This document shows positions 1 through 64,000 of a stretch of DNA of 64,000 nt, one piece after another. Source of the DNA: Prolixibacter sp. NT017. Its GTDB lineage: Bacteria > Bacteroidota > Bacteroidia > Bacteroidales > Prolixibacteraceae. The first letter of the stretch is position 1, and each line of letters opens with the position of its first letter. The notes under the pieces were generated by a model that had not been told where the DNA came from, searched no databases, and saw nothing but the letters and a program-made list of their open reading frames with translations. The stretch spans positions 4,092,001 to 4,156,000 of the forward strand of contig NZ_BLAV01000001.1 of the NCBI RefSeq assembly GCF_009617875.1, read 5' to 3'. The position numbers and the translations under genes were made by a program.

Positions 1-1
1 G

Positions 2-1666
2 CACGGCGATATTCTTCGTGGTAACTGGATTACCGGAATTAAATTCCTCGATGCAGCACGTCTGGGGAATCAGAATAATATTCCGAAAGTTTATGCCAAT
101 AACAAAGGTCGGAATACCTACTTCATGTTGCCGTTGCTTCTCGGGTTACTTGGAATTTTCTTCCAGCTAAATTCCGGGAAGCGAGGAAAGCGCGACTTCT
201 GGGTGGTCTTCCTGCTCTTTTTCATGACAGGTATAGCCATTGTTCTCTACCTGAACCAGACGCCACACCAACCGCGTGAGCGGGATTATGCTTACGCTGG
301 TTCGTTCTATGCGTTTGCCATCTGGATAGGATTAGGAGTACTGGCGCTTATCGACATATTGAAGAAAGTGACGCCGCCGGTATTAGGTTCTATTCTGGCT
401 ACAGTTATCAGTCTCTTTGCAGTGCCTGTATTAATGGCCAGTCAGAACTGGGACGACCATGACCGCTCGAACCGATACACAGCGCGGGACTTCGGCGCCG
501 ATTACCTGGAGTCATGTGCTCCGAATGCCATTCTCTTCACCAACGGTGATAACGACACCTTCCCGTTGTGGTACGCCCAGGAGGTAGAGGGTATTCGTAC
601 CGATGTGCGTGTATGTAACCTGAGTTATCTACAGACCGACTGGTATATTGATCAAATGCGACAGAAGGCTTACAAGTCCGAGCCGCTGCCAATCAACTTT
701 ACGCACGACCAATATTTGGAGGGAACAAGAGATCTGATTTATGTAATCAATCAATTGAAACGTCCGGTCAACCTGAAAGAGGCTATCGATTTTGTGCGCT
801 CGGACGACCCACGGACCAAACTGCGGCAAGCGGATAATTCGTCATATATTCCTACAAATGAATTATTCTATCCGGTTGATTCAGCCGAGGTGATGAAAAA
901 CCATGTGATTACGCCTGAGCAAGCCAGGCACATGGTGAAACAACTCAATATTAAACTGAAAGGTCATTACATCACGAAAGATGAATTGATGATCCTGGAC
1001 ATGATTGCTAACAACAACTGGAAGCGACCAATGTACTTCGCCATCACGGTAGGAAGTGACAAGTATCTCAACCTGCAGAACCATTTTATGTCAGAAGGAT
1101 TCGCTTACCGCGTTGTTCCAATGGATTTCAAATCGGCAAACGGACAAATTGGTGGTGTGGACGCTGATACCATGTATAACAACATGATGCACAAGTTCAA
1201 GTGGGGCAACATGAACGACCCGAATGTTTACCTCGACGAGAACAATACCCGCATGGCCATGAATGTGCGTAACAACTTTGTCCGCCTGGCTGATGCGCTG
1301 ATAGCCAAAGGCAGAAAAGATTCAGCCATCACCGTGCTCAACAAATGCGAAGAGATTGTCCCCAACAGCAAAGTTGAATACAACTACTTTAACTTGCTGA
1401 TGGCTGAAGACTATTTCAAAGCCGGAGCCAACGATAACGCGAAAAACGTACTGAACATCATGCTCAGCAACTACGACGATGAATTGAATTATTTCTTCTC
1501 GCTGCAGCCAAAATTCCAGAAAACCATCCAGGATGATATTCAACGACCACTGTTTATTATCCGGGAAATGGCCAAAACGGCTGATAAGTACGGAGAGAAA
1601 GATCTGGCCAAAACACTGAGTGATAAATTCACTACTTATGTTCAGATCTATTCATCAACTAACTGA
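2..1666 (+). CDS. DUF2723 family membrane protein (5' truncated)
   Basis: The reading frame is open from base 2, so the gene begins before the window and only the last ~554 residues are seen. The visible part starts with hydrophobic segments (around MLPLLLGLLGIFF, FWVVFLLFFMTGIAIVLYL and FAIWIGLGVLALIDIL). Between them lies the stretch QTPHQPRERDYAYAGSFYAF, which I recognise as typical of Bacteroidota DUF2723 proteins, related to protein O-mannosyltransferase-like membrane glycosyltransferases. A long soluble C-terminal half follows, including an FTNGDNDTFPLWYAQE stretch and helical, TPR-like sequence near the end. Family knowledge suggests a role in envelope protein glycosylation, but the substrate cannot be read here. 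It is followed by a polysaccharide deacetylase with its own promoter. Confidence 0.8.
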   Translation, partial: HGDILRGNWITGIKFLDAARLGNQNNIPKVYANNKGRNTYFMLPLLLGLLGIFFQLNSGKRGKRDFWVVFLLFFMTGIAIVLYLNQTPHQPRERDYAYAGSFYAFAIWIGLGVLALIDILKKVTPPVLGSILATVISLFAVPVLMASQNWDDHDRSNRYTARDFGADYLESCAPNAILFTNGDNDTFPLWYAQEVEGIRTDVRVCNLSYLQTDWYIDQMRQKAYKSEPLPINFTHDQYLEGTRDLIYVINQLKRPVNLKEAIDFVRSDDPRTKLRQADNSSYIPTNELFYPVDSAEVMKNHVITPEQARHMVKQLNIKLKGHYITKDELMILDMIANNNWKRPMYFAITVGSDKYLNLQNHFMSEGFAYRVVPMDFKSANGQIGGVDADTMYNNMMHKFKWGNMNDPNVYLDENNTRMAMNVRNNFVRLADALIAKGRKDSAITVLNKCEEIVPNSKVEYNYFNLLMAEDYFKAGANDNAKNVLNIMLSNYDDELNYFFSLQPKFQKTIQDDIQRPLFIIREMAKTADKYGEKDLAKTLSDKFTTYVQIYSSTN

Positions 1667-1702
1667 TAAATAACGGCTACAGGTAAAGTAATTTATGCTA
1701 AA

Positions 1703-1735
1703 TTTGTTTTTACGGCATAAATTATTTTACCTTTG
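1703..1735 (+). promoter_or_regulatory. Bacteroidota-type promoter for the polysaccharide deacetylase
   Basis: TTTG at 1703-1706 is followed after 21 bp by TACCTTTG at 1728-1735. This matches the TTTG / TAnnTTTG arrangement recognised by the Bacteroidota primary sigma factor. Transcription would begin a few bases downstream, leaving a leader of roughly 40 nt before the ATG at 1780. Confidence 0.7.
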
Positions 1736-1779
1736 CGCCGTATTGAGGTGTTGCGACGCATTACCTTTAATCCAACAAA

Positions 1780-2493
1780 ATGAGACTGAAACCTCAGGTA
1801 CACTTACCTCGACATATTACAAAATGGTTTCCGGCCGCCATCTGGCGTATTCCGGAAGAGGACAAAAAAGTTGTTTATCTGACCTTTGACGACGGCCCGA
1901 TTCCCGGTGTTACTCCATGGGTTTTGAAACTCCTGAAGGAAAATGATATCAAGGCTACCTTCTTCTGTGTTGGAGAAAATGTGTTCCGTTATCCCGAAAT
2001 TTTCGAACAAATAGTAGAAGACGGTCATGCCGTTGGAAATCACACCTATCATCACATTCAGGGATTGAAAAGCGAGAATGTCTCCTATTTCAAAGACATC
2101 GAACAGGCCAATCACCTCATCGGCTCGAATCTTTTCCGCCCACCGCACGGCTGGCTAAAACGCTCGCAATACCACTTCATCTCGCAGAAATACAGAATCA
2201 TCATGTGGGATGTGATTTCGTGTGATTATAACCGGAATATCCCCAAAGAAGAGGTTCTGAACAATGTGCTGAAGTATTCGCGTCCCGGAAGTATCATCAC
2301 GTTCCACGATTCACTGAAAGCTGAAGGCCATCTGCGTTATGCCTTGCCCAAAGCAATTGCTGAATTGAAAGCACGTGGATACGAATTCCGCAAGATTGAA
2401 TTCCCGAAAGAACGCCGTCTGTTCAACCCGGTTCATCGCCAGCGTTTGCAGAAATTGCGGCAAACCATTCGCCAGGTACGGCGCTGGGCATAA
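1780..2493 (+). CDS. polysaccharide deacetylase (NodB-homology, CE4)
   Basis: A 237-residue metal-dependent carbohydrate deacetylase with a NodB-homology fold. Motif 1 is TFDDGP (residues 35-40, with catalytic and metal aspartates 37/38). Motif 2 is the His pair in GNHTYHH (88 and 92). Motif 3 is RPPHG (120-124). MWDVISCDY and ITFHDS correspond to the later conserved motifs. No signal peptide or membrane anchor is evident, so it may be cytoplasmic or act on a membrane-linked precursor. The substrate (peptidoglycan, chitin-like or LPS sugar) cannot be read from the sequence. The C-terminus is strongly basic. It has its own TAnnTTTG promoter and stands alone between the DUF2723 gene and purD. 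Confidence 0.9.
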   Translation: MRLKPQVHLPRHITKWFPAAIWRIPEEDKKVVYLTFDDGPIPGVTPWVLKLLKENDIKATFFCVGENVFRYPEIFEQIVEDGHAVGNHTYHHIQGLKSENVSYFKDIEQANHLIGSNLFRPPHGWLKRSQYHFISQKYRIIMWDVISCDYNRNIPKEEVLNNVLKYSRPGSIITFHDSLKAEGHLRYALPKAIAELKARGYEFRKIEFPKERRLFNPVHRQRLQKLRQTIRQVRRWA

Positions 2494-2607
2494 TCCCCTT
2501 TTTCCACAATCTGCATACATATTATTTTATCAACGTCTTCGCATGACTGACGCAGGATAACTGTGCCCCACACCGTCGATTTGTTTCGCTACCGTGCAAT
2601 AATTGAG

Positions 2608-2615
2608 TATATTTG
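2608..2615 (+). promoter_or_regulatory. TAnnTTTG -7 box upstream of purD
   Basis: TATATTTG lies 50 nt upstream of the purD ATG at 2665 and matches the Bacteroidota -7 consensus. The best -33 candidate (TTTG at 2580-2583) sits at a wider spacing of 24 bp, so the -33 assignment is weak. The box also argues for the downstream start at 2665, because an ATG at 2563 would lie upstream of transcription. Confidence 0.55.
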
Positions 2616-2664
2616 CCGACAACTGAAAGAGCACAATCATCCTGAACAAAAAAGAACCAATCAC

Positions 2665-3933
2665 ATGAAGATTTTACTCGTTGGCTCCGGAGGCCGGGAG
2701 CACGCCCTTGCCTGGAAAATCAAACAAAGCCCAAAAGTTGACCAGCTGTTTATTGCCCCGGGAAATGCCGGAACTGCTGAAACCGGAACCAATCTGAATA
2801 TTGACGTAAGCGATTTCGACAGTCTGCGCGATGCCGTTACCGAACACAACATCGACATGGTGGTGGTCGGTCCGGAAGTTCCGCTGGTGGAAGGCATTGT
2901 TGACTTTTTCGCTGCCGACGAACAGGTAAAGAATATTCCGGTGATTGGTCCCGATAAGGAAGGCGCCCGACTGGAAGGCAGTAAGGATTTTGCCAAAGAC
3001 TTTATGGTCCGTCATGCTATTCCTACAGCCAAATATCTTTCGGTTACCACCGAAAACATGGAAGAAGGCATCGGGTTCCTGAAGACGATGAAAGCTCCTT
3101 TCGTGTTAAAAGCCGATGGCCTTGCGGCCGGAAAAGGTGTGCTGATTATCGATTCGCTGGAAGAAGCAGAAGCCTCATTGCGGGAAATGCTGGGAGGTAA
3201 ATTCGGCGAAGCCAGTGCACGCGTGGTGATTGAGGAGTTTCTGAAAGGTGTGGAATGTTCGGTATTTGTGCTCACCGATGGCAAAGGCTATAAAATTCTG
3301 CCCGAAGCAAAAGATTACAAGCGAATTGGAGAAGGCGACACTGGCCTCAACACCGGAGGAATGGGAGCAATTTCTCCCGTCCCGTTTGCCGATGAATCAT
3401 TCATGAAAAAGGTGGAAGATCGCATCATCCGCCCGACCGTTGAAGGACTGCAAAAAGATCAAATCAACTACCGTGGATTTATCTTCCTGGGACTGATGAA
3501 TGTCGATGGCGAGCCTTTTGTGATTGAATACAACGTTCGCATGGGCGACCCGGAAACCGAAGCGGTGATGCTGCGTGTCAAATCCGATTTTGTCGACTTG
3601 CTGGAAGGTATGGCCGAAGGTAACCTGGTTGAAAAAAATCTGGAAATTGATGAACGGGCAGCTGTAACGGTGATGTTGGTTTCAGGCGGCTATCCCGAAG
3701 CTTACGAGAAGGGCAAAGTCATTTCGAAATTAGAGAAAGTGCAGGATAGCATTGTCTTTCACGCCGGAACGAAATTCGATGGCGACCAGGTGGTGACCAG
3801 CGGCGGACGAGTTATATCGGTGAGCTCGTACGGAAAAGATCGTCACGAAGCGCTCGAGCAATCCTATAAAAATGCAGGGATCATCGATTTTGAAAAAAAA
3901 TATTATCGCCACGACTTAGGATTCGACCTATAA
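2665..3933 (+). CDS. purD: phosphoribosylamine--glycine ligase
   Basis: PurD joins glycine to 5-phosphoribosylamine with ATP, the second step of de novo purine synthesis. The 422-residue product begins [18 protein letters not shown], the canonical PurD N-terminus. It then shows the ATP-grasp region ([22 protein letters not shown]) and the signature [10 protein letters not shown]. The C-terminus carries the usual [15 protein letters not shown] and GGRVISVS elements. An in-frame ATG 34 codons upstream (2563) is rejected: the extra residues are not part of the family and the TATATTTG promoter box lies between the two starts. It is followed 13 bp later by a membrane protein gene, probably co-transcribed. 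Confidence 0.96.
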
Positions 3934-3946
3934 AATAGTTGTCTGT

Positions 3947-4933
3947 ATGGTATTACGATTTCTAAAGACCAATCAGATTGTCCATTTGGTGCTTATTCCG
4001 TTAGCCGGAATTTTACTTTGGCTACCCGGTTTAATCCACCCGAAAACTTTTAATTTTTTTGCAGGCGAAGCGGCCATGCCTCTTTATCGGATTACAGGTG
4101 CGTACCTGATAAAATTTCCGTTTCTGTCGGCTTTCGCCGGATTAATCGTCGTGGTTCTCAGCGCCTTTCTCATCAACCAAATCAGTACCCGGTTTCAGTT
4201 TCTGCGATCTCGTTCCGGTTTGCCCGGAATCATATACTTGCTAACGGTTTCAGCGTTCCCGTCAATGCATACGCTGCACCCGGTACACCTGGCGTCTCTT
4301 TTTGTTTTCCTGGCACTCATCAGCATTTTCGACACGTATCACCATTCCAACACCATACCCGATACCTTTAATGCTGCTTTTTTCCTCTCGGTGGGTTCGC
4401 TGTTTTATTTCCCGACCATCTTTCTTTTTCCCATTACCTGGATAAGCATCGCGGTACTGCAGAAGGGCGATAACTGGCGGTTGCTTTTCATTCCGCTGGT
4501 CGGATTTGCAGTGCCATGGTTCATCGCCGGTTCTGTCTACTATCTGAATGATATGTTGCCTCAGCTTTTCAGCGTTGTTCAGGAAAATATTCACACTGCC
4601 AACATCAACATTATCAACACCCTTTCTTTCCAAATCTTATCCGGATTATTCATCTTCCTGGCCGTGCTTGGCAGTAGTTCCATTCTCAGTCGGTACGATG
4701 TCAAGAAAATCAGCTCACGAAAGTACTTCATCATTTTTTACTGGATGGTCGCCTTTCTGGTAGTCTCCATTCTGTTCAGCCGTTCAGTCGGCATTGAGGC
4801 AATTATCTTGCTGGCCATTCCGTTTTCGTACTTCATCGCCCACTTTTTCATTTTTGCAAAAAACCGTTTCTGGCCCGAACTGCTGTTTTATCTGTTCCTC
4901 GGAACCATTGCAACGGTTATGATAATTGGCTAA
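3947..4933 (+). CDS. polytopic inner-membrane protein, DUF6427-like
   Basis: A 328-residue protein made almost entirely of hydrophobic segments, about nine or ten transmembrane helices, for example VLIPLAGILLWLPGLI, FAGLIVVVLSAFLI, LSGLFIFLAVLGSSSIL and ELLFYLFLGTIATVMIIG. The short conserved-looking region LHPVHLASLFVFLALISIFDTYH and the early N-terminal layout resemble a Bacteroidota-specific family of unknown function (DUF6427, from memory). No catalytic motif is visible. It lies 13 bp after purD, and its stop is 4 bp before the ATG of the carbamoyltransferase, so the three are likely one transcript. Confidence 0.7.
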   Translation: MVLRFLKTNQIVHLVLIPLAGILLWLPGLIHPKTFNFFAGEAAMPLYRITGAYLIKFPFLSAFAGLIVVVLSAFLINQISTRFQFLRSRSGLPGIIYLLTVSAFPSMHTLHPVHLASLFVFLALISIFDTYHHSNTIPDTFNAAFFLSVGSLFYFPTIFLFPITWISIAVLQKGDNWRLLFIPLVGFAVPWFIAGSVYYLNDMLPQLFSVVQENIHTANINIINTLSFQILSGLFIFLAVLGSSSILSRYDVKKISSRKYFIIFYWMVAFLVVSILFSRSVGIEAIILLAIPFSYFIAHFFIFAKNRFWPELLFYLFLGTIATVMIIG

Positions 4934-4937
4934 TCCG

Positions 4938-6590
4938 ATGGATTCATCAAAGCCGACACTGGCCATATATGGCATTCAGGACCGGATGGATCTGGACCAT
5001 CCGGGCTATGTCCACGACCACAATATGGCGCTCATGTCGGGTGGGAAAGTGATAAAGCTTTTGCAGCTGGAGCGCATCAGTCGCCGAAAAAGGGACAATC
5101 ATCTGTACCAGCGAATCACTGAAATCCTGCGAAAGGAGAAGCTACTCTCCCCGGCCGATTACGATTTAGTTTTTGTGAATAATGTGGTCGGACGGTCTTT
5201 CATCTCGACTGATGGACAAGCCCGGTTCGAAGCACCGTTAAACGAAAAACTTTTCGCTTCCGCGGAAAAAGGCCGCTGCTGGTGGTATGGTAAAGAACAC
5301 GATGCCTGGGTCGTTAATCACGAACTGGCTCATCTTTTCTCTTCGCTTCCGTTCACCGGAGATATCAAGGACAACAGCCTGTTGATCCACTTCGACGGCG
5401 GCGCCAGCTTGTCCAATTTTTCGGCATGGACCTACCGGAACAACCAATTGACACCGCTGGAATATCACTGGGACTTGAAATACCTGACCACCCTGTTTAA
5501 TGCCAATTCGCTGGCCTTTGGTATCATTGGAGCCAAAATGGAAGACCAGAATTCCGTTCCCGGGAAAATGATGGGTTATGCCTCATACGGAAAACATTCG
5601 ACTGAACTGGAACAGTGGCTAAATAAGCATCAGTTCTTCGAAGATATTTGGGGAAAACGTTCCGTCTTTTTCCAACAGGCAAAAAAAGACTGGAACTGGC
5701 AAGGAAATTCATTCGATCAGAAAGACCCTTTTCTTCAGGATATCATCGCCACCATGCAGCATATTTTTCAACGCGATTTCCTGAAAAAGTTAAGAGAATT
5801 GCGTGAGCAAACCGGTTGCGAAAACCTGTATTACTCAGGCGGATGTGCCTTGAATATTGTGACCAATTCGCTCGTCGTGAATGAAAATCTGTTCGACTTC
5901 GTCTTCATTCCGCCTTGCTGTGAAGATTCGGGACTGGCACTGGGAGCTGCGGCCTATGTTGAGTTGTTGAAACACGGCAAAGTTGAGAAACATTCGCCAT
6001 ACCTGAACAACTGGGGACTTCTTCCCGAAATGGTAAGCTACACTAAAGAAACGTTGGAGCAGATAGCCGCCGACCTGATGGACAACCGTGTCATTGGAAT
6101 CGCGAATGGCGCGGGAGAATCGGGACCGCGTGCGTTAGGTAACCGGAGCATCATTGCCCGAGCTGACTCAGCTCAGCTGGCCCGAAAAGCGAGCATGGAA
6201 CACAAGGGCCGGGAATGGTACCGGCCGGTGGCTCCCATCATGCTGGAACGAAATGCCAAAGAAGTAACAGGCCTTGACGAAATTCATCCGCTTTCGCGAT
6301 ACATGCTGCTGGATTTCAATATTCTTCCCGAAAGGAAGAAAGAGATAGAAGGAGTCGTTCATGTGGATGGCACATCACGGATTCAAACAATTTTCCAACG
6401 CGAGGATAATCCTTTCCTGTTCGATTTACTGGAACTGCTTGATGAAAAATATGGATTGAAAGCCTTAATCAACACCTCATTTAACCAACGCGGTGAGCCA
6501 ATCGTTCATACGGCAGAAGACGCCTTATCATCGGCTAAAGCGATGCAACTCGATGGTGTGGTTCTTAACGGAAAGTATTCGAGGCTATAA
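4938..6590 (+). CDS. carbamoyltransferase, NodU/CmcH family
   Basis: A 550-residue member of the O-carbamoyltransferase family (NodU, CmcH, TobZ), which transfers a carbamoyl group from carbamoyl phosphate via carbamoyladenylate. The N-terminal half is the TsaD/Kae1-like domain, with IHFDGGASLSNFSAW and the metal-binding-type histidines in VNHELAHLFSS. The C-terminal domain carries the family signature GESGPRALGNRSIIARA followed by EWYRPVAPIM and INTSFNQRGEPIVHT. I choose ATG 4938, 4 bp after the upstream stop. A TTG at 4926 in the same frame would overlap the upstream gene and adds only four residues. The acceptor is unknown; a surface glycan or secondary metabolite is plausible. It converges with the metallopeptidase gene, with only 3 bp between the stops. 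Confidence 0.9.
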   Translation: MDSSKPTLAIYGIQDRMDLDHPGYVHDHNMALMSGGKVIKLLQLERISRRKRDNHLYQRITEILRKEKLLSPADYDLVFVNNVVGRSFISTDGQARFEAPLNEKLFASAEKGRCWWYGKEHDAWVVNHELAHLFSSLPFTGDIKDNSLLIHFDGGASLSNFSAWTYRNNQLTPLEYHWDLKYLTTLFNANSLAFGIIGAKMEDQNSVPGKMMGYASYGKHSTELEQWLNKHQFFEDIWGKRSVFFQQAKKDWNWQGNSFDQKDPFLQDIIATMQHIFQRDFLKKLRELREQTGCENLYYSGGCALNIVTNSLVVNENLFDFVFIPPCCEDSGLALGAAAYVELLKHGKVEKHSPYLNNWGLLPEMVSYTKETLEQIAADLMDNRVIGIANGAGESGPRALGNRSIIARADSAQLARKASMEHKGREWYRPVAPIMLERNAKEVTGLDEIHPLSRYMLLDFNILPERKKEIEGVVHVDGTSRIQTIFQREDNPFLFDLLELLDEKYGLKALINTSFNQRGEPIVHTAEDALSSAKAMQLDGVVLNGKYSRL

Positions 6591-6593
6591 CTT

Positions 6594-7373
6594 TTACTGA
6601 GCCAGCGATTTGTCCGACTGATGACTCCAGGTATTCTCCACATCTGCAAGTGAAACATCGTAAACCGATTGGAAATCTTCAGCAAAATGATCGCTTCGCC
6701 CTTCGGTAAACAACTTGCGGAACTTTTCCATCCCAAAACGACGAATGATATAGCCTGCAAATGAACCCGAAACCGGATAGGAGATATTGGTATCGAACTT
6801 TTCAAAATCACTGGCCAGACTTTCTATATCGGGCAAGTTACCATGAGCACTCAACGCCGCTACAATCATTTGTGAACTGCCATAGTCTGCTTCGCTATCG
6901 TAGGTTGCATGCTCCATATAAACAGCAATTCCCTCACTCAGGATACGTAAATCGGTCGGTCCCCAGCCATTAAAGGTGATGATATGTGCGACTTCGTGAG
7001 CCGAGATTCCCCGCTTACCAATGGTATAGCCATCCAGACCATAAATTACTTCTATTGTGTTGAGGATAGGAAAAGCCTGGCCGGTTTTGTCCGTAAATCC
7101 GGCATCCGCCAGATCATTAAAAATATAGGCATGGATTTTTTGATTGTAGTTCGTCCCCAGCAGTTTATTCAACTGTATGAAAACACGTTCCTGTTCCGCC
7201 TCAATTTTATCGATATCGGTTGCTGCGGCAGAATTCGGCCGGTAATAGTACACATAGTGTTCCGACTTGGCCTGTAACCACGTTCCATGCGATTCCATCT
7301 CGCCGGTATCAGGAATCAGCGAGCATGCCTGGAGAATCAGCACTACAGCTATAAGTAAATACTTACTTCGCAT
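6594..7373 (-). CDS. HExxH zinc metallopeptidase-like lipoprotein
   Basis: A 259-residue lipoprotein. The N-terminus MRSKYLLIAVVLILQACS has a lipobox (LQAC, Cys17) for signal peptidase II. The sequence AHEVAH gives the zinc motif HEVAH (126-130), and LSEGIAVYMEH about 17 residues later supplies Glu147 as a likely third ligand, the gluzincin/peptidase-MA arrangement. An early stretch SEHYVYYYRPNSAAATDI followed by a helix fits the peptidase MA-like family. It is probably an envelope-anchored protease of unknown substrate. It overlaps the 3' end of the upstream barrel gene by 11 bp, so the two are translationally coupled and may work together. Confidence 0.8.
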   Translation of the reverse strand: MRSKYLLIAVVLILQACSLIPDTGEMESHGTWLQAKSEHYVYYYRPNSAAATDIDKIEAEQERVFIQLNKLLGTNYNQKIHAYIFNDLADAGFTDKTGQAFPILNTIEVIYGLDGYTIGKRGISAHEVAHIITFNGWGPTDLRILSEGIAVYMEHATYDSEADYGSSQMIVAALSAHGNLPDIESLASDFEKFDTNISYPVSGSFAGYIIRRFGMEKFRKLFTEGRSDHFAEDFQSVYDVSLADVENTWSHQSDKSLAQ

Positions 7374-8115
7374 GGAAAGGCCTAAACTTTAATGAAACGG
7401 ACCACCTTTGTTCTGATAACATTAAACTGTACCGTTTATTGTAATCGCGACTATAAATATACGACCAACCGGGACAAAGTTCGATGCGGTTGGTCAGTTG
7501 AATACCGGCTTCGGCTTTTAAGCCCAATGAAAACCCACTCTCAACACCAGTGCTGTTGGCGTAGTATTTCGGACTACTTGAGTACCAGCCGACCATTCCT
7601 CTTCCATTGGTCTGCACGTTAGCAGTTATTCCCGGCAAAATGTGTACGACAGTTCCCGCTACAGCGCCGCCTCTTACACCTGCCAGGTGGTAAGTCAAAT
7701 CCGTACCGCCCGAATAATTCAGGTTCCAATTCCGGTAGTTCAAACCCGCCGTTGGGCCAACGTAAAACCGAATCAACGAATTTTCACTTTTGGTTAAATA
7801 ACGATGGTGTTCCCAGTCAACCAACAGTTTCAGCATCTTCTGCTCCGGCGCTGATTCGTGGCTGTTACTGTATCTCCAATTGTTGAAATTCCACATGCTA
7901 AACCGCAACAAATCATCGTGTCTTTCTCCCGATCTAAACAGACTTAATTCCGGAAAAAGGGAACTTCCGTAAAATCCTGCAGGACTCGATTGTCTTTCAT
8001 GTGAATAATCCAATCGCGAGTAGCCTCCGCCAACACTCCATCCCCAGCCTTCAGCCCTGTTGATGCCAGGTAACGCTAACACAAAGACTGATAATAAAAA
8101 CAGTTTTCTTTTCAA
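7363..8115 (-). CDS. predicted outer-membrane beta-barrel protein, TTG start
   Basis: A 250-residue protein that I cannot assign to a named family. It starts with a clear signal peptide (MKRKLFLLSVFVLALPGINRAEG), is rich in Trp, Tyr and alternating polar/hydrophobic stretches, and ends RWSVSLKFRPFHAK, consistent with an outer-membrane beta-barrel. The start codon is TTG (8113-8115). No ATG exists between it and the upstream in-frame stop, and the next Met is far inside the mature protein, so TTG is needed to keep the signal peptide. It is the first gene of a pair with the HExxH lipoprotein, which overlaps its 3' end. Confidence 0.65.
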   Translation of the reverse strand: MKRKLFLLSVFVLALPGINRAEGWGWSVGGGYSRLDYSHERQSSPAGFYGSSLFPELSLFRSGERHDDLLRFSMWNFNNWRYSNSHESAPEQKMLKLLVDWEHHRYLTKSENSLIRFYVGPTAGLNYRNWNLNYSGGTDLTYHLAGVRGGAVAGTVVHILPGITANVQTNGRGMVGWYSSSPKYYANSTGVESGFSLGLKAEAGIQLTNRIELCPGWSYIYSRDYNKRYSLMLSEQRWSVSLKFRPFHAK

Positions 8116-8347
8116 TCGTCCGTGATTAATTACACAATGAATACCTTGTCAGAATGCGCAATAAGCTGCACATTCCATCCGGGCGTACTTATTTTTGCAT
8201 GGAGTGCAGAGGATACTGTACGAATTTGGAAATCCGCTGAAAGCTTTAAATATAATAAGTTTTTAAGCAAATCAAGCCTTCTTATTGACAGTTTCGTTAT
8301 CCAAACAGCTATCGGGTAATAGTTCTCAACTCAAAAGACGAACAGCC

Positions 8348-8382
8348 GTACGAAATCGTACACCCCCAGTTCGATTCCGTAC
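8348..8382 (+). promoter_or_regulatory. pair of phased palindromes, putative enhancer-binding sites
   Basis: GTACGAAATCGTAC (8348-8361) is a perfect inverted repeat around AA. A second, imperfect copy GTTCGATTCCGTAC occupies 8369-8382. The centres are 21 bp apart, two helical turns. They sit about 70-100 bp upstream of the sigma-54-like promoter at 8450, the usual position for binding of an NtrC-type activator. Confidence 0.6.
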
Positions 8383-8449
8383 AATATATTCACACAGCCT
8401 CAATTGAACAAAATATGCTTCGCCCCTCATTTTGTGTTATTTATATCCT

Positions 8450-8466
8450 TTGGCACGTCTATTGGT
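8450..8466 (+). promoter_or_regulatory. sigma-54-like -24/-12 promoter of the efflux operon
   Basis: TTGGCACG (8450-8457) followed by N4 and TTGG (8462-8465) closely matches the RpoN consensus TGGCACG-N4-TTGC. The -24 GG is intact; the -12 element has GG in place of GC. It lies ~155 bp upstream of the ATPase start. The rest of the 505-bp intergenic region (8116-8620) shows no convincing gene. Confidence 0.55.
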
Positions 8467-8620
8467 AAAAGCCATTTCGGGATGTAACGTATAACGTGGA
8501 AAATTATCCATCATTTGTTGTAACTATTTCGCTCTGGTGTCAGTCTAACCTTCCGGAGTTAATCTTTATACGAATAATCTTCCGCACAACTGTTCCCAAC
8601 CAAAAACAAAACCTGGAAAA

Positions 8621-9358
8621 ATGATACAGATCAACAACTTACACAAGTCGTACGTAACGGGGAATAACAGCCTGCACGTTCTGAAAGGCCTGAACCTGGA
8701 AATAGAGGAGGGAGAATTTGTTTCCATCATGGGCTCATCGGGTTCCGGCAAGTCGACTTTGTTGAATATCCTCGGCATCCTCGACAATTATGATGAAGGG
8801 GCTTATTCTCTCGATGGTCATCTGATGCAGGACCTGAACGAGACCCAGGCCGCCCGGACGCGTAACAAAATGATTGGATTCATCTTTCAGTCGTTTAACC
8901 TTATCTCCTTCAAGAATGCAATGGAGAATGTAGCCTTACCGCTATACTATAAAGGTGTTTCACGGCGCAAACGGAACCAGATGGCCATGGAGTACCTGGA
9001 TAAACTGGGGTTGAAACCATGGGCCCATCACATGCCCAATGAGCTTTCGGGAGGACAGCGTCAGCGTGTTGCCATCGCCCGTGCACTGATTTCCAAACCA
9101 CGGATCATTCTGGCAGATGAGCCCACTGGTGCGCTCGACACCCAAACTTCCTACGAAGTGATGGAACATTTGAAGCAGATCAATGAGGAGGGAATTACCG
9201 TCATTATCGTTACCCACGAGTATGATATTGCCGCCATGACCCAGAAAATCATCCGACTGAAAGACGGCGTGATTGAAGAGATCATTAAAAACGGCGATTT
9301 GAAGTCCTTCCAGGCACAATATAACCGGAACATTAATAAATCAGAGCATCATGTTTGA
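8621..9358 (+). CDS. ABC transporter ATP-binding protein, MacB/LolD type
   Basis: A 245-residue nucleotide-binding subunit that powers a MacB/FtsX-type transporter. Walker A is GSSGSGKS (38-45), the Q-loop lies in IGFIFQSFNLI, the ABC signature is LSGGQRQRVAIARAL, Walker B is IILADEPTGALD, and the switch His is in IIVTHEYD. Length and sequence fit the LolD/MacB-ATPase/FtsE subclass, whose partners are FtsX-fold permeases. Its stop overlaps the start of the first permease by 8 bp. It is the first gene of a five-gene operon (ATPase, permease, permease, adaptor, TolC) and is preceded by sigma-54-like control sites. Confidence 0.93.
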   Translation: MIQINNLHKSYVTGNNSLHVLKGLNLEIEEGEFVSIMGSSGSGKSTLLNILGILDNYDEGAYSLDGHLMQDLNETQAARTRNKMIGFIFQSFNLISFKNAMENVALPLYYKGVSRRKRNQMAMEYLDKLGLKPWAHHMPNELSGGQRQRVAIARALISKPRIILADEPTGALDTQTSYEVMEHLKQINEEGITVIIVTHEYDIAAMTQKIIRLKDGVIEEIIKNGDLKSFQAQYNRNINKSEHHV

Positions 9359-10607
9359 TATCGATGTTTGGCAAGAAATATTCAGCACCATTCGCAAGAA
9401 TAAGCTCCGTACTTTTCTCACCGGTTTCTCGGTAGCGTGGGGTATTTTCATGTTAATGATATTGCTCGGATCGGGAAACGGGTTGCAGAATGGCGTTAAA
9501 CAGGAGTTTGCCAGCAACGCCGTCAACGCGATGTGGATCTGGACAGGTGAAACCAGTATGCCGTATAAAGGGATGAAAACCGGGCGTCCTATCCGCTTTA
9601 ACAACCGGGACTATACCTTCCTGAAGAACAAAGTAAATGGACTCGACGAAGTTTCGTCCCGCTTCTATCTGCCAGGTGATACGAATTATGCCTACGGGAA
9701 CGAATACGGCTCATTCACCACCGTTACCTGCCATCCTGCACTCCAGGACGTAGAAAATATTAAACTGAATAAAGGTCGCTTCATCAACCACAAGGATATT
9801 ACCGACTTCCGGAAATCGATTGTCATCGGAAAAGATATAGCCAAGGCGCTATTCAAAGAAGAAGATCCCATCGGAAAATACATCAAGGTCAACGATGTTC
9901 CATTCAAAGTGGTTGGTGTTTGTCACGATCCGGATAACCGCAATGACCGTACAGCCTACATGCCGGTTTCTACTGCTCAGCGCATTTTCAACGGAGGTAA
10001 CCGGGTACACAGTTTTGCCGTTACCACGAAAATGGTCACCTCGGAAAAACAAGCTGAAGCGATTACCTCGGAAGTTCGCGAAGCACTGGCACAGCGTCAC
10101 AAATTCAATCCCGACGATAAACGTGCGATGGGTGCCTTCAACATGTTGACAGAATACCTGCGTACCATGAAGATTTTCCAGGGAATCAAAATATTCGTTT
10201 GGGTAATCGGTATCGGGACCTTGATTGCCGGAATTGTGGGTGTCAGCAACATCATGCTCATCCTCGTGAAAGAACGAACCCGCGAAATTGGTGTCCGTAA
10301 AGCGCTGGGGGCATCTCCCCGCTCTGTCATCGGTCTTATCCTGATGGAGTCCATCCTGATTACCACCGTAGCCGGATATATTGGATTAACCATGGGAGTC
10401 GGCATTATGGAGGTGGTGAATTACGGACTCGAACAGGCTTTTGCCTCGGGCGGAGGTGACGGAATCTTTTTCCGCAATCCAACAGTAGACTTTGGTACTG
10501 CCATTACAGCCACTTTGATCCTGATTCTTTCAGGAGCCATTGCCGGATACATTCCAGCTAAAAAGGCGGCCAGTGTAAAACCCATTGAAGCCCTTCGTGA
10601 TGAATAA
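9351..10607 (+). CDS. ABC transporter permease, MacB-like (first of two)
   Basis: A 418-residue permease of the MacB/FtsX fold. It has an N-terminal helix (FSVAWGIFMLMILLGSGNGL), a large periplasmic MacB-type core of roughly 220 residues, and three C-terminal helices starting at FVWVIGIGTLIAGIVGVSNIML. The cytoplasmic coupling segment VKERTREIGVRKALGASP precedes the last two helices, and the protein ends IPAKKAASVKPIEALRDE, all typical of the family. It overlaps the ATPase gene by 8 bp. A second, related permease follows, so the transporter is probably a heterodimer. Substrate unknown; family members export drugs, peptides or lipoproteins. Confidence 0.92.
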   Translation: MFDIDVWQEIFSTIRKNKLRTFLTGFSVAWGIFMLMILLGSGNGLQNGVKQEFASNAVNAMWIWTGETSMPYKGMKTGRPIRFNNRDYTFLKNKVNGLDEVSSRFYLPGDTNYAYGNEYGSFTTVTCHPALQDVENIKLNKGRFINHKDITDFRKSIVIGKDIAKALFKEEDPIGKYIKVNDVPFKVVGVCHDPDNRNDRTAYMPVSTAQRIFNGGNRVHSFAVTTKMVTSEKQAEAITSEVREALAQRHKFNPDDKRAMGAFNMLTEYLRTMKIFQGIKIFVWVIGIGTLIAGIVGVSNIMLILVKERTREIGVRKALGASPRSVIGLILMESILITTVAGYIGLTMGVGIMEVVNYGLEQAFASGGGDGIFFRNPTVDFGTAITATLILILSGAIAGYIPAKKAASVKPIEALRDE

Positions 10608-10661
10608 GCTAGAAGGACTATTCAGAATCAAGAAATCAATAACCTGCATAAAATCCTGATC

Positions 10662-11930
10662 ATGTTTGACATTGAACGCTGGAACGAAATATGGAACGCC
10701 CTGACGAAGAACAAACTCAGGAGCTTTCTCACCGCCTTTGGGGTTTTCTGGGGAATCTTCATGCTGATTGTCATGACCGGGGCCGGAAACGGATTGAAAC
10801 ACGGCATTTACGACGGTGTATCCAAGTTTGCTGTTAACTCCGCTTTCATGTGGACACAGCGAACCGGCGAGCCTTACAAAGGCTTCAAACGCGGCCGTTT
10901 CTGGAATATGAACTCAACCGATGTCACCTATATCGAAGATCACGTTCAAGGCATTAAATACCTGGCACCAAAACTCTTTGGATGGCGGGAACGCAGTGGC
11001 GATAACACGGTTCGCGACAATCGTACCGGTGCCTTCAGTATCGTGGGCGATTACCCGGTTTATACGAAAATTGACCCGGTTACCATGGTAAAAGGACGAT
11101 GGATAAACGAGATTGATATACTTGACAAGCGAAAAGTGTGTGTGATTGGTGAAAAAGTAGAGGAAAGTATGTTCGATAAAAACGAGAACCCTATCGGGAA
11201 GTATCTCAAAGTGTCGGGCGTATATTTCCAGGTCATCGGGGTACTGAAACCCGAAACCCGCGTCAACTTTAACGGACGGAAGGAAGAGACCATCTTCCTT
11301 CCATTCACCACCATGCAACAAGCATACAATTACGGCAACGAAGTTCACCTGATTGCTGTCACATCGAAAAAGGGTGTTTCCGTTAGTAGCCTGGAAGATC
11401 AAATTACAAGCATCATCAAGAAGCGGCACTACATCGCCCCGAATGATGACCAGGCGCTCAGAAGCGTGAACATCGAGAAGCAATTCAAACAGATGAACGG
11501 CCTTTTCCTCGGCATCAGCATTCTGACCTGGATTGTGGGTATCGGGACCTTAATGGCCGGCGTAATTGGTGTAAGTAACATCATGTTGGTAATCGTGAAA
11601 GAACGTACCCGTGAAATTGGAATACAGCGTGCCTTGGGCGCAACACCCAAAACCATCATTTCCCAAATTGTACTCGAAAGTGTGGTTCTGACCACCCTGG
11701 CCGGATACATCGGACTGTCATTGGGCGTCGGGCTCCTGGAGCTTATCAGCAACGTTTTGGCGAAAATGAATAGCAGTGGCGACGGCATGTTCTATAAAGA
11801 TCCAACTGTCGATCTTCCGGTAGCACTTGCTGCATTAGCCGTTTTGATTCTGGCAGGATTGTTTGCCGGCTCTATTCCGGCCAAGCGGGCTCTGCAGATC
11901 AAACCCATCGACGCTTTACGCGACGAGTAA
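10662..11930 (+). CDS. ABC transporter permease, MacB-like (second of two)
   Basis: A 422-residue paralogue of the preceding permease with the same layout: one N-terminal helix (FGVFWGIFMLIVMTGAGNGL), a periplasmic core, then ILTWIVGIGTLMAGVIGVSNIMLVIVKERTREIGIQRALGATP and a C-terminal IPAKRALQIKPIDALRDE. Both copies begin with MFDI and a W-x-E-I motif, pointing to tandem duplication. The two are full length and clearly diverged, which favours a heteromeric permease over redundancy. It lies 54 bp after the first permease and 57 bp before the adaptor. Confidence 0.92.
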   Translation: MFDIERWNEIWNALTKNKLRSFLTAFGVFWGIFMLIVMTGAGNGLKHGIYDGVSKFAVNSAFMWTQRTGEPYKGFKRGRFWNMNSTDVTYIEDHVQGIKYLAPKLFGWRERSGDNTVRDNRTGAFSIVGDYPVYTKIDPVTMVKGRWINEIDILDKRKVCVIGEKVEESMFDKNENPIGKYLKVSGVYFQVIGVLKPETRVNFNGRKEETIFLPFTTMQQAYNYGNEVHLIAVTSKKGVSVSSLEDQITSIIKKRHYIAPNDDQALRSVNIEKQFKQMNGLFLGISILTWIVGIGTLMAGVIGVSNIMLVIVKERTREIGIQRALGATPKTIISQIVLESVVLTTLAGYIGLSLGVGLLELISNVLAKMNSSGDGMFYKDPTVDLPVALAALAVLILAGLFAGSIPAKRALQIKPIDALRDE

Positions 11931-11987
11931 TCAACGCATGAAGAGATAAATAATATCAAGTAGAATAAACCACAAAATCTGCCTAAA

Positions 11988-13091
11988 ATGAAAAAGTTTT
12001 TCAAAATCTTCGGATTCGTTTTACTGGGGGCTATATTCCTCGGAACACTGGGTTTCCTGTACCAAAAATCGCAGGCAAAACCGGAAGTATTTAAAGATGA
12101 AACCCCACTGATTACCAACATCATTCAGAAGACGGTGGCTACCGGTTCGGTAGTTCCGCGAAAAGAGGTGGAAGTAAAACCACAGGTATCAGGAATTATC
12201 CAGAAACTCTATGTACAAGCCGGTGATAAAGTGAAAGAAGGCGATATTCTGGCGAAGGTGAAAATCATTCCCGATATGGTGAACCTGAATGCCGCTGAAG
12301 CCCGCGTTGCCAAGTCTAAAATCAGCATGGAAGATGCGCAACTTGACTACGATCGCGTTTCGAAACTATTTAAGAAGCAAGTGGTTTCCCGTGAAGATTA
12401 CCAGAAGTCGAAAATTGCTTACGAAGGAGCTAAAGCTGAAGTGGAAGCTGCCGAAAATAACCTCGACTTGATTCGCAAAGGGGTAACCAAGAGCTCGGAA
12501 AAAACCACCAACACATTGATTCGCGCCACCATCACGGGTATGGTGCTCGACGTGCCTGTGAAAGTGGGAAATTCGGTTATCCAGTCGAACACGTTCAACG
12601 ACGGAACCACCATTGCCACGCTGGCCGATATGAATGACATGATTTTCGACGGGAAAGTTGATGAGACCGAAGTTGGAAAAATTAGGGAAGGCATGCCCAT
12701 CGAAATGACCATCGGTGCTATCGAGAATGAGAAATTTGATGCGACGTTGGAATATATTTCACCGAAAGGGGAAGAAGAAAACGGAGCCATTCAGTTTGAA
12801 ATTAAGGCGAAGGTCAACCTGAAGAAGGACCAGTTCATCCGTGCCGGATACAGTGCCAATGCCGATATTGTACTCGCCCGTCGCGACAGCGTACTGGCTG
12901 TTCCGGAAGGTTTGCTGCAATTTGATAACGACTCGGCTTACGTAGAAGTAGAGACTCAGCCGCAACAATACGAAAAACGCTATGTGAAAACCGGTCTGTC
13001 CGATGGTATCAACATCGAAATCAAGGACGGAATTACCAAGGATGACCACCTGAAAGGTGCCAAAGTAGAGCCGGGATCGCAGAATAGTTAA
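11988..13091 (+). CDS. periplasmic adaptor (HlyD/MacA-like membrane fusion protein)
   Basis: A 367-residue adaptor linking the inner-membrane ABC permeases to the TolC channel. It begins with a membrane anchor (FKIFGFVLLGAIFLGTLGFLY). The split lipoyl domain follows (KPQVSGIIQKLYVQAGDKVKEGDILAKV and later ATITGMVLDVPVKVGNSV), flanking a helical hairpin (about residues 100-160). The beta-barrel and membrane-proximal domains make up the C-terminal third. Its place between the MacB-like permeases and a TolC gene confirms a MacA-type role. Confidence 0.92.
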   Translation: MKKFFKIFGFVLLGAIFLGTLGFLYQKSQAKPEVFKDETPLITNIIQKTVATGSVVPRKEVEVKPQVSGIIQKLYVQAGDKVKEGDILAKVKIIPDMVNLNAAEARVAKSKISMEDAQLDYDRVSKLFKKQVVSREDYQKSKIAYEGAKAEVEAAENNLDLIRKGVTKSSEKTTNTLIRATITGMVLDVPVKVGNSVIQSNTFNDGTTIATLADMNDMIFDGKVDETEVGKIREGMPIEMTIGAIENEKFDATLEYISPKGEEENGAIQFEIKAKVNLKKDQFIRAGYSANADIVLARRDSVLAVPEGLLQFDNDSAYVEVETQPQQYEKRYVKTGLSDGINIEIKDGITKDDHLKGAKVEPGSQNS

Positions 13092-13169
13092 AAATAATTT
13101 CCCCGAAAGGGGCAACACCCAAAACGATTGAGTAAATTAGCATAACGTCGAAATAAAAAAATATAATCC

Positions 13170-14525
13170 ATGAGTCGACTAATCTATGCCATCGCATTTT
13201 TAATACTGGTAAGCATTAGCAACATCTTGAAAGCACAGGATACACAGGACACACCTGATGCCTGGTCGCTGAAAGAGTGCATTGATTATGCCATTCAAAA
13301 CAATATCCAGGTTAAACAAAGCGAGTTGAGCACACAATACCAGGAAAATTTATTGCGCAAAGCCAAAACCGACCGTTTTCCGAACCTGAGTGCCCAGGCT
13401 TCGCAAAACGAGAACTACGGTCGTTCGTTGACCTATAACAACACGTACGAGAATATCAACTCCTCGGAAAGTGATTTGAATCTGAATACAAATGTTCCGG
13501 TTTTTCAGGGGTTTCAGATCAACAACAACATCAAAAAGAGTCAGTTTGATCTGAAGGCTTCGATGGAAGATTTACAAAAGGCGAAGGATGACATTACCAT
13601 GAATATCGCCTCTGCCTATCTTGAAATTCTCTTCTCGCAGGAATTGGTTAAAATTTCGCAGGACCAGCTGGATGTTACCAAACAGCAGATTCGGCAAACC
13701 CAGGAAAAGGTTGATGCCGGTAGTCTGGCCAAAGGAAGTCTCCTCGACATTCAGGCGCAAGCAGCCAAAGAGGAACTGACACTGGTAGACAACCAGAATC
13801 AGCTAAAACTGAACTATCTGCAACTGGCACAGCTGCTGGAGCTGGACTCTTACAAAAACTTTAAGATCCAGAAACCTGAACTGCCCGAAATTAAAGCCGA
13901 AGCTTCCCTAATCTCAGCAACTGAGATTTACAAGAGAGCCCTGGCATTGTGGCCGGACGTTAAATCGTCAGAATACAAACTGCAGAGCTCGCAATATCAA
14001 CTGAAGGCTGCCAAAGGAGCTAATTATCCGACCATCACGGCGTATGGCTTTTATTATAACTCGTACAACAATAAATACACCGATTTGAACGGCGATAAGA
14101 TTCCATTCAGTGATCAGCTGAGCAACAACCAGCGAAAAGGTTTTGGTCTCCAGATGAACATACCGATTTTCAACCGTCTGCAAAACAAGACCAATATCGA
14201 TAATGCGAAAATTGATGTCCTCAGCAAACAACTCGATGTAGAAAACTCCAAGAAAGTCCTCCGAAAGGACATCGAAACGGCTGAAACCAATGCCATTGCA
14301 GCACTGAACCGTTACACATCGAACCAGAAAGCTGTTGCTGCCATGCAGGAAGCTTTCCGTTATTCGGAAGAGAAATACAATGTTGGTTTGGTGAACGCAT
14401 TGGAGTACAACCAGGCAAAGAACAATTTGGCCAAAGCACAATCGGATTTGCTGCAAGCCAAGTACGAGTTCATTTTCCGCACCAAAATCCTCGACTTTTA
14501 CCGCGGACTTCCCATTGAATTGTAA
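13170..14525 (+). CDS. TolC family outer-membrane efflux protein
   Basis: A 451-residue outer-membrane channel. After a signal peptide ending ILKAQ the sequence DAWSLKECIDYAIQNNIQVKQ is the usual TolC/OEP start. It consists of two OEP repeats of long amphipathic helices, with the strand segments TNVPVFQGFQINNNIK and MNIPIFNRLQNKTNI in equivalent positions of the two halves. It forms the exit duct for the tripartite transporter encoded by the preceding four genes and is the last gene before a strong terminator. Confidence 0.93.
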   Translation: MSRLIYAIAFLILVSISNILKAQDTQDTPDAWSLKECIDYAIQNNIQVKQSELSTQYQENLLRKAKTDRFPNLSAQASQNENYGRSLTYNNTYENINSSESDLNLNTNVPVFQGFQINNNIKKSQFDLKASMEDLQKAKDDITMNIASAYLEILFSQELVKISQDQLDVTKQQIRQTQEKVDAGSLAKGSLLDIQAQAAKEELTLVDNQNQLKLNYLQLAQLLELDSYKNFKIQKPELPEIKAEASLISATEIYKRALALWPDVKSSEYKLQSSQYQLKAAKGANYPTITAYGFYYNSYNNKYTDLNGDKIPFSDQLSNNQRKGFGLQMNIPIFNRLQNKTNIDNAKIDVLSKQLDVENSKKVLRKDIETAETNAIAALNRYTSNQKAVAAMQEAFRYSEEKYNVGLVNALEYNQAKNNLAKAQSDLLQAKYEFIFRTKILDFYRGLPIEL

Positions 14526-14560
14526 TCCGAAAGATTTTGTGAAAACTTTATTCCATATAA

Positions 14561-14595
14561 AAAGCCGCCTGAGCAATCGGGCGGCTTTCTTTTTA
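14561..14595 (+). terminator. intrinsic terminator of the efflux operon
   Basis: AAAGCCGCC (14561-14569) pairs with GGCGGCTTT (14580-14588) across a 10-nt loop and is followed by CTTTTTAT. It lies 35 bp after the tolC-like stop and just before the convergent GH36 gene. Confidence 0.85.
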
Positions 14596-14613
14596 TCTTA
14601 CCAGGAAAAATCG

Positions 14614-16818
14614 TTATTTCACTTCCTCTAGTTTCAGAACGACACTCGTTCGCTGTGCGTTCACATCTGGATTAAATCCGATTTGCATCAGGAAATCGCC
14701 GCTAAAAACCTGATTGGCTTTCAACGTCGATTTCGTACCCGGATAAAGATTGATTTCCTCGATCCGGTATTTCTTCGATGCATCCAACCCTTTGAAGCGA
14801 ATGGGCAACTTGCTCCCTTTTCCAAACCGGTTATTCACCAGGTAACTGAAAACTACCCCCGAAGATTTTGTCTTATCGACATACATCACCGATGCTACAT
14901 CGTTGGTAAACGGATCGGACAACCGGTATTGTTCGCCGTGCCAGACAATGTTCTTAAATGAGTCATACGTTTTCACAGCTTCGCGGCAAAACTGCAGGTC
15001 CTTATCACTCAAGTGGCTGATATCAATATCAAATCCCAGTTTGCCCATCATGGCTACATCGGTACGGAACTTCAACGGCTGTTTCCCCCAGGCCGTTACA
15101 TGATTGCTGGTAGCAATGGCCGGATAGAAATAGGAATATTCCCACTGAATAAAGATACGTTCGAGCGGATCGGTATTATCGCTGGGCCAGAATTCGGTGA
15201 AGTATTTCAGTGCACCATAATCGACACGGCCACCACCTCCCGAGCATAACATCATCGGGATGTGCGGATATTTCTTCCGGATACGGTCCAATACTTTATA
15301 CAGTCCCCGCACATAGTCGATGTACAAATGCGACTGATTTCCCAGGTAGGATGAGTGCGCGTTATAAATAACCGAATTGCAATCCCACTTAAAATAGGCC
15401 AGTCCCGGGTTTTTGGTCAATAAGTTGTCCACAATATGATACACGAAATCCTGCACTTTCGGATTGCTCATATCCAGTACCAGCTGGTTCCGGAAGTAAT
15501 ATTCGGGCCGATCGGGCTGTTTGATGATCCAGTCGGGATGCTGGTGGTACAATTCACTTTTCGGATTCACCATTTCAGGCTCAATCCAAATACCGAACTT
15601 CACACTGTCTTTGGTCGCCTCTTTTACCAACGAGAAAACACCATCGGGCAGTTTCTTTTTGTTGGCCTGCCAGTCGCCCAGGCCAGCATGATCGCTGTTC
15701 CTCGGATATTTATTTCCAAACCAGCCATCATCAAGCAAAAACAAGTCGACGCCCAACTTCCGGGTATCCTTAATTAACGCCTTCAGTTTACTTTCATTGA
15801 AATCGAAAAACGTCGATTCCCAGTTATTGAGCAACGTCAATCGGGAACCTTCGCCATCCATAATCTGGTATTTGCGGGCCCAGTCCTGCAATTGCCGACT
15901 GGCCTCTCCTTTTCCTTTACTGGAAAGCACCGTGATAAAAGGCGGCGTTTTAAATTCTTCTCCGGGTTTGAGCGAATAGGTCGATGCGTAGTTGTTCATT
16001 CCTGCAATGATGCGCAGGTTGTTCTGTGGGTCAACTTCCAGATCGAAGCGGAAATTTCCGCTCCACTCCAGTGCACCATATAGTACCTCTCCTTCATCCT
16101 CGGTGGAAGGTTGGTTAAGCGAAATCATGAAAACTGGTGGCTGAAACAGAGCCGCGCGAGTGCCCAACTTGGTGTCCAGCGTTTTGATACCGTGCGTCAG
16201 TTTTGATACTTCGGGCTGCATCTCTTTGGCCCAATCGCCATGAAACTGCCTTAGCCAGTAGCTTTTCCCCTTCAAACAAAGATTGGCAGATGCAAACTTC
16301 CGCAACTGCACATTTCCTTTCTCGTGGTGTTTTATTACGCTCCATTGCTCGATAACATCTTCTTTATAGTAGGATTTGTAATAAAGAGTCACTTCAAAAT
16401 CGTACACCGGATCTTTGAGTTCCACACTCAGCAACGAAACATCATCATTCAATTGCTTTACCTGATGACCAACATATTTCAGCGCCAGGGAATTGTTCCC
16501 GTCGGAATGCGTAACCGTGATGGCTGGTTCCAGCAAATTGCGCGTTCCCGAAGGCGTATAAGCGGCGTCGTACATGCCGGTGTAGTCCTGTGCTTGTCGG
16601 TACTCCCCGGGAATTTGAGCATATTCGCCAGGTGAGGAAAGTTTCTTTCCGTAGTAAATCATATTTACATTTTTCCCCGGGGTCACCTGAAATACCAGGG
16701 CATTATGTGCCGTTACCACGGGAATTGTTTGCGCTTCGACCTGAAAAATCAGGAATGGCAAAAACAGAAAAGCCGCAAATAATCCGGCCCTTCGAAGAAT
16801 TCTTGTTCGTCGCTTCAT
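14614..16818 (-). CDS. alpha-galactosidase, GH36 family, secreted
   Basis: A 734-residue glycoside hydrolase removing terminal alpha-galactosyl residues from oligosaccharides or polysaccharides. A signal peptide (AGLFAAFLFLPFLIFQVEAQ) directs it to the periplasm or beyond. The N-terminal beta-sandwich domain covers about residues 30-330. The TIM barrel shows LFLLDDGWFGNKYPRN, FGIWIEPEMVNPKSELYHQHPDW, and YFKWDCN, whose Asp (about residue 476) is the GH36 nucleophile. The Asp in FWPSDNTDPLERI is the likely acid/base. The C-terminal antiparallel domain is complete. It has its own minus-strand promoter box at 16874 and is not in an operon with SusCD, which lies 2.5 kb beyond on the opposite strand. 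Confidence 0.92.
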   Translation of the reverse strand: MKRRTRILRRAGLFAAFLFLPFLIFQVEAQTIPVVTAHNALVFQVTPGKNVNMIYYGKKLSSPGEYAQIPGEYRQAQDYTGMYDAAYTPSGTRNLLEPAITVTHSDGNNSLALKYVGHQVKQLNDDVSLLSVELKDPVYDFEVTLYYKSYYKEDVIEQWSVIKHHEKGNVQLRKFASANLCLKGKSYWLRQFHGDWAKEMQPEVSKLTHGIKTLDTKLGTRAALFQPPVFMISLNQPSTEDEGEVLYGALEWSGNFRFDLEVDPQNNLRIIAGMNNYASTYSLKPGEEFKTPPFITVLSSKGKGEASRQLQDWARKYQIMDGEGSRLTLLNNWESTFFDFNESKLKALIKDTRKLGVDLFLLDDGWFGNKYPRNSDHAGLGDWQANKKKLPDGVFSLVKEATKDSVKFGIWIEPEMVNPKSELYHQHPDWIIKQPDRPEYYFRNQLVLDMSNPKVQDFVYHIVDNLLTKNPGLAYFKWDCNSVIYNAHSSYLGNQSHLYIDYVRGLYKVLDRIRKKYPHIPMMLCSGGGGRVDYGALKYFTEFWPSDNTDPLERIFIQWEYSYFYPAIATSNHVTAWGKQPLKFRTDVAMMGKLGFDIDISHLSDKDLQFCREAVKTYDSFKNIVWHGEQYRLSDPFTNDVASVMYVDKTKSSGVVFSYLVNNRFGKGSKLPIRFKGLDASKKYRIEEINLYPGTKSTLKANQVFSGDFLMQIGFNPDVNAQRTSVVLKLEEVK

Positions 16819-16873
16819 GTATCAGTTATTTTTATTCTTAGGTTGAATCAAAACGTATGATATACAATATGTC

Positions 16874-16881
16874 CAAATTTA
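16874..16881 (-). promoter_or_regulatory. -7 box (TAAATTTG) for the GH36 gene
   Basis: On the minus strand TAAATTTG matches TAnnTTTG, 56 nt upstream of the ATG at 16818. A TTTC lies 19 bp further upstream, a weak -33 candidate. The 290-bp divergent region to the adaptor gene at 17109 holds no other clear signal; TACTTTCG at 17060-17067 is a one-mismatch box in the other direction. Confidence 0.5.
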
Positions 16882-17108
16882 AACATAATCGGTAGGTTGG
16901 GAAAAGAAACTTCTTCAGCGAAAGCACATTTTTCTTTTAAAGATGCTATAACAGCCCTACTTCTCTTTATTATTCTATTTCAAAGAAACATAAAAATTAG
17001 TTTACGTCATCCGCGTTAGCTTTTCGGTTGAAGCCAAATAATTGTAACTTTAAAGAACTTACTTTCGTTCTCAGGCAAACCATGTAGTCAATTAACACCG
17101 TAACCCGT

Positions 17109-18437
17109 ATGAAGAAGAAAAAAAGGAATTTTCGTCTGCTAATTATCCTGGCTTTTGCACTTATTATTCTGCTTATCATCGGTAAAAAAGCCGGCTGGTT
17201 TGGAAAAGATTTTGCTACGCGGGTAGCCGTCGAAAAAGCAGAGAAGAAAGATATCACCGAGCTCATTACGGCAAACGGAAAGATTGAGCCGCAAACCGAG
17301 GTAAAAATCAGTCCGGAAGTTCCCGGTGAAATTATCGAACTTCCCGTAAAGGAAGGCGACGAAGTAAAAGAAGGCGACCTGTTGGCCGTTATCAAGCCCG
17401 ATATTTACATTTCCAACCTCAACCGGTCGCGTGCCAGCTTAAACACGCAAAAAGCCCGTTTAGCACAGGCTGAAGCCCAACTCACCGAAAAGAAACTGGC
17501 CTTCGACCGCTCGAAACAACTTTTCAAACGGCAAACCATTTCGCAGGCCGATTACCAATCGGCGGAAGCTGCCTATAAAGTCGCTGTTTCGGAAGTTGAA
17601 GCCGCTCGTTTCCTGGTAAAAAGTGCCGAATCGAGTGTGCAGGAATCGGAAGAAAACCTGACGAAAACCAAAATCTATGCTCCCATTTCGGGAACGATTT
17701 CCAAACTCAACGTCGAAAAAGGGGAGCGCGTTGTAGGAACCAACCAGTTTGCCGGTACCGAGCTGATGACGGTTGCCAACCTTAACAGCATGGAGGTAAA
17801 GGTTGAAGTCAATGAGAACGACATTGTGAAAGTGCAGTTAGGTGATACCGCATTGGTAGAAATTGACGCCTATGTGAACCGGAAGTTCAAGGGAATTGTG
17901 ACGGAAATTGCCAGTTCGGCTAATATATCCGGTACCTCAACCGACCAGGTCACCAATTTCGATGTGAAGATTTTATTGCTGCAAAGTTCGTATGATGATT
18001 TGCTGAAGAAACAATCGGAGCGCTATCCTTTCCTACCGGGAATGTCTGCAACCGTCGATATCCGGACTAATACCCGGAACGGCGTGATTACCGTCCCTAT
18101 CCAGGCCGTTACCACACGTAGCGAAACCGGAGAAGCCAAAGCCGAAACCGCAGGTCTTCAGCAGGTCAATGATGAGGAAACAAGCGACAACGGGAATGAA
18201 CAACCCAAACCGGAAGCGAAGCAACATGAGATTGTTTTCGTGTACAATGATGGCGTGGTTCGTGAAAAGCAGGTCAAAACCGGCATCCAGGACAACGTCA
18301 ACATCGAAATAGAGGATGGGCTGAAAGGTGGTGAAGAGGTTGTTACCGCTCCCTACGGACTGATTTCGCGTACCCTGAAAGACTCCATGGCCGTCGAAGT
18401 CGTTCCAATTGACGAGTTGTATAAGACGAAGAAATAG
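17109..18437 (+). CDS. HlyD-family periplasmic adaptor without adjacent permease
   Basis: A 442-residue membrane fusion protein. It has a very basic N-terminus (KKKKRNF) and an anchor helix (LLIILAFALIILLIIG). The biotinyl-lipoyl half-motifs are KISPEVPGEIIELPVKEGDEVKEGDLLAVI and TKIYAPISGTISKLNVEKGERV, separated by a long helical hairpin. The C-terminal domain contains an insertion rich in E/T/Q (about residues 340-375). MacA-like adaptors normally precede macB-type genes; here the next 860 bp are non-coding and hold a 42-bp repeat array. The gene may pair with a transporter elsewhere, or its partner genes were lost. Confidence 0.88.
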   Translation: MKKKKRNFRLLIILAFALIILLIIGKKAGWFGKDFATRVAVEKAEKKDITELITANGKIEPQTEVKISPEVPGEIIELPVKEGDEVKEGDLLAVIKPDIYISNLNRSRASLNTQKARLAQAEAQLTEKKLAFDRSKQLFKRQTISQADYQSAEAAYKVAVSEVEAARFLVKSAESSVQESEENLTKTKIYAPISGTISKLNVEKGERVVGTNQFAGTELMTVANLNSMEVKVEVNENDIVKVQLGDTALVEIDAYVNRKFKGIVTEIASSANISGTSTDQVTNFDVKILLLQSSYDDLLKKQSERYPFLPGMSATVDIRTNTRNGVITVPIQAVTTRSETGEAKAETAGLQQVNDEETSDNGNEQPKPEAKQHEIVFVYNDGVVREKQVKTGIQDNVNIEIEDGLKGGEEVVTAPYGLISRTLKDSMAVEVVPIDELYKTKK

Positions 18438-18455
18438 CCCCCAGAATTGACATGT

Positions 18456-18707
18456 TTGAACCTGCCGGGAACTTTTCAGGGTGCCCCGTTTGAAAAAGTA
18501 TGTCCCCAGAACATGTTTTAGGGTGTGCCGCAAAAAAAAGTATGTATCCACAACATATTTTGACTTGTCCCCCTTCAAAAAGTATGTATCCACAACATGT
18601 TTTAGGGTGTCCCATTTGGGAAAGTATGTAGCCACAACATGTTTTGACCACCGCTCCGAGGAAAAATATGTATGCTCAGCATATTTGGGACAGTGCTCCG
18701 GAGTCTT
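18456..18707. repeat. tandem array, exact 42-bp period (five clear copies plus one degenerate)
   Basis: The anchor GTATGT recurs at 18498, 18540, 18582 and 18624, and as ATATGT at 18666, exactly 42 bp apart. A weaker copy starts at 18456. A typical unit contains GTATGTATCCACAACATG followed by TTTTAGGGTGTCCC, with the palindrome AACATGTT in the better copies. Because 42 is a multiple of three, several frames stay open with 14-residue repeats, but I regard those as by-products. The remainder of the 18438-19298 gap shows no gene. Confidence 0.85.
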
Positions 18708-19298
18708 CATTGGCAGATTGCCGTGGTCGTCGCACTCTTCTGTTTCGCTGTAACGGTGATACCAGACACTTTTGACTAAAAACAAAACCGAAGCTAAGTT
18801 CGAGGGGCTATCACAAGAATAGAATCTGTTTAGTCAATTGTGCCAGTAAATAACAGAATCATCAGTTATCATCTGTAGCCCGTGTTCCATCCCGTAATAA
18901 TGGCATATCCCGGGTCCCTGATATAGGTGTAAATACTTTTCAGGAAAACAGCCAATGTCAATAACCGATATTTTCCAGAGACAATCATCCAATGTAAAAT
19001 AATTCTTACGAATCGTAATAAAATGTATCAAAATAACGTTAATACCTTACACATAATTTACTTTTAGATATAATCTAAATTCAAGTAACAACTATTTGAA
19101 TTTTTCCCGGACAAATTCACATCCTTTTGTCACATACAAAAAGTCGAGTTCAGAATTGAGTAAATACCCTTTACCCGATTCAGAAACATGCTACCGGGGA
19201 AGGACCTATGTCGCCGTTGACAACCTATCAGATAATAACCCGTTTAAACCAACTAGTTCAGGCTTTTCAAATTTTTCACACTTAAGTACTAAAGAAAG

Positions 19299-22200
19299 AT
19301 GAAAAAAAGATTCTTGCTTATTTCTGTTTTGTTCCTTCTCGTTCATTCGGCCATTGCCCAAAATAAGATGATTTCGGGGGTTGTACTGGAGAAAGGAACA
19401 AACGAGCCATTACCCGGCGTAACCATTTTAGAAAAGGGAACTGCTCACGGAACAGTTACCAACAACGACGGAAAATTTACACTTTCGATAGCTCCGGGAA
19501 CCACACTCGTCATCTCCTTTGTTGGAATGAAACCACAGGAAATCAGCACTGACGGTTCCGATTCATTTAAGATTTTCATGGAACCATCGACTGAAAAGAT
19601 TGATGATGTGGTAGTCACCGCGTTGGGGATTAAACGTGAAAAGAAAGCGCTGGGCTATTCGGTGCAGGATGTAAAGGGTGACGAAATCGCCGAAACCAAC
19701 CCGGTCAATGTTGTCTCTGCATTATCGGGGAAAATTGCCGGCGCAGAGGTAGTCACATCGTCCGGTCAGCTGGGCGCTTCTTCCACCATCAAAATCAGGG
19801 GCAACAAATCGTTTACGGGTTCTGCCGAGCCACTTTTTGTGGTCGATGGCACCCCCATCATGAATTCCATCAGTTCATCCATGTCATCGACAACCTACAC
19901 CGACTTTGGGAATGCCGCCATGGATATCGACCCGTCGAATATCGCCAGTATTTCGGTGCTGAAAGGAGCCAGCGCTGCTGCCCTGTACGGAAGCCGTGCA
20001 GCCAATGGCGTAATTCTTATTACAACCAAAAAAGGGATGAAACACAAGGGGATTGGTGTAGAACTGAATTCATCGTCGTCCATTTCCAATGTATACATTC
20101 TCCCCAACTACCAGAATGAATACGGACAAGGACGAAACGGGAGTGAATACGAATGGAAAACCAATTATCCGGACCTGAGTTACCAGGCATTTCACGATTT
20201 ACGTGAGTTTCGCTGGAGCCTTACGGGCAACGGGTACCGAATGGACTGGGACGAAAGCTGGGGATCGCGGCTCGATGCCGGCCTGATGGTCGCGCAGATG
20301 GACTCGCCGCTTGACTCCAACGGTAACCCGATTCCGACCCCCTGGGTGTCACATCCCGATAACGTAAAAAACTTTTTTAACACGGGTGTCACCTGGGACA
20401 ATTCGGTTGCCCTCTATTCCGGCAATGACATTGCTTCAGGACGCCTCACTCTCTCGCATGTAAAACAAACCGGAACCGTTCCGAACACCGACCAGGAAAA
20501 AACCAGTGTCGGGTTTAACAGCAAGGTAAAGCTATCGGATAAACTGTCGTTCGAAACGAATGTCAATTATACCGAGCTTAATAACGGAAACATTCCTCAG
20601 CAAGGCAACAGCATGCGTAACCCGCTGGTTGAACTTAACAGCTGGTTTGGCCGCCAGGTAAACATGAAATACCTGAAGGAACATTACCAGGACATTGTGA
20701 ATTATAACGGCGAGTTAAAAGCCTTCAACTGGATGATGGCTTACGACGGGCAGCACAACAATCCATACTGGCTCGCCTACAAAAATACCATGTCGAGGAA
20801 CCGGAAAAGAGCTTACGGTAACGTAGCTGTGACCTATTCCATTCTTCCCGGCGTTGATTTGACCGGCCGTCTGGGTACTGACTTCTTCAACGAACACCGA
20901 AAATATAAATACCATCAGTACTCGCGCGACTGGACCGATTTGTACACCAACGCCACCAATGGTACTTTCTGGGAACAATACCGCTTCGAGAGCGAAACCA
21001 ATGCTGACCTGCTGTTGAAAATCAACAAGCAATTGACGAAAGATTTGAGCTTATTCTCGACCGTTGGAGCCAACTACCGGTTTGTGGATGACCACTACGC
21101 CACCACTTCGGGTACCAATCTGGTTGTTCCCGACTTTTTTTCTACCTCCAACATTGAAGGGGAGCCCAATGTAGACTTCACCAAATATTCCAAGAAAACG
21201 TACTCAGTTTTTGGCTCGGCCAACCTTGGATACAAATCTGTTCTGTTCCTGGATTTAACCCTGAGGGGCGACTGGAGCTCTACGCTTCCCGAAAAGAACT
21301 GGAACTTCTGGTATCCGTCCGCCAATCTCGGCTTCATCTTCACCGATGCACTGAAAATAAAATCGAAAGCCTTATCATACGGAAAGCTCCGGTTAGGTTA
21401 TGCTCAGGTGGGAAACGATACAGACCCTTACCAGCTGACTTCGACTTTCTCGTCTATTGGAACCTCATTTAACGGTGTGAACCTGTTCAGTCAGTCGTCC
21501 GTCATCCCAACTTTCAACCTAAAGCCGGAAGAGACCCGGAGCTATGAAATTGGCGGCGAATTTAAATTTCTGAACAACCGGCTGGGACTGGATGCGACAT
21601 ACTACATCGCCAAAACCTTCAACCAACTGCTGAGTGTTGACATTCCCTACAGCTCGGGATACAGTTCCTGGATGAAAAATGCCGGAAGTATCCAAAACAG
21701 TGGTGTTGAATTGCAGTTCTACGCGACTCCTGTGTCGACAAGCAATTTTAAATGGGACATGACCCTCAACTGGTCGACCAACAAGAATAAGATTATTGCC
21801 CTTGACGACGGTTTGGAAGAATTACAAATCAACTCCCTGTACCGGGGAACTTCCCTGATGGCATTCCCGGGAAAGGAATGGGGTGCGTTATACGGCACCA
21901 CTTTCGCCCGCAACAGCGAAGGAAAGATTCTGATCGACGAAAACGGTATGCCCGTCACCTCAACAGAAGACCAGGTACTGGGATATGTCAACCCGGACTG
22001 GACCGGAGGTTTCCGAAACACCTTCAGTTATCAGGCATTTACTCTGTCGGCCCTTCTCGATTTCCGAAAAGGCGGAGATATATTTAGCATGACCAAAGCG
22101 GTTGGACAAGATACCGGTATACTGGAAGCTACGGTAAAAGACGGAATCCGTGAGAACGGAATGATTGTCGATGGTGTTTACCGGGATGGAACTTCCATTA

Positions 22201-22553
22201 ACGGCACCGATGTGAGCGGACAAACCAATACAACGCGTATTTCGGCCCGTTCGTACTGGCGAAGTTCGCGGAACTGGGCCGAACTGTCAATTATTGACGG
22301 AAGCTTTGTAAAACTTCGTGAAGTGACCCTCACTTATACATTTCCCCATTCATTCCTGAACAAGATAAGCATTGAAAATGCTTCCTTTTCCCTGTACGGA
22401 CACAATCTTGCCTTGTTATACACTGACAAAAGCAATGACGTTCATATCGATCCCGAAGTTTCGTCAGGCGGGACCGTTGCCGGTACCGGCTTCGAATCGT
22501 ACCAAATGCCGCCGGTACGTACCCTTGGATGCAAACTGAACGTGAAATTTTAA
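19299..22553 (+). CDS. SusC/RagA-type TonB-linked outer-membrane transporter
   Basis: A 1084-residue TonB-dependent transporter that, with its SusD partner, imports glycans or peptides across the outer membrane. After a signal peptide (ending HSAIAQ), a carboxypeptidase-regulatory-like domain follows (MISGVVLEKGTNEPLPGVTI to about residue 105). Then comes the plug (VVVTALGIKREKKALGYSVQ; SIKGASAAALYGSRAANGVILITTKKG type sequence around residues 215-245), and a ~800-residue barrel ends in LGCKLNVKF with a terminal Phe. The SusD gene starts 12 bp later. No sigma/anti-sigma pair or hydrolase is attached, so the substrate is open. The upstream region (18438-19298) has no clear TAnnTTTG box. Confidence 0.95.
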   Translation: MKKRFLLISVLFLLVHSAIAQNKMISGVVLEKGTNEPLPGVTILEKGTAHGTVTNNDGKFTLSIAPGTTLVISFVGMKPQEISTDGSDSFKIFMEPSTEKIDDVVVTALGIKREKKALGYSVQDVKGDEIAETNPVNVVSALSGKIAGAEVVTSSGQLGASSTIKIRGNKSFTGSAEPLFVVDGTPIMNSISSSMSSTTYTDFGNAAMDIDPSNIASISVLKGASAAALYGSRAANGVILITTKKGMKHKGIGVELNSSSSISNVYILPNYQNEYGQGRNGSEYEWKTNYPDLSYQAFHDLREFRWSLTGNGYRMDWDESWGSRLDAGLMVAQMDSPLDSNGNPIPTPWVSHPDNVKNFFNTGVTWDNSVALYSGNDIASGRLTLSHVKQTGTVPNTDQEKTSVGFNSKVKLSDKLSFETNVNYTELNNGNIPQQGNSMRNPLVELNSWFGRQVNMKYLKEHYQDIVNYNGELKAFNWMMAYDGQHNNPYWLAYKNTMSRNRKRAYGNVAVTYSILPGVDLTGRLGTDFFNEHRKYKYHQYSRDWTDLYTNATNGTFWEQYRFESETNADLLLKINKQLTKDLSLFSTVGANYRFVDDHYATTSGTNLVVPDFFSTSNIEGEPNVDFTKYSKKTYSVFGSANLGYKSVLFLDLTLRGDWSSTLPEKNWNFWYPSANLGFIFTDALKIKSKALSYGKLRLGYAQVGNDTDPYQLTSTFSSIGTSFNGVNLFSQSSVIPTFNLKPEETRSYEIGGEFKFLNNRLGLDATYYIAKTFNQLLSVDIPYSSGYSSWMKNAGSIQNSGVELQFYATPVSTSNFKWDMTLNWSTNKNKIIALDDGLEELQINSLYRGTSLMAFPGKEWGALYGTTFARNSEGKILIDENGMPVTSTEDQVLGYVNPDWTGGFRNTFSYQAFTLSALLDFRKGGDIFSMTKAVGQDTGILEATVKDGIRENGMIVDGVYRDGTSINGTDVSGQTNTTRISARSYWRSSRNWAELSIIDGSFVKLREVTLTYTFPHSFLNKISIENASFSLYGHNLALLYTDKSNDVHIDPEVSSGGTVAGTGFESYQMPPVRTLGCKLNVKF

Positions 22554-22565
22554 AACTGATACCAC

Positions 22566-23984
22566 ATGAAAAACCGAGCAATATTATCTGTTATCGCTTT
22601 ACTTATCGCATTCGTTGCCTGTACAAGCGATTTTAAAACGATTAACGAGAACCCGAACAATCCGGAAACCGCCCCTTTGACCAACGTGTTTGCCTACGTC
22701 ATCGAAAGCCTTACTTCGGAATTCGGAAAAACGGAAATGGATTATCCTGCGGCCTTTGTCGGCCATATCACCAAAGGAACCTATACCGATGTAATTAACT
22801 ACTACAGCAAACCCGGTGACGGAACCTGGGAAACCATATACGAAACGGCATTAACTAATGCAGAATACGTGATATCGGGAGCCAAAGATGAGGGAAATAC
22901 CAACCTGGAGGCTGCTGCGATGGTACTAAAAGTATACGCCATGCAAATGGCTGTTGATATTTACGGGAAAGTCCCTTTTTCTGATGCCAACCTGGGAGAT
23001 GCCGGAACCATTCATCCGAAATACGACGATGAAAAAACCGTCTATTATGCACTGCTGGATACATTGGAAAGGGCCAACAGCTTATTTGATGCAACCAACG
23101 GCGGTTCGCTCGGCGACGGCGACTTGCTTTACAGCGGCGATGTCGGTCAGTGGCAGCGGTTCTGCAATTCCCTCCGTCTGCGGCTGGCTATGCGCATTTC
23201 CAACGTTGATGAAACCAAGGCAAAAAGCGAAATTGCGGCAGTCCTCAACGCTCCGGACACTTATCCGGTATTTTCCGGCAACGACGACAATGCCTATATT
23301 TCTTATCCGGGAGGCGACTGGGTCGAGCCCTGGACTTCTGAATACAGCTCGATTGGCGATAACTACATGGCCAAACCCATCATCGACACGATGGTTAACT
23401 ACAGTGACCCCCGCATTGCCTACTATGCCGAACCACTCGACGACGGTTCGTACAAGGGGCTGGCCGTAGGTAATGATGCCGATACCGTGTATTCGAAAAT
23501 AAACGATTCGTTTGTGAATAATCCTACCGGAAATGTCTACCTGATGGTTTATGCCGAAGTGGAATTCATTAAGGCCGAAGCAGTGCTTCGCGGATTTATT
23601 TCCGGCAATGCCAAAGACCTGTATGACTCAGGTATTACTGCTTCGTGCCAGGAATATGGAATCGGTAGCCAGGAAATCAGCGATTACCTGGCTAATTCTG
23701 ACGTTTCCTGGCAATCAAGCCTCACACAAATCTATGTGCAAAAATGGATTGCCCTGTTCCGGCAAAGCTGGGAGGCCTGGGCTGAAATGCGCCGAACCGA
23801 TGTTCCCAAACTGGCCCCGGCAACGCATTCAACAGCTACAGGACACAATCGTGCGCCGTTCCGCTTTCCCTATCCCGATTCGGAACAAAAGCTGAATGCA
23901 TCCAATATCCCCTCCTCTGTTACCGAAACAGATTATTTCTGGGGATACCAAATCTGGTGGGATACCCGTCAATCAGTTCAATGA
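22566..23984 (+). CDS. SusD/RagB-type surface lipoprotein (SusD-like 2)
   Basis: A 472-residue lipoprotein that forms the lid of the SusC transporter. The signal MKNRAILSVIALLIAFVAC gives a lipobox with the +1 Cys at residue 19. The opening DFKTINENPNNPETAPLTNVF, the alpha-helical TPR-like middle (AAAMVLKVYAMQMAVDIYGKVPFSDA) and the C-terminal region IYVQKWIALFRQSWEAWAEMRRTDVP belong to the SusD-like 2 subgroup. It lies 12 bp after susC in the same operon and is followed by a 13-bp hairpin. Confidence 0.93.
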   Translation: MKNRAILSVIALLIAFVACTSDFKTINENPNNPETAPLTNVFAYVIESLTSEFGKTEMDYPAAFVGHITKGTYTDVINYYSKPGDGTWETIYETALTNAEYVISGAKDEGNTNLEAAAMVLKVYAMQMAVDIYGKVPFSDANLGDAGTIHPKYDDEKTVYYALLDTLERANSLFDATNGGSLGDGDLLYSGDVGQWQRFCNSLRLRLAMRISNVDETKAKSEIAAVLNAPDTYPVFSGNDDNAYISYPGGDWVEPWTSEYSSIGDNYMAKPIIDTMVNYSDPRIAYYAEPLDDGSYKGLAVGNDADTVYSKINDSFVNNPTGNVYLMVYAEVEFIKAEAVLRGFISGNAKDLYDSGITASCQEYGIGSQEISDYLANSDVSWQSSLTQIYVQKWIALFRQSWEAWAEMRRTDVPKLAPATHSTATGHNRAPFRFPYPDSEQKLNASNIPSSVTETDYFWGYQIWWDTRQSVQ

Positions 23985-24012
23985 TTCATACTGTGCTACT
24001 CAGTTGTAACTT

Positions 24013-24045
24013 AACCCTGTTTCTAGTGATGATAGAAACAGGGTT
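24013..24045 (+). terminator. hairpin after the SusCD operon
   Basis: AACCCTGTTTCTA (24013-24025) pairs perfectly over 13 bp with TAGAAACAGGGTT (24033-24045) around a 7-nt loop. The following tract (ACGTTTGTTATT) is only moderately T-rich, so termination efficiency is uncertain. Confidence 0.7.
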
Positions 24046-24338
24046 ACGTTTGTTATTAGTCTTAGGGTAGGTCAATTCCTGGCATGTCTCTGCCATAGCG
24101 GTCGGAACAACGTTGGTGTTTCATATCGCGGGGCTGCACGACCGCTTTCCACATGTGTGTTCCATTACCCGGGGTGGCGTAACCGCGACAGACGTCGCGC
24201 ATTCCTTCCCCCGGGCTGAGGGCTGTTAGGCATTCAGCCTGACAAACAGAACATCCCGTACAAAAGCTGTGAAGGGCGAATACTGCTTAGCGGTGCTGTA
24301 TAGTAAGGACAAAACCGGCGTGTCTACGCCATTGCGTT
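24046..24338. other. intergenic region with a decayed dispersed element
   Basis: No gene is visible. Around 24107-24150 the words ACAACGTTGGTGTTTCAT and CGGGGCTGCACGACCG resemble the CAGCGTTGG...TTTCAAA and GGGTTGCACCCG words found again at about 25449-25470 and 25940-25980. This points to fragments of a common dispersed repeat on both sides of the PorP gene. Confidence 0.45.
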
Positions 24339-25301
24339 TTAGAAATACCGTGGCCCCATCCGGCGGCGGCGGCGACCAATGTTGAAATCGTAGCTGACCA
24401 TGAATTCGTGTGTCCCGGCATTGTAGTGCGCTTCAGACATGGTGGTCATATCGTAGGCATAGCCAATTTTCACCTGCGGAGTTATATAAAACTGCAACAG
24501 TCCACCGAATGAATTCTGATACCGATAAGTCGCTCCTACCCACACCTTCTCGCTAATCAGGAATTGTGCTGAAACATCGGCCGATATCGGCGAATTCTCT
24601 GCATAGCGAACTAAAAACGAAGGTTTGAATTTCAGCGTACCGTAACGCGACACATTGAATACCTGAGCTCCCATCAAGTAAAAGTGGAGCACTTCGGTCT
24701 GACTTAAATTGGTCGTCTCCTTTTGGATACTGTTTTTGAGAATTTTCGGCACCGATATTCCCAGGAAAAAGCGATCGCCATGCCACATCACACCTACCCC
24801 GAAGTTGGGAAGAAATTTGTAGTTGATATCCTGGGCAAAAAGCGGGTCATTGGGGTCGTTGATCTGAAGATCGGACAGACGGGCCTCATACAGGTTGAAA
24901 CCAGCTTCCAAACCAAAAGAGATATACTGCCGGCGACTGTAACGACTGGCGCGCACACGGTAGGCATAGTCGAAGTAAATACCGTTCTGTTTGACCGGTC
25001 CCCAACTATCGTTGAAAATCGACACACCCAACCCGACATTATACGAGTTAAGCGGAGCCTGAACCGTAACTGTATTGGTTGAAGGAGCGCCGTCGAAACC
25101 GACCCATTGCTGCCGCGAAAGAGCCGTCACATTCAGGGTACCCTGACTTCCTGCATAGGCCGGCTGCACCGTTAGTACGTTGTTCAGGTACTGCGTAAAA
25201 ACCGGATCCTGTTGCGCTTTTCCCACAAAGGGAAGTAACATCAGCACAGCAAATACTCCCAGCAGGTTAGTCCACTTTAATATGTTGGTTCGTTTTGTCA
25301 A
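24339..25301 (-). CDS. PorP/SprF family type IX secretion membrane protein
   Basis: A 320-residue outer-membrane barrel of the PorP/SprF family. The signal peptide is followed by the diagnostic start QQDPVFTQYLNNVLTVQPAYAGSQG. The remainder is a beta-barrel with TALSRQQWVGFDGAPSTNTV and the segment LGVSIFNDSWGPVKQNGIYFDYAYRVR. SprF-type members are dedicated partners for secretion or surface retention of adhesins with type B T9SS signals, and such a protein is encoded upstream (26249-28582). The start is TTG at 25299-25301: an in-frame stop lies just upstream and the next Met is inside the signal peptide. The C-terminus is Arg-rich (GRRRRRMGPRYF), odd for a barrel end. A 947-bp repeat region separates it from the PKD operon. 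Confidence 0.9.
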   Translation of the reverse strand: MTKRTNILKWTNLLGVFAVLMLLPFVGKAQQDPVFTQYLNNVLTVQPAYAGSQGTLNVTALSRQQWVGFDGAPSTNTVTVQAPLNSYNVGLGVSIFNDSWGPVKQNGIYFDYAYRVRASRYSRRQYISFGLEAGFNLYEARLSDLQINDPNDPLFAQDINYKFLPNFGVGVMWHGDRFFLGISVPKILKNSIQKETTNLSQTEVLHFYLMGAQVFNVSRYGTLKFKPSFLVRYAENSPISADVSAQFLISEKVWVGATYRYQNSFGGLLQFYITPQVKIGYAYDMTTMSEAHYNAGTHEFMVSYDFNIGRRRRRMGPRYF

Positions 25302-26248
25302 ATTAATTCAATTTCAATCTTTTCGTTTCAAACGGTATACGGATTAGGGTATAGGGTGTAAGGGGTTCCTATGCTTTTCTCCCGGATTCCGTTCTATTTT
25401 TTTCATTTTTCAAATATCATTTATCAGCGTTGGCTCTGTTGCTGTCGAAACAGCGTTGGCGTTTCAAACCACTGCCTCTCGCGACCGCCTTATTACGGGG
25501 TCTGGCTTAACATTCCCAAGGCGGTGCCATTGGGCTAAATTAAACTGGCCTTTCAGGCCGAAAAATACTACAATACTGTGCCCTACGGGCAAACAGATAA
25601 ACAGCACTCAGTCACTTCTCTGCCTTCTTAAATCTTAACACTCTAAGCTTTATTCTTATGAACGCTTTTCTTCTTTATATCGTGCCAGATCTGTTTCATA
25701 AAACTTAAAACCTAACACTTAAAACTTTCTCCGTCTAAAGCCACCAGTTACCGTTTCCCAGGCCTCTGCTGTTCGCGGGCTATCCTCCGCTGGAGGAGGT
25801 GGCCGCAGGCCGGAGGAGGATTGTAAAACTCCTACGGAGTATGGGCACTTCCTTCTATTTCATTTTTACAATACTGTATGCCCTACGAGCAAACAGATGC
25901 TAATTTTCAAAACATCTACGTCGCTGCAATTGCGCTCGAAACAGCGTTGGCTTTTCAAATTCACGGGTTGCACCCGACATGCCCCCGGATGCTCCCGACG
26001 CCTCGGGACAGGGCTATTAATTTTTTAACCCCTACCGGGGTTGTAAGAACGCTTTTCTCCAACCTGAAATGTCAAAGGTGTAAAGTCTGATGTCTGCAGT
26101 CTTTATTCTTAAAACTTAACACCTAAAACTCTGTTCTAATGAACGCTTTTCTTTCTTATTTCGTATTGTGTCAGGTTAAATTCGCTCTTCTTAAAACCTA
26201 ACACTTAAAACTTCTTCCGTCTAACATCTCTCCTCTAACGTCTCTCTT
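25302..26248. repeat. 947-bp intergenic region made of degenerate repeats
   Basis: No gene is seen. Three kinds of repeat occur. (1) GAAACAGCGTTGG followed by TTTCAAA at ~25447-25470 and ~25938-25958. (2) TACAATACTGT plus GCCCTACGGGC (or GAGC), then AAACAGAT, at ~25568-25597 and ~25867-25897. (3) A ~115-bp direct duplication at ~25627-25740 and ~26103-26225, containing ATGAACGCTTTTCTT and CCTAACACTTAAAACTT. GGGTTGCACCCG and CCCCTACCGGGG are small hairpins of the kind common in Bacteroidota intergenic repeats. Confidence 0.6.
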
Positions 26249-28582
26249 CTAGTAGGCTATGTAGACGAATCCTTTATAGGTCTTGTGCGTACCACCGAGG
26301 GTTAACACATAATAGTATGTTCCAACCGGCAACAAGCGGTCACCCGACATCAGGCCGGTATTGCACTTACCATCCCAGTCGTTTTTGTAATCCTTGCTCG
26401 TGTATACCTTGCTCTGCCAACGATTATAAACCGTAAGTACCGTACCCGGATATTGCTCAATACCCAGAATCTCGAAGGTGTCGTTAAAGCCATCCTGGTT
26501 CGGAGAAAAAGCCTCCGGAATCACAAACGGACCTCTGCTGACATCAATGACCACCACGGCCGAATCACACAGATTGGTCAAGTCACACACCTGGTAGGTA
26601 AACTGATCGTTCCCCTGGTACGGTTCCGTTGGAATATAGTTAATGGTTCCATCGGGCAATACCTTCACATCTCCATAACTCGGTTTTAGCAATATTGTCA
26701 CCGAGCTGGTATCCAGATTATTGTCGACATCAACATCGTTGGCTAATACTCCTATGTTGATGGGTTCCTGAGCTGACGTAGCTGCAAAATCATCGTATGC
26801 CACCGGTGCATGATTCACTCCTTGCACAACAACAATATCAGTAGCAGGACAACCTGATGAGTCTTTAACATCAAGGGTATACGTACCCGGTGAACTAATT
26901 TCCAGGATCGGCTCATCGGAAACACCCTCGATGGTTCCATCGGTCGTACTCCAGTGAAAAGTAAGTGGAGCATTGCCAGTCGTTCCGGAAGCATCCAGAA
27001 CAGCACTCATACCCGATTCAAGCGTTTCTGGTGCATCCATTACAATTTCCGGCAATGGCAGCACCGTAGCAACCATTGTGTCTTTTTTACTCAATCCGGC
27101 ACTATTCGTAACCGTCAAAATCAATTCATGCTGTCCCGGTCCATCGGGCACATAGTTGGTTACCTGGGCCGTTGGGTTATCAAACGTGCCGGTAGTTGAT
27201 GTCCAGTCGTACCGCAAATCCAATCCCTGAGAACCGGAAGCATCCGCCACAACGGTCCCACAGCCACTAACAGTAGTATCATTGCCGGCATTCGCAATCA
27301 GGTCGGCCATTACATATACATAGGCTGTTGCATACGTCTGGCGTGTTCCATCACTCACTTCATACACAAAATGATCGGCTCCGATGTATCCCGGATTCGG
27401 CGTATAGCTAAAACTACCATCTGTTTTCAGGTTGACCATCCCATGATCGGGACCGTTAGCATCTTTATTAGCCAGTTTGTAGGTAAGCGCCTGTTTTCCG
27501 TCCACCGACAGATCGTTGGGGGCGACCGAACCCGACTTTTCCTTCATGAACGACATGAACAGGTCGTCGCCACCGAAAGGCGGATTATTCTGATTCGTGT
27601 TATCGTACAACCGAAGCTTCACCTTCGCCTCTACGGTGCTATGACCGTCGGTTACTTCGTAGGTAAATTCATCGTCTACCGGGTTCGGTGTCGATGGCGT
27701 ATAGATATATGTTCCGTCGGCGTGCAATACTACGGTACCGTGCAACGGGCCTTTCGCAGGCGTGGTATTCACGGTGAGCGGATCGCCGTTCAGGTCGATA
27801 TCGTTGTTCAGTACGGTCGAATGGATGGTGGTACCGGCAGGTGCCCTTGCCTCATCATTAAAGGCGACCGGCGGATATTGCTTCGACGGATTCGTTCTCA
27901 GGATTTCGAACTGCACCCTCGACTCCATGATGATGCCATTGCGTTCTACCTTGTAAGAGAATGAATCGTGTCCCGCATAACCATTATCCGGCATATACGA
28001 ATAGTTACCATCATGAATACCGATAACAACAAAGCCGTTTTTCGCCTGTTGGGTCACACTGGCTATCAAATCCGATTGACCCGCCAGATTGTCCAGCGGC
28101 AATGCTTTGGTATTTGTTGCAGCCGTCGACAACATGAAGTCGTTGGTAAACACACTTCCGTTGAAGGCGGTTTCGCCGTCGCTTACGCTCATGATGTTGT
28201 GGTCATCGACCAGCTCGAAGGTGTATGGCTCGACAATCTCAACAGAGATCTGCCTTGGATCGCCGTTACAAACGGCAATCTGCTGCCCATCGGTATTCAC
28301 GTGTATCTGCGTAACCGAGAGCTCCAGTGTGTAGATGCCGGGAGTTCCATCCCAGGTTATGGTTACTGAGTTTCCGGTAGATGCACTCAAATCGGTGGAG
28401 GAACCGCCGGAAGAGACACTCCAGTGGTACTGGTAGTTTGGCTCGGCCGTTACGCTGTAGGTCCGTTGTTCACCCTGCGGCACTTGCTGATCGGCCGTGG
28501 TCTGGGCATACCCTTTCCCTACCGGGAAGAGGAGTGCCAGCAGGCTAACCAACAGGATGATATGTTTCACGTAGACCTTCAC
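26249..28582 (-). CDS. large Ig/cadherin-like surface protein with type B T9SS sorting domain
   Basis: A 777-residue secreted protein. After the signal peptide (KHIILLVSLLALLFPVGKGYAQ) comes a PKD-like domain (GEQRTYSVTAEPNYQYHWSV; ITWDGTPGIYTLELSV) like those of the small proteins upstream. Tandem cadherin/VCBS-like domains follow (VAFNDEARAPAGTT..., DEFTYEVTDG, DHFVYEVSDG; about residues 160-430), then two PKD domains (430-590), another cadherin-like domain (590-675), and the terminal domain starting IPEAFSPNQDGFNDTFEI and ending THKTYKGFVYIAY. That terminal domain is the gliding-motility-associated (type B) T9SS signal. The start is GTG, either at 28582 or four codons later. It is the last gene of the operon, 4 bp after its neighbour. 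Confidence 0.9.
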   Translation of the reverse strand: MKVYVKHIILLVSLLALLFPVGKGYAQTTADQQVPQGEQRTYSVTAEPNYQYHWSVSSGGSSTDLSASTGNSVTITWDGTPGIYTLELSVTQIHVNTDGQQIAVCNGDPRQISVEIVEPYTFELVDDHNIMSVSDGETAFNGSVFTNDFMLSTAATNTKALPLDNLAGQSDLIASVTQQAKNGFVVIGIHDGNYSYMPDNGYAGHDSFSYKVERNGIIMESRVQFEILRTNPSKQYPPVAFNDEARAPAGTTIHSTVLNNDIDLNGDPLTVNTTPAKGPLHGTVVLHADGTYIYTPSTPNPVDDEFTYEVTDGHSTVEAKVKLRLYDNTNQNNPPFGGDDLFMSFMKEKSGSVAPNDLSVDGKQALTYKLANKDANGPDHGMVNLKTDGSFSYTPNPGYIGADHFVYEVSDGTRQTYATAYVYVMADLIANAGNDTTVSGCGTVVADASGSQGLDLRYDWTSTTGTFDNPTAQVTNYVPDGPGQHELILTVTNSAGLSKKDTMVATVLPLPEIVMDAPETLESGMSAVLDASGTTGNAPLTFHWSTTDGTIEGVSDEPILEISSPGTYTLDVKDSSGCPATDIVVVQGVNHAPVAYDDFAATSAQEPINIGVLANDVDVDNNLDTSSVTILLKPSYGDVKVLPDGTINYIPTEPYQGNDQFTYQVCDLTNLCDSAVVVIDVSRGPFVIPEAFSPNQDGFNDTFEILGIEQYPGTVLTVYNRWQSKVYTSKDYKNDWDGKCNTGLMSGDRLLPVGTYYYVLTLGGTHKTYKGFVYIAY

Positions 28583-28586
28583 GTAC

Positions 28587-29321
28587 TTAATTCATTTGTA
28601 TAGCCGGGGTTACCGGTGTTTTAAATATTGTGTATTGGAATGCTCCGGCAGTTGTCGAAACATGAATCTCCATTCCGTACTTGTCGGTGGCTTTCACCAG
28701 TACGACGTCGTAAACCTGGTCTTGCAACACATTGTTTACGAGGCCGTTCAGCGCTAAGCTGTAATCGGTGGCATCCAACAATTTCTTTTGGAGATTTTCA
28801 GTGGTTCCGTCTGGTTTAGTAACCTTATAATCCACGGTCACCGGGTAATTTGAATTCGGTAACGGAACGCCATCGGCCGCAAACAGTTCAACGGTCGCCG
28901 TTGTGTTGCTGGTCGGTATATTCGGGTCGGCACAATCGCCGGCCTCTTTTGGGTTAAAGGCGATACTGGATGTGTTGGGCTGGACATTGACGACGATGGC
29001 TTTGGTGTTGGTACAGCCATCGGCATTGGTTTCCGTTGCCGTTACATAGTAGGTTCCGGCTTTGGCCCAGGTCACATCAATGGAAGCCTGGTTGTTCCCT
29101 GACGGGAAACTGATTTCCGAAGGTTGTGTTGCTTCGGTGGTAAATGTTTGTTCGTTGTAAATCACCCAGGAGTAGCTACTCCCGGGATGATTTTCAACAA
29201 AAAGATTGCGTGTTTGCCCTTCTGACACCACAAACGCCACCTGTGCCGTGGCAGAAGCCACGGCCAGGATTACCCATCCAACGATGAGTAGCAGGCGTTT
29301 ATAGGTTAGGGTTGAGAACAC
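28587..29321 (-). CDS. small secreted PKD-like protein (operon gene 4)
   Basis: A 244-residue secreted protein of unknown function. The signal peptide (LLLIVGWVILAVASATAQ) is followed by a PKD-like domain: SYSWVIYNEQTF, then IDVTWAKAGTYYVTATETNADGCTNTKAIVVNVQ. A second beta-rich domain spans residues ~110-235. It ends FKTPVTPAIQMN, with the P-x-T-x-x-I tail shared by its neighbours, and has no T9SS C-terminal domain. The start is GTG (29319-29321). It lies 15 bp downstream of the 280-residue protein gene and 4 bp upstream of the T9SS-tagged protein gene, in the same minus-strand operon. Confidence 0.75.
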   Translation of the reverse strand: MFSTLTYKRLLLIVGWVILAVASATAQVAFVVSEGQTRNLFVENHPGSSYSWVIYNEQTFTTEATQPSEISFPSGNNQASIDVTWAKAGTYYVTATETNADGCTNTKAIVVNVQPNTSSIAFNPKEAGDCADPNIPTSNTTATVELFAADGVPLPNSNYPVTVDYKVTKPDGTTENLQKKLLDATDYSLALNGLVNNVLQDQVYDVVLVKATDKYGMEIHVSTTAGAFQYTIFKTPVTPAIQMN

Positions 29322-29336
29322 TAAATGTTATTTGAA

Positions 29337-30179
29337 TTAATTAGCTGTAATTGTAGATGTGTGTGGTCTAGCGACTACAGCGTCACCAGTATTATTGGTA
29401 CCATCACTTTCAATTGAACCGCTTGAACACTGAGTATTGCTTATTGTCAATGTTTCTGTGAAATCCTGTGCATCTACTGCTGAAGTATTATCATAGGTGT
29501 TACCGTTAGTATATGTAACTTCCAACTTAACTGAACCTGCTCCGGCAGGTGCGGTAACAGTTGTTCCACTAAGCGCTGTGCCTGTGATATCATTATCAGA
29601 AGCATCCAGTACTTTAACCGAACCACCAGAAATACCTGCGATAGCGCTATATGCATAGTTGAAACTCCAAGTCTCTGATGCACCAATACCATTCGAACTA
29701 ATAATATAAGTTACTGTAGCCGTTCCGTGATCATATGTCACACCTGTTGTACCATCCCAAGTAACTGCAACTGCATTATCATAGCAGAAATTACCACCAG
29801 TAACTGCAAGATCAAACGCAGATGGCTTAGGCTGAACTGGCAATGAACGAGTGTTACTGCATGAAGCCCCGTCTGTCTCAGTTACTTCAACTAAATAGTA
29901 GGTTCCATCTGTTTTAACACTGGAAGACCAAGTGATATTGACACTATTTCCACTACCAGAGATCGTCGCAACAGTACCTGTTACGTCTGTTGCATGGTCG
30001 CCTTCGTAGACTTTCCATGTATAACTAAAAGGAGTAGTACCGTCAGCCTCAAAGTGCTCAGTTACGGAATAGTTATGTGTTGCACCCGGATAAGGATTTT
30101 TTCCCGTTGACTGTGCAAACACTTTTGCACTACCTAGTGCAAAAAATGCGATAAGGGAGAGAATTACTAATTTTTTCAT
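29337..30179 (-). CDS. small secreted PKD-like protein (operon gene 3)
   Basis: A 280-residue secreted protein. The signal peptide (KLVILSLIAFFALGSAKVFAQ) leads into a PKD-like domain with GATHNYSV, FSYTWKVYEGDHATDV, VNITW and GTYYLVEVTETDGASCSNTRSLPVQ. The second half is a beta-rich, Thr/Ser/Gly-rich domain ending ARPHTSTITAN. Two Cys pairs (in the PKD domain and around GGNFCYDN/NTQCSSG) could form disulphides outside the cytoplasm. Function unknown; domain layout, size and C-terminal tail match the genes on either side, suggesting divergent copies of one structural subunit. Confidence 0.75.
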   Translation of the reverse strand: MKKLVILSLIAFFALGSAKVFAQSTGKNPYPGATHNYSVTEHFEADGTTPFSYTWKVYEGDHATDVTGTVATISGSGNSVNITWSSSVKTDGTYYLVEVTETDGASCSNTRSLPVQPKPSAFDLAVTGGNFCYDNAVAVTWDGTTGVTYDHGTATVTYIISSNGIGASETWSFNYAYSAIAGISGGSVKVLDASDNDITGTALSGTTVTAPAGAGSVKLEVTYTNGNTYDNTSAVDAQDFTETLTISNTQCSSGSIESDGTNNTGDAVVARPHTSTITAN

Positions 30180-30221
30180 GATTTTAAGATTAATTGCCCA
30201 ATTTTATTTCTGATTGATATT

Positions 30222-30911
30222 TTATGGTATTGCTTGATATTCAATATTGGAAGTTGCAGGTATTTGTGTGATAGTCAAAACCTGAGTACTGGTAACATCT
30301 GTCGGTGCAACACCGTTAGCATCTACTGCTGATGTAATGGAAATTGTTTTTGTGGCATCAGCACCACCAGCGTTATTTGCTAAATCATAAGAATAGGATA
30401 AAGTTCCCGTTCCTGGAGCGCTTGCAGATTCCGGTATCGTCAAAGTTTGAGGAGTAGTACCATCCGTTACAACAACCGTCCATGGGAATGTTCCACCAGA
30501 AACATTTACATCTCCACTAACACTGGTATTTCCTGTTTCAGCATCCGCACAAGTAGTTACTGCACCTGCAAATGCAATGTTTAAGTTATTATCTACAGTA
30601 ACCACAATTTCTTTATAGTTACTACATGTAGTTAGAGTTACCTGTTCAGTTATCCGTATTGTATAGGTGCCAGGTTTCTTCCATAAGATTTGGGCATTAT
30701 ACTGATCCGCATTCGTTAAAGTATATCCGTCTGCGGCTCCAGTTCCTGGTGTTACAGTCCAGGTATAAGTATTACCGCTTGTTGCACTTGCACCCGAACG
30801 ATATGAATAACTGGTATTCACATTCACGGTCTGAGCACCAGTAGTCCATTGAGCTGACACTTGGCCGGCAAAAGCCGCGATTAAAAAAGCTAATAAAGCA
30901 ACTTTTTTCAT
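30222..30911 (-). CDS. small secreted PKD-like protein (operon gene 2)
   Basis: A 229-residue secreted protein. It has a signal peptide (KKVALLAFLIAAFAGQVSAQ) and a PKD-like domain with TYTWTVTPGTGAADGYTLTN, AQILWKKPGTYTIRITEQ and TTCSNYKEIVVTVD. A second beta-domain (FAGAVTTCADAETGNTSVSG...) ends in a hydrophobic strand VLTITQIPATSNIEYQAIP. The tail contains P-x-T-x-x-I as in the 280-, 244- and 1460-residue proteins of the operon. No sorting domain is present. It starts 20 bp after the giant gene. Confidence 0.75.
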   Translation of the reverse strand: MKKVALLAFLIAAFAGQVSAQWTTGAQTVNVNTSYSYRSGASATSGNTYTWTVTPGTGAADGYTLTNADQYNAQILWKKPGTYTIRITEQVTLTTCSNYKEIVVTVDNNLNIAFAGAVTTCADAETGNTSVSGDVNVSGGTFPWTVVVTDGTTPQTLTIPESASAPGTGTLSYSYDLANNAGGADATKTISITSAVDANGVAPTDVTSTQVLTITQIPATSNIEYQAIP

Positions 30912-30931
30912 AACTGATTCTTTCTTAGTTA

Positions 30932-33900
30932 TTAATTGATTTTTTGATGTTCTATATCTTGTGTTTTTGGATTAAAATGAATCTCCACATTAAAACTTTG
31001 GGTAGTTTCATTTAGACTTTCATCAATAACTTTGAAAGTTACTGTCGAAATTCCCTCTGGGAATGCATATCCGCTTGGATCACCATCGCTATCGTCTCCA
31101 AAATCAACCAGTGTAACACTATTGTGTACTATTCGATATTCCACAATTAGATTGGCATTGGAAGTGCAGTTATCGTAATACGAGGTTCCTGGTAATCCAA
31201 TGTTATTAACTACATAGGTTCCTGTCCCAGGATCGTCGACACATCCTATTAAGACGTCATTCAATGTTTCAATAACCGGTGCCGTAATATCAGGTGTTGT
31301 GGAGACCGTATAAGAACCGCTCGCTGCACACCCTTTACCATCGGTAACCATCACATTATATGTTCCGGGTGAAAGTCCAGTTTGATCTTCCGACGAAGTA
31401 TTCAAACCGCTACCGTCCGTTGTACTCCATGAATATGTGTAGCCAGGAGTTCCTCCAGTAGCTGTCAGGTTAATAACACCATTACCACTGCCGGGACAAC
31501 TCTCATCAGTGATGGCGGCACTTAAACTGACCTTATTCACTATGATTTCAGCGACATCTGAAACACTGCTTGCGACTGTAGCCGTTGACATGCCTGGATT
31601 GGTACGTGAAACCGTAAGGACTCTTTGGTAATAGGTCTTACCCGCAGTAGTAGCCGGCGGCGTATAATCTTTGCCTGTTGCCCCGGAGATCCCTGTAAAG
31701 TTCGTTCCATCCGTACTCTCCTGCCATTGGTATGCGACCGTGTAACTGGTGTTGCCTGAGATTGGACTATCAGCAAACGCATCACTTCCAACAATCGCAG
31801 CGGGCGTACTATTGATACAGACATTCTGGGTATTTCCAGAAGTCAGCGTATTGTTAACCTTTCGAAGATTATTAAATGAAATCCGGTTCGCTCCGGTATT
31901 TTCATAAAAATCCAATAGCAGATGATTATCTCCGTTTACACTGAAAAGAATTCCTGCATCCGTAGCATAAGCCCGGTTGCTCCAATGATCATATACAGCA
32001 TTTCCGTCGACATACAAGCGGGCACCATCATCACTGCCAATATCTACCAGGTAAATACCATTCAGAGTTGAGTGCATCTGGTAATGAACTGAAAAAGTGG
32101 TAGTATTAATGGAAGCTTTTCCTGCTCCCAGGCTGTTATCAAAATCATAACAGTTTGTAGAACCGCCAAAATCCTCATCAAATTCCTGTGGCTCGCTCGT
32201 ATAACCATAGTAATCCTGGAAGTTGGTTCCGTCGTAAATATGCCCAATCCACGAGTCTGTACCTTCAGTCGACGGATCATCACTGGAAATAAAGCCTGTC
32301 ACAGTTACTTTTTGCGTTGCCGTAGCTGTATTTCCTGAGTTGTCGGTCACCGTCCAGGTAACTGTTGTCGTTCCTTCCGGGAAAGATACGGGAGCATTGT
32401 TTGTGACGCTGGCCACCCCGCAATTATCGTCTGTGGTCGGTGTGCCCAAACTTACACCCGTTGCCACACAAGAACTCGGATCGAAATATACCGACACATC
32501 AGCTGGTGCCGTAATGGTCGGATTTTGATCATCGGTCACTGTTACATCCATACTCGCCTGGGCAGAATTACCCGAAGCATCTGTCACGGTCCAGGTAATC
32601 GTTGTTGTTCCTTTATTGAAGGTATAGGTACCCACTGAATTAATGCCCGAGCCAGCAGAATTGTCCACCGTTGCTCCGGTCATTTCCCAGGTTAACGACG
32701 CAACGGAGCAGTTATCACTATAGGTTGGATCGGGTACGGAAACTGCTGCCGTACAAACTCCAAGGTCTACTGATTGTGTAATATCTGAAGGTGCTGTAAT
32801 CGTGGGAGGCTCTGTTTCCGTTACTGTAATCTGAAAACTGCAAGTCGTTACATTCCCATCAATGTCAGTAGACGAAAAAGAAAGCGTATGGGTACCAACC
32901 GTAAAGAAGGAGCCGGAAGGTTGACCACTATCCATTGTAAACTGTGGTCCTTCAAATTCAATGATCGCTCTACGGGAATCATCGCTATAATTGTCGTTCC
33001 ACTCACCATAAAAATCATGATAAGATGGCCATTGCCAATAAGTAAAGTTCCATAGTTCTGCCCAATCCTGATCTACTCCATTACTATTGACCAGATTATT
33101 AGGCTGATTACCGATTAATGTACCTTGATACCACTTATCGTAGACAAACGGCTCCCCTGTAACCCATTTCCATGTCCCCTCTGTTTCTGCATCCGTAAGT
33201 CCTATCCAATATTTATAATCTGTTCCGCTAGTAGTGCTTAAATTTTTTCCCCACGGTGTATTAAGTGTTAAATAATCATTCTCCCCCGATGAAGTAATAG
33301 TCGCTAAATGTCCACCAACCTCAAAAGCCTTTGTTTGCGCTTCAGCCGGAGTCATCTTCACGTTTGTATAATAATAACTATGCCCATTATACATACCGAT
33401 ATAAGTCAATCCCGATCCACTTAAGTCACCCGTAAATGCTCCACTATTGTCGGTCACCACTGGTACATCATACCAAACATAGGCACCACACTCCCCTGAT
33501 GAATTTGTGGCATCTGCGGTTACCGTGATATCACTTGAACATGTAGTGAAAACAGGCGGATCAACCTGAACCGTAATGGTTGCACTTCCTGCATTTCCTG
33601 TACCTGTATTCGAATTAGCATCAACAACATCAACCAATGAATATGTTGTTGTAGCACCTGGACTAACAGTAATCGGATCTCCACTAATGTAGTTACTAAC
33701 AGTGTAATTACTCGTGCCATCGGTATAAACTATCGTATATGGCTCAGTTCCTCCTGTTATCCTTACTGAGAGATTAGCTGATTCTCCTGAATTAATTGTT
33801 GCATCACCGGAAAGAATAGCTGAGGTGGAACCAATACCGCAGTTCCCACCAGACAAAGAACAATAAAAAGCTTGAAGCGAAGAAGGTAAATCCCCTGAAG

Positions 33901-35314
33901 ATGTGCCAGACGGTGTCAAGCCATTCAATATTGGTGTATCATCAAATACATAAATATCACCAGTGTTGCTTATTTTATGCCCCGAATTGTCAAAATTCCC
34001 CGAAAAAATTATGGTTCCCTCGTTCGAAATAATTCCATTCGAAGTAGATCCATCATAATTTCCTAAAACTATTAACACCCCTTCAGGTCCAATCGTCAAT
34101 GTTGGATTGGTGGCCAAAAAGTCTCCTGTAACGACCAAGGTATCGCATAAATATTGCTGCGAAGTACCAATCGTCAAATTACCATTAATAGTTATATTCC
34201 CATGGATTGTGATTGTTTGACTACTTACCGGATCACTTGGTGGTGGAACGACGAAACCCGCATCACTTGTTCCCCAACTATTTGGATCTTCCCAGTTACC
34301 GGTATAATTATCTTTGCTGAAGTATCCACTATTGGGTAACCCACAATCAGTAACTAAAACATACGTGGAGTCTGTAATTGAACACCCAATTGAATTGACG
34401 GCAGTACATGTATAGTAACCAGTCATACCTAATGTCGCAGAACTGATTGTTAAAGTTGCCTGATCAGTTGTTTGCGAAAACCCAGCAGGACCCCTCCAAT
34501 GATAATATACAGGCTGGTAAGTCCAGGACGGATCGGACTGTGCTTCTGCTGTTAAAGTTATACTCCCACCAACTTGTATCATGCCTTGGGAATGTGGAAT
34601 ACCATAAACTCCGTTCCATGTCGGTGCCGTCGTAACAGAACAATCGATTAAGTTCAATACTCCAGATGGTATGCTATTGATGTTGTTTGCAAAATCTTGC
34701 GCGGTCCCATAATCACAATTATCGCCTACAGTAGATGTAGAACCAGAATAAGTACCATCACAAGTAGTAAAGTTAGCCCATGGATCTGTAGATGTGGCAC
34801 CACCGCTTGGTACTGACACATTGCCTAACAAGTAAATGTGAGCTCCATCAATTGTCAAATCCCCCTGATTACTAGACCCCGATTTTGTAAAATCCCCTGT
34901 AACGATAAAATAACTCGAGAGAGTAAGCACAACTTTGTTTGACAAAGTCACATTCCCATTTACAATGACTGTAGAATATCGTCCCATGAAGAATTCAGAC
35001 TCCTGCGTGCCTGTAAACTCCATAGTCATATCACCATTAACAATCAGAGTTCCATAAACAGACAAACTTCCGGTTGGACTGATTGTCAAATTACCTATCC
35101 GGACTGTATCACCAACTGGAATTACAACAGTGTTATTTACGGTAACATTGTCTGTTGATCCAGGCAAAATCCCAGTATCCCATATAGATGTATTGGTCCA
35201 GTCACCATCAGCAATTGTATTTTGCGCAAAAACAATACGGGAAGAAAATAGTAGGCAAAGCAACATTATCACTATTCCCCACCTAACATCGACAGTAGTA
35301 AACCTTCTCAACAT
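30932..35314 (-). CDS. giant mosaic surface protein (CTL, HYR, PA14-like, SprB-like repeats)
   Basis: A 1460-residue secreted adhesin-like protein, first gene of the operon. I use ATG 35314: the longer frame begins with a TTG 15 codons upstream, whereas MLRRFTTVDVRWGIVIMLLCLLF gives a normal signal peptide. The N-terminal ~200 residues look like a beta-helix (repeats of IVNGDMTMEF, VIVNGNVTLS, YLLGNVSVPS). An Ig-like domain follows (~260-315, YYHWRGPAG...GYYTCTAVN). A C-type lectin-like domain (~635-790) includes AQTKAFEVGGHLATITS and KYWIGLTDAETEGTWKW. HYR domains (~805-1005) show DNCSVASLTWEMTG and GTTTVTWTVTDNSGNTA. Then come a PA14-like region (~1010-1155, DIGSDDGARLYVDG) and an SprB-like repeat (~1271-1338, GTPGYTYSW, GLSPGTYNVMVTD). 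It ends NPKTQDIEHQKIN with no T9SS domain. Confidence 0.85.
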   Translation of the reverse strand: MLRRFTTVDVRWGIVIMLLCLLFSSRIVFAQNTIADGDWTNTSIWDTGILPGSTDNVTVNNTVVIPVGDTVRIGNLTISPTGSLSVYGTLIVNGDMTMEFTGTQESEFFMGRYSTVIVNGNVTLSNKVVLTLSSYFIVTGDFTKSGSSNQGDLTIDGAHIYLLGNVSVPSGGATSTDPWANFTTCDGTYSGSTSTVGDNCDYGTAQDFANNINSIPSGVLNLIDCSVTTAPTWNGVYGIPHSQGMIQVGGSITLTAEAQSDPSWTYQPVYYHWRGPAGFSQTTDQATLTISSATLGMTGYYTCTAVNSIGCSITDSTYVLVTDCGLPNSGYFSKDNYTGNWEDPNSWGTSDAGFVVPPPSDPVSSQTITIHGNITINGNLTIGTSQQYLCDTLVVTGDFLATNPTLTIGPEGVLIVLGNYDGSTSNGIISNEGTIIFSGNFDNSGHKISNTGDIYVFDDTPILNGLTPSGTSSGDLPSSLQAFYCSLSGGNCGIGSTSAILSGDATINSGESANLSVRITGGTEPYTIVYTDGTSNYTVSNYISGDPITVSPGATTTYSLVDVVDANSNTGTGNAGSATITVQVDPPVFTTCSSDITVTADATNSSGECGAYVWYDVPVVTDNSGAFTGDLSGSGLTYIGMYNGHSYYYTNVKMTPAEAQTKAFEVGGHLATITSSGENDYLTLNTPWGKNLSTTSGTDYKYWIGLTDAETEGTWKWVTGEPFVYDKWYQGTLIGNQPNNLVNSNGVDQDWAELWNFTYWQWPSYHDFYGEWNDNYSDDSRRAIIEFEGPQFTMDSGQPSGSFFTVGTHTLSFSSTDIDGNVTTCSFQITVTETEPPTITAPSDITQSVDLGVCTAAVSVPDPTYSDNCSVASLTWEMTGATVDNSAGSGINSVGTYTFNKGTTTITWTVTDASGNSAQASMDVTVTDDQNPTITAPADVSVYFDPSSCVATGVSLGTPTTDDNCGVASVTNNAPVSFPEGTTTVTWTVTDNSGNTATATQKVTVTGFISSDDPSTEGTDSWIGHIYDGTNFQDYYGYTSEPQEFDEDFGGSTNCYDFDNSLGAGKASINTTTFSVHYQMHSTLNGIYLVDIGSDDGARLYVDGNAVYDHWSNRAYATDAGILFSVNGDNHLLLDFYENTGANRISFNNLRKVNNTLTSGNTQNVCINSTPAAIVGSDAFADSPISGNTSYTVAYQWQESTDGTNFTGISGATGKDYTPPATTAGKTYYQRVLTVSRTNPGMSTATVASSVSDVAEIIVNKVSLSAAITDESCPGSGNGVINLTATGGTPGYTYSWSTTDGSGLNTSSEDQTGLSPGTYNVMVTDGKGCAASGSYTVSTTPDITAPVIETLNDVLIGCVDDPGTGTYVVNNIGLPGTSYYDNCTSNANLIVEYRIVHNSVTLVDFGDDSDGDPSGYAFPEGISTVTFKVIDESLNETTQSFNVEIHFNPKTQDIEHQKIN

Positions 35315-36540
35315 ACCCCACCCCCTTTCCAAATAGCCAGCATGAAGAAAAGTGACCAAACACTAAATGACGTATTACTTTTTCTCTGAATTATCTCGGG
35401 AAAGGATATCAAAGGATGATTTGAAAGAAGAGAAGAGGAATAAAAAGGGAAAACAACTTCCGCAGGAAGCTTTACGGCCGCGTCATGAGTCGGGCTGTGT
35501 GTACGACAGCATACGAATTTCTTTACCGATATGTTAATCAGTTGATGTAACAAGTGCTCCTAATTTTTGCCTTTTTATTCTTCATCCATTGCGTCAACCA
35601 AAACTCCTCAATCACCAATATGGCTTACGCAAATATTTAATTTGTTCAATGTCCTAAAATCAGACATTTTTTCAACAAACCTAAAAACAGCAATAAACAC
35701 CTAAAAACGTGCTATATAATGCTGATGCCCTTTTTACTCCAGAGGTAAAATTATTAAAAATTGTTAAACAAATTGCAGACTGCGACATAATAATCGCCCA
35801 CCACCTTCGTTATCGCACGCGACGAATACCTCAACAATCTGTAAATCTGCCAATTTAATATATTCTACCATTGTTAATTTTTTTTACAATCTAACTCCTG
35901 TCGATTCTGTTTTTGTGTAATATAGTTTATCATATAATTATATATGCTCTTCTAACCAATCCCAAAGCTTGCTTCTACATCATATGAAGGAATTTAGTAA
36001 CCAGGTCAATTCTCCTCCAAAAATCTGAGAGACCTCCGTGAATAACTACTGTTACTCAAAAACGTTCACTGATACCAAAAGACCTTTCTGTCTCGTTTAT
36101 AGCCTTTTCAAGCAGTAATAAGATAACGGGGTTAACGATTGAATATTTTGTGAAACCACTTATTTAGAATTCAAAAAACCTTGTTCCAACCTGCACGTGG
36201 CTTTCAGAACGGTTGGACAAGAAGCGAAATAAACACTGAACGACTCATTAATAACACATTAAGAGCACACCAAACAACACGCCTGTTAATTTTTTTTACA
36301 AAACCTTTAAACTAGCTGCCAACAGGTTATCAATCCGTTATGTTAAAAGTAATGGACTGATTATTACTCAAACAGCTTACAAAAAACAGGAAAATGAAAA
36401 ATCAGGTAATAAAATATTCAAGAAGTGTTTGCACTAAAAAGAGTAAACAACGATAAAAAGGGAACTTTCACGCCCCTATAGACTGGAAATAAATTTCGAC
36501 TGAAAAGAAAAAAGGTAAGTTTATTAGAAGGAACAATGCC
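35315..36540. other. 1.2-kb AT-rich non-coding region upstream of the surface-protein operon
   Basis: No open frame of note occurs on either strand. An imperfect inverted repeat spans 36180-36221: CTTGTTCCAACC, a loop containing CACGTGG, then GGTTGGACAAG. No exact minus-strand TAnnTTTG box is seen; CAAACACTA near 35357-35365 is one base too long. The length suggests room for regulatory input to the giant operon, but nothing specific can be assigned. Confidence 0.5.
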
Positions 36541-37296
36541 TCATAAGCGATTGTGAAGCAGACGATTTAACAGTTCATCTTTGTATTTCGAGGAAACCTT
36601 CAACATTTCCCCACTCCTCATTTCGACCATGCCGCCCCCCGATTTCAGGTAACGCACCACATTCTTCAGATTAATCAAATGGCTGCGGTGGATGCGGCAA
36701 AAGCCATGATGAGCCAGGAGATTTTCAAATTCCATCAGCGTCCGGCTCACCAATGTTTCGGTTCCATCCTTAAAGAAAATGCGCGAGTAATTACGCTCGC
36801 CTTCACAACGCTCGATGTCGTCAATCCGCACAATCGAAAATCCATTCAACTCAGGCAAGGCAATGGTAGCATTGGCCTCTTCAGACGACCCAAACAGATT
36901 GTCGCGCATGGCCCTTACTCTTGGCAAAGTCGATGCCGATGACACCTGGTTAATCCGGTTCAGCGATGCCTTAATGTCGTCGGGGACGATCGGCTTCACA
37001 ATGTAGTCGAATGCTGAATACTTAAAGGCTTTGATGGCATACTCGCTATACGCCGTTGTGAAAATTAGTTTGAAGTCGGTGTTCCCGAGTTTTTCGATTA
37101 AATCGAACCCGGTACCGTCGGGAAGTTTAATGTCGAGGAAAACCAAATTGGGATTCACCCGGTTAATCAACTCAAGACCTGAAGCTACAGAATCAGCTTC
37201 CCCCTCGAGAATCACATTTTCAAAACATTTCTCGAATGTCTTTTTCAAAATCGTTCTCGAAAGATGATCGTCGTCTATGATAACCGTGCGTAACAT
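36541..37296 (-). CDS. LytTR-family response regulator
   Basis: A 251-residue two-component regulator. The receiver domain (1-120) has acidic residues D8-D10, the phospho-acceptor D55 in LVFLDIKLPD, T80/T81 and K101 in DYIVKP. The C-terminal LytTR DNA-binding domain (~145-248) includes ERCEGERNYSRIFFKDG and the CRIHRSHLINLKNVVRY core. Members usually pair with a LytS/YehU-type histidine kinase, but none is adjacent. It points toward the surface-protein operon 1.2 kb downstream on the same strand and is a candidate regulator of it, though only position supports this. Confidence 0.92.
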   Translation of the reverse strand: MLRTVIIDDDHLSRTILKKTFEKCFENVILEGEADSVASGLELINRVNPNLVFLDIKLPDGTGFDLIEKLGNTDFKLIFTTAYSEYAIKAFKYSAFDYIVKPIVPDDIKASLNRINQVSSASTLPRVRAMRDNLFGSSEEANATIALPELNGFSIVRIDDIERCEGERNYSRIFFKDGTETLVSRTLMEFENLLAHHGFCRIHRSHLINLKNVVRYLKSGGGMVEMRSGEMLKVSSKYKDELLNRLLHNRL

Positions 37297-38019
37297 GATT
37301 TCTCTATACCAATTGTATGAAATTCAGAATAAACCTCGTAAAAGTATAAAAACACAACATATCAACACGGAAACAGGGACGAAAGTTTTACGGAATTATG
37401 TTCGGCATGAAATAAGGCACTACCCTCCTTAACCATCCCATTTCAGGTTTCAGGTTACGCTACGTTTCTGTTGTTAGAAAAAAGACATCAGACACAAGAC
37501 TTTAGATTTAAGACCTAATCTCCTACACCGAATACTATAATTGTCTTTTTCCTTTAACCTATAAACCTGGCAACTTTAACCTTTTATTCCTGTTCGGCAT
37601 GAGATGAAGTTCTCTATCCCTTCGCGTGTTTAGGCTTTGCGGCCTCTGCGTGGTGCCTCCTATTTATTCCGCGCAAAGAGCGCTAAGAAGCAAAAAAGGT
37701 GAGATTCTCTTCATTCAGCTACTCCTTAAATTCATGCGTTCCTTCATCAATGGCTATTGAAACTCCACCACACCTGTTTTTTTTCGTGCTACCCGTATCC
37801 AGGCTTTGCGGCCTCTGCGTGGAAAATTTACTTTCCCTGTAAACCGCGGGACGATCAAACAGAAAAAATCAGGTTTCTTTGGAATCCACGGTCACGATGT
37901 TTCGTAACCCTACACCGAGGGACCTTTTACTTAAACCATCCATCCGGTCGAAACGTTACTCACTAGCCGGATGAAATACCGACTTGAAAAATTTACCATC
38001 TTTGCACAAAATTGAAAGC
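37297..38019. repeat. intergenic region with dispersed CGCAAAG/CTCTGCG elements
   Basis: No gene. One dispersed element occupies about 37622-37700 (GGCTTTGCGGCCTCTGCGTGG, then GCGCAAAGAGCGCTAAGAAG). A half element lies at about 37795-37830. TCACGATGTTTCGTAACCCT (~37891-37910) recurs in altered form at 39677-39700. A weak promoter-like CATCTTTG (37997-38004) sits just before tsaB. Confidence 0.6.
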
Positions 38020-38736
38020 ATGTCTTTAATTCTGAACCTGGAGTCCTCAACCGAAGTTTGTTCTGTTTCCGTCGCGGAGAACGGTCATATTCTCACTTTT
38101 CGTGAAAATGGTGACGGTATGAATCATGCCAAATTGTTGACCGTGTTTATTGAAGAAATTTTCAACGAGTTGAAATTAACAGCAGAGCAACTGGATGCTG
38201 TAGCTGTATCGGGAGGGCCGGGTTCCTACACGGGGCTTCGAATCGGGGTGTCGGCCGCAAAAGGCATTTGCTATGGCGCCGGAATACCACTGATTGCTCT
38301 GTCATCGCTGGAATCGATGGCCAATCATGTGGCGGCTCATCTTTCGGATTACGACCTTCCTGCTGACGATTTGCTTCTCTGTCCCATGATTGATGCCCGG
38401 CGCATGGAGGTATACTCCGCCCTCTATTCCACCGATGGAAAACAAGTCCGGGATATTTCTGCCGACGTTATCGACCACCATTCTTTTCACGAATATCTGC
38501 AAAAGGGCCCGGTTGCATTTTTCGGAAACGGGGCGGAGAAATGCAAGCGGGCAATCCAGCATCCCAATGCACTTTTCCCCAAAGAAATTTCCGCTTCGTC
38601 GAAACACATGGCTGCTTTAGCCGAGAAGGCCTTCCGGGAGAAAAACTTTGTCGATGTGGCTTATTATGAACCTCTTTATTTAAAAGATTTTATTGCCACG
38701 GTTCCCCGGAAAAACATCTTCGGAAACCAGGAATAA
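38020..38736 (+). CDS. tsaB: tRNA threonylcarbamoyladenosine biosynthesis protein TsaB
   Basis: TsaB (238 residues) is the scaffold partner of TsaD in forming the universal t6A37 modification on ANN-decoding tRNAs. The ASKHA-fold N-terminus SLILNLESSTEVCSVSV and the signature VSGGPGSYTGLRIGVSAAKGI are diagnostic, and MIDARRMEVYSALY is also family-typical. I choose the ATG at 38020; the in-frame ATG at 37984 adds 12 residues and lies within or upstream of the promoter-like CATCTTTG. The gene stands alone between two repeat-rich intergenic regions. Confidence 0.95.
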   Translation: MSLILNLESSTEVCSVSVAENGHILTFRENGDGMNHAKLLTVFIEEIFNELKLTAEQLDAVAVSGGPGSYTGLRIGVSAAKGICYGAGIPLIALSSLESMANHVAAHLSDYDLPADDLLLCPMIDARRMEVYSALYSTDGKQVRDISADVIDHHSFHEYLQKGPVAFFGNGAEKCKRAIQHPNALFPKEISASSKHMAALAEKAFREKNFVDVAYYEPLYLKDFIATVPRKNIFGNQE

Positions 38737-39299
38737 AAGACTATTGGAAGAGTTTTAAGTTTTAAGTGCCCAGAAGATTGCCATCTTCCGACATCAAAAG
38801 GAAACAATTAATTGGGTTTCATACAGGAATTTTCCGAATCAACGCACCCATTGTTTCTTAAGAGTAAGAGATTATCAGACAGGGAAACATAGACTTTCTA
38901 CCTCTGTATCATTCACTGTTTTAATTGTTCCTGTTGTTTCTGTCGTTACTTTGGTTGCTATCGTTCGGCTTCGGGGAATGGTTCCGCTTTGCGGTCTCTG
39001 CGTGGAGCCTTTTATGTATTCCTCGCAAAGAGCGCTAAGAACCACAAAGCCCGCAGAGATTCTCCAGGTCAGCAACTCTCTGAACCCATACATTTCAGCA
39101 TAAATATCTATTCAAATTCACAGACATTCTCTTTTTTCTCAGCGTATTCAATCTTTGCGGCCTCTGCGTGGTACCTTTTATATATTCCTCACAAAGAGCG
39201 CCAAGCACCACAAAGCCCGCAGAGATTTATCTAATTTCAACTTCATAACTTTGAAGCCCTTAAACAGTCATTTACCTACCGTATCATGCCCATTTTCCA

Positions 39300-39428
39300 A
39301 AACCACGCCTGCTTTTACTCAAAACCACACGTGATCCTGGCTGAAACCACACGTGGTTTTCGACAAAACCATGTGTGATCTCGATCAAAACCACACGTGG
39401 TTTGAACTAAAACCACCGCAGGTTTTGT
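39300..39428. repeat. six-copy tandem array, exact 22-bp period, CACGTG cores
   Basis: ACCAC (or ACCAT) recurs at 39302, 39324, 39346, 39368, 39390 and 39412, exactly 22 bp apart. The best unit reads AAAACCACACGTGGTTTT plus a short variable spacer, so each unit is itself palindromic around CACGTG. Spacer bases differ between units. It is embedded between two dispersed CGCAAAG elements. Confidence 0.85.
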
Positions 39429-39820
39429 GGCGACCACCTTTTTTCCCCCGCAAAGAGCACTAAACGCCCCAAAGCCAGCAGAGGACTTCTTTTCAATCAC
39501 CGTAAAACGCACCATTCCTGCCAGATAGCTTAAAATCATTTCTCATCTTGATTTTCAATTCTTCGCGTTCTCAGCGTATTCAATCTTTTGGGCCTTTGCG
39601 TGGAGTCTTCAATTAGTTACTCTCTAACACCTTCATACAGACGAACAATACAAAAAAAGTTTGTCAACGACCGTACAGTCACGAAGTATCGTGACCCTAC
39701 AGCTTGCCGCAAATCTCCTCAGCCTGGAATCCTATGACTTCGCAGGAAGCGCCGGGAACCACAACATACGCAATATGAAACACTTCCCTATCTTTCTCAT
39801 GCCCTTTAGGAAAGTTTCAC

Positions 39821-39828
39821 TAAATTTG
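39821..39828 (+). promoter_or_regulatory. TAnnTTTG -7 box upstream of efp
   Basis: TAAATTTG matches the Bacteroidota -7 consensus exactly, 65 nt upstream of the efp ATG. No convincing -33 element was found at the expected distance. Confidence 0.55.
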
Positions 39829-39892
39829 CGGCCTGACAGATCCCCGGAAATCTGGGGAAGTAAGTAATAATCATTTATTTAAACATATTATA

Positions 39893-40462
39893 ATGGCAAC
39901 TACTGCAGATTTCCGAAACGGATTGTGCATTGAGTACAACGACCAGTTGTTCCAGATTGTGCAGTTTCAGCACGTAAAACCAGGAAAGGGATCAGCTTTT
40001 GTTCGTACCAAACTGAAAAACCTGAAAACCGGCCGTGTCATCGAGAACACCTTCAACTCCGGAGTAAAAGTAACCGTCGCCCGCATCGAGCGCCGCCCTT
40101 ATCAATTCCTGTACAAAGATGATATGGGATTCAACTTCATGCATACCGAAACATTTGAACAGGTGATTATCCAGCCGGACCTGGTGGAAAACGCCGACCT
40201 GTTGAAAGATGGTATGATGCTGGAGATCGTGTTCCATGCCGAAACCGAAACCGCATTGAGCGTTGAACTTCCTCCGTTTGTTGAACTGGAAGTGATTTAC
40301 ACCGAACCGGGTGAGAAAGGCAATACGGCTTCTTCTACCGCATTGAAACCTGCCGAAATGGAAACCGGCGCTACCATCATGGTTCCGATTTTCATCAACC
40401 AGGGTGATATTCTTAAAGTGGATACCCGCGACCGTTCTTACTCAGAACGCGTGAAGAAATAA
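39893..40462 (+). CDS. efp: elongation factor P
   Basis: EF-P (189 residues) relieves ribosome stalling at polyproline stretches. The N-terminal KOW-like domain contains the tip loop [17 protein letters not shown], with Lys32 at the position that is modified in many species. The OB domains carry [12 protein letters not shown] and the C-terminal [31 protein letters not shown] signature. It is a single gene with its own promoter, and a terminator overlaps the convergent O-antigen ligase gene. Confidence 0.97.
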
Positions 40463-40489
40463 GAAAATACATATGGCGAATGCCAATAT

Positions 40490-41965
40490 CTATCTCCCGG
40501 TCATTTTGTTGGCCGGGATTTTTTTGCCCCAAACTTTTCGGTCCTCTATATCCAGCACCACAATCAGTGCAAAACTCATCCAGAATGGAATGGCAGCATT
40601 GTCCATGTCGAGGAAGTTGTTGAGAAAGCTGTGGACGAAGTAGGTGGTAAGGGATAACACAGCGGCTAACGACAGGAGTCGCGTCCGGGAATCTTCCGTT
40701 CGGGAATACAGTCGGATACCAGTGTATAAAATAGAGACAATCAGTGCCAGGAAAGCGAGTAATCCCAATAAACCGGAAGAGACCAATGCGCCCAGGTATT
40801 CGCTGTGAGCATTTCCCCAGTCGCCCGAATTAGTACTAATGATGGTTCTGAACTCCCGAATCTGAAACGGAGCATATTCGAACTGATACGTATTCGGTCC
40901 CCATCCAAAAACCGGCTTTTCCTTAAACATTTCCAAAGCGCAGTACCAGCGATTCAACCGTTCCACGTTCGATGCATCGGAAGTAATGTTGGTCATCGAC
41001 TCCACATGTTTCACCATGTTGCTCGAAGAATCGGTCTTGTTTGTTTCCAGCTTCAACAGAATCTGTGTCCAAAATGTAAACAGGATGACCACGACGGTTA
41101 CAGCTGTAAGGAGAAGATGTGTGAACCGAATGCGCAACTTCATGATGAGCCAAACAACGGCAGCAACAGCCACACTTAACCAACTGGCACGTGAGTAGGA
41201 GAACAACAGGCCGGCAACAAAGAGAGGCAGGAGCAGAACAAACAACGCCCGTGTTTTCATCCTGCTTTTGCGATCAGCGGCAAAAGCCAGCAAATACGGA
41301 ATCATCATCGCTATGACGGCACCGTAAACGGTATGATCGTTAAAAAAAGGCTGGGGAACTTTATAAGCAATCTGTTTATTCCACAAACCATAACCAATGT
41401 GCTTCCTAATGGTCAGAATGATCACGATGACCATTCCCGCCAGGAAAAGTAACCACAACTCCCTGACCGATGAAAATCCTCTCTTCAGATACTGTGTTGC
41501 CATGAAATAGGCAGCACTGATGAACCAGGCAGCCGCCAGAAAAGCTTTCAAGGAAACCAGTGGCATCGTAGAGGTCAAACTGGTCAGCAACATCCATCCG
41601 AGGTAGATTCCAATCATCAACGTAACAGGGTGACGCCACACCTTCCGGTCAAAATCATTCTCCATTAAGAGCCGCAGCACAAAAATGCCCAGCAGTCCAA
41701 AAAGAATGGGCTCCGATGGCAGGCTCATATTGATGGTTGAGTCCGGATAAAATGTTGTTAACGGGATGGAAAGTGGTGTCAAAAATATGACCAGCCGAAA
41801 TAAAACATCCAGACGGTACAAAGCCAACAGCACCACACCCAAAGCCAAAGGCAACAGGATTAGTACCCGGCTCTCCTTCACAATCAACAGATAGATATTG
41901 GCCGCAATAAAAAGAAGCGACACAATGTAAAACAGAGCAAGTTTTATGTGGCTGACGCGTTCCAC
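40490..41965 (-). CDS. O-antigen ligase/polymerase family membrane protein
   Basis: A 491-residue polytopic protein with about eleven or twelve transmembrane helices. Towards the C-terminus it has the large loop and the PF04932-type region, FGWGPNTYQFEYAPFQIREF then GNAHSEYLGALVSSGLLGLLAFLALI; the NxHxxYL-type segment is characteristic of WaaL/Wzy_C proteins. It probably ligates or polymerises surface glycan at the periplasmic face of the inner membrane. The start codon is GTG (41963-41965). It lies 6 bp downstream of a Wzz-like gene and is co-transcribed with it. Confidence 0.85.
   Translation of the reverse strand: MERVSHIKLALFYIVSLLFIAANIYLLIVKESRVLILLPLALGVVLLALYRLDVLFRLVIFLTPLSIPLTTFYPDSTINMSLPSEPILFGLLGIFVLRLLMENDFDRKVWRHPVTLMIGIYLGWMLLTSLTSTMPLVSLKAFLAAAWFISAAYFMATQYLKRGFSSVRELWLLFLAGMVIVIILTIRKHIGYGLWNKQIAYKVPQPFFNDHTVYGAVIAMMIPYLLAFAADRKSRMKTRALFVLLLPLFVAGLLFSYSRASWLSVAVAAVVWLIMKLRIRFTHLLLTAVTVVVILFTFWTQILLKLETNKTDSSSNMVKHVESMTNITSDASNVERLNRWYCALEMFKEKPVFGWGPNTYQFEYAPFQIREFRTIISTNSGDWGNAHSEYLGALVSSGLLGLLAFLALIVSILYTGIRLYSRTEDSRTRLLSLAAVLSLTTYFVHSFLNNFLDMDNAAIPFWMSFALIVVLDIEDRKVWGKKIPANKMTGR
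40495..40526 (+). terminator. intrinsic terminator of efp
   Basis: CCCGG (40496-40500) pairs with CCGGG (40513-40517) and is followed by eight T. The stem lies inside the last codons of the convergent O-antigen ligase gene, so coding sequence and terminator overlap. Confidence 0.75.
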
Positions 41966-41971
41966 CCGATG

Positions 41972-42922
41972 CTACGATTTCTTACGGTCGACTAGCGCAA
42001 TAACGACGGTTCCAATCAGCAAGGCAAACAAAACACTTAACAAAACAATCAGGGTTCTCTTTGGCCAGTATTTCCGATCGGCCGGGAAAGGTTTTTGGAC
42101 AACCCGCGCAAACCGGGCCTGTTTGTTCGACTGGGAAAGTGCCCAATGATGATACGTTCGTAGCGAATCGATCTCTGTATTGCGACCTTGCAGCTCTTCG
42201 CTCATTTGCCAAAAATGAATTCCATTTTGGCCTAAATTCTCTAAGTCTTTCTTAACCTCTCGGGATGAAGAAGATGACAAACCTCCTTTGACAATCGCGG
42301 CCATATAGCCCCGGGTTACCTCCTTTACCTGCTCCGGATAGTCAAGTAAACCGGTCTGTTCGCTGTATTGTGTCAAATCTTTTACCAATGAGTCACGCTG
42401 GTGCACCAGATTTTTAAGCTCAATACCACTGGTTTTCGCATATTCTCTGTACCTCTGCCGGTATACATGCAACATTTTACTGTTACAGAACGATATCAGC
42501 GAATCCGCCATATCCGAGGCTCGCTGTGGCTCTTCGTCGAGGATGCTGATTTCGACAGCCTGATATTCGGTCTTCCGGACGTCCACATTTTTGTCATACC
42601 GATCGAGCACGGTAGACCAGAAATACGGGTAGTTTTTCGATACCCGGTAAGCTTCACCCAGATCGAAAGTCTTTACCATACGACGCTTCAAATCGGTCGA
42701 ATTAAAAAACTCCAGCATCTGCTCGGTTTCCGATTCATCGCTAAAAGTCCGGACATCCAGCATGGGATAAACTTTGGCTACTGAACGGAATTTGGGATGG
42801 ATAAATGTTGGACCGGTAAACACGGCAGCCAGACCCCCTGCTACAACAGCAATAATCCCCAAATGGAGCTTCCACTTCAGTAGTAATTGTAACAGCCGGC
42901 GATTGTCAAAATAATTTTCCAT
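41972..42922 (-). CDS. Wzz-like polysaccharide chain-length determinant protein
   Basis: A 316-residue protein with the two-helix Wzz layout: one transmembrane segment near the N-terminus (LGIIAVVAGGLAAVFTGPTF), a ~230-residue periplasmic alpha-helical domain with long coiled stretches, and a second helix at the C-terminus (TLIVLLSVLFALLIGTVVIALV). Before TM2 the FPADRKYWPKRT segment stands where Wzz proteins have their Pro-rich motif. No tyrosine-kinase domain follows. It probably sets the chain length of the polymer handled by the adjacent O-antigen ligase family protein, whose gene begins 6 bp later. Confidence 0.82.
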   Translation of the reverse strand: MENYFDNRRLLQLLLKWKLHLGIIAVVAGGLAAVFTGPTFIHPKFRSVAKVYPMLDVRTFSDESETEQMLEFFNSTDLKRRMVKTFDLGEAYRVSKNYPYFWSTVLDRYDKNVDVRKTEYQAVEISILDEEPQRASDMADSLISFCNSKMLHVYRQRYREYAKTSGIELKNLVHQRDSLVKDLTQYSEQTGLLDYPEQVKEVTRGYMAAIVKGGLSSSSSREVKKDLENLGQNGIHFWQMSEELQGRNTEIDSLRTYHHWALSQSNKQARFARVVQKPFPADRKYWPKRTLIVLLSVLFALLIGTVVIALVDRKKS

Positions 42923-42940
42923 GGTTAGTTAACTGAAAGT

Positions 42941-42983
42941 AAAACGGGCCTTGTCATTCACAAAGGAAACGAACAAGACCCGT
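42941..42983 (-). terminator. hairpin terminator after tyrS
   Basis: On the minus strand ACGGGTCTTGT pairs with ACAAGGCCCGT (42944-42954 with 42973-42983, one mismatch) and is followed by TTTTACTTTC. It lies 43 bp after the tyrS stop and upstream of the Wzz gene. Confidence 0.65.
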
Positions 42984-43025
42984 CAAAAATTATCTAATAT
43001 CATGCTGTTCAGCAGAAAATAGCAA

Positions 43026-44318
43026 TTATCCTGCTATAATCAGGAAGTAATTCTTCTTTCCTTTCTGCACCAGCAAATACTTTTCTCCAATCAGCGACAC
43101 TGCGTTCACGGTTGCATCGTCAGCCGTCACTTTCGATTTGTTAATGCTCAAACCGCCTCCTTTGATGGTCCGGCGCAACTCTCCTTTCGACGGAAACACT
43201 TGCGTATGCTCAGCCAGCAGATCGATGACGCCAACACCTTCATCCAACAACTTCCGGTCGACCGGAAATTGTGGTACGCCTTCGAAAACCGAAAGGAAGG
43301 TATCTTCATCCAACTTGCGTAATTGCTCTTCCGTTCCTTTTCCAAACAGAATCTGCGATGCCTCAACCGCCGCATCATAATCCGCTTCGGAGTGAACCAT
43401 GCAGGTAACCTCTTTAGCCAGTGTTTTCTGCAAAATGCGTGTGTGTGGCGCTTCCTGATGTTCCGCTACCAGCTTCTCAATTTCTTCTTTAGGCAACAGC
43501 GTGAAGATTTTAATGTACCGCTCTGCATCTTCATCCGAGGTATTCAGCCAAAACTGGTAAAATTTGTAAGGTGACGTACGCTTCGGATCGAGCCAAACAT
43601 TGCCTGATTCGGTTTTTCCGAACTTCTTCCCGTCGGCTTTGGTAATCAGCGGACAAGTAAGTGCGAAGGCCTCTCCTCCCAGCTTTCGCCGGATGAGTTC
43701 GGTGCCTGTCGTTATATTTCCCCACTGATCGGAACCGCCCATCTGCAGTTTGCAGTTTTTGGTCTCGTATAGATGGAGGAAATCGGTTCCCTGAACCAGC
43801 TGATAGGTAAATTCGGTAAAGGATAATCCGGTTTTACTGCTTCCGTCAAGGCGCTTCTTCACCGAATCCTTCGACATCATGTAGTTCACGGTGATGTGTT
43901 TCCCGATATCGCGGATGAAACCCAGGAAGCTGAATTCCTTCATCCAGTCATAGTTATTCACCATTTCGGCACCGTTTTCTACTTCCGCACTGAAATCAAG
44001 AAATTTGGCCAGCTGCTCTTTCAGGCAATTCTGATTGTGACGCAATGTCTCTTCATCCAACAGGTTCCGTTCCTGCGATTTACCTGATGGATCGCCAATC
44101 ATCCCGGTAGCGCCTCCCACCAACACAATCGGTTTGTGGCCGGCCACCTGGAAATGTTTCAGCATCATTACTCCAACCAGGTGACCAATGTGCAACGAAT
44201 CGGCCGTCGGATCGATTCCCACATAGGCCGTGGTCATCTCTTTCTCCAATTGTTCTTCCGTACCGGGCATCATGTCGTGAATCATGCCCCGCCAGGTAAG
44301 CTCATTTACAAAATTCAC
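43026..44318 (-). CDS. tyrS: tyrosine--tRNA ligase
   Basis: TyrRS (430 residues) charges tRNA-Tyr. The class I signature is HIGH (43-46, in [10 protein letters not shown]). The KMSKS equivalent is KFGKT in [18 protein letters not shown], and the tyrosine pocket region [20 protein letters not shown] is recognisable. The C-terminal S4-like RNA-binding domain ([17 protein letters not shown]) is present. I choose the GTG at 44316-44318, giving [20 protein letters not shown], which aligns with the family N-terminus. An ATG at 44387 would add 23 residues not found in the family. Confidence 0.96.
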
Positions 44319-44507
44319 TGGTATATTTTTTAGTCCGTTAAATGTTCCATTTGTGCATTTCAACCTTCCGGGAAACCGGAAAAACAACTGTCCGGCTGAA
44401 ATTTCGCGCTAAGATACAAAATTTTAACGCTCTCCGCCGAAGACCTTTCGTTCGTCCTAACGGGAAAAGATGCTATCTTTAAAAACCACACCATTAGCCC
44501 AACCATC

Positions 44508-45620
44508 ATGAAACGAAACCACTTCTTTTCCTTTCGCCTGAATCGCGCATTCACATTTCTGTTAATTGTTCTGCTTTCGACCAACGCGTTTGCCTCTAAT
44601 GGAAACAAGCACCGCATTATCTTACTGCACCCTACGGTGAGCAACATCGAAAATGCGCTGGCACTGGTCAAAGACGGCTTGATTGACATTTCCAATCTGG
44701 AAATGCTTGGCGTTTATTACGCCGATGAAAACTATGACTATTCAGCTTCGGAAAAGTATTTGGCCGAGCATCATATCGAAAATTACCATCTGGAGAAAGT
44801 CGAGGGTAAACTTACACTCAATGACCTTTTCAGGAAGAATGCCTGTACTGCGCAGTTCCATCAACTTTTCGAAAGTGCAGATGCGATTTTGTTTTTCGGT
44901 GGACCGGATATTCCACCATCCATTTACGGTGCCAAGCAGGAGTTGCTTACTTCGGTGACCGACCCTATGCGGCACTTTTTTGAGGCTTCATTCTTCTTCC
45001 ACCTGATTGGCGGTTCCCAAAATCCGGACTTCAAACCATTCCTGGAAGAACAGCCTGACTTTGTTATCCGCGCATTCTGCCTCGGCATGCAAACCATGAA
45101 CGTGGCTGCCGGTGGAACACTCATTCAGGATATTCCGCAAGATGTTTATGGAATAAATGATGTGGAAGATGTGCTGAAGATGTCACCGGCAATGATGCAC
45201 CGGAATTATAACAATGGCTTTTCGGATAACCAAGATATTTTCTACGGTCATTTTCACCCCATTCGGTTGGTGAAGGACGGCTATTTTGTTACTGATGCCG
45301 GTTTCCCGGAAACGGCTATACCTTATGTGTTAAGTGCCCATCACCAGTGTGCGGGCAAAATCGGACAAAACCTGAAAGTCATTGCCACATCGATGGATGG
45401 AAAGATTGTGGAAGGCCTCCGAAGTACCCGATTTCCCAACGTAATTGGCGTTCAGTTTCATCCCGAACAGGATTACCTGTATCATCCCAATAAGGAATTC
45501 AAGCGGACAAATGACGAATCTTTCAGTCCGGAAAAGCTGTTACAAAGGACCAACAGCATGGCTTTTTACAAAGCATTCTGGAAGGATTTTTCCCGGAAGG
45601 TGACCGAGAGTAAAAAATAA
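44508..45620 (+). CDS. secreted class I glutamine amidotransferase-like (peptidase C26) protein
   Basis: A 370-residue protein with an N-terminal signal peptide (FTFLLIVLLSTNAFAS). The C-terminal two thirds resemble gamma-glutamyl-gamma-aminobutyrate hydrolase/peptidase C26. The nucleophile elbow is RAFCLGMQTMNVAAGG (Cys about residue 190) and the His-Glu pair is in VIGVQFHPEQD (about residue 316). The N-terminal part includes ILFFGGPDIPPSIYG, as in PuuD-like enzymes. It probably hydrolyses gamma-glutamyl bonds in the periplasm. It stands alone and converges with cvpA, with only 8 bp between the stops. Confidence 0.82.
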   Translation: MKRNHFFSFRLNRAFTFLLIVLLSTNAFASNGNKHRIILLHPTVSNIENALALVKDGLIDISNLEMLGVYYADENYDYSASEKYLAEHHIENYHLEKVEGKLTLNDLFRKNACTAQFHQLFESADAILFFGGPDIPPSIYGAKQELLTSVTDPMRHFFEASFFFHLIGGSQNPDFKPFLEEQPDFVIRAFCLGMQTMNVAAGGTLIQDIPQDVYGINDVEDVLKMSPAMMHRNYNNGFSDNQDIFYGHFHPIRLVKDGYFVTDAGFPETAIPYVLSAHHQCAGKIGQNLKVIATSMDGKIVEGLRSTRFPNVIGVQFHPEQDYLYHPNKEFKRTNDESFSPEKLLQRTNSMAFYKAFWKDFSRKVTESKK

Positions 45621-45628
45621 ACCTCGGT

Positions 45629-46159
45629 TTACAACGAAACTTCCTGGACGCCTTCTTTCAGCTCTTTTTTGGCTTCGTCGAAGTGGAAGAAGGGCAAAAT
45701 GCTGGGCGCGAAATTCCGCAACGGTTTATACAGTATCGATTGGTTGGCCTTTTCAGGTGGTATCAGGTTGAATGTATATTTACCCACCGTTTCAATCAAA
45801 ATCAACAAAATGCTGATGATAAAGGCGGCTTTCAACACGCCTACAACCACGCCGGCCAACCGGGTCAACATACCGAGTGCTACAGCCTTAAATAGCGTGT
45901 CAGCCAACCGGGCCACCAAATGAACCGCTACCACAACCAATATAAAAGTGAGAATAAAGGCAATCAAACCCAGATGTTCCGGATTCCAGTCGAATGCCGA
46001 ATGCAGATAATAAGCTGTAAAGCCGGAAAATTCAACAGCTCCCCAAATCCCCAGCAACAAGGCGGCAATGGAAGCCAGTTCGATAAAAAATCCCTTTTGA
46101 AATCCGCGGACAGCGGCAAATACCAGAAGAGCGGCAAAAATAATATCAAGCAAATTCAT
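45629..46159 (-). CDS. CvpA family inner-membrane protein
   Basis: A 176-residue protein with four predicted membrane helices. The start MNLLDIIFAALLVFAAVRGFQKGFFIEL is characteristic of the CvpA/colicin V production family, including the G-x-x-x-G-F segment. The short C-terminal tail after the last helix (FIISILLILIETVGKY) is hydrophilic. CvpA-family proteins are linked to envelope integrity and secretion, but the molecular role is not settled. It is a monocistronic gene, divergent from the GH3 gene. Confidence 0.85.
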   Translation of the reverse strand: MNLLDIIFAALLVFAAVRGFQKGFFIELASIAALLLGIWGAVEFSGFTAYYLHSAFDWNPEHLGLIAFILTFILVVVAVHLVARLADTLFKAVALGMLTRLAGVVVGVLKAAFIISILLILIETVGKYTFNLIPPEKANQSILYKPLRNFAPSILPFFHFDEAKKELKEGVQEVSL

Positions 46160-46300
46160 GGTTTCGGATTGATTCGATAAGGTAAAAATATCAAAAAATG
46201 GAGCAGAAAAGAGGTACCCCGAAAAAATTATGTATTTTGCCTTCCGGGTGTAAAAAACTTAACATCCTGACCTTGAACCAACTTAATTCGAAAAAAACGA

Positions 46301-47824
46301 ATGGCACTGCTGAATTCCATCATCAAATGGGTTAATTACAAACGCATTTACCAGATTGAACTCTACCGGAACCATGCGGAGGAGATTCAGGAGGAGATGT
46401 TATTTAATTTATTGAACGAGGCCAAGAACACCGAATGGGGCAGGAAATACGACTACCGCTCCATTAAATCGGTGGAGCAATTTGCCGAACGAATTCCGAT
46501 CAGTACCTACGAACAGATGGAACCGCACATTTCGCGAATGATTGATGGAGAGCGAAATGTGCTATGGCCCGGCGAAATAAAATGGTTCGCCAAGTCGTCG
46601 GGAACCACCAACGCGAAGAGCAAGTTTATTCCGGTTTCCACCGATTCTTTGGAAGATTGCCACTTTCGCGGAGGAAAAGATGTGTTGGCCATTTACCACC
46701 GAAACTATCCCGAAGCCAAAGCCCTAACGGGAAAAAGCCTGACATTGGGCGGAAGTCATCGCGTTAGCAACCTCAGCAACAAATCGTATTATGGCGATCT
46801 CTCGGCCATCATGATAGAGAACCTGCCGTTCTGGACGGATCTGAACCGGACACCTCCCACAGAAATCGCATTGATTGAGGAATTTGAGCGGAAAGTGGAC
46901 GAAATCACTAAAACTTCTATCCACGAAAATGTGACTTCGTTTGCCGGCGTACCGTCGTGGTACCTCGTGCTGCTTCGTCATGTACTCGATTACACCGGGA
47001 AAAATAACATGCTGGAAGTATGGCCGAACCTAGAAGTATTTATCCACGGCGGCATCAACTTCGAGCCTTACCGCGAACAGTACCGCAAGCTGATTCCGTC
47101 GGACGAGATGCGTTACCTCGAAACCTACAATGCTTCCGAAGGTTTCTTTGCCATCCAGGACGATCCTTCACGGGATGATCTGCTGCTGATGCTCGATTAT
47201 GGTATTTTCTACGAGTTCATCCCCATGTCGGAATACGGAAAAGAAAATCCGAAAACCATTCCATTATGGGACGTTGAAACCGGGGTCAATTATGCGATGG
47301 TTATTTCCACCAACGGCGGACTGTGGCGCTACCTGATTGGAGACACCGTCGTTTTCACTTCGAAGAATCCGTATAAAATCAAAATCACCGGCCGGACAAA
47401 GCACTTCATCAATGCATTTGGTGAAGAGGTCATCATCGATAATGCTGAAAAAGCGCTTAAGCAGGCTTGCGATGAAACCGGGGCTACCATTCGCGACTAT
47501 ACTGCCGGACCGGTTTTTATGGGCGACAACGCGAAAGGAGCTCATGAATGGCTTATTGAGTTTGAAACGCCTCCGGCCGATCTTTCCCGTTTTACGGAAA
47601 TACTGGATAAGACACTTCAAAGTGTCAACTCGGATTACGAAGCCAAGCGACATAAAAATACCACCCTCAACTCCCCGAAAGTAACTGCTGCTGCCCAGGG
47701 CACTTTTTATCACTGGATGAAAGAAAAAGGCAAAATCGGTGGGCAAAATAAAGTTCCACGCCTTTCGAATAACCGTGATTACCTGGAACAATTGCTTCCG
47801 TTTCATCATGAACTTTCGCGGTAG
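46301..47824 (+). CDS. GH3 auxin-responsive promoter family protein (acyl-adenylate type)
   Basis: A 507-residue member of the GH3 family, an ANL-superfamily group known in plants as acyl acid-amido synthetases. The P-loop-like motif is AKSSGTTNAKSKFIPVS (residues ~104-120). YLETYNASEGFFAIQDDPSR and YRLIGDTVVFTSKNPYKIKITGRTKHFINAFGEEV-type segments are conserved in bacterial GH3 proteins (the window shows WRYLIGDTVVFTSKNPYKI). Substrates of bacterial members are unknown. It sits 56 bp before a deoxynucleoside kinase and is probably not functionally linked to it. Confidence 0.9.
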   Translation: MALLNSIIKWVNYKRIYQIELYRNHAEEIQEEMLFNLLNEAKNTEWGRKYDYRSIKSVEQFAERIPISTYEQMEPHISRMIDGERNVLWPGEIKWFAKSSGTTNAKSKFIPVSTDSLEDCHFRGGKDVLAIYHRNYPEAKALTGKSLTLGGSHRVSNLSNKSYYGDLSAIMIENLPFWTDLNRTPPTEIALIEEFERKVDEITKTSIHENVTSFAGVPSWYLVLLRHVLDYTGKNNMLEVWPNLEVFIHGGINFEPYREQYRKLIPSDEMRYLETYNASEGFFAIQDDPSRDDLLLMLDYGIFYEFIPMSEYGKENPKTIPLWDVETGVNYAMVISTNGGLWRYLIGDTVVFTSKNPYKIKITGRTKHFINAFGEEVIIDNAEKALKQACDETGATIRDYTAGPVFMGDNAKGAHEWLIEFETPPADLSRFTEILDKTLQSVNSDYEAKRHKNTTLNSPKVTAAAQGTFYHWMKEKGKIGGQNKVPRLSNNRDYLEQLLPFHHELSR

Positions 47825-47880
47825 AGCGGAAATTATCGATGGTTTTATTACATTCGTATGTTTTTGAAAAACCCTAGACA

Positions 47881-48495
47881 ATGCACATTGCCATAGCTGG
47901 AAACATTGGTGCCGGAAAGACCACACTTACGAGCCTGCTTTCTAAACATTACGGCTGGGAAGCCCATTACGAAAGCACCGATGATAATCCTTACCTCGAC
48001 GACTTTTACCACGACATGCAGCGTTGGTCGTTCAATCTTCAGGTGTACTTCCTGAATAACCGGTTCAACCAGGTACTCGATATCCGGAAATCGGGAAAAA
48101 CAATTATCCAGGACCGGACCATTTACGAGGATGCCGAAATTTTTGCTCCGAACCTGCATGACATGAGCCTGATGAGCACCCGCGATTTTAACAACTACCG
48201 CTCGCTCTTCGATCTGATGACCCGCCTGATCGAACCGCCGGATTTGCTTATCTACCTGCGTGCTTCCATCCCGACACTCGTCAACCAGATTCAAAAGCGT
48301 GGCCGCGATTACGAAAATTCCATCCGCCTCGATTACCTGAAACAGCTGAATCAGCGCTACGAGGCCTGGATTTCGAAATACCACAAAGGAAAAATGCTCA
48401 TCATTAACGTCGATGAAATTAACTTTGCCGATAATGCCGAAGACCTCAGCAAAGTTATCGACCGTATCGACGCCCAGATAAACGGATTGTTTTAG
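47881..48495 (+). CDS. deoxynucleoside kinase (dGK/dAK family)
   Basis: A 204-residue nucleoside-salvage kinase of the dCK/dGK family. The P-loop is GNIGAGKT (7-14), the probable catalytic base is E31 in YESTDDNPYLDDFY, and DRT (78-80) in IIQDRTIYEDAEIF is the family signature. The LID Arg region is in QIQKRGRDYENSIRLDYL. Preference among dG, dA and dC cannot be read. The gene is followed by a strong hairpin terminator. Confidence 0.9.
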   Translation: MHIAIAGNIGAGKTTLTSLLSKHYGWEAHYESTDDNPYLDDFYHDMQRWSFNLQVYFLNNRFNQVLDIRKSGKTIIQDRTIYEDAEIFAPNLHDMSLMSTRDFNNYRSLFDLMTRLIEPPDLLIYLRASIPTLVNQIQKRGRDYENSIRLDYLKQLNQRYEAWISKYHKGKMLIINVDEINFADNAEDLSKVIDRIDAQINGLF

Positions 48496-48519
48496 ACAAT
48501 TCGGACAGAAAATATTCTG

Positions 48520-48551
48520 AAGCCACTGGAGGAATTCAGTGGCTTTTTTTA
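48520..48551 (+). terminator. intrinsic terminator after the deoxynucleoside kinase
   Basis: AGCCACTG (48521-48528) pairs with CAGTGGCT (48537-48544), an 8-bp perfect stem with an 8-nt loop, followed by seven T. The rest of the 48496-48827 gap holds no supported feature. Confidence 0.85.
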
Positions 48552-48827
48552 CGCTCTTTAATCAGAAACCTTCCAACTGCTGTTACAACTAGCCAACACA
48601 GGTAACCCATGATATTACTACACTGGTTACGAAATGTTTTTAGATGAGGAAAGCAAGGACGAAGATTAACTTAGTTTGGTTGTTATTCCAAATCCCAAAA
48701 CGGAATATTCAGGATGAAAACAAAACCACGTTTCTTCATATCTGTCAATAAGTTAACAGTATGCCAAATTAATGGTACGGGTTTTGCATTCCTTATGTCA
48801 GAATCAGCTCATTTAATACCTACAGCT

Positions 48828-50399
48828 ATGAAAAAAGCAATTATCATATCCGTCCTTGCAATCCTCACCATAATGGCAGGCGTTGCAACAGCAAGAGATT
48901 ATCCGGATGAGTACCTGGGTTTGCCGGGTGACAACCTGAACCTCTATGCTACCATGAAATTATTCCAGGAGTCGGAAACGTTGGAAGGTTTTGAAAGAAG
49001 CCTGAACGACCCCAATTCACATATCAATAATCTCGACCTGAATGGAGACAACCTGGTTGATTACATTTCGGTGGTTGATTATGTTGACGGAGGCGTTCAT
49101 AACATCGTTTTAAGAACTCAACTCAACAGGGATGAAACACAGGACATAGCCGTTTTCACCGTTCAACGCTTCGACGACGGGACAGCCCGGATACAACTTA
49201 TTGGTGATGAAGCGCTTTACGGCAAAAACTACATTGTTGAACCTATTTATGCCGACAGTCAGGAAACACCCAACCCGGGTTACATGGGAAGTTCTTTAGT
49301 AGTGACTACTCCAACACCTGTTGTAGTCACAACCTACGAAGTGGCAGCCTGGCCAATCATCCGGTTTATTTACCTTCCCGGGTATGTTCGCTGGCATTCC
49401 ACCTGGGGATGGGGACATTATCCTTCCTATTGGAATTCGTGGCGCCCTTATTACTGGCATACTTACTACGGTTATCACAGCCACTTTGACCACTACTATT
49501 ATGCCCATTACCGCCATTGGAATCATTATCGGTACCATCGCTACCACAATTTCTATTACAATCATGTGCGGGCACATTCTCCAGAAGTGAGCGTCAGAAT
49601 CAGGAGAGGAAACTATAGAACGACCTACTCCCGCCCGGACCTGAGAAGAAGAGGTGACGATCTTTACAGAAGAACAGCCACAAGAAGCACGGGATATCGG
49701 ACAGACAACTCAAATTCCCGAAGAACGAACAGCCGGCAATCTGTGAACAATCGAAGAACTTACAATACCCATTCAAATTCAGGAAGGCGAACGATTTCAA
49801 GTAGCACATCGCGGACACGGAGCAATTCATCCGTCAACAGGAGACCGGTAGACACACGAAGGTCATCGACGATACGTTCAGGAGGCTCCTCTGCCAATCC
49901 CTACCGGGAAAGCAGAACCGGAGTATCTCAAAACAGAAGCTATTCGTCTAACAGAACCGGTACGCGTTCTTCTGTAAGCACACAAAGACACGCACCTCAA
50001 AAAACAACCGTAAGAAATAGCAGATCGTCGAGGTCATCTGCCGTTGGTCGGACTTACAGGCAGCCATCGCAATCGCGCACGACTTATTCAAGCCGGTCAT
50101 CTTCCAAACCAAGGGTGTCCTCCCGACCTTCCAGTTCAGGAAGTTCATACCGGCAGCCCAGAGTGTCATCGAGATCTTCAGTTTCAAGAAGCTCTTCCAG
50201 ACAGCCCAGGGTATCGTCCCGAAGTCATAGCTCTAATAATAGAAGTTCGAGCGTCACAAGTAGAAACAGTCGCAGTTCAAACAGTCGGGGTTCAAGCGTT
50301 AAAAGTAGCCGTAGCTCAAATAACAGAAGTTCAAAAGCGACCAGCAAGAGCAGCCGTTCGCGATCATCCTCCGAAAGAAAATCAGGACGTAGGAAGTAA
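48828..50399 (+). CDS. secreted protein with His/Tyr-rich segment and long Arg/Ser-rich tail
   Basis: A 523-residue protein with no family I recognise. I choose ATG 48828, where MKKAIIISVLAILTIMAGVATA forms a signal peptide; the ATG at 48714 would bury it behind 38 residues. The N-terminal domain (~23-150) contains DLNGDNLVDYISVVDYVDGG, a Ca-loop-like D-x-N-x-D pattern. A Tyr/His/Trp-rich stretch (~180-245, e.g. WRPYYWHTYYGYHSHFDHYY) may bind metal or heme. The last ~270 residues are almost only Ser, Arg, Asn and Thr (e.g. RSSSVTSRNSRSSNSRGSSV), highly basic and surely disordered. Such a tail could bind polyanions such as DNA or acidic polysaccharide. Nothing in the neighbourhood suggests a pathway. 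Confidence 0.75.
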   Translation: MKKAIIISVLAILTIMAGVATARDYPDEYLGLPGDNLNLYATMKLFQESETLEGFERSLNDPNSHINNLDLNGDNLVDYISVVDYVDGGVHNIVLRTQLNRDETQDIAVFTVQRFDDGTARIQLIGDEALYGKNYIVEPIYADSQETPNPGYMGSSLVVTTPTPVVVTTYEVAAWPIIRFIYLPGYVRWHSTWGWGHYPSYWNSWRPYYWHTYYGYHSHFDHYYYAHYRHWNHYRYHRYHNFYYNHVRAHSPEVSVRIRRGNYRTTYSRPDLRRRGDDLYRRTATRSTGYRTDNSNSRRTNSRQSVNNRRTYNTHSNSGRRTISSSTSRTRSNSSVNRRPVDTRRSSTIRSGGSSANPYRESRTGVSQNRSYSSNRTGTRSSVSTQRHAPQKTTVRNSRSSRSSAVGRTYRQPSQSRTTYSSRSSSKPRVSSRPSSSGSSYRQPRVSSRSSVSRSSSRQPRVSSRSHSSNNRSSSVTSRNSRSSNSRGSSVKSSRSSNNRSSKATSKSSRSRSSSERKSGRRK

Positions 50400-50410
50400 A
50401 AAGACACAAG

Positions 50411-50439
50411 AAAGCCGGTCATTTCTGACCGGCTTTTTT
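50411..50439 (+). terminator. terminator between the Arg/Ser-rich gene and tRNA-Asn
   Basis: AAAGCCGGTCA (50411-50421) pairs perfectly with TGACCGGCTTT (50426-50436), followed by further T. The stem is symmetric enough to act also on transcripts from the minus-strand tRNAs. Confidence 0.85.
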
Positions 50440-50442
50440 CAG

Positions 50443-50516
50443 CTCCCCAGGTAGGACTTGAACCTACGACCTACGGATTAACAGTCCGCCGCTCTAACCA
50501 ACTGAGCTACTAGGGA
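50443..50516 (-). tRNA. tRNA-Asn (GTT), downstream copy
   Basis: The minus strand reads TCCCTAGTAGCTCAGTTGG, with the anticodon loop CTGTTAATC (GTT), the T-loop GGTTCAAGTCC, and the 3' acceptor strand CTGGGGA pairing with TCCCTAG (one G-T pair). It is 74 nt with discriminator G; CCA is not encoded. It is identical to the copy 20 bp upstream in transcription. Confidence 0.95.
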
Positions 50517-50536
50517 AAATATTTTCCTTAAAAGTG

Positions 50537-50610
50537 CTCCCCAGGTAGGACTTGAACCTACGACCTACGGATTAACAGTCCGCCGCTCTAACCAACTGAG
50601 CTACTAGGGA
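50537..50610 (-). tRNA. tRNA-Asn (GTT), upstream copy
   Basis: Same 74-nt sequence and features as the tRNA at 50443-50516. The two form a tandem pair separated by 20 bp and are presumably cotranscribed. Confidence 0.95.
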
Positions 50611-50763
50611 ATTTTTTTTATCGGTTTCTAACCAATGTTTGCAGTGCGAAGATAGTTGTTTTCGGCTCGCAAACTATTGTTTTCACCGGATTTTTTAAGA
50701 ACATTCCTTCAACGTTTTCGTCAAAGGCGTTGCAAAAATAACAGGTTTTCCTAAAAACTAAAA

Positions 50764-50771
50764 TATATTTG
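50764..50771 (+). promoter_or_regulatory. TAnnTTTG -7 box upstream of the PfkB kinase
   Basis: TATATTTG, an exact -7 match, lies 32 nt before the ATG at 50803. No clear -33 element is seen at 19-21 bp. Confidence 0.55.
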
Positions 50772-50802
50772 TGAAAATTTTAAAGTCAAAAAACAGCACA
50801 AA

Positions 50803-51792
50803 ATGCATAACGTTGATTATCCGAAAATCCTGGGTATAGGGAATGCCCTGGTAGATATTATGACCCTTCTCCGTGACGAATCCATTCTGCAGGAATTTGG
50901 ACTTCCGAAAGGAAGCATGACCCTGGTAGATCGCGAACTCTCAGAGGAGATGCAGGAAAAGACAAATGGTTTTGAGAAAAAGATAACGACGGGAGGTTCA
51001 GTAGCCAATGCCATGAATGGTGTGGCTAATTTGGGCGTTCCCTGTGGCTTTGTCGGATCAGTTGCAGAAGATGACATGGGACGGTTTTTTGAGTCAAAAC
51101 TTGAAGAAAATCGGATTGAGCCGTTTTTGAAGAAAATGGATACCCGCACCGGACGGGCTGTGGCCCTGATTACCCCGGACGGAGAGCGCACCTTTGGAAC
51201 CTACCTGGGAGCTGCAGTTGATATGGGAGCTGACGACATTGATCCGAAAGTATTTGAAGGATTTGACTACTTCCTGATTGAAGGCTATTTGGTACAGAAT
51301 TATGCGTTGATTCTGGAAGCAGCCAGAAAAGCGAAAGCAGCAGGTTTGAAAGTGGCACTCGATTTGGCCAGCTACAATATCGTGGAAGCAAATCTTGAGG
51401 TACTGAATGACCTGGTAGATAATTACGTTGACATTTTGTTTGCCAACGAAGAGGAAGCAAAAGCATTTACCGATAAAGAGCCGGAAGATGCGTTGGATGC
51501 AATTGCATCACGCTGTGATATTGCCGTTGTAAAGGTGGGTAGCAAAGGTGCTTTCATCAAACAAGGAACCAGCAAATGGCACATTCCTGCTAAAGGAAAC
51601 AAAGTAGTTGATACAACCGGAGCCGGTGATTTCTTCGCAGCCGGAATGCTGGCCGGAATTTCCAAAGGCTACGAGATGGAAAAAGCCGGTCACCTGGGCG
51701 CACTTTTGGCCGGTCGGATTATCGGCGTTGTTGGAGCGCAACTGGATGCTGAAGCCTGGAACGAGATTAAAGCGGCAGAAGCTGATTTATAA
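50803..51792 (+). CDS. PfkB-family sugar/nucleoside kinase (adenosine kinase-like)
   Basis: A 329-residue ribokinase-fold enzyme. The N-terminal GIGNALVDIMTLL and TTGGSVANAMNGVANLG match PfkB signature 1. The C-terminal DTTGAGDFFAAGMLAG (about residues 270-285) is signature 2, with the catalytic Asp in GAGD. Overall it resembles the Bacteroidota adenosine kinase/ribokinase-like group, but the substrate (adenosine, ribose or another sugar) cannot be fixed from sequence alone. It stands alone with its own promoter box and terminator. Confidence 0.88.
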   Translation: MHNVDYPKILGIGNALVDIMTLLRDESILQEFGLPKGSMTLVDRELSEEMQEKTNGFEKKITTGGSVANAMNGVANLGVPCGFVGSVAEDDMGRFFESKLEENRIEPFLKKMDTRTGRAVALITPDGERTFGTYLGAAVDMGADDIDPKVFEGFDYFLIEGYLVQNYALILEAARKAKAAGLKVALDLASYNIVEANLEVLNDLVDNYVDILFANEEEAKAFTDKEPEDALDAIASRCDIAVVKVGSKGAFIKQGTSKWHIPAKGNKVVDTTGAGDFFAAGMLAGISKGYEMEKAGHLGALLAGRIIGVVGAQLDAEAWNEIKAAEADL

Positions 51793-51814
51793 AACATTTT
51801 CTTCAACCAAAAAG

Positions 51815-51842
51815 AAAGGGCGCCACATGGCACCCTTTTTTT
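51815..51842 (+). terminator. terminator after the PfkB kinase gene
   Basis: AAAGGGCGCC (51815-51824) pairs with GGCACCCTTT (51829-51838) with one mismatch and a 4-nt loop, followed by a T run. Confidence 0.75.
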
Positions 51843-51859
51843 GTAATCATACGGTTGCT

Positions 51860-53476
51860 TTATTCGTGCTTATTGATGGCCTCCAGGTACGCATCGAGGT
51901 ACTGTTTGTCCAATTGATTCGAATCCCCATACTTTTGCCGCAATTCGGTCAATCGTTCGTGCATCATTTTCTGCACATCGGCGTAAGCCGGATCGCCATA
52001 CACATTATGCATTTCATGCGGGTCCTTTTCTAAATCATACAATTCCCATTCGTCGATATCATAATAGAAATGCATGAGTTTATATCGGTTGGTCCGGACA
52101 CCATAATGCCGTTTCACCATGTGAATAGACGGATATTCGTAGTAAGTGTAATAGATCGCATCGCGCCATTCGGAGCTTTGTCCATCCACCAACTTACGGA
52201 ACGACATTCCCTGCATATCCTTCGGGATTTTCACACCTCCATAATCCAGAAATGTCGGAGCAAAGTCGAGATTCTGTACCAACTGGTCGACCGTTGTTCC
52301 GGGCTTAATCTCTTTCGGATAACGCATCAACAGTGGTGTCCGGAATGATTCCTCGTACATAAAACGCTTGTCGAACCAGCCGTGCTCGCCTAAATACATT
52401 CCCTGGTCGGACGTGTACACCACGATGGTATTTTCGGCCAGACCGTTCTTATCGAGATAATCGAGTAACTCTCCCACCGCATCATCCACCGAAGCAACAC
52501 ACGCCAGGTAATCCTGCAGGTAACGCTCATAGCGCCAGTGAGCCAGCTGCTGCTCGTTCATGTTCGGATACGCTTTTTCGAAGGCTTCATTCATGGGGCG
52601 GTATACCGAATCCCAGGCTGCCTTTTGCACCGAATCCATCCGTCCGACATTGTGTTTAAAGGCGTTGCGGCCCCACGTAGTCGGATCCTTCAACCCCAGT
52701 TTATCCATCACGTCCGGATAGAGCTTATCATCGCCCGACCAGTTCTGATCGCGATACACCCGCATTTCAGCAGCGTGGGCCGCCGTTCCCCTTCCACTGT
52801 AATCATCGTGATAAGTAGCGGGCTCGGGAAATTCCTTCTTCGTGTATTCCTTGTAGTACTTTTCTTCCGGCATCCACTCGCGGTGCGGCGCTTTTTCGTG
52901 AAAAAGCAAACAGAAAGGCTTGCTGGTATCCCGATGTTTTAACCAGTCGAGTGCCAACCGGGTCGTAATCTTTGTTACGTAGCCCGGAATTCGTTCCTCC
53001 TTCCCATTTATTATGAAATCGGGATTATAGTAATGTCCCTGGCCGGGAAGAACAGCTGAGTAGTCAAAGCCCTGCGGAGTTCCGTCAAGGTGGATTTTAC
53101 CGACAAGGGCCGTTTGGTAACCCGATTGTTGCAGCAGCTTCGGAAAACTTTCCTGGTCCCAGTTGAACCGCTGTACATTATCTACCTTCCCGTTGATGAA
53201 ACTGTGTTTGCCGGTCAGCATTACGGCCCGGCTGGGTGCACAAAGCGAGTTCGTGACGAAGGCATGGGAAAAAATAGCGCCTTCATGTCCAATCCTGTCG
53301 ATGTTAGGCGTTTTAATCAGGGTGGAATCATACGCACTTATGGCCTGGTACGCATGGTCGTCGCTCATGATGTAAATGATGTTGGGCCGTTGAGGCCTGG
53401 GAGCCTTCTGGGTGCAGGCAGTTGCAGCTGCTCCTACTGTCAGCAGGGCGAGTGCGTGTGTCAGGTGATTACTCAT
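51860..53476 (-). CDS. sulfatase lipoprotein (family S1, CxPSR type)
   Basis: A 538-residue arylsulfatase-type enzyme releasing sulfate from sulfated glycans. The signal ends LLTVGAAATAC, a probable lipobox with Cys21. The catalytic motif is SLCAPSRAVMLTGKH, with Cys79 to be converted to formylglycine by a maturase (Cys type). Metal ligands are in IIYIMSDDH (D39, D40), and IVVYTSDQGMYLGEHGWFDKRFMYEE is the second conserved block. The C-terminal subdomain (ELYDLEKDPHEMHNVYGD) is typical of S1 subfamilies acting on host or algal glycans. No maturase gene is in the window. The gene stands alone. Confidence 0.94.
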   Translation of the reverse strand: MSNHLTHALALLTVGAAATACTQKAPRPQRPNIIYIMSDDHAYQAISAYDSTLIKTPNIDRIGHEGAIFSHAFVTNSLCAPSRAVMLTGKHSFINGKVDNVQRFNWDQESFPKLLQQSGYQTALVGKIHLDGTPQGFDYSAVLPGQGHYYNPDFIINGKEERIPGYVTKITTRLALDWLKHRDTSKPFCLLFHEKAPHREWMPEEKYYKEYTKKEFPEPATYHDDYSGRGTAAHAAEMRVYRDQNWSGDDKLYPDVMDKLGLKDPTTWGRNAFKHNVGRMDSVQKAAWDSVYRPMNEAFEKAYPNMNEQQLAHWRYERYLQDYLACVASVDDAVGELLDYLDKNGLAENTIVVYTSDQGMYLGEHGWFDKRFMYEESFRTPLLMRYPKEIKPGTTVDQLVQNLDFAPTFLDYGGVKIPKDMQGMSFRKLVDGQSSEWRDAIYYTYYEYPSIHMVKRHYGVRTNRYKLMHFYYDIDEWELYDLEKDPHEMHNVYGDPAYADVQKMMHERLTELRQKYGDSNQLDKQYLDAYLEAINKHE

Positions 53477-53734
53477 TTGGATATCGTTAAGGTTTGTGTC
53501 GTTCGGCTCAGGTTTCCGCCATTTGCATGGACCGGGAACTGCCTCGTTACAACAAATATAAAAATCCTATCCCGTCAGCTCTCCATATCCGGGTACTTTT
53601 TAAACAGCTTCTCACCCAACCCTTCCAAACAGCCGTCGCCTGTCGAAGTAGCCACGGGAAATTCTTCCTTCAAAACCAGATCCATTGGTTCCGCCTACTC
53701 ATCGTCCCGGCCCCTCCTTTCCCAAACAAAAACA

Positions 53735-54517
53735 TCAATCACTCATTAGCGATTGGGCTTTCAATGCCTTTTCCCGGGACAATTTAAAACTCACGGTGTC
53801 CATCCGATAGGCTTTCATATAATGGTCATATGCCTTTTGATACTCCCTCACAGCCATCAGGTAATCCCCCATCGAATCGTAACTGTTGGGATTTTCGGGA
53901 GCCAACTCCAGGTATTTGGAAAAAGCAACATACGCCCTATCCAACTGATCCATATTCATGTAGTTGTATCCCATCCAGTTATATACCGGGGCGGGGTTAC
54001 TTCCCATCTCGAGCATAGCATTGAGCGTCTTTTCCATCCCCCCGTAATCCCTGGCGAAGTATTGATATTCAGCTAAAATTTCATGCGCCGTAAAAGAGTT
54101 TGGATACAGTTCAACCAACTGCATTCCCAAATCAGTGACATCGGTGGCAGTGTCATCCGCCAACTTTTCCAATGCGTCTTGCAACAGCAGTTCCCCCGGT
54201 GTCAGGCGATAATTTGTTGCGACAACATGTTGATAATATTTACGGAAATCATCCCGATTCTTAAAAAACATCAGATTAAACAGTGCGAGATTATAGTTCG
54301 GCATGAAAAAAGCAGAATCAATAGCCACCGCCGCCTTGAAATGCTCAACAGCTTGTCCAATATGCACGTCGCGATAGGCCTGCAGTCCCTTCTCATAAAG
54401 TTTTATTGCCTCTTGTGATTTTGAAGTCACCGGCATCTCATCCGTTTGTTGTGCCTGCACTATTTGTGCCGTCATCAAAACGAGGATAAGCATCGCTTTT
54501 CCAATTAAACTTTTCAT
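53735..54517 (-). CDS. secreted tetratricopeptide-repeat protein
   Basis: A 260-residue protein with a signal peptide (KAMLILVLMTAQIVQAQ). Helical repeats follow: SQEAIKLYEKGLQAYRDVHIGQAVEHFKAAVAIDSAFFMPNYNLAL (TPR 1), a middle region with weaker repeats, then YNWMGYNYMNMDQLDRAYVAFSKYLELAPENPNSYDSMGDYLMAVREYQKAYDHYMKAYRMD-type sequence covering two more TPRs (quoted in part). It is likely periplasmic and serves protein-protein contacts. No partner is evident. The gap 54518-54698 to the next gene makes cotranscription uncertain; 53477-53734 holds nothing recognisable. Confidence 0.8.
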   Translation of the reverse strand: MKSLIGKAMLILVLMTAQIVQAQQTDEMPVTSKSQEAIKLYEKGLQAYRDVHIGQAVEHFKAAVAIDSAFFMPNYNLALFNLMFFKNRDDFRKYYQHVVATNYRLTPGELLLQDALEKLADDTATDVTDLGMQLVELYPNSFTAHEILAEYQYFARDYGGMEKTLNAMLEMGSNPAPVYNWMGYNYMNMDQLDRAYVAFSKYLELAPENPNSYDSMGDYLMAVREYQKAYDHYMKAYRMDTVSFKLSREKALKAQSLMSD

Positions 54518-54698
54518 CGTCTTGGTTTTTTAAATTTGGTAAAATAAATTACAAATTAAAGACCTGTATCGCAATACATTTAACACAAAATAATCGACGA
54601 CTGAACCGTGCGGTAACTCGCTTGAAAAAGGTGAAGAATCGACATTTTTGCCAGGCCGGATCGTTCTGACGTGAGCCATTGCCGCCATCGGAAAGATC

Positions 54699-55370
54699 TC
54701 AATGCTTCTTCTTTTCCGGCCACATGCTGATAGACAAACCAACACCGATGATAAGAGCTCCCCTTAAACCCGGACGCTCTATCTCCGTCGGAGTATTAAA
54801 CTGAATACTGTTGATGTATTTGTTGTAGCTGATATTATTCCCTCCCAGAGAAAGCATACTGGAAACCCGATGTGATAAGCGTGCCCGAACTCCTAATGCC
54901 ATTCCCTGAAAATATTGGAATCTGGTATCACCCAAACCTGAATAAGAATTTCCATCGGGATCCCGGAAACGGCCATCGCCCCACATGCGCCACGCACCAA
55001 CACTGTATTCCAGAAACAATGCCCAGAAACCATCTTCATCGTCATCAAGTACCAGATAGAGCCGCGGCGTAGCTGAAAGAATGGTATAGGTTGCAGAGAT
55101 GTTGTAATCGCCAATCTTAAACCATTCTCCATCCCAGTCTGAAAGGGATTCAATGTCCCACATCCGACCAATTTTGCCATCCACCTGGAGCCCCATAAAC
55201 GACAACGGAAAAAACTCATGCCCCAATCCGCCAAAAACCGAATTTAAATCATCCACGGCATTCTGATCGATCCCATATGCCAGGATGAGATTGTTGGGCT
55301 GATCATGCCGCTGGGCTGAAGCAGCCAGTGAGCAAAACAGCAGGACAATGATGTGAAAAACCTTTCTCAT
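54699..55370 (-). CDS. hypothetical secreted/outer-membrane protein (223 aa)
   Basis: I do not recognise this family. The 223-residue product has a signal peptide (MRKVFHIIVLLFCSLAASAQ), then alternating beta-type sequence (YNISATYTILSATPRLYLVL; ALFLEYSVGAWRMWGDGRF; MALGVRARLSHRVSSMLSLGG; RGALIIGVGLSISMWPEKKKH), suggesting an 8-10-stranded outer-membrane barrel. It lies 17 bp after another small envelope gene of similar composition, so the pair is probably one operon. Confidence 0.65.
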   Translation of the reverse strand: MRKVFHIIVLLFCSLAASAQRHDQPNNLILAYGIDQNAVDDLNSVFGGLGHEFFPLSFMGLQVDGKIGRMWDIESLSDWDGEWFKIGDYNISATYTILSATPRLYLVLDDDEDGFWALFLEYSVGAWRMWGDGRFRDPDGNSYSGLGDTRFQYFQGMALGVRARLSHRVSSMLSLGGNNISYNKYINSIQFNTPTEIERPGLRGALIIGVGLSISMWPEKKKH

Positions 55371-55387
55371 TGGTCAGCCTCCCCTGT

Positions 55388-55960
55388 TTATAGCACCAAG
55401 CCCAAACGAACACCCAGTATCAAACCGCCCGACATGACCCGGTCGCCGATATTGCTTTCAAATCCCGTAAATAAATCCCAGATAACCGCGTCGCCCGCGG
55501 GACGACGAATGCCCCAGGTTAGTCGCCACGTAAAACCACCGGAATAAATTCCATCCACATTCTCACGGTACAGCGGAATGTTCAACGCTTCCACATAGTA
55601 ACGGCCCGAAAGATTCACATACGACCCGATATGGTGGCTGATGTCTTTGTTCATCCGAATCCGCCGTGCATCAGAATACCGCCATTGTACGCCGGTTTCC
55701 ACGTAAGGAAGCAGGTAAAATGCTTTAGCCTGAAAATGCATCAGATGGCTGAGATAAGCACCCGTTTCCGTATAATACGGTATGGTTTCAAAGCCAGCAC
55801 TGCCGGTGAATCTGCCGGCAAGCGGAAACTCGTAGCGGTAGCCCGGCGAAATGAAATCGACCCGGTGAAACGCCGGAATCTTTGTTTCATTTTCCTGAGC
55901 AAACAAATTAAAAATGGATAGGGTAAAAAGGCAAAGGAGAGCAACTCCCGTTTTTTTCAT
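55388..55960 (-). CDS. hypothetical secreted/outer-membrane protein (190 aa)
   Basis: Unrecognised 190-residue protein with a signal peptide (KKTGVALLCLFTLSIFNLFAQ) and a beta-rich mature part (YRYEFPLAGRFTGSAGFETIPYYTE; YLLPYVETGVQWRYSD; HHIGSYVNLSGRYYVEAL; MSGGLILGVRLGLVL), consistent with a small outer-membrane barrel ending in alternating hydrophobics. It is the first gene of a two-gene minus-strand unit with the 223-residue protein. Confidence 0.65.
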   Translation of the reverse strand: MKKTGVALLCLFTLSIFNLFAQENETKIPAFHRVDFISPGYRYEFPLAGRFTGSAGFETIPYYTETGAYLSHLMHFQAKAFYLLPYVETGVQWRYSDARRIRMNKDISHHIGSYVNLSGRYYVEALNIPLYRENVDGIYSGGFTWRLTWGIRRPAGDAVIWDLFTGFESNIGDRVMSGGLILGVRLGLVL

Positions 55961-56187
55961 AAACCAAACTTTAGTTAAATAATTAGATTTCGTTAGTGGT
56001 TCTGTTCTTTTATACCTTCCGGAAGGAAAAGGTTCCCCCCTAAGATATTGTTAAGTAACATAAATTCCAAGCGTCCGATCTCTTGCAAATCCCCGTCTTT
56101 TTTTAACAACGTTGGTGCAGGCTATCATTGGCCATGTTCACTATTTATCTCATCCCAATTGCCCTTTATCCGCTCTGTTCATCCATT

Positions 56188-56454
56188 TCCATACCGGCCC
56201 CGCATTTTCCGGTACCGGCAAAATTCCTCTCACCGACACGTGTCAACATTTCACCAGCCTCTACCCCTTTTTCACCAATAGCCTCCATTTTCACACCGGT
56301 TCATGTCATCGCCTCACCAGCCCTTGTCGGCATTCCGATAACCCTTTCCATCGTCTCACCAACGAATTCCACCGACGGAAATCGTCGGTGAGAAGACGGA
56401 AATCGTCGGTGAGAAGGCGGAATACCCCGGTGAAAAAAGGACCGGCCCGGGTGA
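56188..56454. repeat. array with 21-bp period that switches orientation
   Basis: TCACC occurs at 56230, 56251, 56272, 56293 (ACACC), 56314 and 56356, all in one 21-bp register. The complement GGTGA then occurs at 56387, 56408, 56429 and 56450, again 21 bp apart. The reverse-oriented copies include GACGGAAATCGTCGGTGAGA, itself containing the inverted repeat GACG...CGTC. The rest of the 55961-56694 gap has no gene; the 56112-56465 frames are by-products of the array. Confidence 0.8.
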
Positions 56455-56694
56455 ATAAGCGATAACCAACGGTTAGCTAATAACCGTTTCGAATAAAAAG
56501 TTTTCCACATCTGTTTAAAAGCTATCAACGGATAATAAAAAGACGGTTTTCGGTAACCGGACAAAAATCGAACCCGGTGACATCAGAGAACCTTTCGGTC
56601 AGACATTCAACTATTTCAACCGAAAAACTATTGTAAATAATCATCAAAAAAGATAACTTGTTTTTTCTATTTCCAACCCAAAAATCATTTAACT

Positions 56695-57417
56695 ATGAAC
56701 AAAAAAAGAATCAGACGTCATTTTAGCAAAACCTATGACGAAGTCACCACCAAGGCCCAGGCCGTACAACCTCAATTCTCCAATGACCAACCGGCATTTG
56801 TATCATTCGATCCGGTATTCACGCCCGAATTTGGCACCGAACTAAAAAACGAAACAGACCAGGCTCTTGCCGATGATTCGGAAGAAAAGCAACAGTCCGA
56901 AATAGAGCTGCGGACCAACAAGTTAAAAGTACTGCGCTTGCAGGCAGCTAACGCGTACAAACGGTTGCTCTATTTTGTGCATTCCGCTTTTGGCGAAACC
57001 AAAGCGGTTGACAGCGCATTCGGCCGTCCGCGGTACAGTAAAGCGCGCCGATCGGAAAAAGAGATGATACCAATGTTGAACCAGGCAGTTACGGCCGCCC
57101 GTTCCGGGCAGTTTAACGCAGGGCTAACAGCCAAAGGCATGTCGGAAGACCTGCTAACCGAACTGGAAGATTTAGCCAATCAACTCATTGAAACCGATAA
57201 CGAACAGGAAATGCTGAAAAAGCAGCAACTAATCGTTACCGACGAGCGCATAAAGCTTTACAATTCTATTTGGGATAAGCTGGTGAAAATCAACTCCGCC
57301 GCTAAAATTCTCTTTCCTGACGATCCGGCCCGGTTAGCCATTTATCAGCTTTACGAAACTTCAACTGAAACGGCTGAAAACGAAACGCCGCCCGGCAACG
57401 AAAACACAAACGAATAA
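56695..57417 (+). CDS. hypothetical cytoplasmic helical protein (240 aa)
   Basis: No recognised family. The 240-residue product has no signal peptide or membrane segment. It begins very basic (MNKKRIRRHFSKTYDE) and is mostly charged alpha-helix, e.g. EEKQQSEIELRTNKLKVLRLQAANAYKRLLYFVHSAFGETKA-type sequence (quoted in part) and LLTELEDLANQLIETDNEQEMLKKQQ, likely forming coiled coils. The C-terminus (TETAENETPPGNENTNE) is acidic and disordered. It stands alone, with an intrinsic terminator just downstream and the 21-bp array upstream. Confidence 0.7.
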   Translation: MNKKRIRRHFSKTYDEVTTKAQAVQPQFSNDQPAFVSFDPVFTPEFGTELKNETDQALADDSEEKQQSEIELRTNKLKVLRLQAANAYKRLLYFVHSAFGETKAVDSAFGRPRYSKARRSEKEMIPMLNQAVTAARSGQFNAGLTAKGMSEDLLTELEDLANQLIETDNEQEMLKKQQLIVTDERIKLYNSIWDKLVKINSAAKILFPDDPARLAIYQLYETSTETAENETPPGNENTNE

Positions 57418-57438
57418 TTCGCAGACCATCATTACGCT

Positions 57439-57475
57439 AAACGTCCGGATACAGAAACTATCCGGACGTTTTTTT
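57439..57475 (+). terminator. terminator after the 240-aa hypothetical gene
   Basis: AAACGTCCGGATA (57439-57451) pairs perfectly with TATCCGGACGTTT (57459-57471) around a 7-nt loop, and the T run continues to 57475. Confidence 0.9.
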
Positions 57476-57561
57476 ATTTAACTACTACCTTCAGCTTTTC
57501 CAAAATCCCAAACTTTGGAAAAGCTAAAAACACGGGGTTCAGTCCCATAAAAACTATCGCC

Positions 57562-57575
57562 AATAAACGTTTATT
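57562..57575. promoter_or_regulatory. perfect 14-bp palindrome, possible operator
   Basis: AATAAACGTTTATT is a perfect palindrome in the 256-bp region upstream of the NEW3-ABC operon, 99 bp before the first ATG. No repressor gene is adjacent, so operator function is a guess. No exact TAnnTTTG box was found here. Confidence 0.4.
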
Positions 57576-57660
57576 AGGATTTAATTAAATTTTTTAACAA
57601 AAGTTTAATAAAGTTAATCTTATACTTAGCCTCCGAATAATAAATCACCTAAAAAACATT

Positions 57661-57665
57661 GGAGG
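57661..57665 (+). promoter_or_regulatory. strong Shine-Dalgarno site of the NEW3 gene
   Basis: GGAGG lies 8 nt before the ATG at 57674. It decides the start against the in-frame TTG at 57659, which overlaps it. Strong Shine-Dalgarno sites are rare in Bacteroidota and absent from most genes in this window. Confidence 0.75.
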
Positions 57666-57673
57666 ATTCTTTT

Positions 57674-58819
57674 ATGTCTACCCGCACTAAATGGTTAAGT
57701 TTATCATTAACTCTTCTGTTTCAACTGGTTTTCATCGGAACCTATGCCGCCGGCACCGGCGTCGAGTTGTACACCCCTTACACCCGCATTTCCGTTCCAC
57801 CGGGAGAAACGATTAATTACAACATCGAGGTTATCAACAACACCAGCCAGATTCAAACCATGCCCATTTCGGTAGTAGGAATGCCCCGTGGATGGGATAG
57901 CCAATTGAAGTCGGGCGGCTGGAAAATCAGTCAAATCTCTGTCCTTCCGGGGAAAAAAGAGAAGCTTTCCCTGAAAGTAGATGTACCGCTGAAAATAAAC
58001 AAAGGCAGCTATCATTTTAAAGTGTTAGCCGGCGGATACACTTCGCTCTTGCTGAATGTGGTGGTTTCGAAACGAGGAACCTATCAAACCGAGTTCACCA
58101 CCGACCAACCCAACATGAAAGGGAACTCGAAGGCATCGTTTACCTTTAAAGCCAAGCTGAAAAACAGTACGGACAATAATCAGCTTTACGCACTCAAGGC
58201 CGACGCTCCCCGTGGCTGGAACGTGACCATCAAAGCCAGCTACAAAGAAGTGGCATCGGTGAACATCGCCCCCAACGCAGAGAAAGATATTTCCATCCAG
58301 ATCAAGCCGCCGTCGGAAGTGAAAGCGGGTACATACCGCATCCCCGTGACAGCTTCTTCCGGAACGACTTCGGCCGAGATTGCCCTGGAGGTGGTGATTA
58401 CCGGAACATTCAATATGGACCTGACAACGCCCACCGGCCTGCTCAGCACCGATATCACGGCCGGCGACCAAAAACAGGTTGAATTCCTGGTTCGCAATAC
58501 CGGCTCATCCGATCTGAAAGACATCAACTTCGATGTAACAAAGCCTACCGACTGGAAAGTTACATTCGACCCGAAAAAGATTATCGACCTTCAGGCCGGC
58601 AAAACAACCAAAGTGATGGCTACCATCCAGGCCTCCAAGAAGGCAATTGCCGGTGATTACGTCACCAAAATCGAGGCAAAAACACCGGAAATCGGTACCA
58701 AGGCCGAGTTACGTGTCACCGTGAAAACACCCATGTTGTGGGGTTGGATTGGCGTTTTCATTATCCTCTTAGCTCTCGGAAGCGTGTTTTATCTGTTCCG
58801 CAAATATGGAAGGAGGTAA
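57674..58819 (+). CDS. NEW3-domain surface/periplasmic protein with C-terminal membrane anchor
   Basis: A 381-residue exported protein. The signal peptide (LSLSLTLLFQLVFIGTYAA) is followed by three tandem Ig-like NEW3 (alpha-galactosidase-associated) domains. Their hallmarks recur: PGETINYNIEVINNTSQIQT...MPRGWDSQL, KASFTFKAKLKNSTDNNQLY...APRGWNVTI and DQKQVEFLVRNTGSSDLKD...PTDWKVTF. A single membrane helix at the C-terminus (WGWIGVFIILLALGSVFYLF) and a basic tail anchor it. It precedes an ABC ATPase and permease with overlapping translation signals and is probably the extracytoplasmic part of that transporter. The GGAGG site fixes the start. Confidence 0.85.
   Translation: MSTRTKWLSLSLTLLFQLVFIGTYAAGTGVELYTPYTRISVPPGETINYNIEVINNTSQIQTMPISVVGMPRGWDSQLKSGGWKISQISVLPGKKEKLSLKVDVPLKINKGSYHFKVLAGGYTSLLLNVVVSKRGTYQTEFTTDQPNMKGNSKASFTFKAKLKNSTDNNQLYALKADAPRGWNVTIKASYKEVASVNIAPNAEKDISIQIKPPSEVKAGTYRIPVTASSGTTSAEIALEVVITGTFNMDLTTPTGLLSTDITAGDQKQVEFLVRNTGSSDLKDINFDVTKPTDWKVTFDPKKIIDLQAGKTTKVMATIQASKKAIAGDYVTKIEAKTPEIGTKAELRVTVKTPMLWGWIGVFIILLALGSVFYLFRKYGRR
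58810..58817 (+). promoter_or_regulatory. consensus Shine-Dalgarno AAGGAGGT of the ABC ATPase gene
   Basis: AAGGAGGT ends 5 nt before ATG 58823 and overlaps the stop region of the NEW3 gene. It is a full anti-SD complement. Confidence 0.8.
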
Positions 58820-58822
58820 TGC

Positions 58823-59785
58823 ATGGCTGAAAACATTATCGAGCTGGTCGATCTGACCAAAAAATACGGATCGTTCACAGCCGTCAATCGCTTAAACCTT
58901 TCGGTGAAAAAAGGCGAGGTGTTTGGCTTGCTCGGCCCCAACGGCGCGGGAAAGTCGACAACTATCCTGATGATGCTGGGACTGACCGAACCCTTTTCCG
59001 GTTCCGTGAAAGTTTGCGGCATCAATTCCACCGAAAACCCGATTGAGGTGAAACGGCGTGTTGGTTACCTTCCGGAAGATGTAGGTTTCTATCCTGATCT
59101 TACCGGAATGGAAAACCTGAAATACATCGCCCGGCTGAACGGCATACCGGAAAAAGATGTCGAACCGAAAGCCAAAGAGCTACTGACCCGTGTGGGACTT
59201 GCCGCTCAGGCGGAAAAGAAAACCGGGAAATATTCGCGCGGAATGCGCCAGCGGCTCGGTTTGGCCGAAGTGCTCATCAAAACGCCCGAAGTCATCATCC
59301 TCGATGAGCCGACCTCGGGTATCGACCCGACCGGAATCCGCGAGTTCCTCGAATTGATTGTTCAACTCAGCAAGGAAGAAGGCATCACGGTCTTGTTTTC
59401 TTCACACAATTTGCACCAGGTGCAGCAAGTTTGCGACCGCGTGGGACTCTTCGTCAGCGGCAAGCTGATTGCCGAAGGAAACATTGAATCGCTTTCGCAG
59501 AAGCTGTTTTCCACCGAATCGTTCGTCGTGGAGGCCGGTATTGCTACTTCCGGAAACGAAAACAACGGAAATGGCCTGGCTGAGAGTCTGAAAAACATCG
59601 ACGGGGTTACGTCGGTTTCGCAAAAAGATCATACGTTCTACGTGGGATGTACGCGCGATGCCACGGCTGACATTGCCCGGGAAATTGTTTCATCGGGCTC
59701 CGGGTTAGCGTTCCTGCGCAAGAAGGAATATGGCCTCGATGACATTTATAACCGCTATTTCGAAGGAGGTGAAGTTCATGAGTGA
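58823..59785 (+). CDS. ABC transporter ATP-binding protein (ABC-2 type)
   Basis: A 320-residue nucleotide-binding subunit of the ABC-2/CcmA class. Walker A is GPNGAGKS (about 35-42), the signature is YSRGMRQRLGLAEVLI, Walker B is VIILDEPTSGIDPTG, and the switch His is in LFSSHNLHQV. The ~100-residue C-terminal extension is common in drug/antibiotic-type ABC-2 exporters. It starts 4 bp after the NEW3 gene and overlaps the permease by 8 bp. Substrate unknown. Confidence 0.92.
   Translation: MAENIIELVDLTKKYGSFTAVNRLNLSVKKGEVFGLLGPNGAGKSTTILMMLGLTEPFSGSVKVCGINSTENPIEVKRRVGYLPEDVGFYPDLTGMENLKYIARLNGIPEKDVEPKAKELLTRVGLAAQAEKKTGKYSRGMRQRLGLAEVLIKTPEVIILDEPTSGIDPTGIREFLELIVQLSKEEGITVLFSSHNLHQVQQVCDRVGLFVSGKLIAEGNIESLSQKLFSTESFVVEAGIATSGNENNGNGLAESLKNIDGVTSVSQKDHTFYVGCTRDATADIAREIVSSGSGLAFLRKKEYGLDDIYNRYFEGGEVHE
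59763..59770 (+). promoter_or_regulatory. consensus Shine-Dalgarno AAGGAGGT of the permease gene
   Basis: AAGGAGGT lies inside the ATPase gene, 7 nt before ATG 59778, and selects this start over an in-frame ATG 16 codons upstream. Confidence 0.8.
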
Positions 59786-60818
59786 TATAGCAAAACAGAT
59801 ACAACAACCCAAAGAGTCGTGGCTCGACAAACTCGCCCATTCGCTGGGATTCGTATCCCGCAAGGAAGTGGGCATGCATCCCTTCCGGGTGATTGTCGAC
59901 AAAGAGATATCGGACCTGGTGCGTAGCTGGCGTTTCAAAATTCTGATTGGCATCATCGTGCTAACGTGCCTCGGTTCGCTTTATACGGCTTTGACCAACA
60001 TCGGTCACGCGGTGAAACCCGGCGACCCGGATAATGCGTTTTTCTTTCTGAAGCTGTTCACCATTTCCGACGGAACCTTGCCGTCGTTCTTCGTGTTCAT
60101 CAGCTTCCTGGGACCCTTACTGGGCATCAGCCTCGGTTTCGACGCCATCAATTCCGAGCAAAACAGAGGAACGCTCAGCCGTGTGATGGCGCAACCCATT
60201 CATCGCGATTACCTGATCAACGCCAAGTTCATGGCTTCGATAACGGTCATCAGCGTGATGTTTTTCGCACTCGGTTTCCTCGTGATGGGACTTGGACTGC
60301 TCATCATCGGCATTCCGCCTACGCCCGAAGAGTTTCTGCGCATCGTGTTCTTCATCGTGCTCAGTGTCTTCTACGTAGCCTTGTGGCTGAATCTGTCCAT
60401 CCTGTTTTCGGTCCGGTTCCGGCAGGCAGCCACTTCCGCTTTGGCGGGAATTTCGGTTTGGCTCTTCTTCAGCATTTTCTACAACCTGATTGTAAAGCTG
60501 ATTGCCCGGGCGACCATGCCCCCCGAAATGGCACCGGAGCGCTACATCGTTGCTCACCGAAACTTTATACTGGATTTGATGCGTCTGTCACCGAGTCAAC
60601 TATTCAGTGAAGCAACAACGACGTTGTTAATGCCTTCGGTACGCAGCCTTGGCCCACTCACCATGGAGCAGGTACACGGAACCATTCCGAGCCCGCTTCC
60701 TTTGGGACAAAGCCTGCTGCTCGTATGGCCGCAGCTAACAGCCATTATCGCCATCACGGTAGTTTGTTTCGCTCTTTCGTACGTTTTCTTTATGCGAAAA
60801 GAAATCCGTTCCAGATAG
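59778..60818 (+). CDS. ABC-2 type transporter permease
   Basis: A 346-residue membrane protein with six predicted helices, e.g. FKILIGIIVLTCLGSLYTAL, FFVFISFLGPLLGISLGFDAI, TVISVMFFALGFLVMGLGLLIIG, IVFFIVLSVFYVALWLNLSIL and LTAIIAITVVCFALSYVFFM. The element FDAINSEQNRGTLSRVMAQPIHRDYLINAKF is typical of ABC-2 permeases (coupling region). The start at 59778 is fixed by AAGGAGGT. It forms a transporter with the preceding ATPase and, by context, the NEW3 protein. A hairpin terminator follows. Confidence 0.9.
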   Translation: MSDIAKQIQQPKESWLDKLAHSLGFVSRKEVGMHPFRVIVDKEISDLVRSWRFKILIGIIVLTCLGSLYTALTNIGHAVKPGDPDNAFFFLKLFTISDGTLPSFFVFISFLGPLLGISLGFDAINSEQNRGTLSRVMAQPIHRDYLINAKFMASITVISVMFFALGFLVMGLGLLIIGIPPTPEEFLRIVFFIVLSVFYVALWLNLSILFSVRFRQAATSALAGISVWLFFSIFYNLIVKLIARATMPPEMAPERYIVAHRNFILDLMRLSPSQLFSEATTTLLMPSVRSLGPLTMEQVHGTIPSPLPLGQSLLLVWPQLTAIIAITVVCFALSYVFFMRKEIRSR

Positions 60819-60864
60819 TTAAATTCCGCTAGTGTCATCTTCCTGCCGGGAAGAAGATACGACC

Positions 60865-60908
60865 AAAGGCAAGTCGTCCGTTCGTTGATCGGACAGCTTG
60901 CCTTTTTT
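60865..60908 (+). terminator. terminator of the NEW3-ABC operon
   Basis: AAAGGCAAG (60865-60873) and CTTGCCTTT (60897-60905) pair perfectly, extended inward by TCGTCCG/CGGACAG with a mismatch, and followed by T residues. Confidence 0.85.
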
Positions 60909-60976
60909 ATTTCACTGCGAAGTATCCATCACCAAGCATTTCCCCACTTTTTAACCGTGTAGCTGCACTAAATTTT

Positions 60977-60984
60977 TATCTTTG
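60977..60984 (+). promoter_or_regulatory. TAnnTTTG -7 box upstream of the GH92 gene
   Basis: TATCTTTG is an exact -7 match 27 nt before the GTG start at 61011. A TTT lies about 24 bp further upstream, but no proper -33 element is seen. Confidence 0.6.
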
Positions 60985-61010
60985 AAAGCGTAACCAAATT
61001 TCAGAGAATC

Positions 61011-63314
61011 GTGAAGAAAATTATTCTAAGTATGCTGCTGGCTGCAGGTTTGCTTGGGCAAACTACAGTCAGTAAGGCACAAGATGTGCCCCTGGGCGAA
61101 AACCTGGTCAAATATGTCAATCCGTTGCTGGGAACCGAATCGGATTTCTCGTTGTCGAACGGAAACACATATCCGGCCATTGCCCTGCCATGGGGAATGA
61201 ATTTCTGGACGCCGCAAACCGGAAAAATGGGCGACGGCTGGGGCTACACGTACCAGGCCAAGAAAATCCGGGGTTTTAAACAAACCCATCAACCCAGTCC
61301 GTGGATTAACGATTACGCGGCTTTCTCCATCTTTCCGGAAACGGGAAAAGTGATCATCGACGGAGCCAAGCGTGCATCGTGGTATTCGCACAAGGCGGAA
61401 ATTTCCCGCCCCGATTACTACCGCGCCTACCTGGCCGATTACGATGTCGTCACCGAAATCACACCCACCGACCGGGCTGCCCGTTTTCGTTTTACGTTCC
61501 CGCAATCCGACTCGTCGCGCGTGCTGATTGACGCCTTTAACATGGGTTCGATGGTGAAAATTATTCCGCAGGAGCGGAAAATTATCGGCTATTGCCGGAA
61601 TAACCACGGTGGCGTACCGGACAATTTCCACAACTATTTCGTGATTTATTTCGACAAGCCTTTTACCGTAGCCGGAACCTGGAAAAACAATACGAAGCTT
61701 TCGCAAGGTTCAACTGAAGCCGAAGGAGAACATGTGGGTGCCGTTATTACTTTTAAAACGGAAAAAGGCGAACAGGTAAACGCCAGGGTAGCTTCGAGTT
61801 TCATCAGCCCCGAACAGGCCGAACTGAACCTGCAGAGGGAAATCGGGAACGACTCCTTCGACCAGGTGAAAGAGAAAGCCTACCAGGCATGGAACAAACA
61901 ATTAAACCGCATTCGCGTGGAAGGCGGAACCGTGGACCAATACCGCACGTTCTACACTGCATTGTACCGCACCATGCTCTTCCCTCGCAAGTTCTTCGAG
62001 CTGAATGCCGACAACGAGATTGTGCATTACAGTCCGTATAACGGGAAAGTGGAGAAAGGCTACATGTTCACCGATAACGGATTCTGGGATACCTTCCGGG
62101 CCGTTTTCCCATTCTTTACTTTGATGTTCCCGGAACATGATTCACAGGTGATGCAGGGGCTGGTCAACACGTACAAAGAGAGTGGCTGGTTGCCCGAATG
62201 GGCCAGTCCGGGACACCGTGACTGTATGATTGGTTCCAACTCGGCTTCCATCATTGCTGATGCTTACATGAAGGGAATTCGCGGATTCGACATCCATACG
62301 CTGTACGACGCCATCCTGAAAAACACGAAAGGTGTCGGACCGGTGCATTCGGTTGGCCGTTACGGAGCCGATTACTACAACAAGCTGGGCTATATTCCTT
62401 ACAATGTTGGTATTAATGAAAATGCAGCCCGCACACTGGAATATGCTTACGACGACTGGTGTATCTGGCGTTTGGCCAATGCGCTCGACCGTCCGAAGAA
62501 AGAGATTAAGCTATTCGCTCAACGGGCCATGAACTATAAGAACGTATTCGACCCGTCGGTAGATTTCATGCGGGGCCGGAACGAAGACGGAACGTTCCAA
62601 TCGCCTTTCCGTCCCGACAAATGGGGAGACGCCTTTACCGAAGGATGTAGCTGGCATTATACCTGGTCGGTGTTTCAGGACCCGGCTGGTTTAGCCAAAC
62701 TGTTCGGCAGCCGCGAGAAAATGGCCAAACGTCTGGATGAAGTTTTCACAACCCGCCCCACGTTCGATGATTCGTATTATGGCATTCAGATTCACGAAAT
62801 CACCGAGATGCTGATTGCCAACATGGGACAGTATGCACACGGAAACCAACCCATCCAGCATGCCACTTACCTGTACAATTACCTGGGACAACCCTGGAAA
62901 GCACAAATGCATGTGCGCGATGTGATGGACAAGCTTTACACGCCTAATCCCGACGGTTTGTGTGGTGATGAAGATAACGGACAAACTTCGGCATGGTACG
63001 TATTTTCAGCTATGGGATTCTATCCGGTGGCGCCCGGAAGTAACCAGTATGTGCTCGGTTCCCCGCTCTTTAAGGAGATAACCCTGAAACTGGAGAACGG
63101 GAATACCTTCACGGTAGTAGCTGACAAAAACAGCCACAAAAACGTGTATATCGAAAAAGCATCGCTGAATGGCCAAACGTACGACAAGAACTATCTGACG
63201 CACGAAGCCATTGAAAAAGGCGGGGAAATCAAGTTTGAGATGGGAAATCAGCCCAATAAAACACGGGGAACTCAACCCGATTCATTTCCCTACTCCTTTT
63301 CCGATAAGAAATAA
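61011..63314 (+). CDS. alpha-mannosidase, GH92 family, secreted (GTG start)
   Basis: A 767-residue exo-alpha-mannosidase acting on N-glycans or yeast-type mannans. The signal peptide KKIILSMLLAAGLLGQTTVSKAQ requires the GTG at 61011; the next ATG (61032) would remove its basic N-region. GH92 motifs are MGDGWGYTYQAKKIRGFKQTH, DNGFWDTFRAVFPFFTLMFP, CMIGSNSASIIADAYMKGIRGFD, EGCSWHYTWSVFQDPAGLAKLFG, and the catalytic/Ca-binding block GLCGDEDNGQTSAWYVFSAMGFYPVAPGS-type sequence (quoted in part as GDEDNGQTSAWYVFSAMGFY). Length fits the family. It is a single gene with a promoter box and a bidirectional terminator. Confidence 0.94.
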   Translation: MKKIILSMLLAAGLLGQTTVSKAQDVPLGENLVKYVNPLLGTESDFSLSNGNTYPAIALPWGMNFWTPQTGKMGDGWGYTYQAKKIRGFKQTHQPSPWINDYAAFSIFPETGKVIIDGAKRASWYSHKAEISRPDYYRAYLADYDVVTEITPTDRAARFRFTFPQSDSSRVLIDAFNMGSMVKIIPQERKIIGYCRNNHGGVPDNFHNYFVIYFDKPFTVAGTWKNNTKLSQGSTEAEGEHVGAVITFKTEKGEQVNARVASSFISPEQAELNLQREIGNDSFDQVKEKAYQAWNKQLNRIRVEGGTVDQYRTFYTALYRTMLFPRKFFELNADNEIVHYSPYNGKVEKGYMFTDNGFWDTFRAVFPFFTLMFPEHDSQVMQGLVNTYKESGWLPEWASPGHRDCMIGSNSASIIADAYMKGIRGFDIHTLYDAILKNTKGVGPVHSVGRYGADYYNKLGYIPYNVGINENAARTLEYAYDDWCIWRLANALDRPKKEIKLFAQRAMNYKNVFDPSVDFMRGRNEDGTFQSPFRPDKWGDAFTEGCSWHYTWSVFQDPAGLAKLFGSREKMAKRLDEVFTTRPTFDDSYYGIQIHEITEMLIANMGQYAHGNQPIQHATYLYNYLGQPWKAQMHVRDVMDKLYTPNPDGLCGDEDNGQTSAWYVFSAMGFYPVAPGSNQYVLGSPLFKEITLKLENGNTFTVVADKNSHKNVYIEKASLNGQTYDKNYLTHEAIEKGGEIKFEMGNQPNKTRGTQPDSFPYSFSDKK

Positions 63315-63343
63315 CATATCTGACTCCAGATAAAAGAAAAGAG

Positions 63344-63377
63344 AAAAGAGGATGCCATAACTGACATCCTCTTTTTA
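63344..63377. terminator. bidirectional terminator between GH92 and queA
   Basis: AAAAGAGGATG (63344-63354) pairs with CATCCTCTTTT (63365-63375) around a 10-nt loop. T runs on both strands suit the two convergent genes. Confidence 0.85.
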
Positions 63378-63401
63378 TTTGTTTTAAGCGTATATTTTCG
63401 A

Positions 63402-64000
63402 TCAAATGATCAACATGGCATCTCCGTAAGTTCCGAAGCGATATTTCTCTTTAATGGCCACCTGATAGGCATTCATCACCTTATCGTAACCACCAAAAGC
63501 AGCTACCATCATCAACAAGGTAGAAAGCGGCAGATGAAAATTGGAAACCATTGAATCGGCCACGCTGAATTCGTAAGGCGGGAAGATAAACTTGTTGGTC
63601 CATCCTTCGAACGGTTTCAAGGTACCCATCGTTGAAACCGAACTTTCGAGTGTCCGCATCACGGTAGTACCTACTGCACAAACCCGGTGTTTCGATTTCT
63701 TGGCACCATTCACCTGCTTGGCCGCTTTGTCGTTGATCCAGATTTGCTCGGAATCCATTTTATGCTTGGTCAAATCTTCCACATCGACGCTACGGAAGTT
63801 ACCCAGTCCCACGTGCAATGTAATCTCGGCGAAATCGACGCCTTTAATCTCCAAACGCTTCAGCAATTCACGACTGAAGTGCAGACCGGCAGTCGGTGCC
63901 GCAACAGCCCCTTCGTGCTTGGCAAAAATGGTCTGATAACGTTCGGCATCGGACTCTTCAACCGGCCGATCGATGAATTTAGGTAACGGAGTTTCACCCA
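63402..64000 (-). CDS. queA: S-adenosylmethionine:tRNA ribosyltransferase-isomerase (5' part outside window)
   Basis: QueA transfers and isomerises the ribosyl moiety of AdoMet onto preQ1-tRNA in queuosine synthesis. The frame is open to the window edge, so about 200 C-terminal residues are seen of a protein normally near 350. Visible family blocks are [71 protein letters not shown] and [20 protein letters not shown]. The start lies to the right of the window. Confidence 0.95.

Follow-up and report, generated by a model that had tools for sequence, protein, structure and literature searches.

The closest described systems include the donor-strand-linked fimbriae, namely the chaperone-usher pili and type V pili such as Mfa1, and the MSCRAMM adhesins with their dock, lock and latch mechanism. 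To these may be added SprB-SprF of Flavobacterium johnsoniae and PG1035-PorP-PorE of Porphyromonas gingivalis, in which the adhesin is a single polypeptide. Two publications describe proteins with a type B T9SS C-terminal domain (CTD) that are anchored by PorP/SprF proteins, as well as static complexes of PorE, PorP and cargo (PMC9143113, PMC12618676), and a third places twin cysteines in the periplasmic C-tail of the gliding SprF (PMC12635249). The locus considered here resembles SprB-SprF and PG1035-PorP-PorE in coupling a type B CTD, borne by a 777-aa protein, with a PorP/SprF gene in the same operon; however, in this family the CTD protein can be preceded by as many as six proteins that lack a CTD (locus L100). 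It lies in the window, a 64,000-nucleotide stretch from Prolixibacter sp. NT017, with the following features:

36541..37296, minus: LytTR response regulator gene, upstream of the operon
30932..35314, minus: giant gene, 1460 aa (ORF, ATG at 35314)
30935..30973, minus: C-terminal tail of the giant (sequence, tail table)
30222..30911, minus: 229-aa subunit, slot S1 (ORF; slot class from tail table)
30591..30851, minus: N-terminal PKD-like putative acceptor of 229, limits approximate (profile)
30225..30263, minus: C-terminal tail of 229 (sequence)
29337..30179, minus: 280-aa subunit, slot S2 (slot class from tail table)
29838..30110, minus: N-terminal PKD-like putative acceptor of 280, limits approximate (profile and model)
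29340..29372, minus: C-terminal tail of 280 (sequence alignment)
28587..29321, minus: 244-aa subunit, slot S3 (ORF; slot class from tail table)
28980..29240, minus: N-terminal PKD putative acceptor of 244 (sequence comparison)
28590..28622, minus: C-terminal tail of 244 (sequence, tail table)
26249..28582, minus: 777-aa putative anchor with acceptor PKD, Big_9/cadherin-like repeats and type B CTD, without tail
28241..28504, minus: N-terminal PKD putative acceptor of 777, limits approximate (profile)
26258..26521, minus: type B T9SS C-terminal domain of 777 (CHU_C/TIGR04131 profiles)
24339..25301, minus: PorP/SprF-family barrel, 320 aa, C-tail without cysteine (Pfam/TIGR profiles)

The five minus-strand ORFs of 1460, 229, 280, 244 and 777 aa, with successive gaps of 20, 42, 15 and 4 bp, agree with the original prediction. 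The PorP/SprF gene that it placed after them is also a real ORF, but in this strain it lies 947 bp from the 777 gene, with noncoding dispersed repeats in between; in 34 of 39 related loci it is the next gene after the CTD gene. The LytTR response regulator is a possible regulator of the operon.

Four of the proteins, the giant and the three small ones, end in a short tail of the P-x-T-x-x-I type, which is absent from 777 and had been overlooked in the earlier sequence-only reading. That reading had recognized an N-terminal PKD-like domain, our putative acceptor, on four of the five, and it lies on 229, 280, 244 and 777: a profile of the small-protein N-termini also finds the domain on 38 of 39 related CTD proteins, and does not find it on the 1460-aa giant, which has the tail only. 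Against Pfam the PKD-like domain of the small proteins gives no match above cut-off (the best is PKD, E 0.003, in 244), and among the Pfam matches up to E 0.1 none of the five proteins has a fimbrillin domain. In an AlphaFold model the 280 acceptor shows no strand before residue 34. Sequence searches against solved structures returned nothing significant; Foldseek and VIA searches led to generic Ig folds, which carry no weight as evidence.

We estimate a probability of about 0.65 that the five proteins form one non-covalent surface adhesin, assembled head to tail in gene order as giant (1460)-229-280-244-777-PorP/SprF and held by a single type B CTD and the PorP/SprF barrel. The first protein would contribute only a tail, the middle ones both acceptor and tail, and the last an acceptor and the type B CTD; every protein but the last would dock its tail on the N-terminal PKD of its successor in the operon. 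The likeliest chemistry would be donor-strand complementation, in which the tail provides the first strand that the following PKD lacks, one domain being split over two polypeptides. By analogy, this would match the donor-strand fimbriae, where a terminal peptide completes the Ig-like domain of a neighbor, as is proposed here, and where tip, middle and anchor roles are distinguished. The two differ in that here the tail follows the last domain, several non-identical subunits occur in fixed order, fimbrillin Pfam matches are lacking and the role of anchor falls to a protein with a T9SS type B CTD.

The assignment of 777 as an anchor held by the barrel is supported by its type B CTD (CHU_C, 94.1 bits against a cut-off of 27; TIGR04131, 52.2 bits against 35) and by the PorP/SprF gene, whose product matches TIGR03519 with 265.6 bits (cut-off 90.55) and PF11751 with 266.7 bits, above cut-off. 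We rejected the barrel as a gliding-track SprF, for which twin cysteines are expected, as its C-tail has no cysteine; across the loci retrieved, none of 35 PorP proteins, that of the window included, has a cysteine in the last 40 residues, unlike the gliding SprF. As in the published static complexes, a PorE-like gene follows PorP in relatives (OmpA and PD40 in 3/3 tested by Pfam, TPR in two); in NT017 PorE-like homologues are located elsewhere in the genome. TIGR04131 and CHU_C have no match in the 1460, 229, 280 or 244 proteins. Since only 777 bears the T9SS signal, it probably takes the CTD-less proteins through the outer membrane as attached partners, via SprA, which is encoded in the NT017 genome. 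CTD and barrel would then retain the assembly, whose outermost part would be the giant; co-secretion, strand donation, a surface position and an adhesive role are inferred. The giant, a secreted protein with HYR (1.1e-25, in four stretches), Lectin_C (8.7e-9) and I-set matches in Pfam, is presumed to be the distal adhesin. Of the C-type lectin, HYR and PA14-like domains earlier ascribed to it, the first two stand, but PA14 remains below threshold (19.3 bits against 24).

To examine the family we hand-picked loci L068-L107 from search hits (63 of 140 genomes positive), all but one of which (L093) have a CTD gene; separately, a scan of named genomes yielded one locus. The controls were L109-L164, hand-picked from the listed matches (148 genomes, 40 positive), and L165-L168, these 60 loci having 68 CTD genes. 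When unclassified members were skipped and S2 and S5 given the same rank, no violation of slot order was found among the classified members of the 39 hand-picked operons, so that the gene-order check named with the original prediction came out as conservation. The acceptor is present on 38/39 anchors as against 1/36 giants, the latter defined as proteins above 370 aa without slot class, and the sole exception is the L100 protein, 389 aa long and subunit-like in appearance. Two 'giants' without a tail may be neighbors (L078, 893 aa; L098, 543 aa), and the 'S3' counted in L076 (397 aa) represents the leading segment of an anchor whose gene is frameshifted. All 74 small proteins have the acceptor, the same proteins having built the profile, as do 4/10 unclassified members and none of the 68 control CTD proteins. 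By a broad tail pattern, 38/39 family loci have a tail-bearing, secreted-looking CTD-less gene upstream of that for the CTD protein, as do 13/18 of a second set and 1/68 controls, so the association exceeds chance.

Coupled exchange is seen at the anchor. We compared upstream class with anchor PKD identity in 58 locus pairs, L076 omitted, whose anchor remainders are at least 70% identical. In the 43 pairs with the same upstream class the anchor PKDs are 46-100% identical (mean 70), whereas in the 15 with different classes, which represent about five exchange events and include nine pairs sharing L098, they are only 24-39% identical, against 72-97% for the remainder of the anchor. Label permutation gave 0/5000 for 38 anchors and likewise for the 34 left after collapsing, again without L076. 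Between L096 and L090 the mature subunit and the anchor PKD are swapped together, flanked by giant ends of 87-97% and anchor remainders of 83-100% identity. Similarly, Prolixibacter sp. SD074 lacks the 244 protein, and its anchor begins with the signal peptide and PKD of 244 (92.6% identical); relative to the anchor of the window, the PKDs are 26% and the remainders 87% identical. At the level of sequence comparison, then, gene order and the tail/acceptor layout are conserved, and the upstream subunit and anchor acceptor are exchanged in a coupled fashion.

It could be objected that the five are independent adhesins sharing an operon and that the linked exchange is a recombination tract with no bearing on function. 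Genes for surface proteins do recombine often, and the exchanged pieces adjoin in the DNA, such that a single tract could carry a subunit together with the beginning (5' end) of the neighboring anchor gene. Yet the SD074 anchor bears the PKD of 244 exactly where 244 is missing, and in same-class pairs whose subunit bodies have diverged to below 35% identity (n = 25) the anchor PKDs still average 69%; we regard this explanation as very unlikely. It is unlikely, too, that the tail is a short C-terminal sorting signal recognized by a factor for export or targeting, for which the PorP/SprF barrel would be a candidate, with the proteins reaching the surface singly. Its position at the absolute C-terminus, as in known T9SS signals, and the invariance of R, P and I across 21 aligned S2 proteins would fit such a signal, as would the occurrence of similar tails before dissimilar acceptors: the L090 and L096 giants have identical last 12 residues, yet the S2 and S5 acceptors they face are only 34% identical; three further S2/S5 pairs have acceptors 29-31% identical. 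However, tail classes vary from slot to slot within an operon and go with the identity of the following gene: the pattern P-x-[TSP]-G-x-I-[IV]-x-D occurs in 13/20 giants before S1 and 0/12 before S2/S5. A different upstream subunit is also accompanied by a different anchor PKD but an unchanged CTD part. Moreover, giants preceding S2/S5 terminate in a fused subunit-like module and carry the tail of that module's type, 9/11 unique tails being closer to S1 tails.

Self-polymerization of the small protein or proteins by tail insertion into a pilus-like homopolymeric fiber, based on 777 and tipped by the giant, appears quite unlikely. In its favor, every small protein has both acceptor and tail, and AlphaFold model 1 orders the own tail of 280 (pLDDT ~85), with pLDDT of the PKD block 81-90 falling from 92 to 73 in a model without that tail, where the alignment also differed slightly; this pattern could reflect homotypic docking. 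Against a homopolymer, most slots have a single gene in each operon, and when the acceptor closest to a given one is sought in another protein class, the two share the upstream class in 42/99 cases against 10.7 expected, a comparison that omits L076, L094, L095 and L101 and counts fused-module giants as S1-type donors. The small proteins appear to be members of the assembly, as first predicted, but not interchangeable fiber subunits, each having a place apparently set by its tail and the next PKD. The giant is supported at the opposite end from the 777 anchor, and for the suggested surface layer or repetitive polymer the sequence gives no indication.

Returning to the gene-ordered adhesin, tail and acceptor appear evolutionarily linked at the anchor and less so at the S1-S2 joint, where the partial correlation is weak (0.19, 26 loci) as against 0.57 (15 loci) between giant and S1, L076 being omitted from both. 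The tail/acceptor code is not strict: besides the S2/S5 pairs named above, the S2 and S5 acceptors that follow S1-type tails share on average 26% identity, no more than background, in the comparison without L076, L094, L095 and L101. The coupled exchange and the fused giants fit strand donation, but the 229 tail stayed undocked in two single-chain AlphaFold models (pLDDT 42-46, no strand), only 1-2 sequences covering it. At fused junctions a tail-matrix search ranked the expected strand first or second in 5/10 cases, the others scoring poorly; in ungapped comparison, the protein's own C-tail outscores every inner site in 9/10, L106 failing. In L073 and L082 the top-scoring inner matches fall, by eye, within HYR-like repeats and lend no support.

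More generally, we tentatively propose, at slightly under even odds, a split adhesin in which PKDs are divided between neighbors, tails specify the neighbor and up to six CTD-less proteins ride on one type B CTD, with slots that could be inserted, deleted, fused or swapped provided that the tail fits the acceptor. Such a code would be testable peptide by peptide. If true, this would be a new way of making and exporting a giant adhesin piecemeal: several thousand residues would be put together from exchangeable parts joined in gene order, and the T9SS would export multi-protein assemblies through one signal. It would also provide a role for the many hypothetical PKD-like proteins encoded beside PorP/SprF genes in Prolixibacteraceae.

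The five minus-strand genes of the operon and the PorP/SprF gene that accompanies them lie where the original prediction had placed them, and the domains it had assigned to their products are present, save that PA14 is marginal only. The giant (1460 residues) and the proteins named by length as 229, 280 and 244 share a C-terminal ending, P-x-T-x-x-I and then a few residues (the tail), which 777 is without. The ending R-P-x-T-x-x-I-x-x, or a close variant of it, is found in most of the 103 homologues of 280, and the R, P and I are invariant across 21 aligned homologues. No type B T9SS C-terminal domain (CTD) was found in the giant, 229, 280 or 244. The host, which shares its genus with Prolixibacter sp. 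SD074, has a genome of a single 5.14-Mb contig, with SprA, GldJ, five CHU_C matches (four above cut-off) and three PorP/SprF proteins. Between the barrel gene and the 777 gene are 947 bp with noncoding repeats, and pieces of this gap match 32 other places in the genome. Other features seen in the window are:

18482-18655, a 42-bp tandem repeat in four copies, after a plus-strand ORF ending at 18437
25302-26248, noncoding DNA that separates the 777 and PorP genes and is composed of several short repeat types; the corresponding gap at locus L088 is 95 bp
28587-30911, minus strand, the 229, 280 and 244 genes in one common reading frame; in other loci some gaps are not divisible by three
36541-37296, upstream of the operon, a LytTR response regulator

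A 251-residue protein with a C-terminus similar to that of the LytTR regulator lies upstream in six loci (L073, L082, L090, L092, L096 and L097), and the regulator may therefore control the operon.

A profile of 280 matched 63 of 140 genomes of the Prolixibacteraceae and 7 of 295 genomes sampled from the Bacteroidales. We fetched 40 neighbourhoods, 39 of which hold a type B CTD gene; in these the usual layout is a giant, one to several subunits, a CTD-bearing anchor (777 in the window) and PorP/SprF, the last being the next gene after the anchor in 34 of the 39, with a median intergenic gap of 32 bp (n=125). The subunits belong to slots S1, S2 or S5, S3 and S4, and the window reads giant-S1(229)-S2(280)-S3(244)-anchor(777). 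The conservation of gene order by which the prediction was to be judged holds, with no order breaks among classified members of the 39 loci. In three loci (L079, L080, L089) the first chain member within the fetched stretch is a protein of 260-265 residues, with no giant. Twenty further loci include some from other Bacteroidales families with similar layouts (L169 and L172, less clearly L170) and one (L171) that has a tail-bearing pair with no adjoining CTD gene; 15 of 18 CTD proteins in this set carry an N-terminal acceptor, the PKD-like domain that would receive the tail. In the 60 loci from outside the family that served as controls, a tail-bearing secreted gene lay upstream of 1 of 68 CTD genes, and the acceptor profile matched none of the 68 CTD proteins. 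Two loci from another order of the same class (L111, L115) have CTD-less giants of 3539 and 1577 residues, with a C-terminal end in common, followed by a CTD protein of 667-670 residues and PorP; this may be a parallel two-part adhesin whose tail is different.

A profile of the small-protein N-termini found the acceptor N-terminally in 38 of 39 anchors versus 1 of 36 giants, and in 74 of 74 small proteins, these last being the proteins used to build it. Thus the first protein would be a donor only, the last a receiver only, and those between them both, as a chain would require, each tail presumably docking onto the PKD of the next protein.

The acceptor of the anchor follows the class of the preceding gene. 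In 58 locus pairs whose anchors, apart from the PKD, are at least 70% identical, PKD identity was 46-100% in the 43 pairs of like upstream class and 24-39% in the 15 of unlike class, which represent about five exchange events (L096, L097, L098, L099 and S3 in Prolixibacter). PKD identity still averaged 69% in 25 same-class pairs whose subunit bodies were less than 35% identical. Its partial correlation was 0.76 with tail similarity and -0.26 with body identity (57 non-independent pairs), and none of 5000 label permutations was as extreme, for 38 anchors or for 34 collapsed ones. L096 and L090 are a clean example of an exchanged cassette: the giant ends (87-97%), the first 30 residues of the subunit (97%) and the anchor past residue 120 (83-100%) are near-alike, with the subunit body (10-33%) and the first 90 anchor residues (23-27%) exchanged. 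SD074 is without 244; the N-terminal part of its anchor is the signal peptide and PKD known from 244 in the window (92.6%), and what follows is like the window's anchor. With L087 and L088 left out, the ten closest relatives of 244's PKD are anchors following S2; for the PKD of the window's anchor, the closest is an S4 following S3 (52%). Taken over all acceptors, the nearest one in another protein class had a like upstream class in 42 of 99 cases (10.7 expected), although the mean identities are close (28.7 v 25.5%).

Pairing is less strict elsewhere. Coupling of tail and acceptor is moderate at the giant-S1 joint (partial 0.57, 15 loci) and weak before S2 (0.19, 26 loci). The L090 and L096 giants share their last 12 residues, yet the S2 and S5 acceptors they face are 34% identical; three more S2/S5 pairs give 29-31%, and where S1-type tails precede S2 and S5 acceptors, these acceptors average 26% identity, the level of unrelated ones. 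Either one tail type fits two acceptor families here, or the code is looser. The ending P-x-[TSP]-G-x-I-[IV]-x-D occurs in 13 of 20 giants before S1 versus none of 12 directly before S2/S5, and of the 11 unique tails of giants before S2/S5, 9 are closer to S1 tails than to those of before-S1 giants, because the giants before S2/S5 end in a subunit-like module. This fused module has a PKD in eight giants (six by profile, L077 and L099 by eye) and none in four (L103 by profile, 8.6e-39; L070, L085 and L098 by eye). L103 has lost the two parts that a covalent link makes unnecessary, the tail of the giant and the acceptor of S1. A second tail flavour (MPVI.. or PSIGTF.. types), with the same gene layout, in L094, L095, L101, L173, L177-L179 and L185 suggests further tail/acceptor codes.

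A tail-like strand and then a glycine/serine-rich linker can precede fused PKDs, most clearly in L073, L083, L099 and L106; of 10 fused giants, a tail matrix put the pre-PKD region at rank 1 or 2 in 5 and at ranks 8 to 39 in the others (Fisher p 0.001, with rows related to one another). These junctions, along with an AlphaFold model in which the 280 PKD has its first strand no earlier than residue 34 of the precursor, suggest that the tail supplies the missing first strand of the next PKD. In two single-chain AlphaFold models the tail of 229, with almost no aligned sequences, was disordered, and such docking did not appear.

In the open-access PMC papers searched, preprints aside, we found no description of subunits that lack a CTD and are chained to a type B CTD protein; descriptions elsewhere may exist. 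Type B CTDs are anchored by PorP/SprF proteins, according to PMC9143113 and PMC12618676. Unlike the gliding SprF, whose twin cysteines tie it to the gliding track (PMC12635249), the operon's barrel is without them, and PorE-like genes follow PorP in three relatives tested; a static anchor is therefore likelier than a gliding one. Given this anchoring and the absence of other CTDs, the CTD-less proteins would be secreted by way of the CTD of 777.
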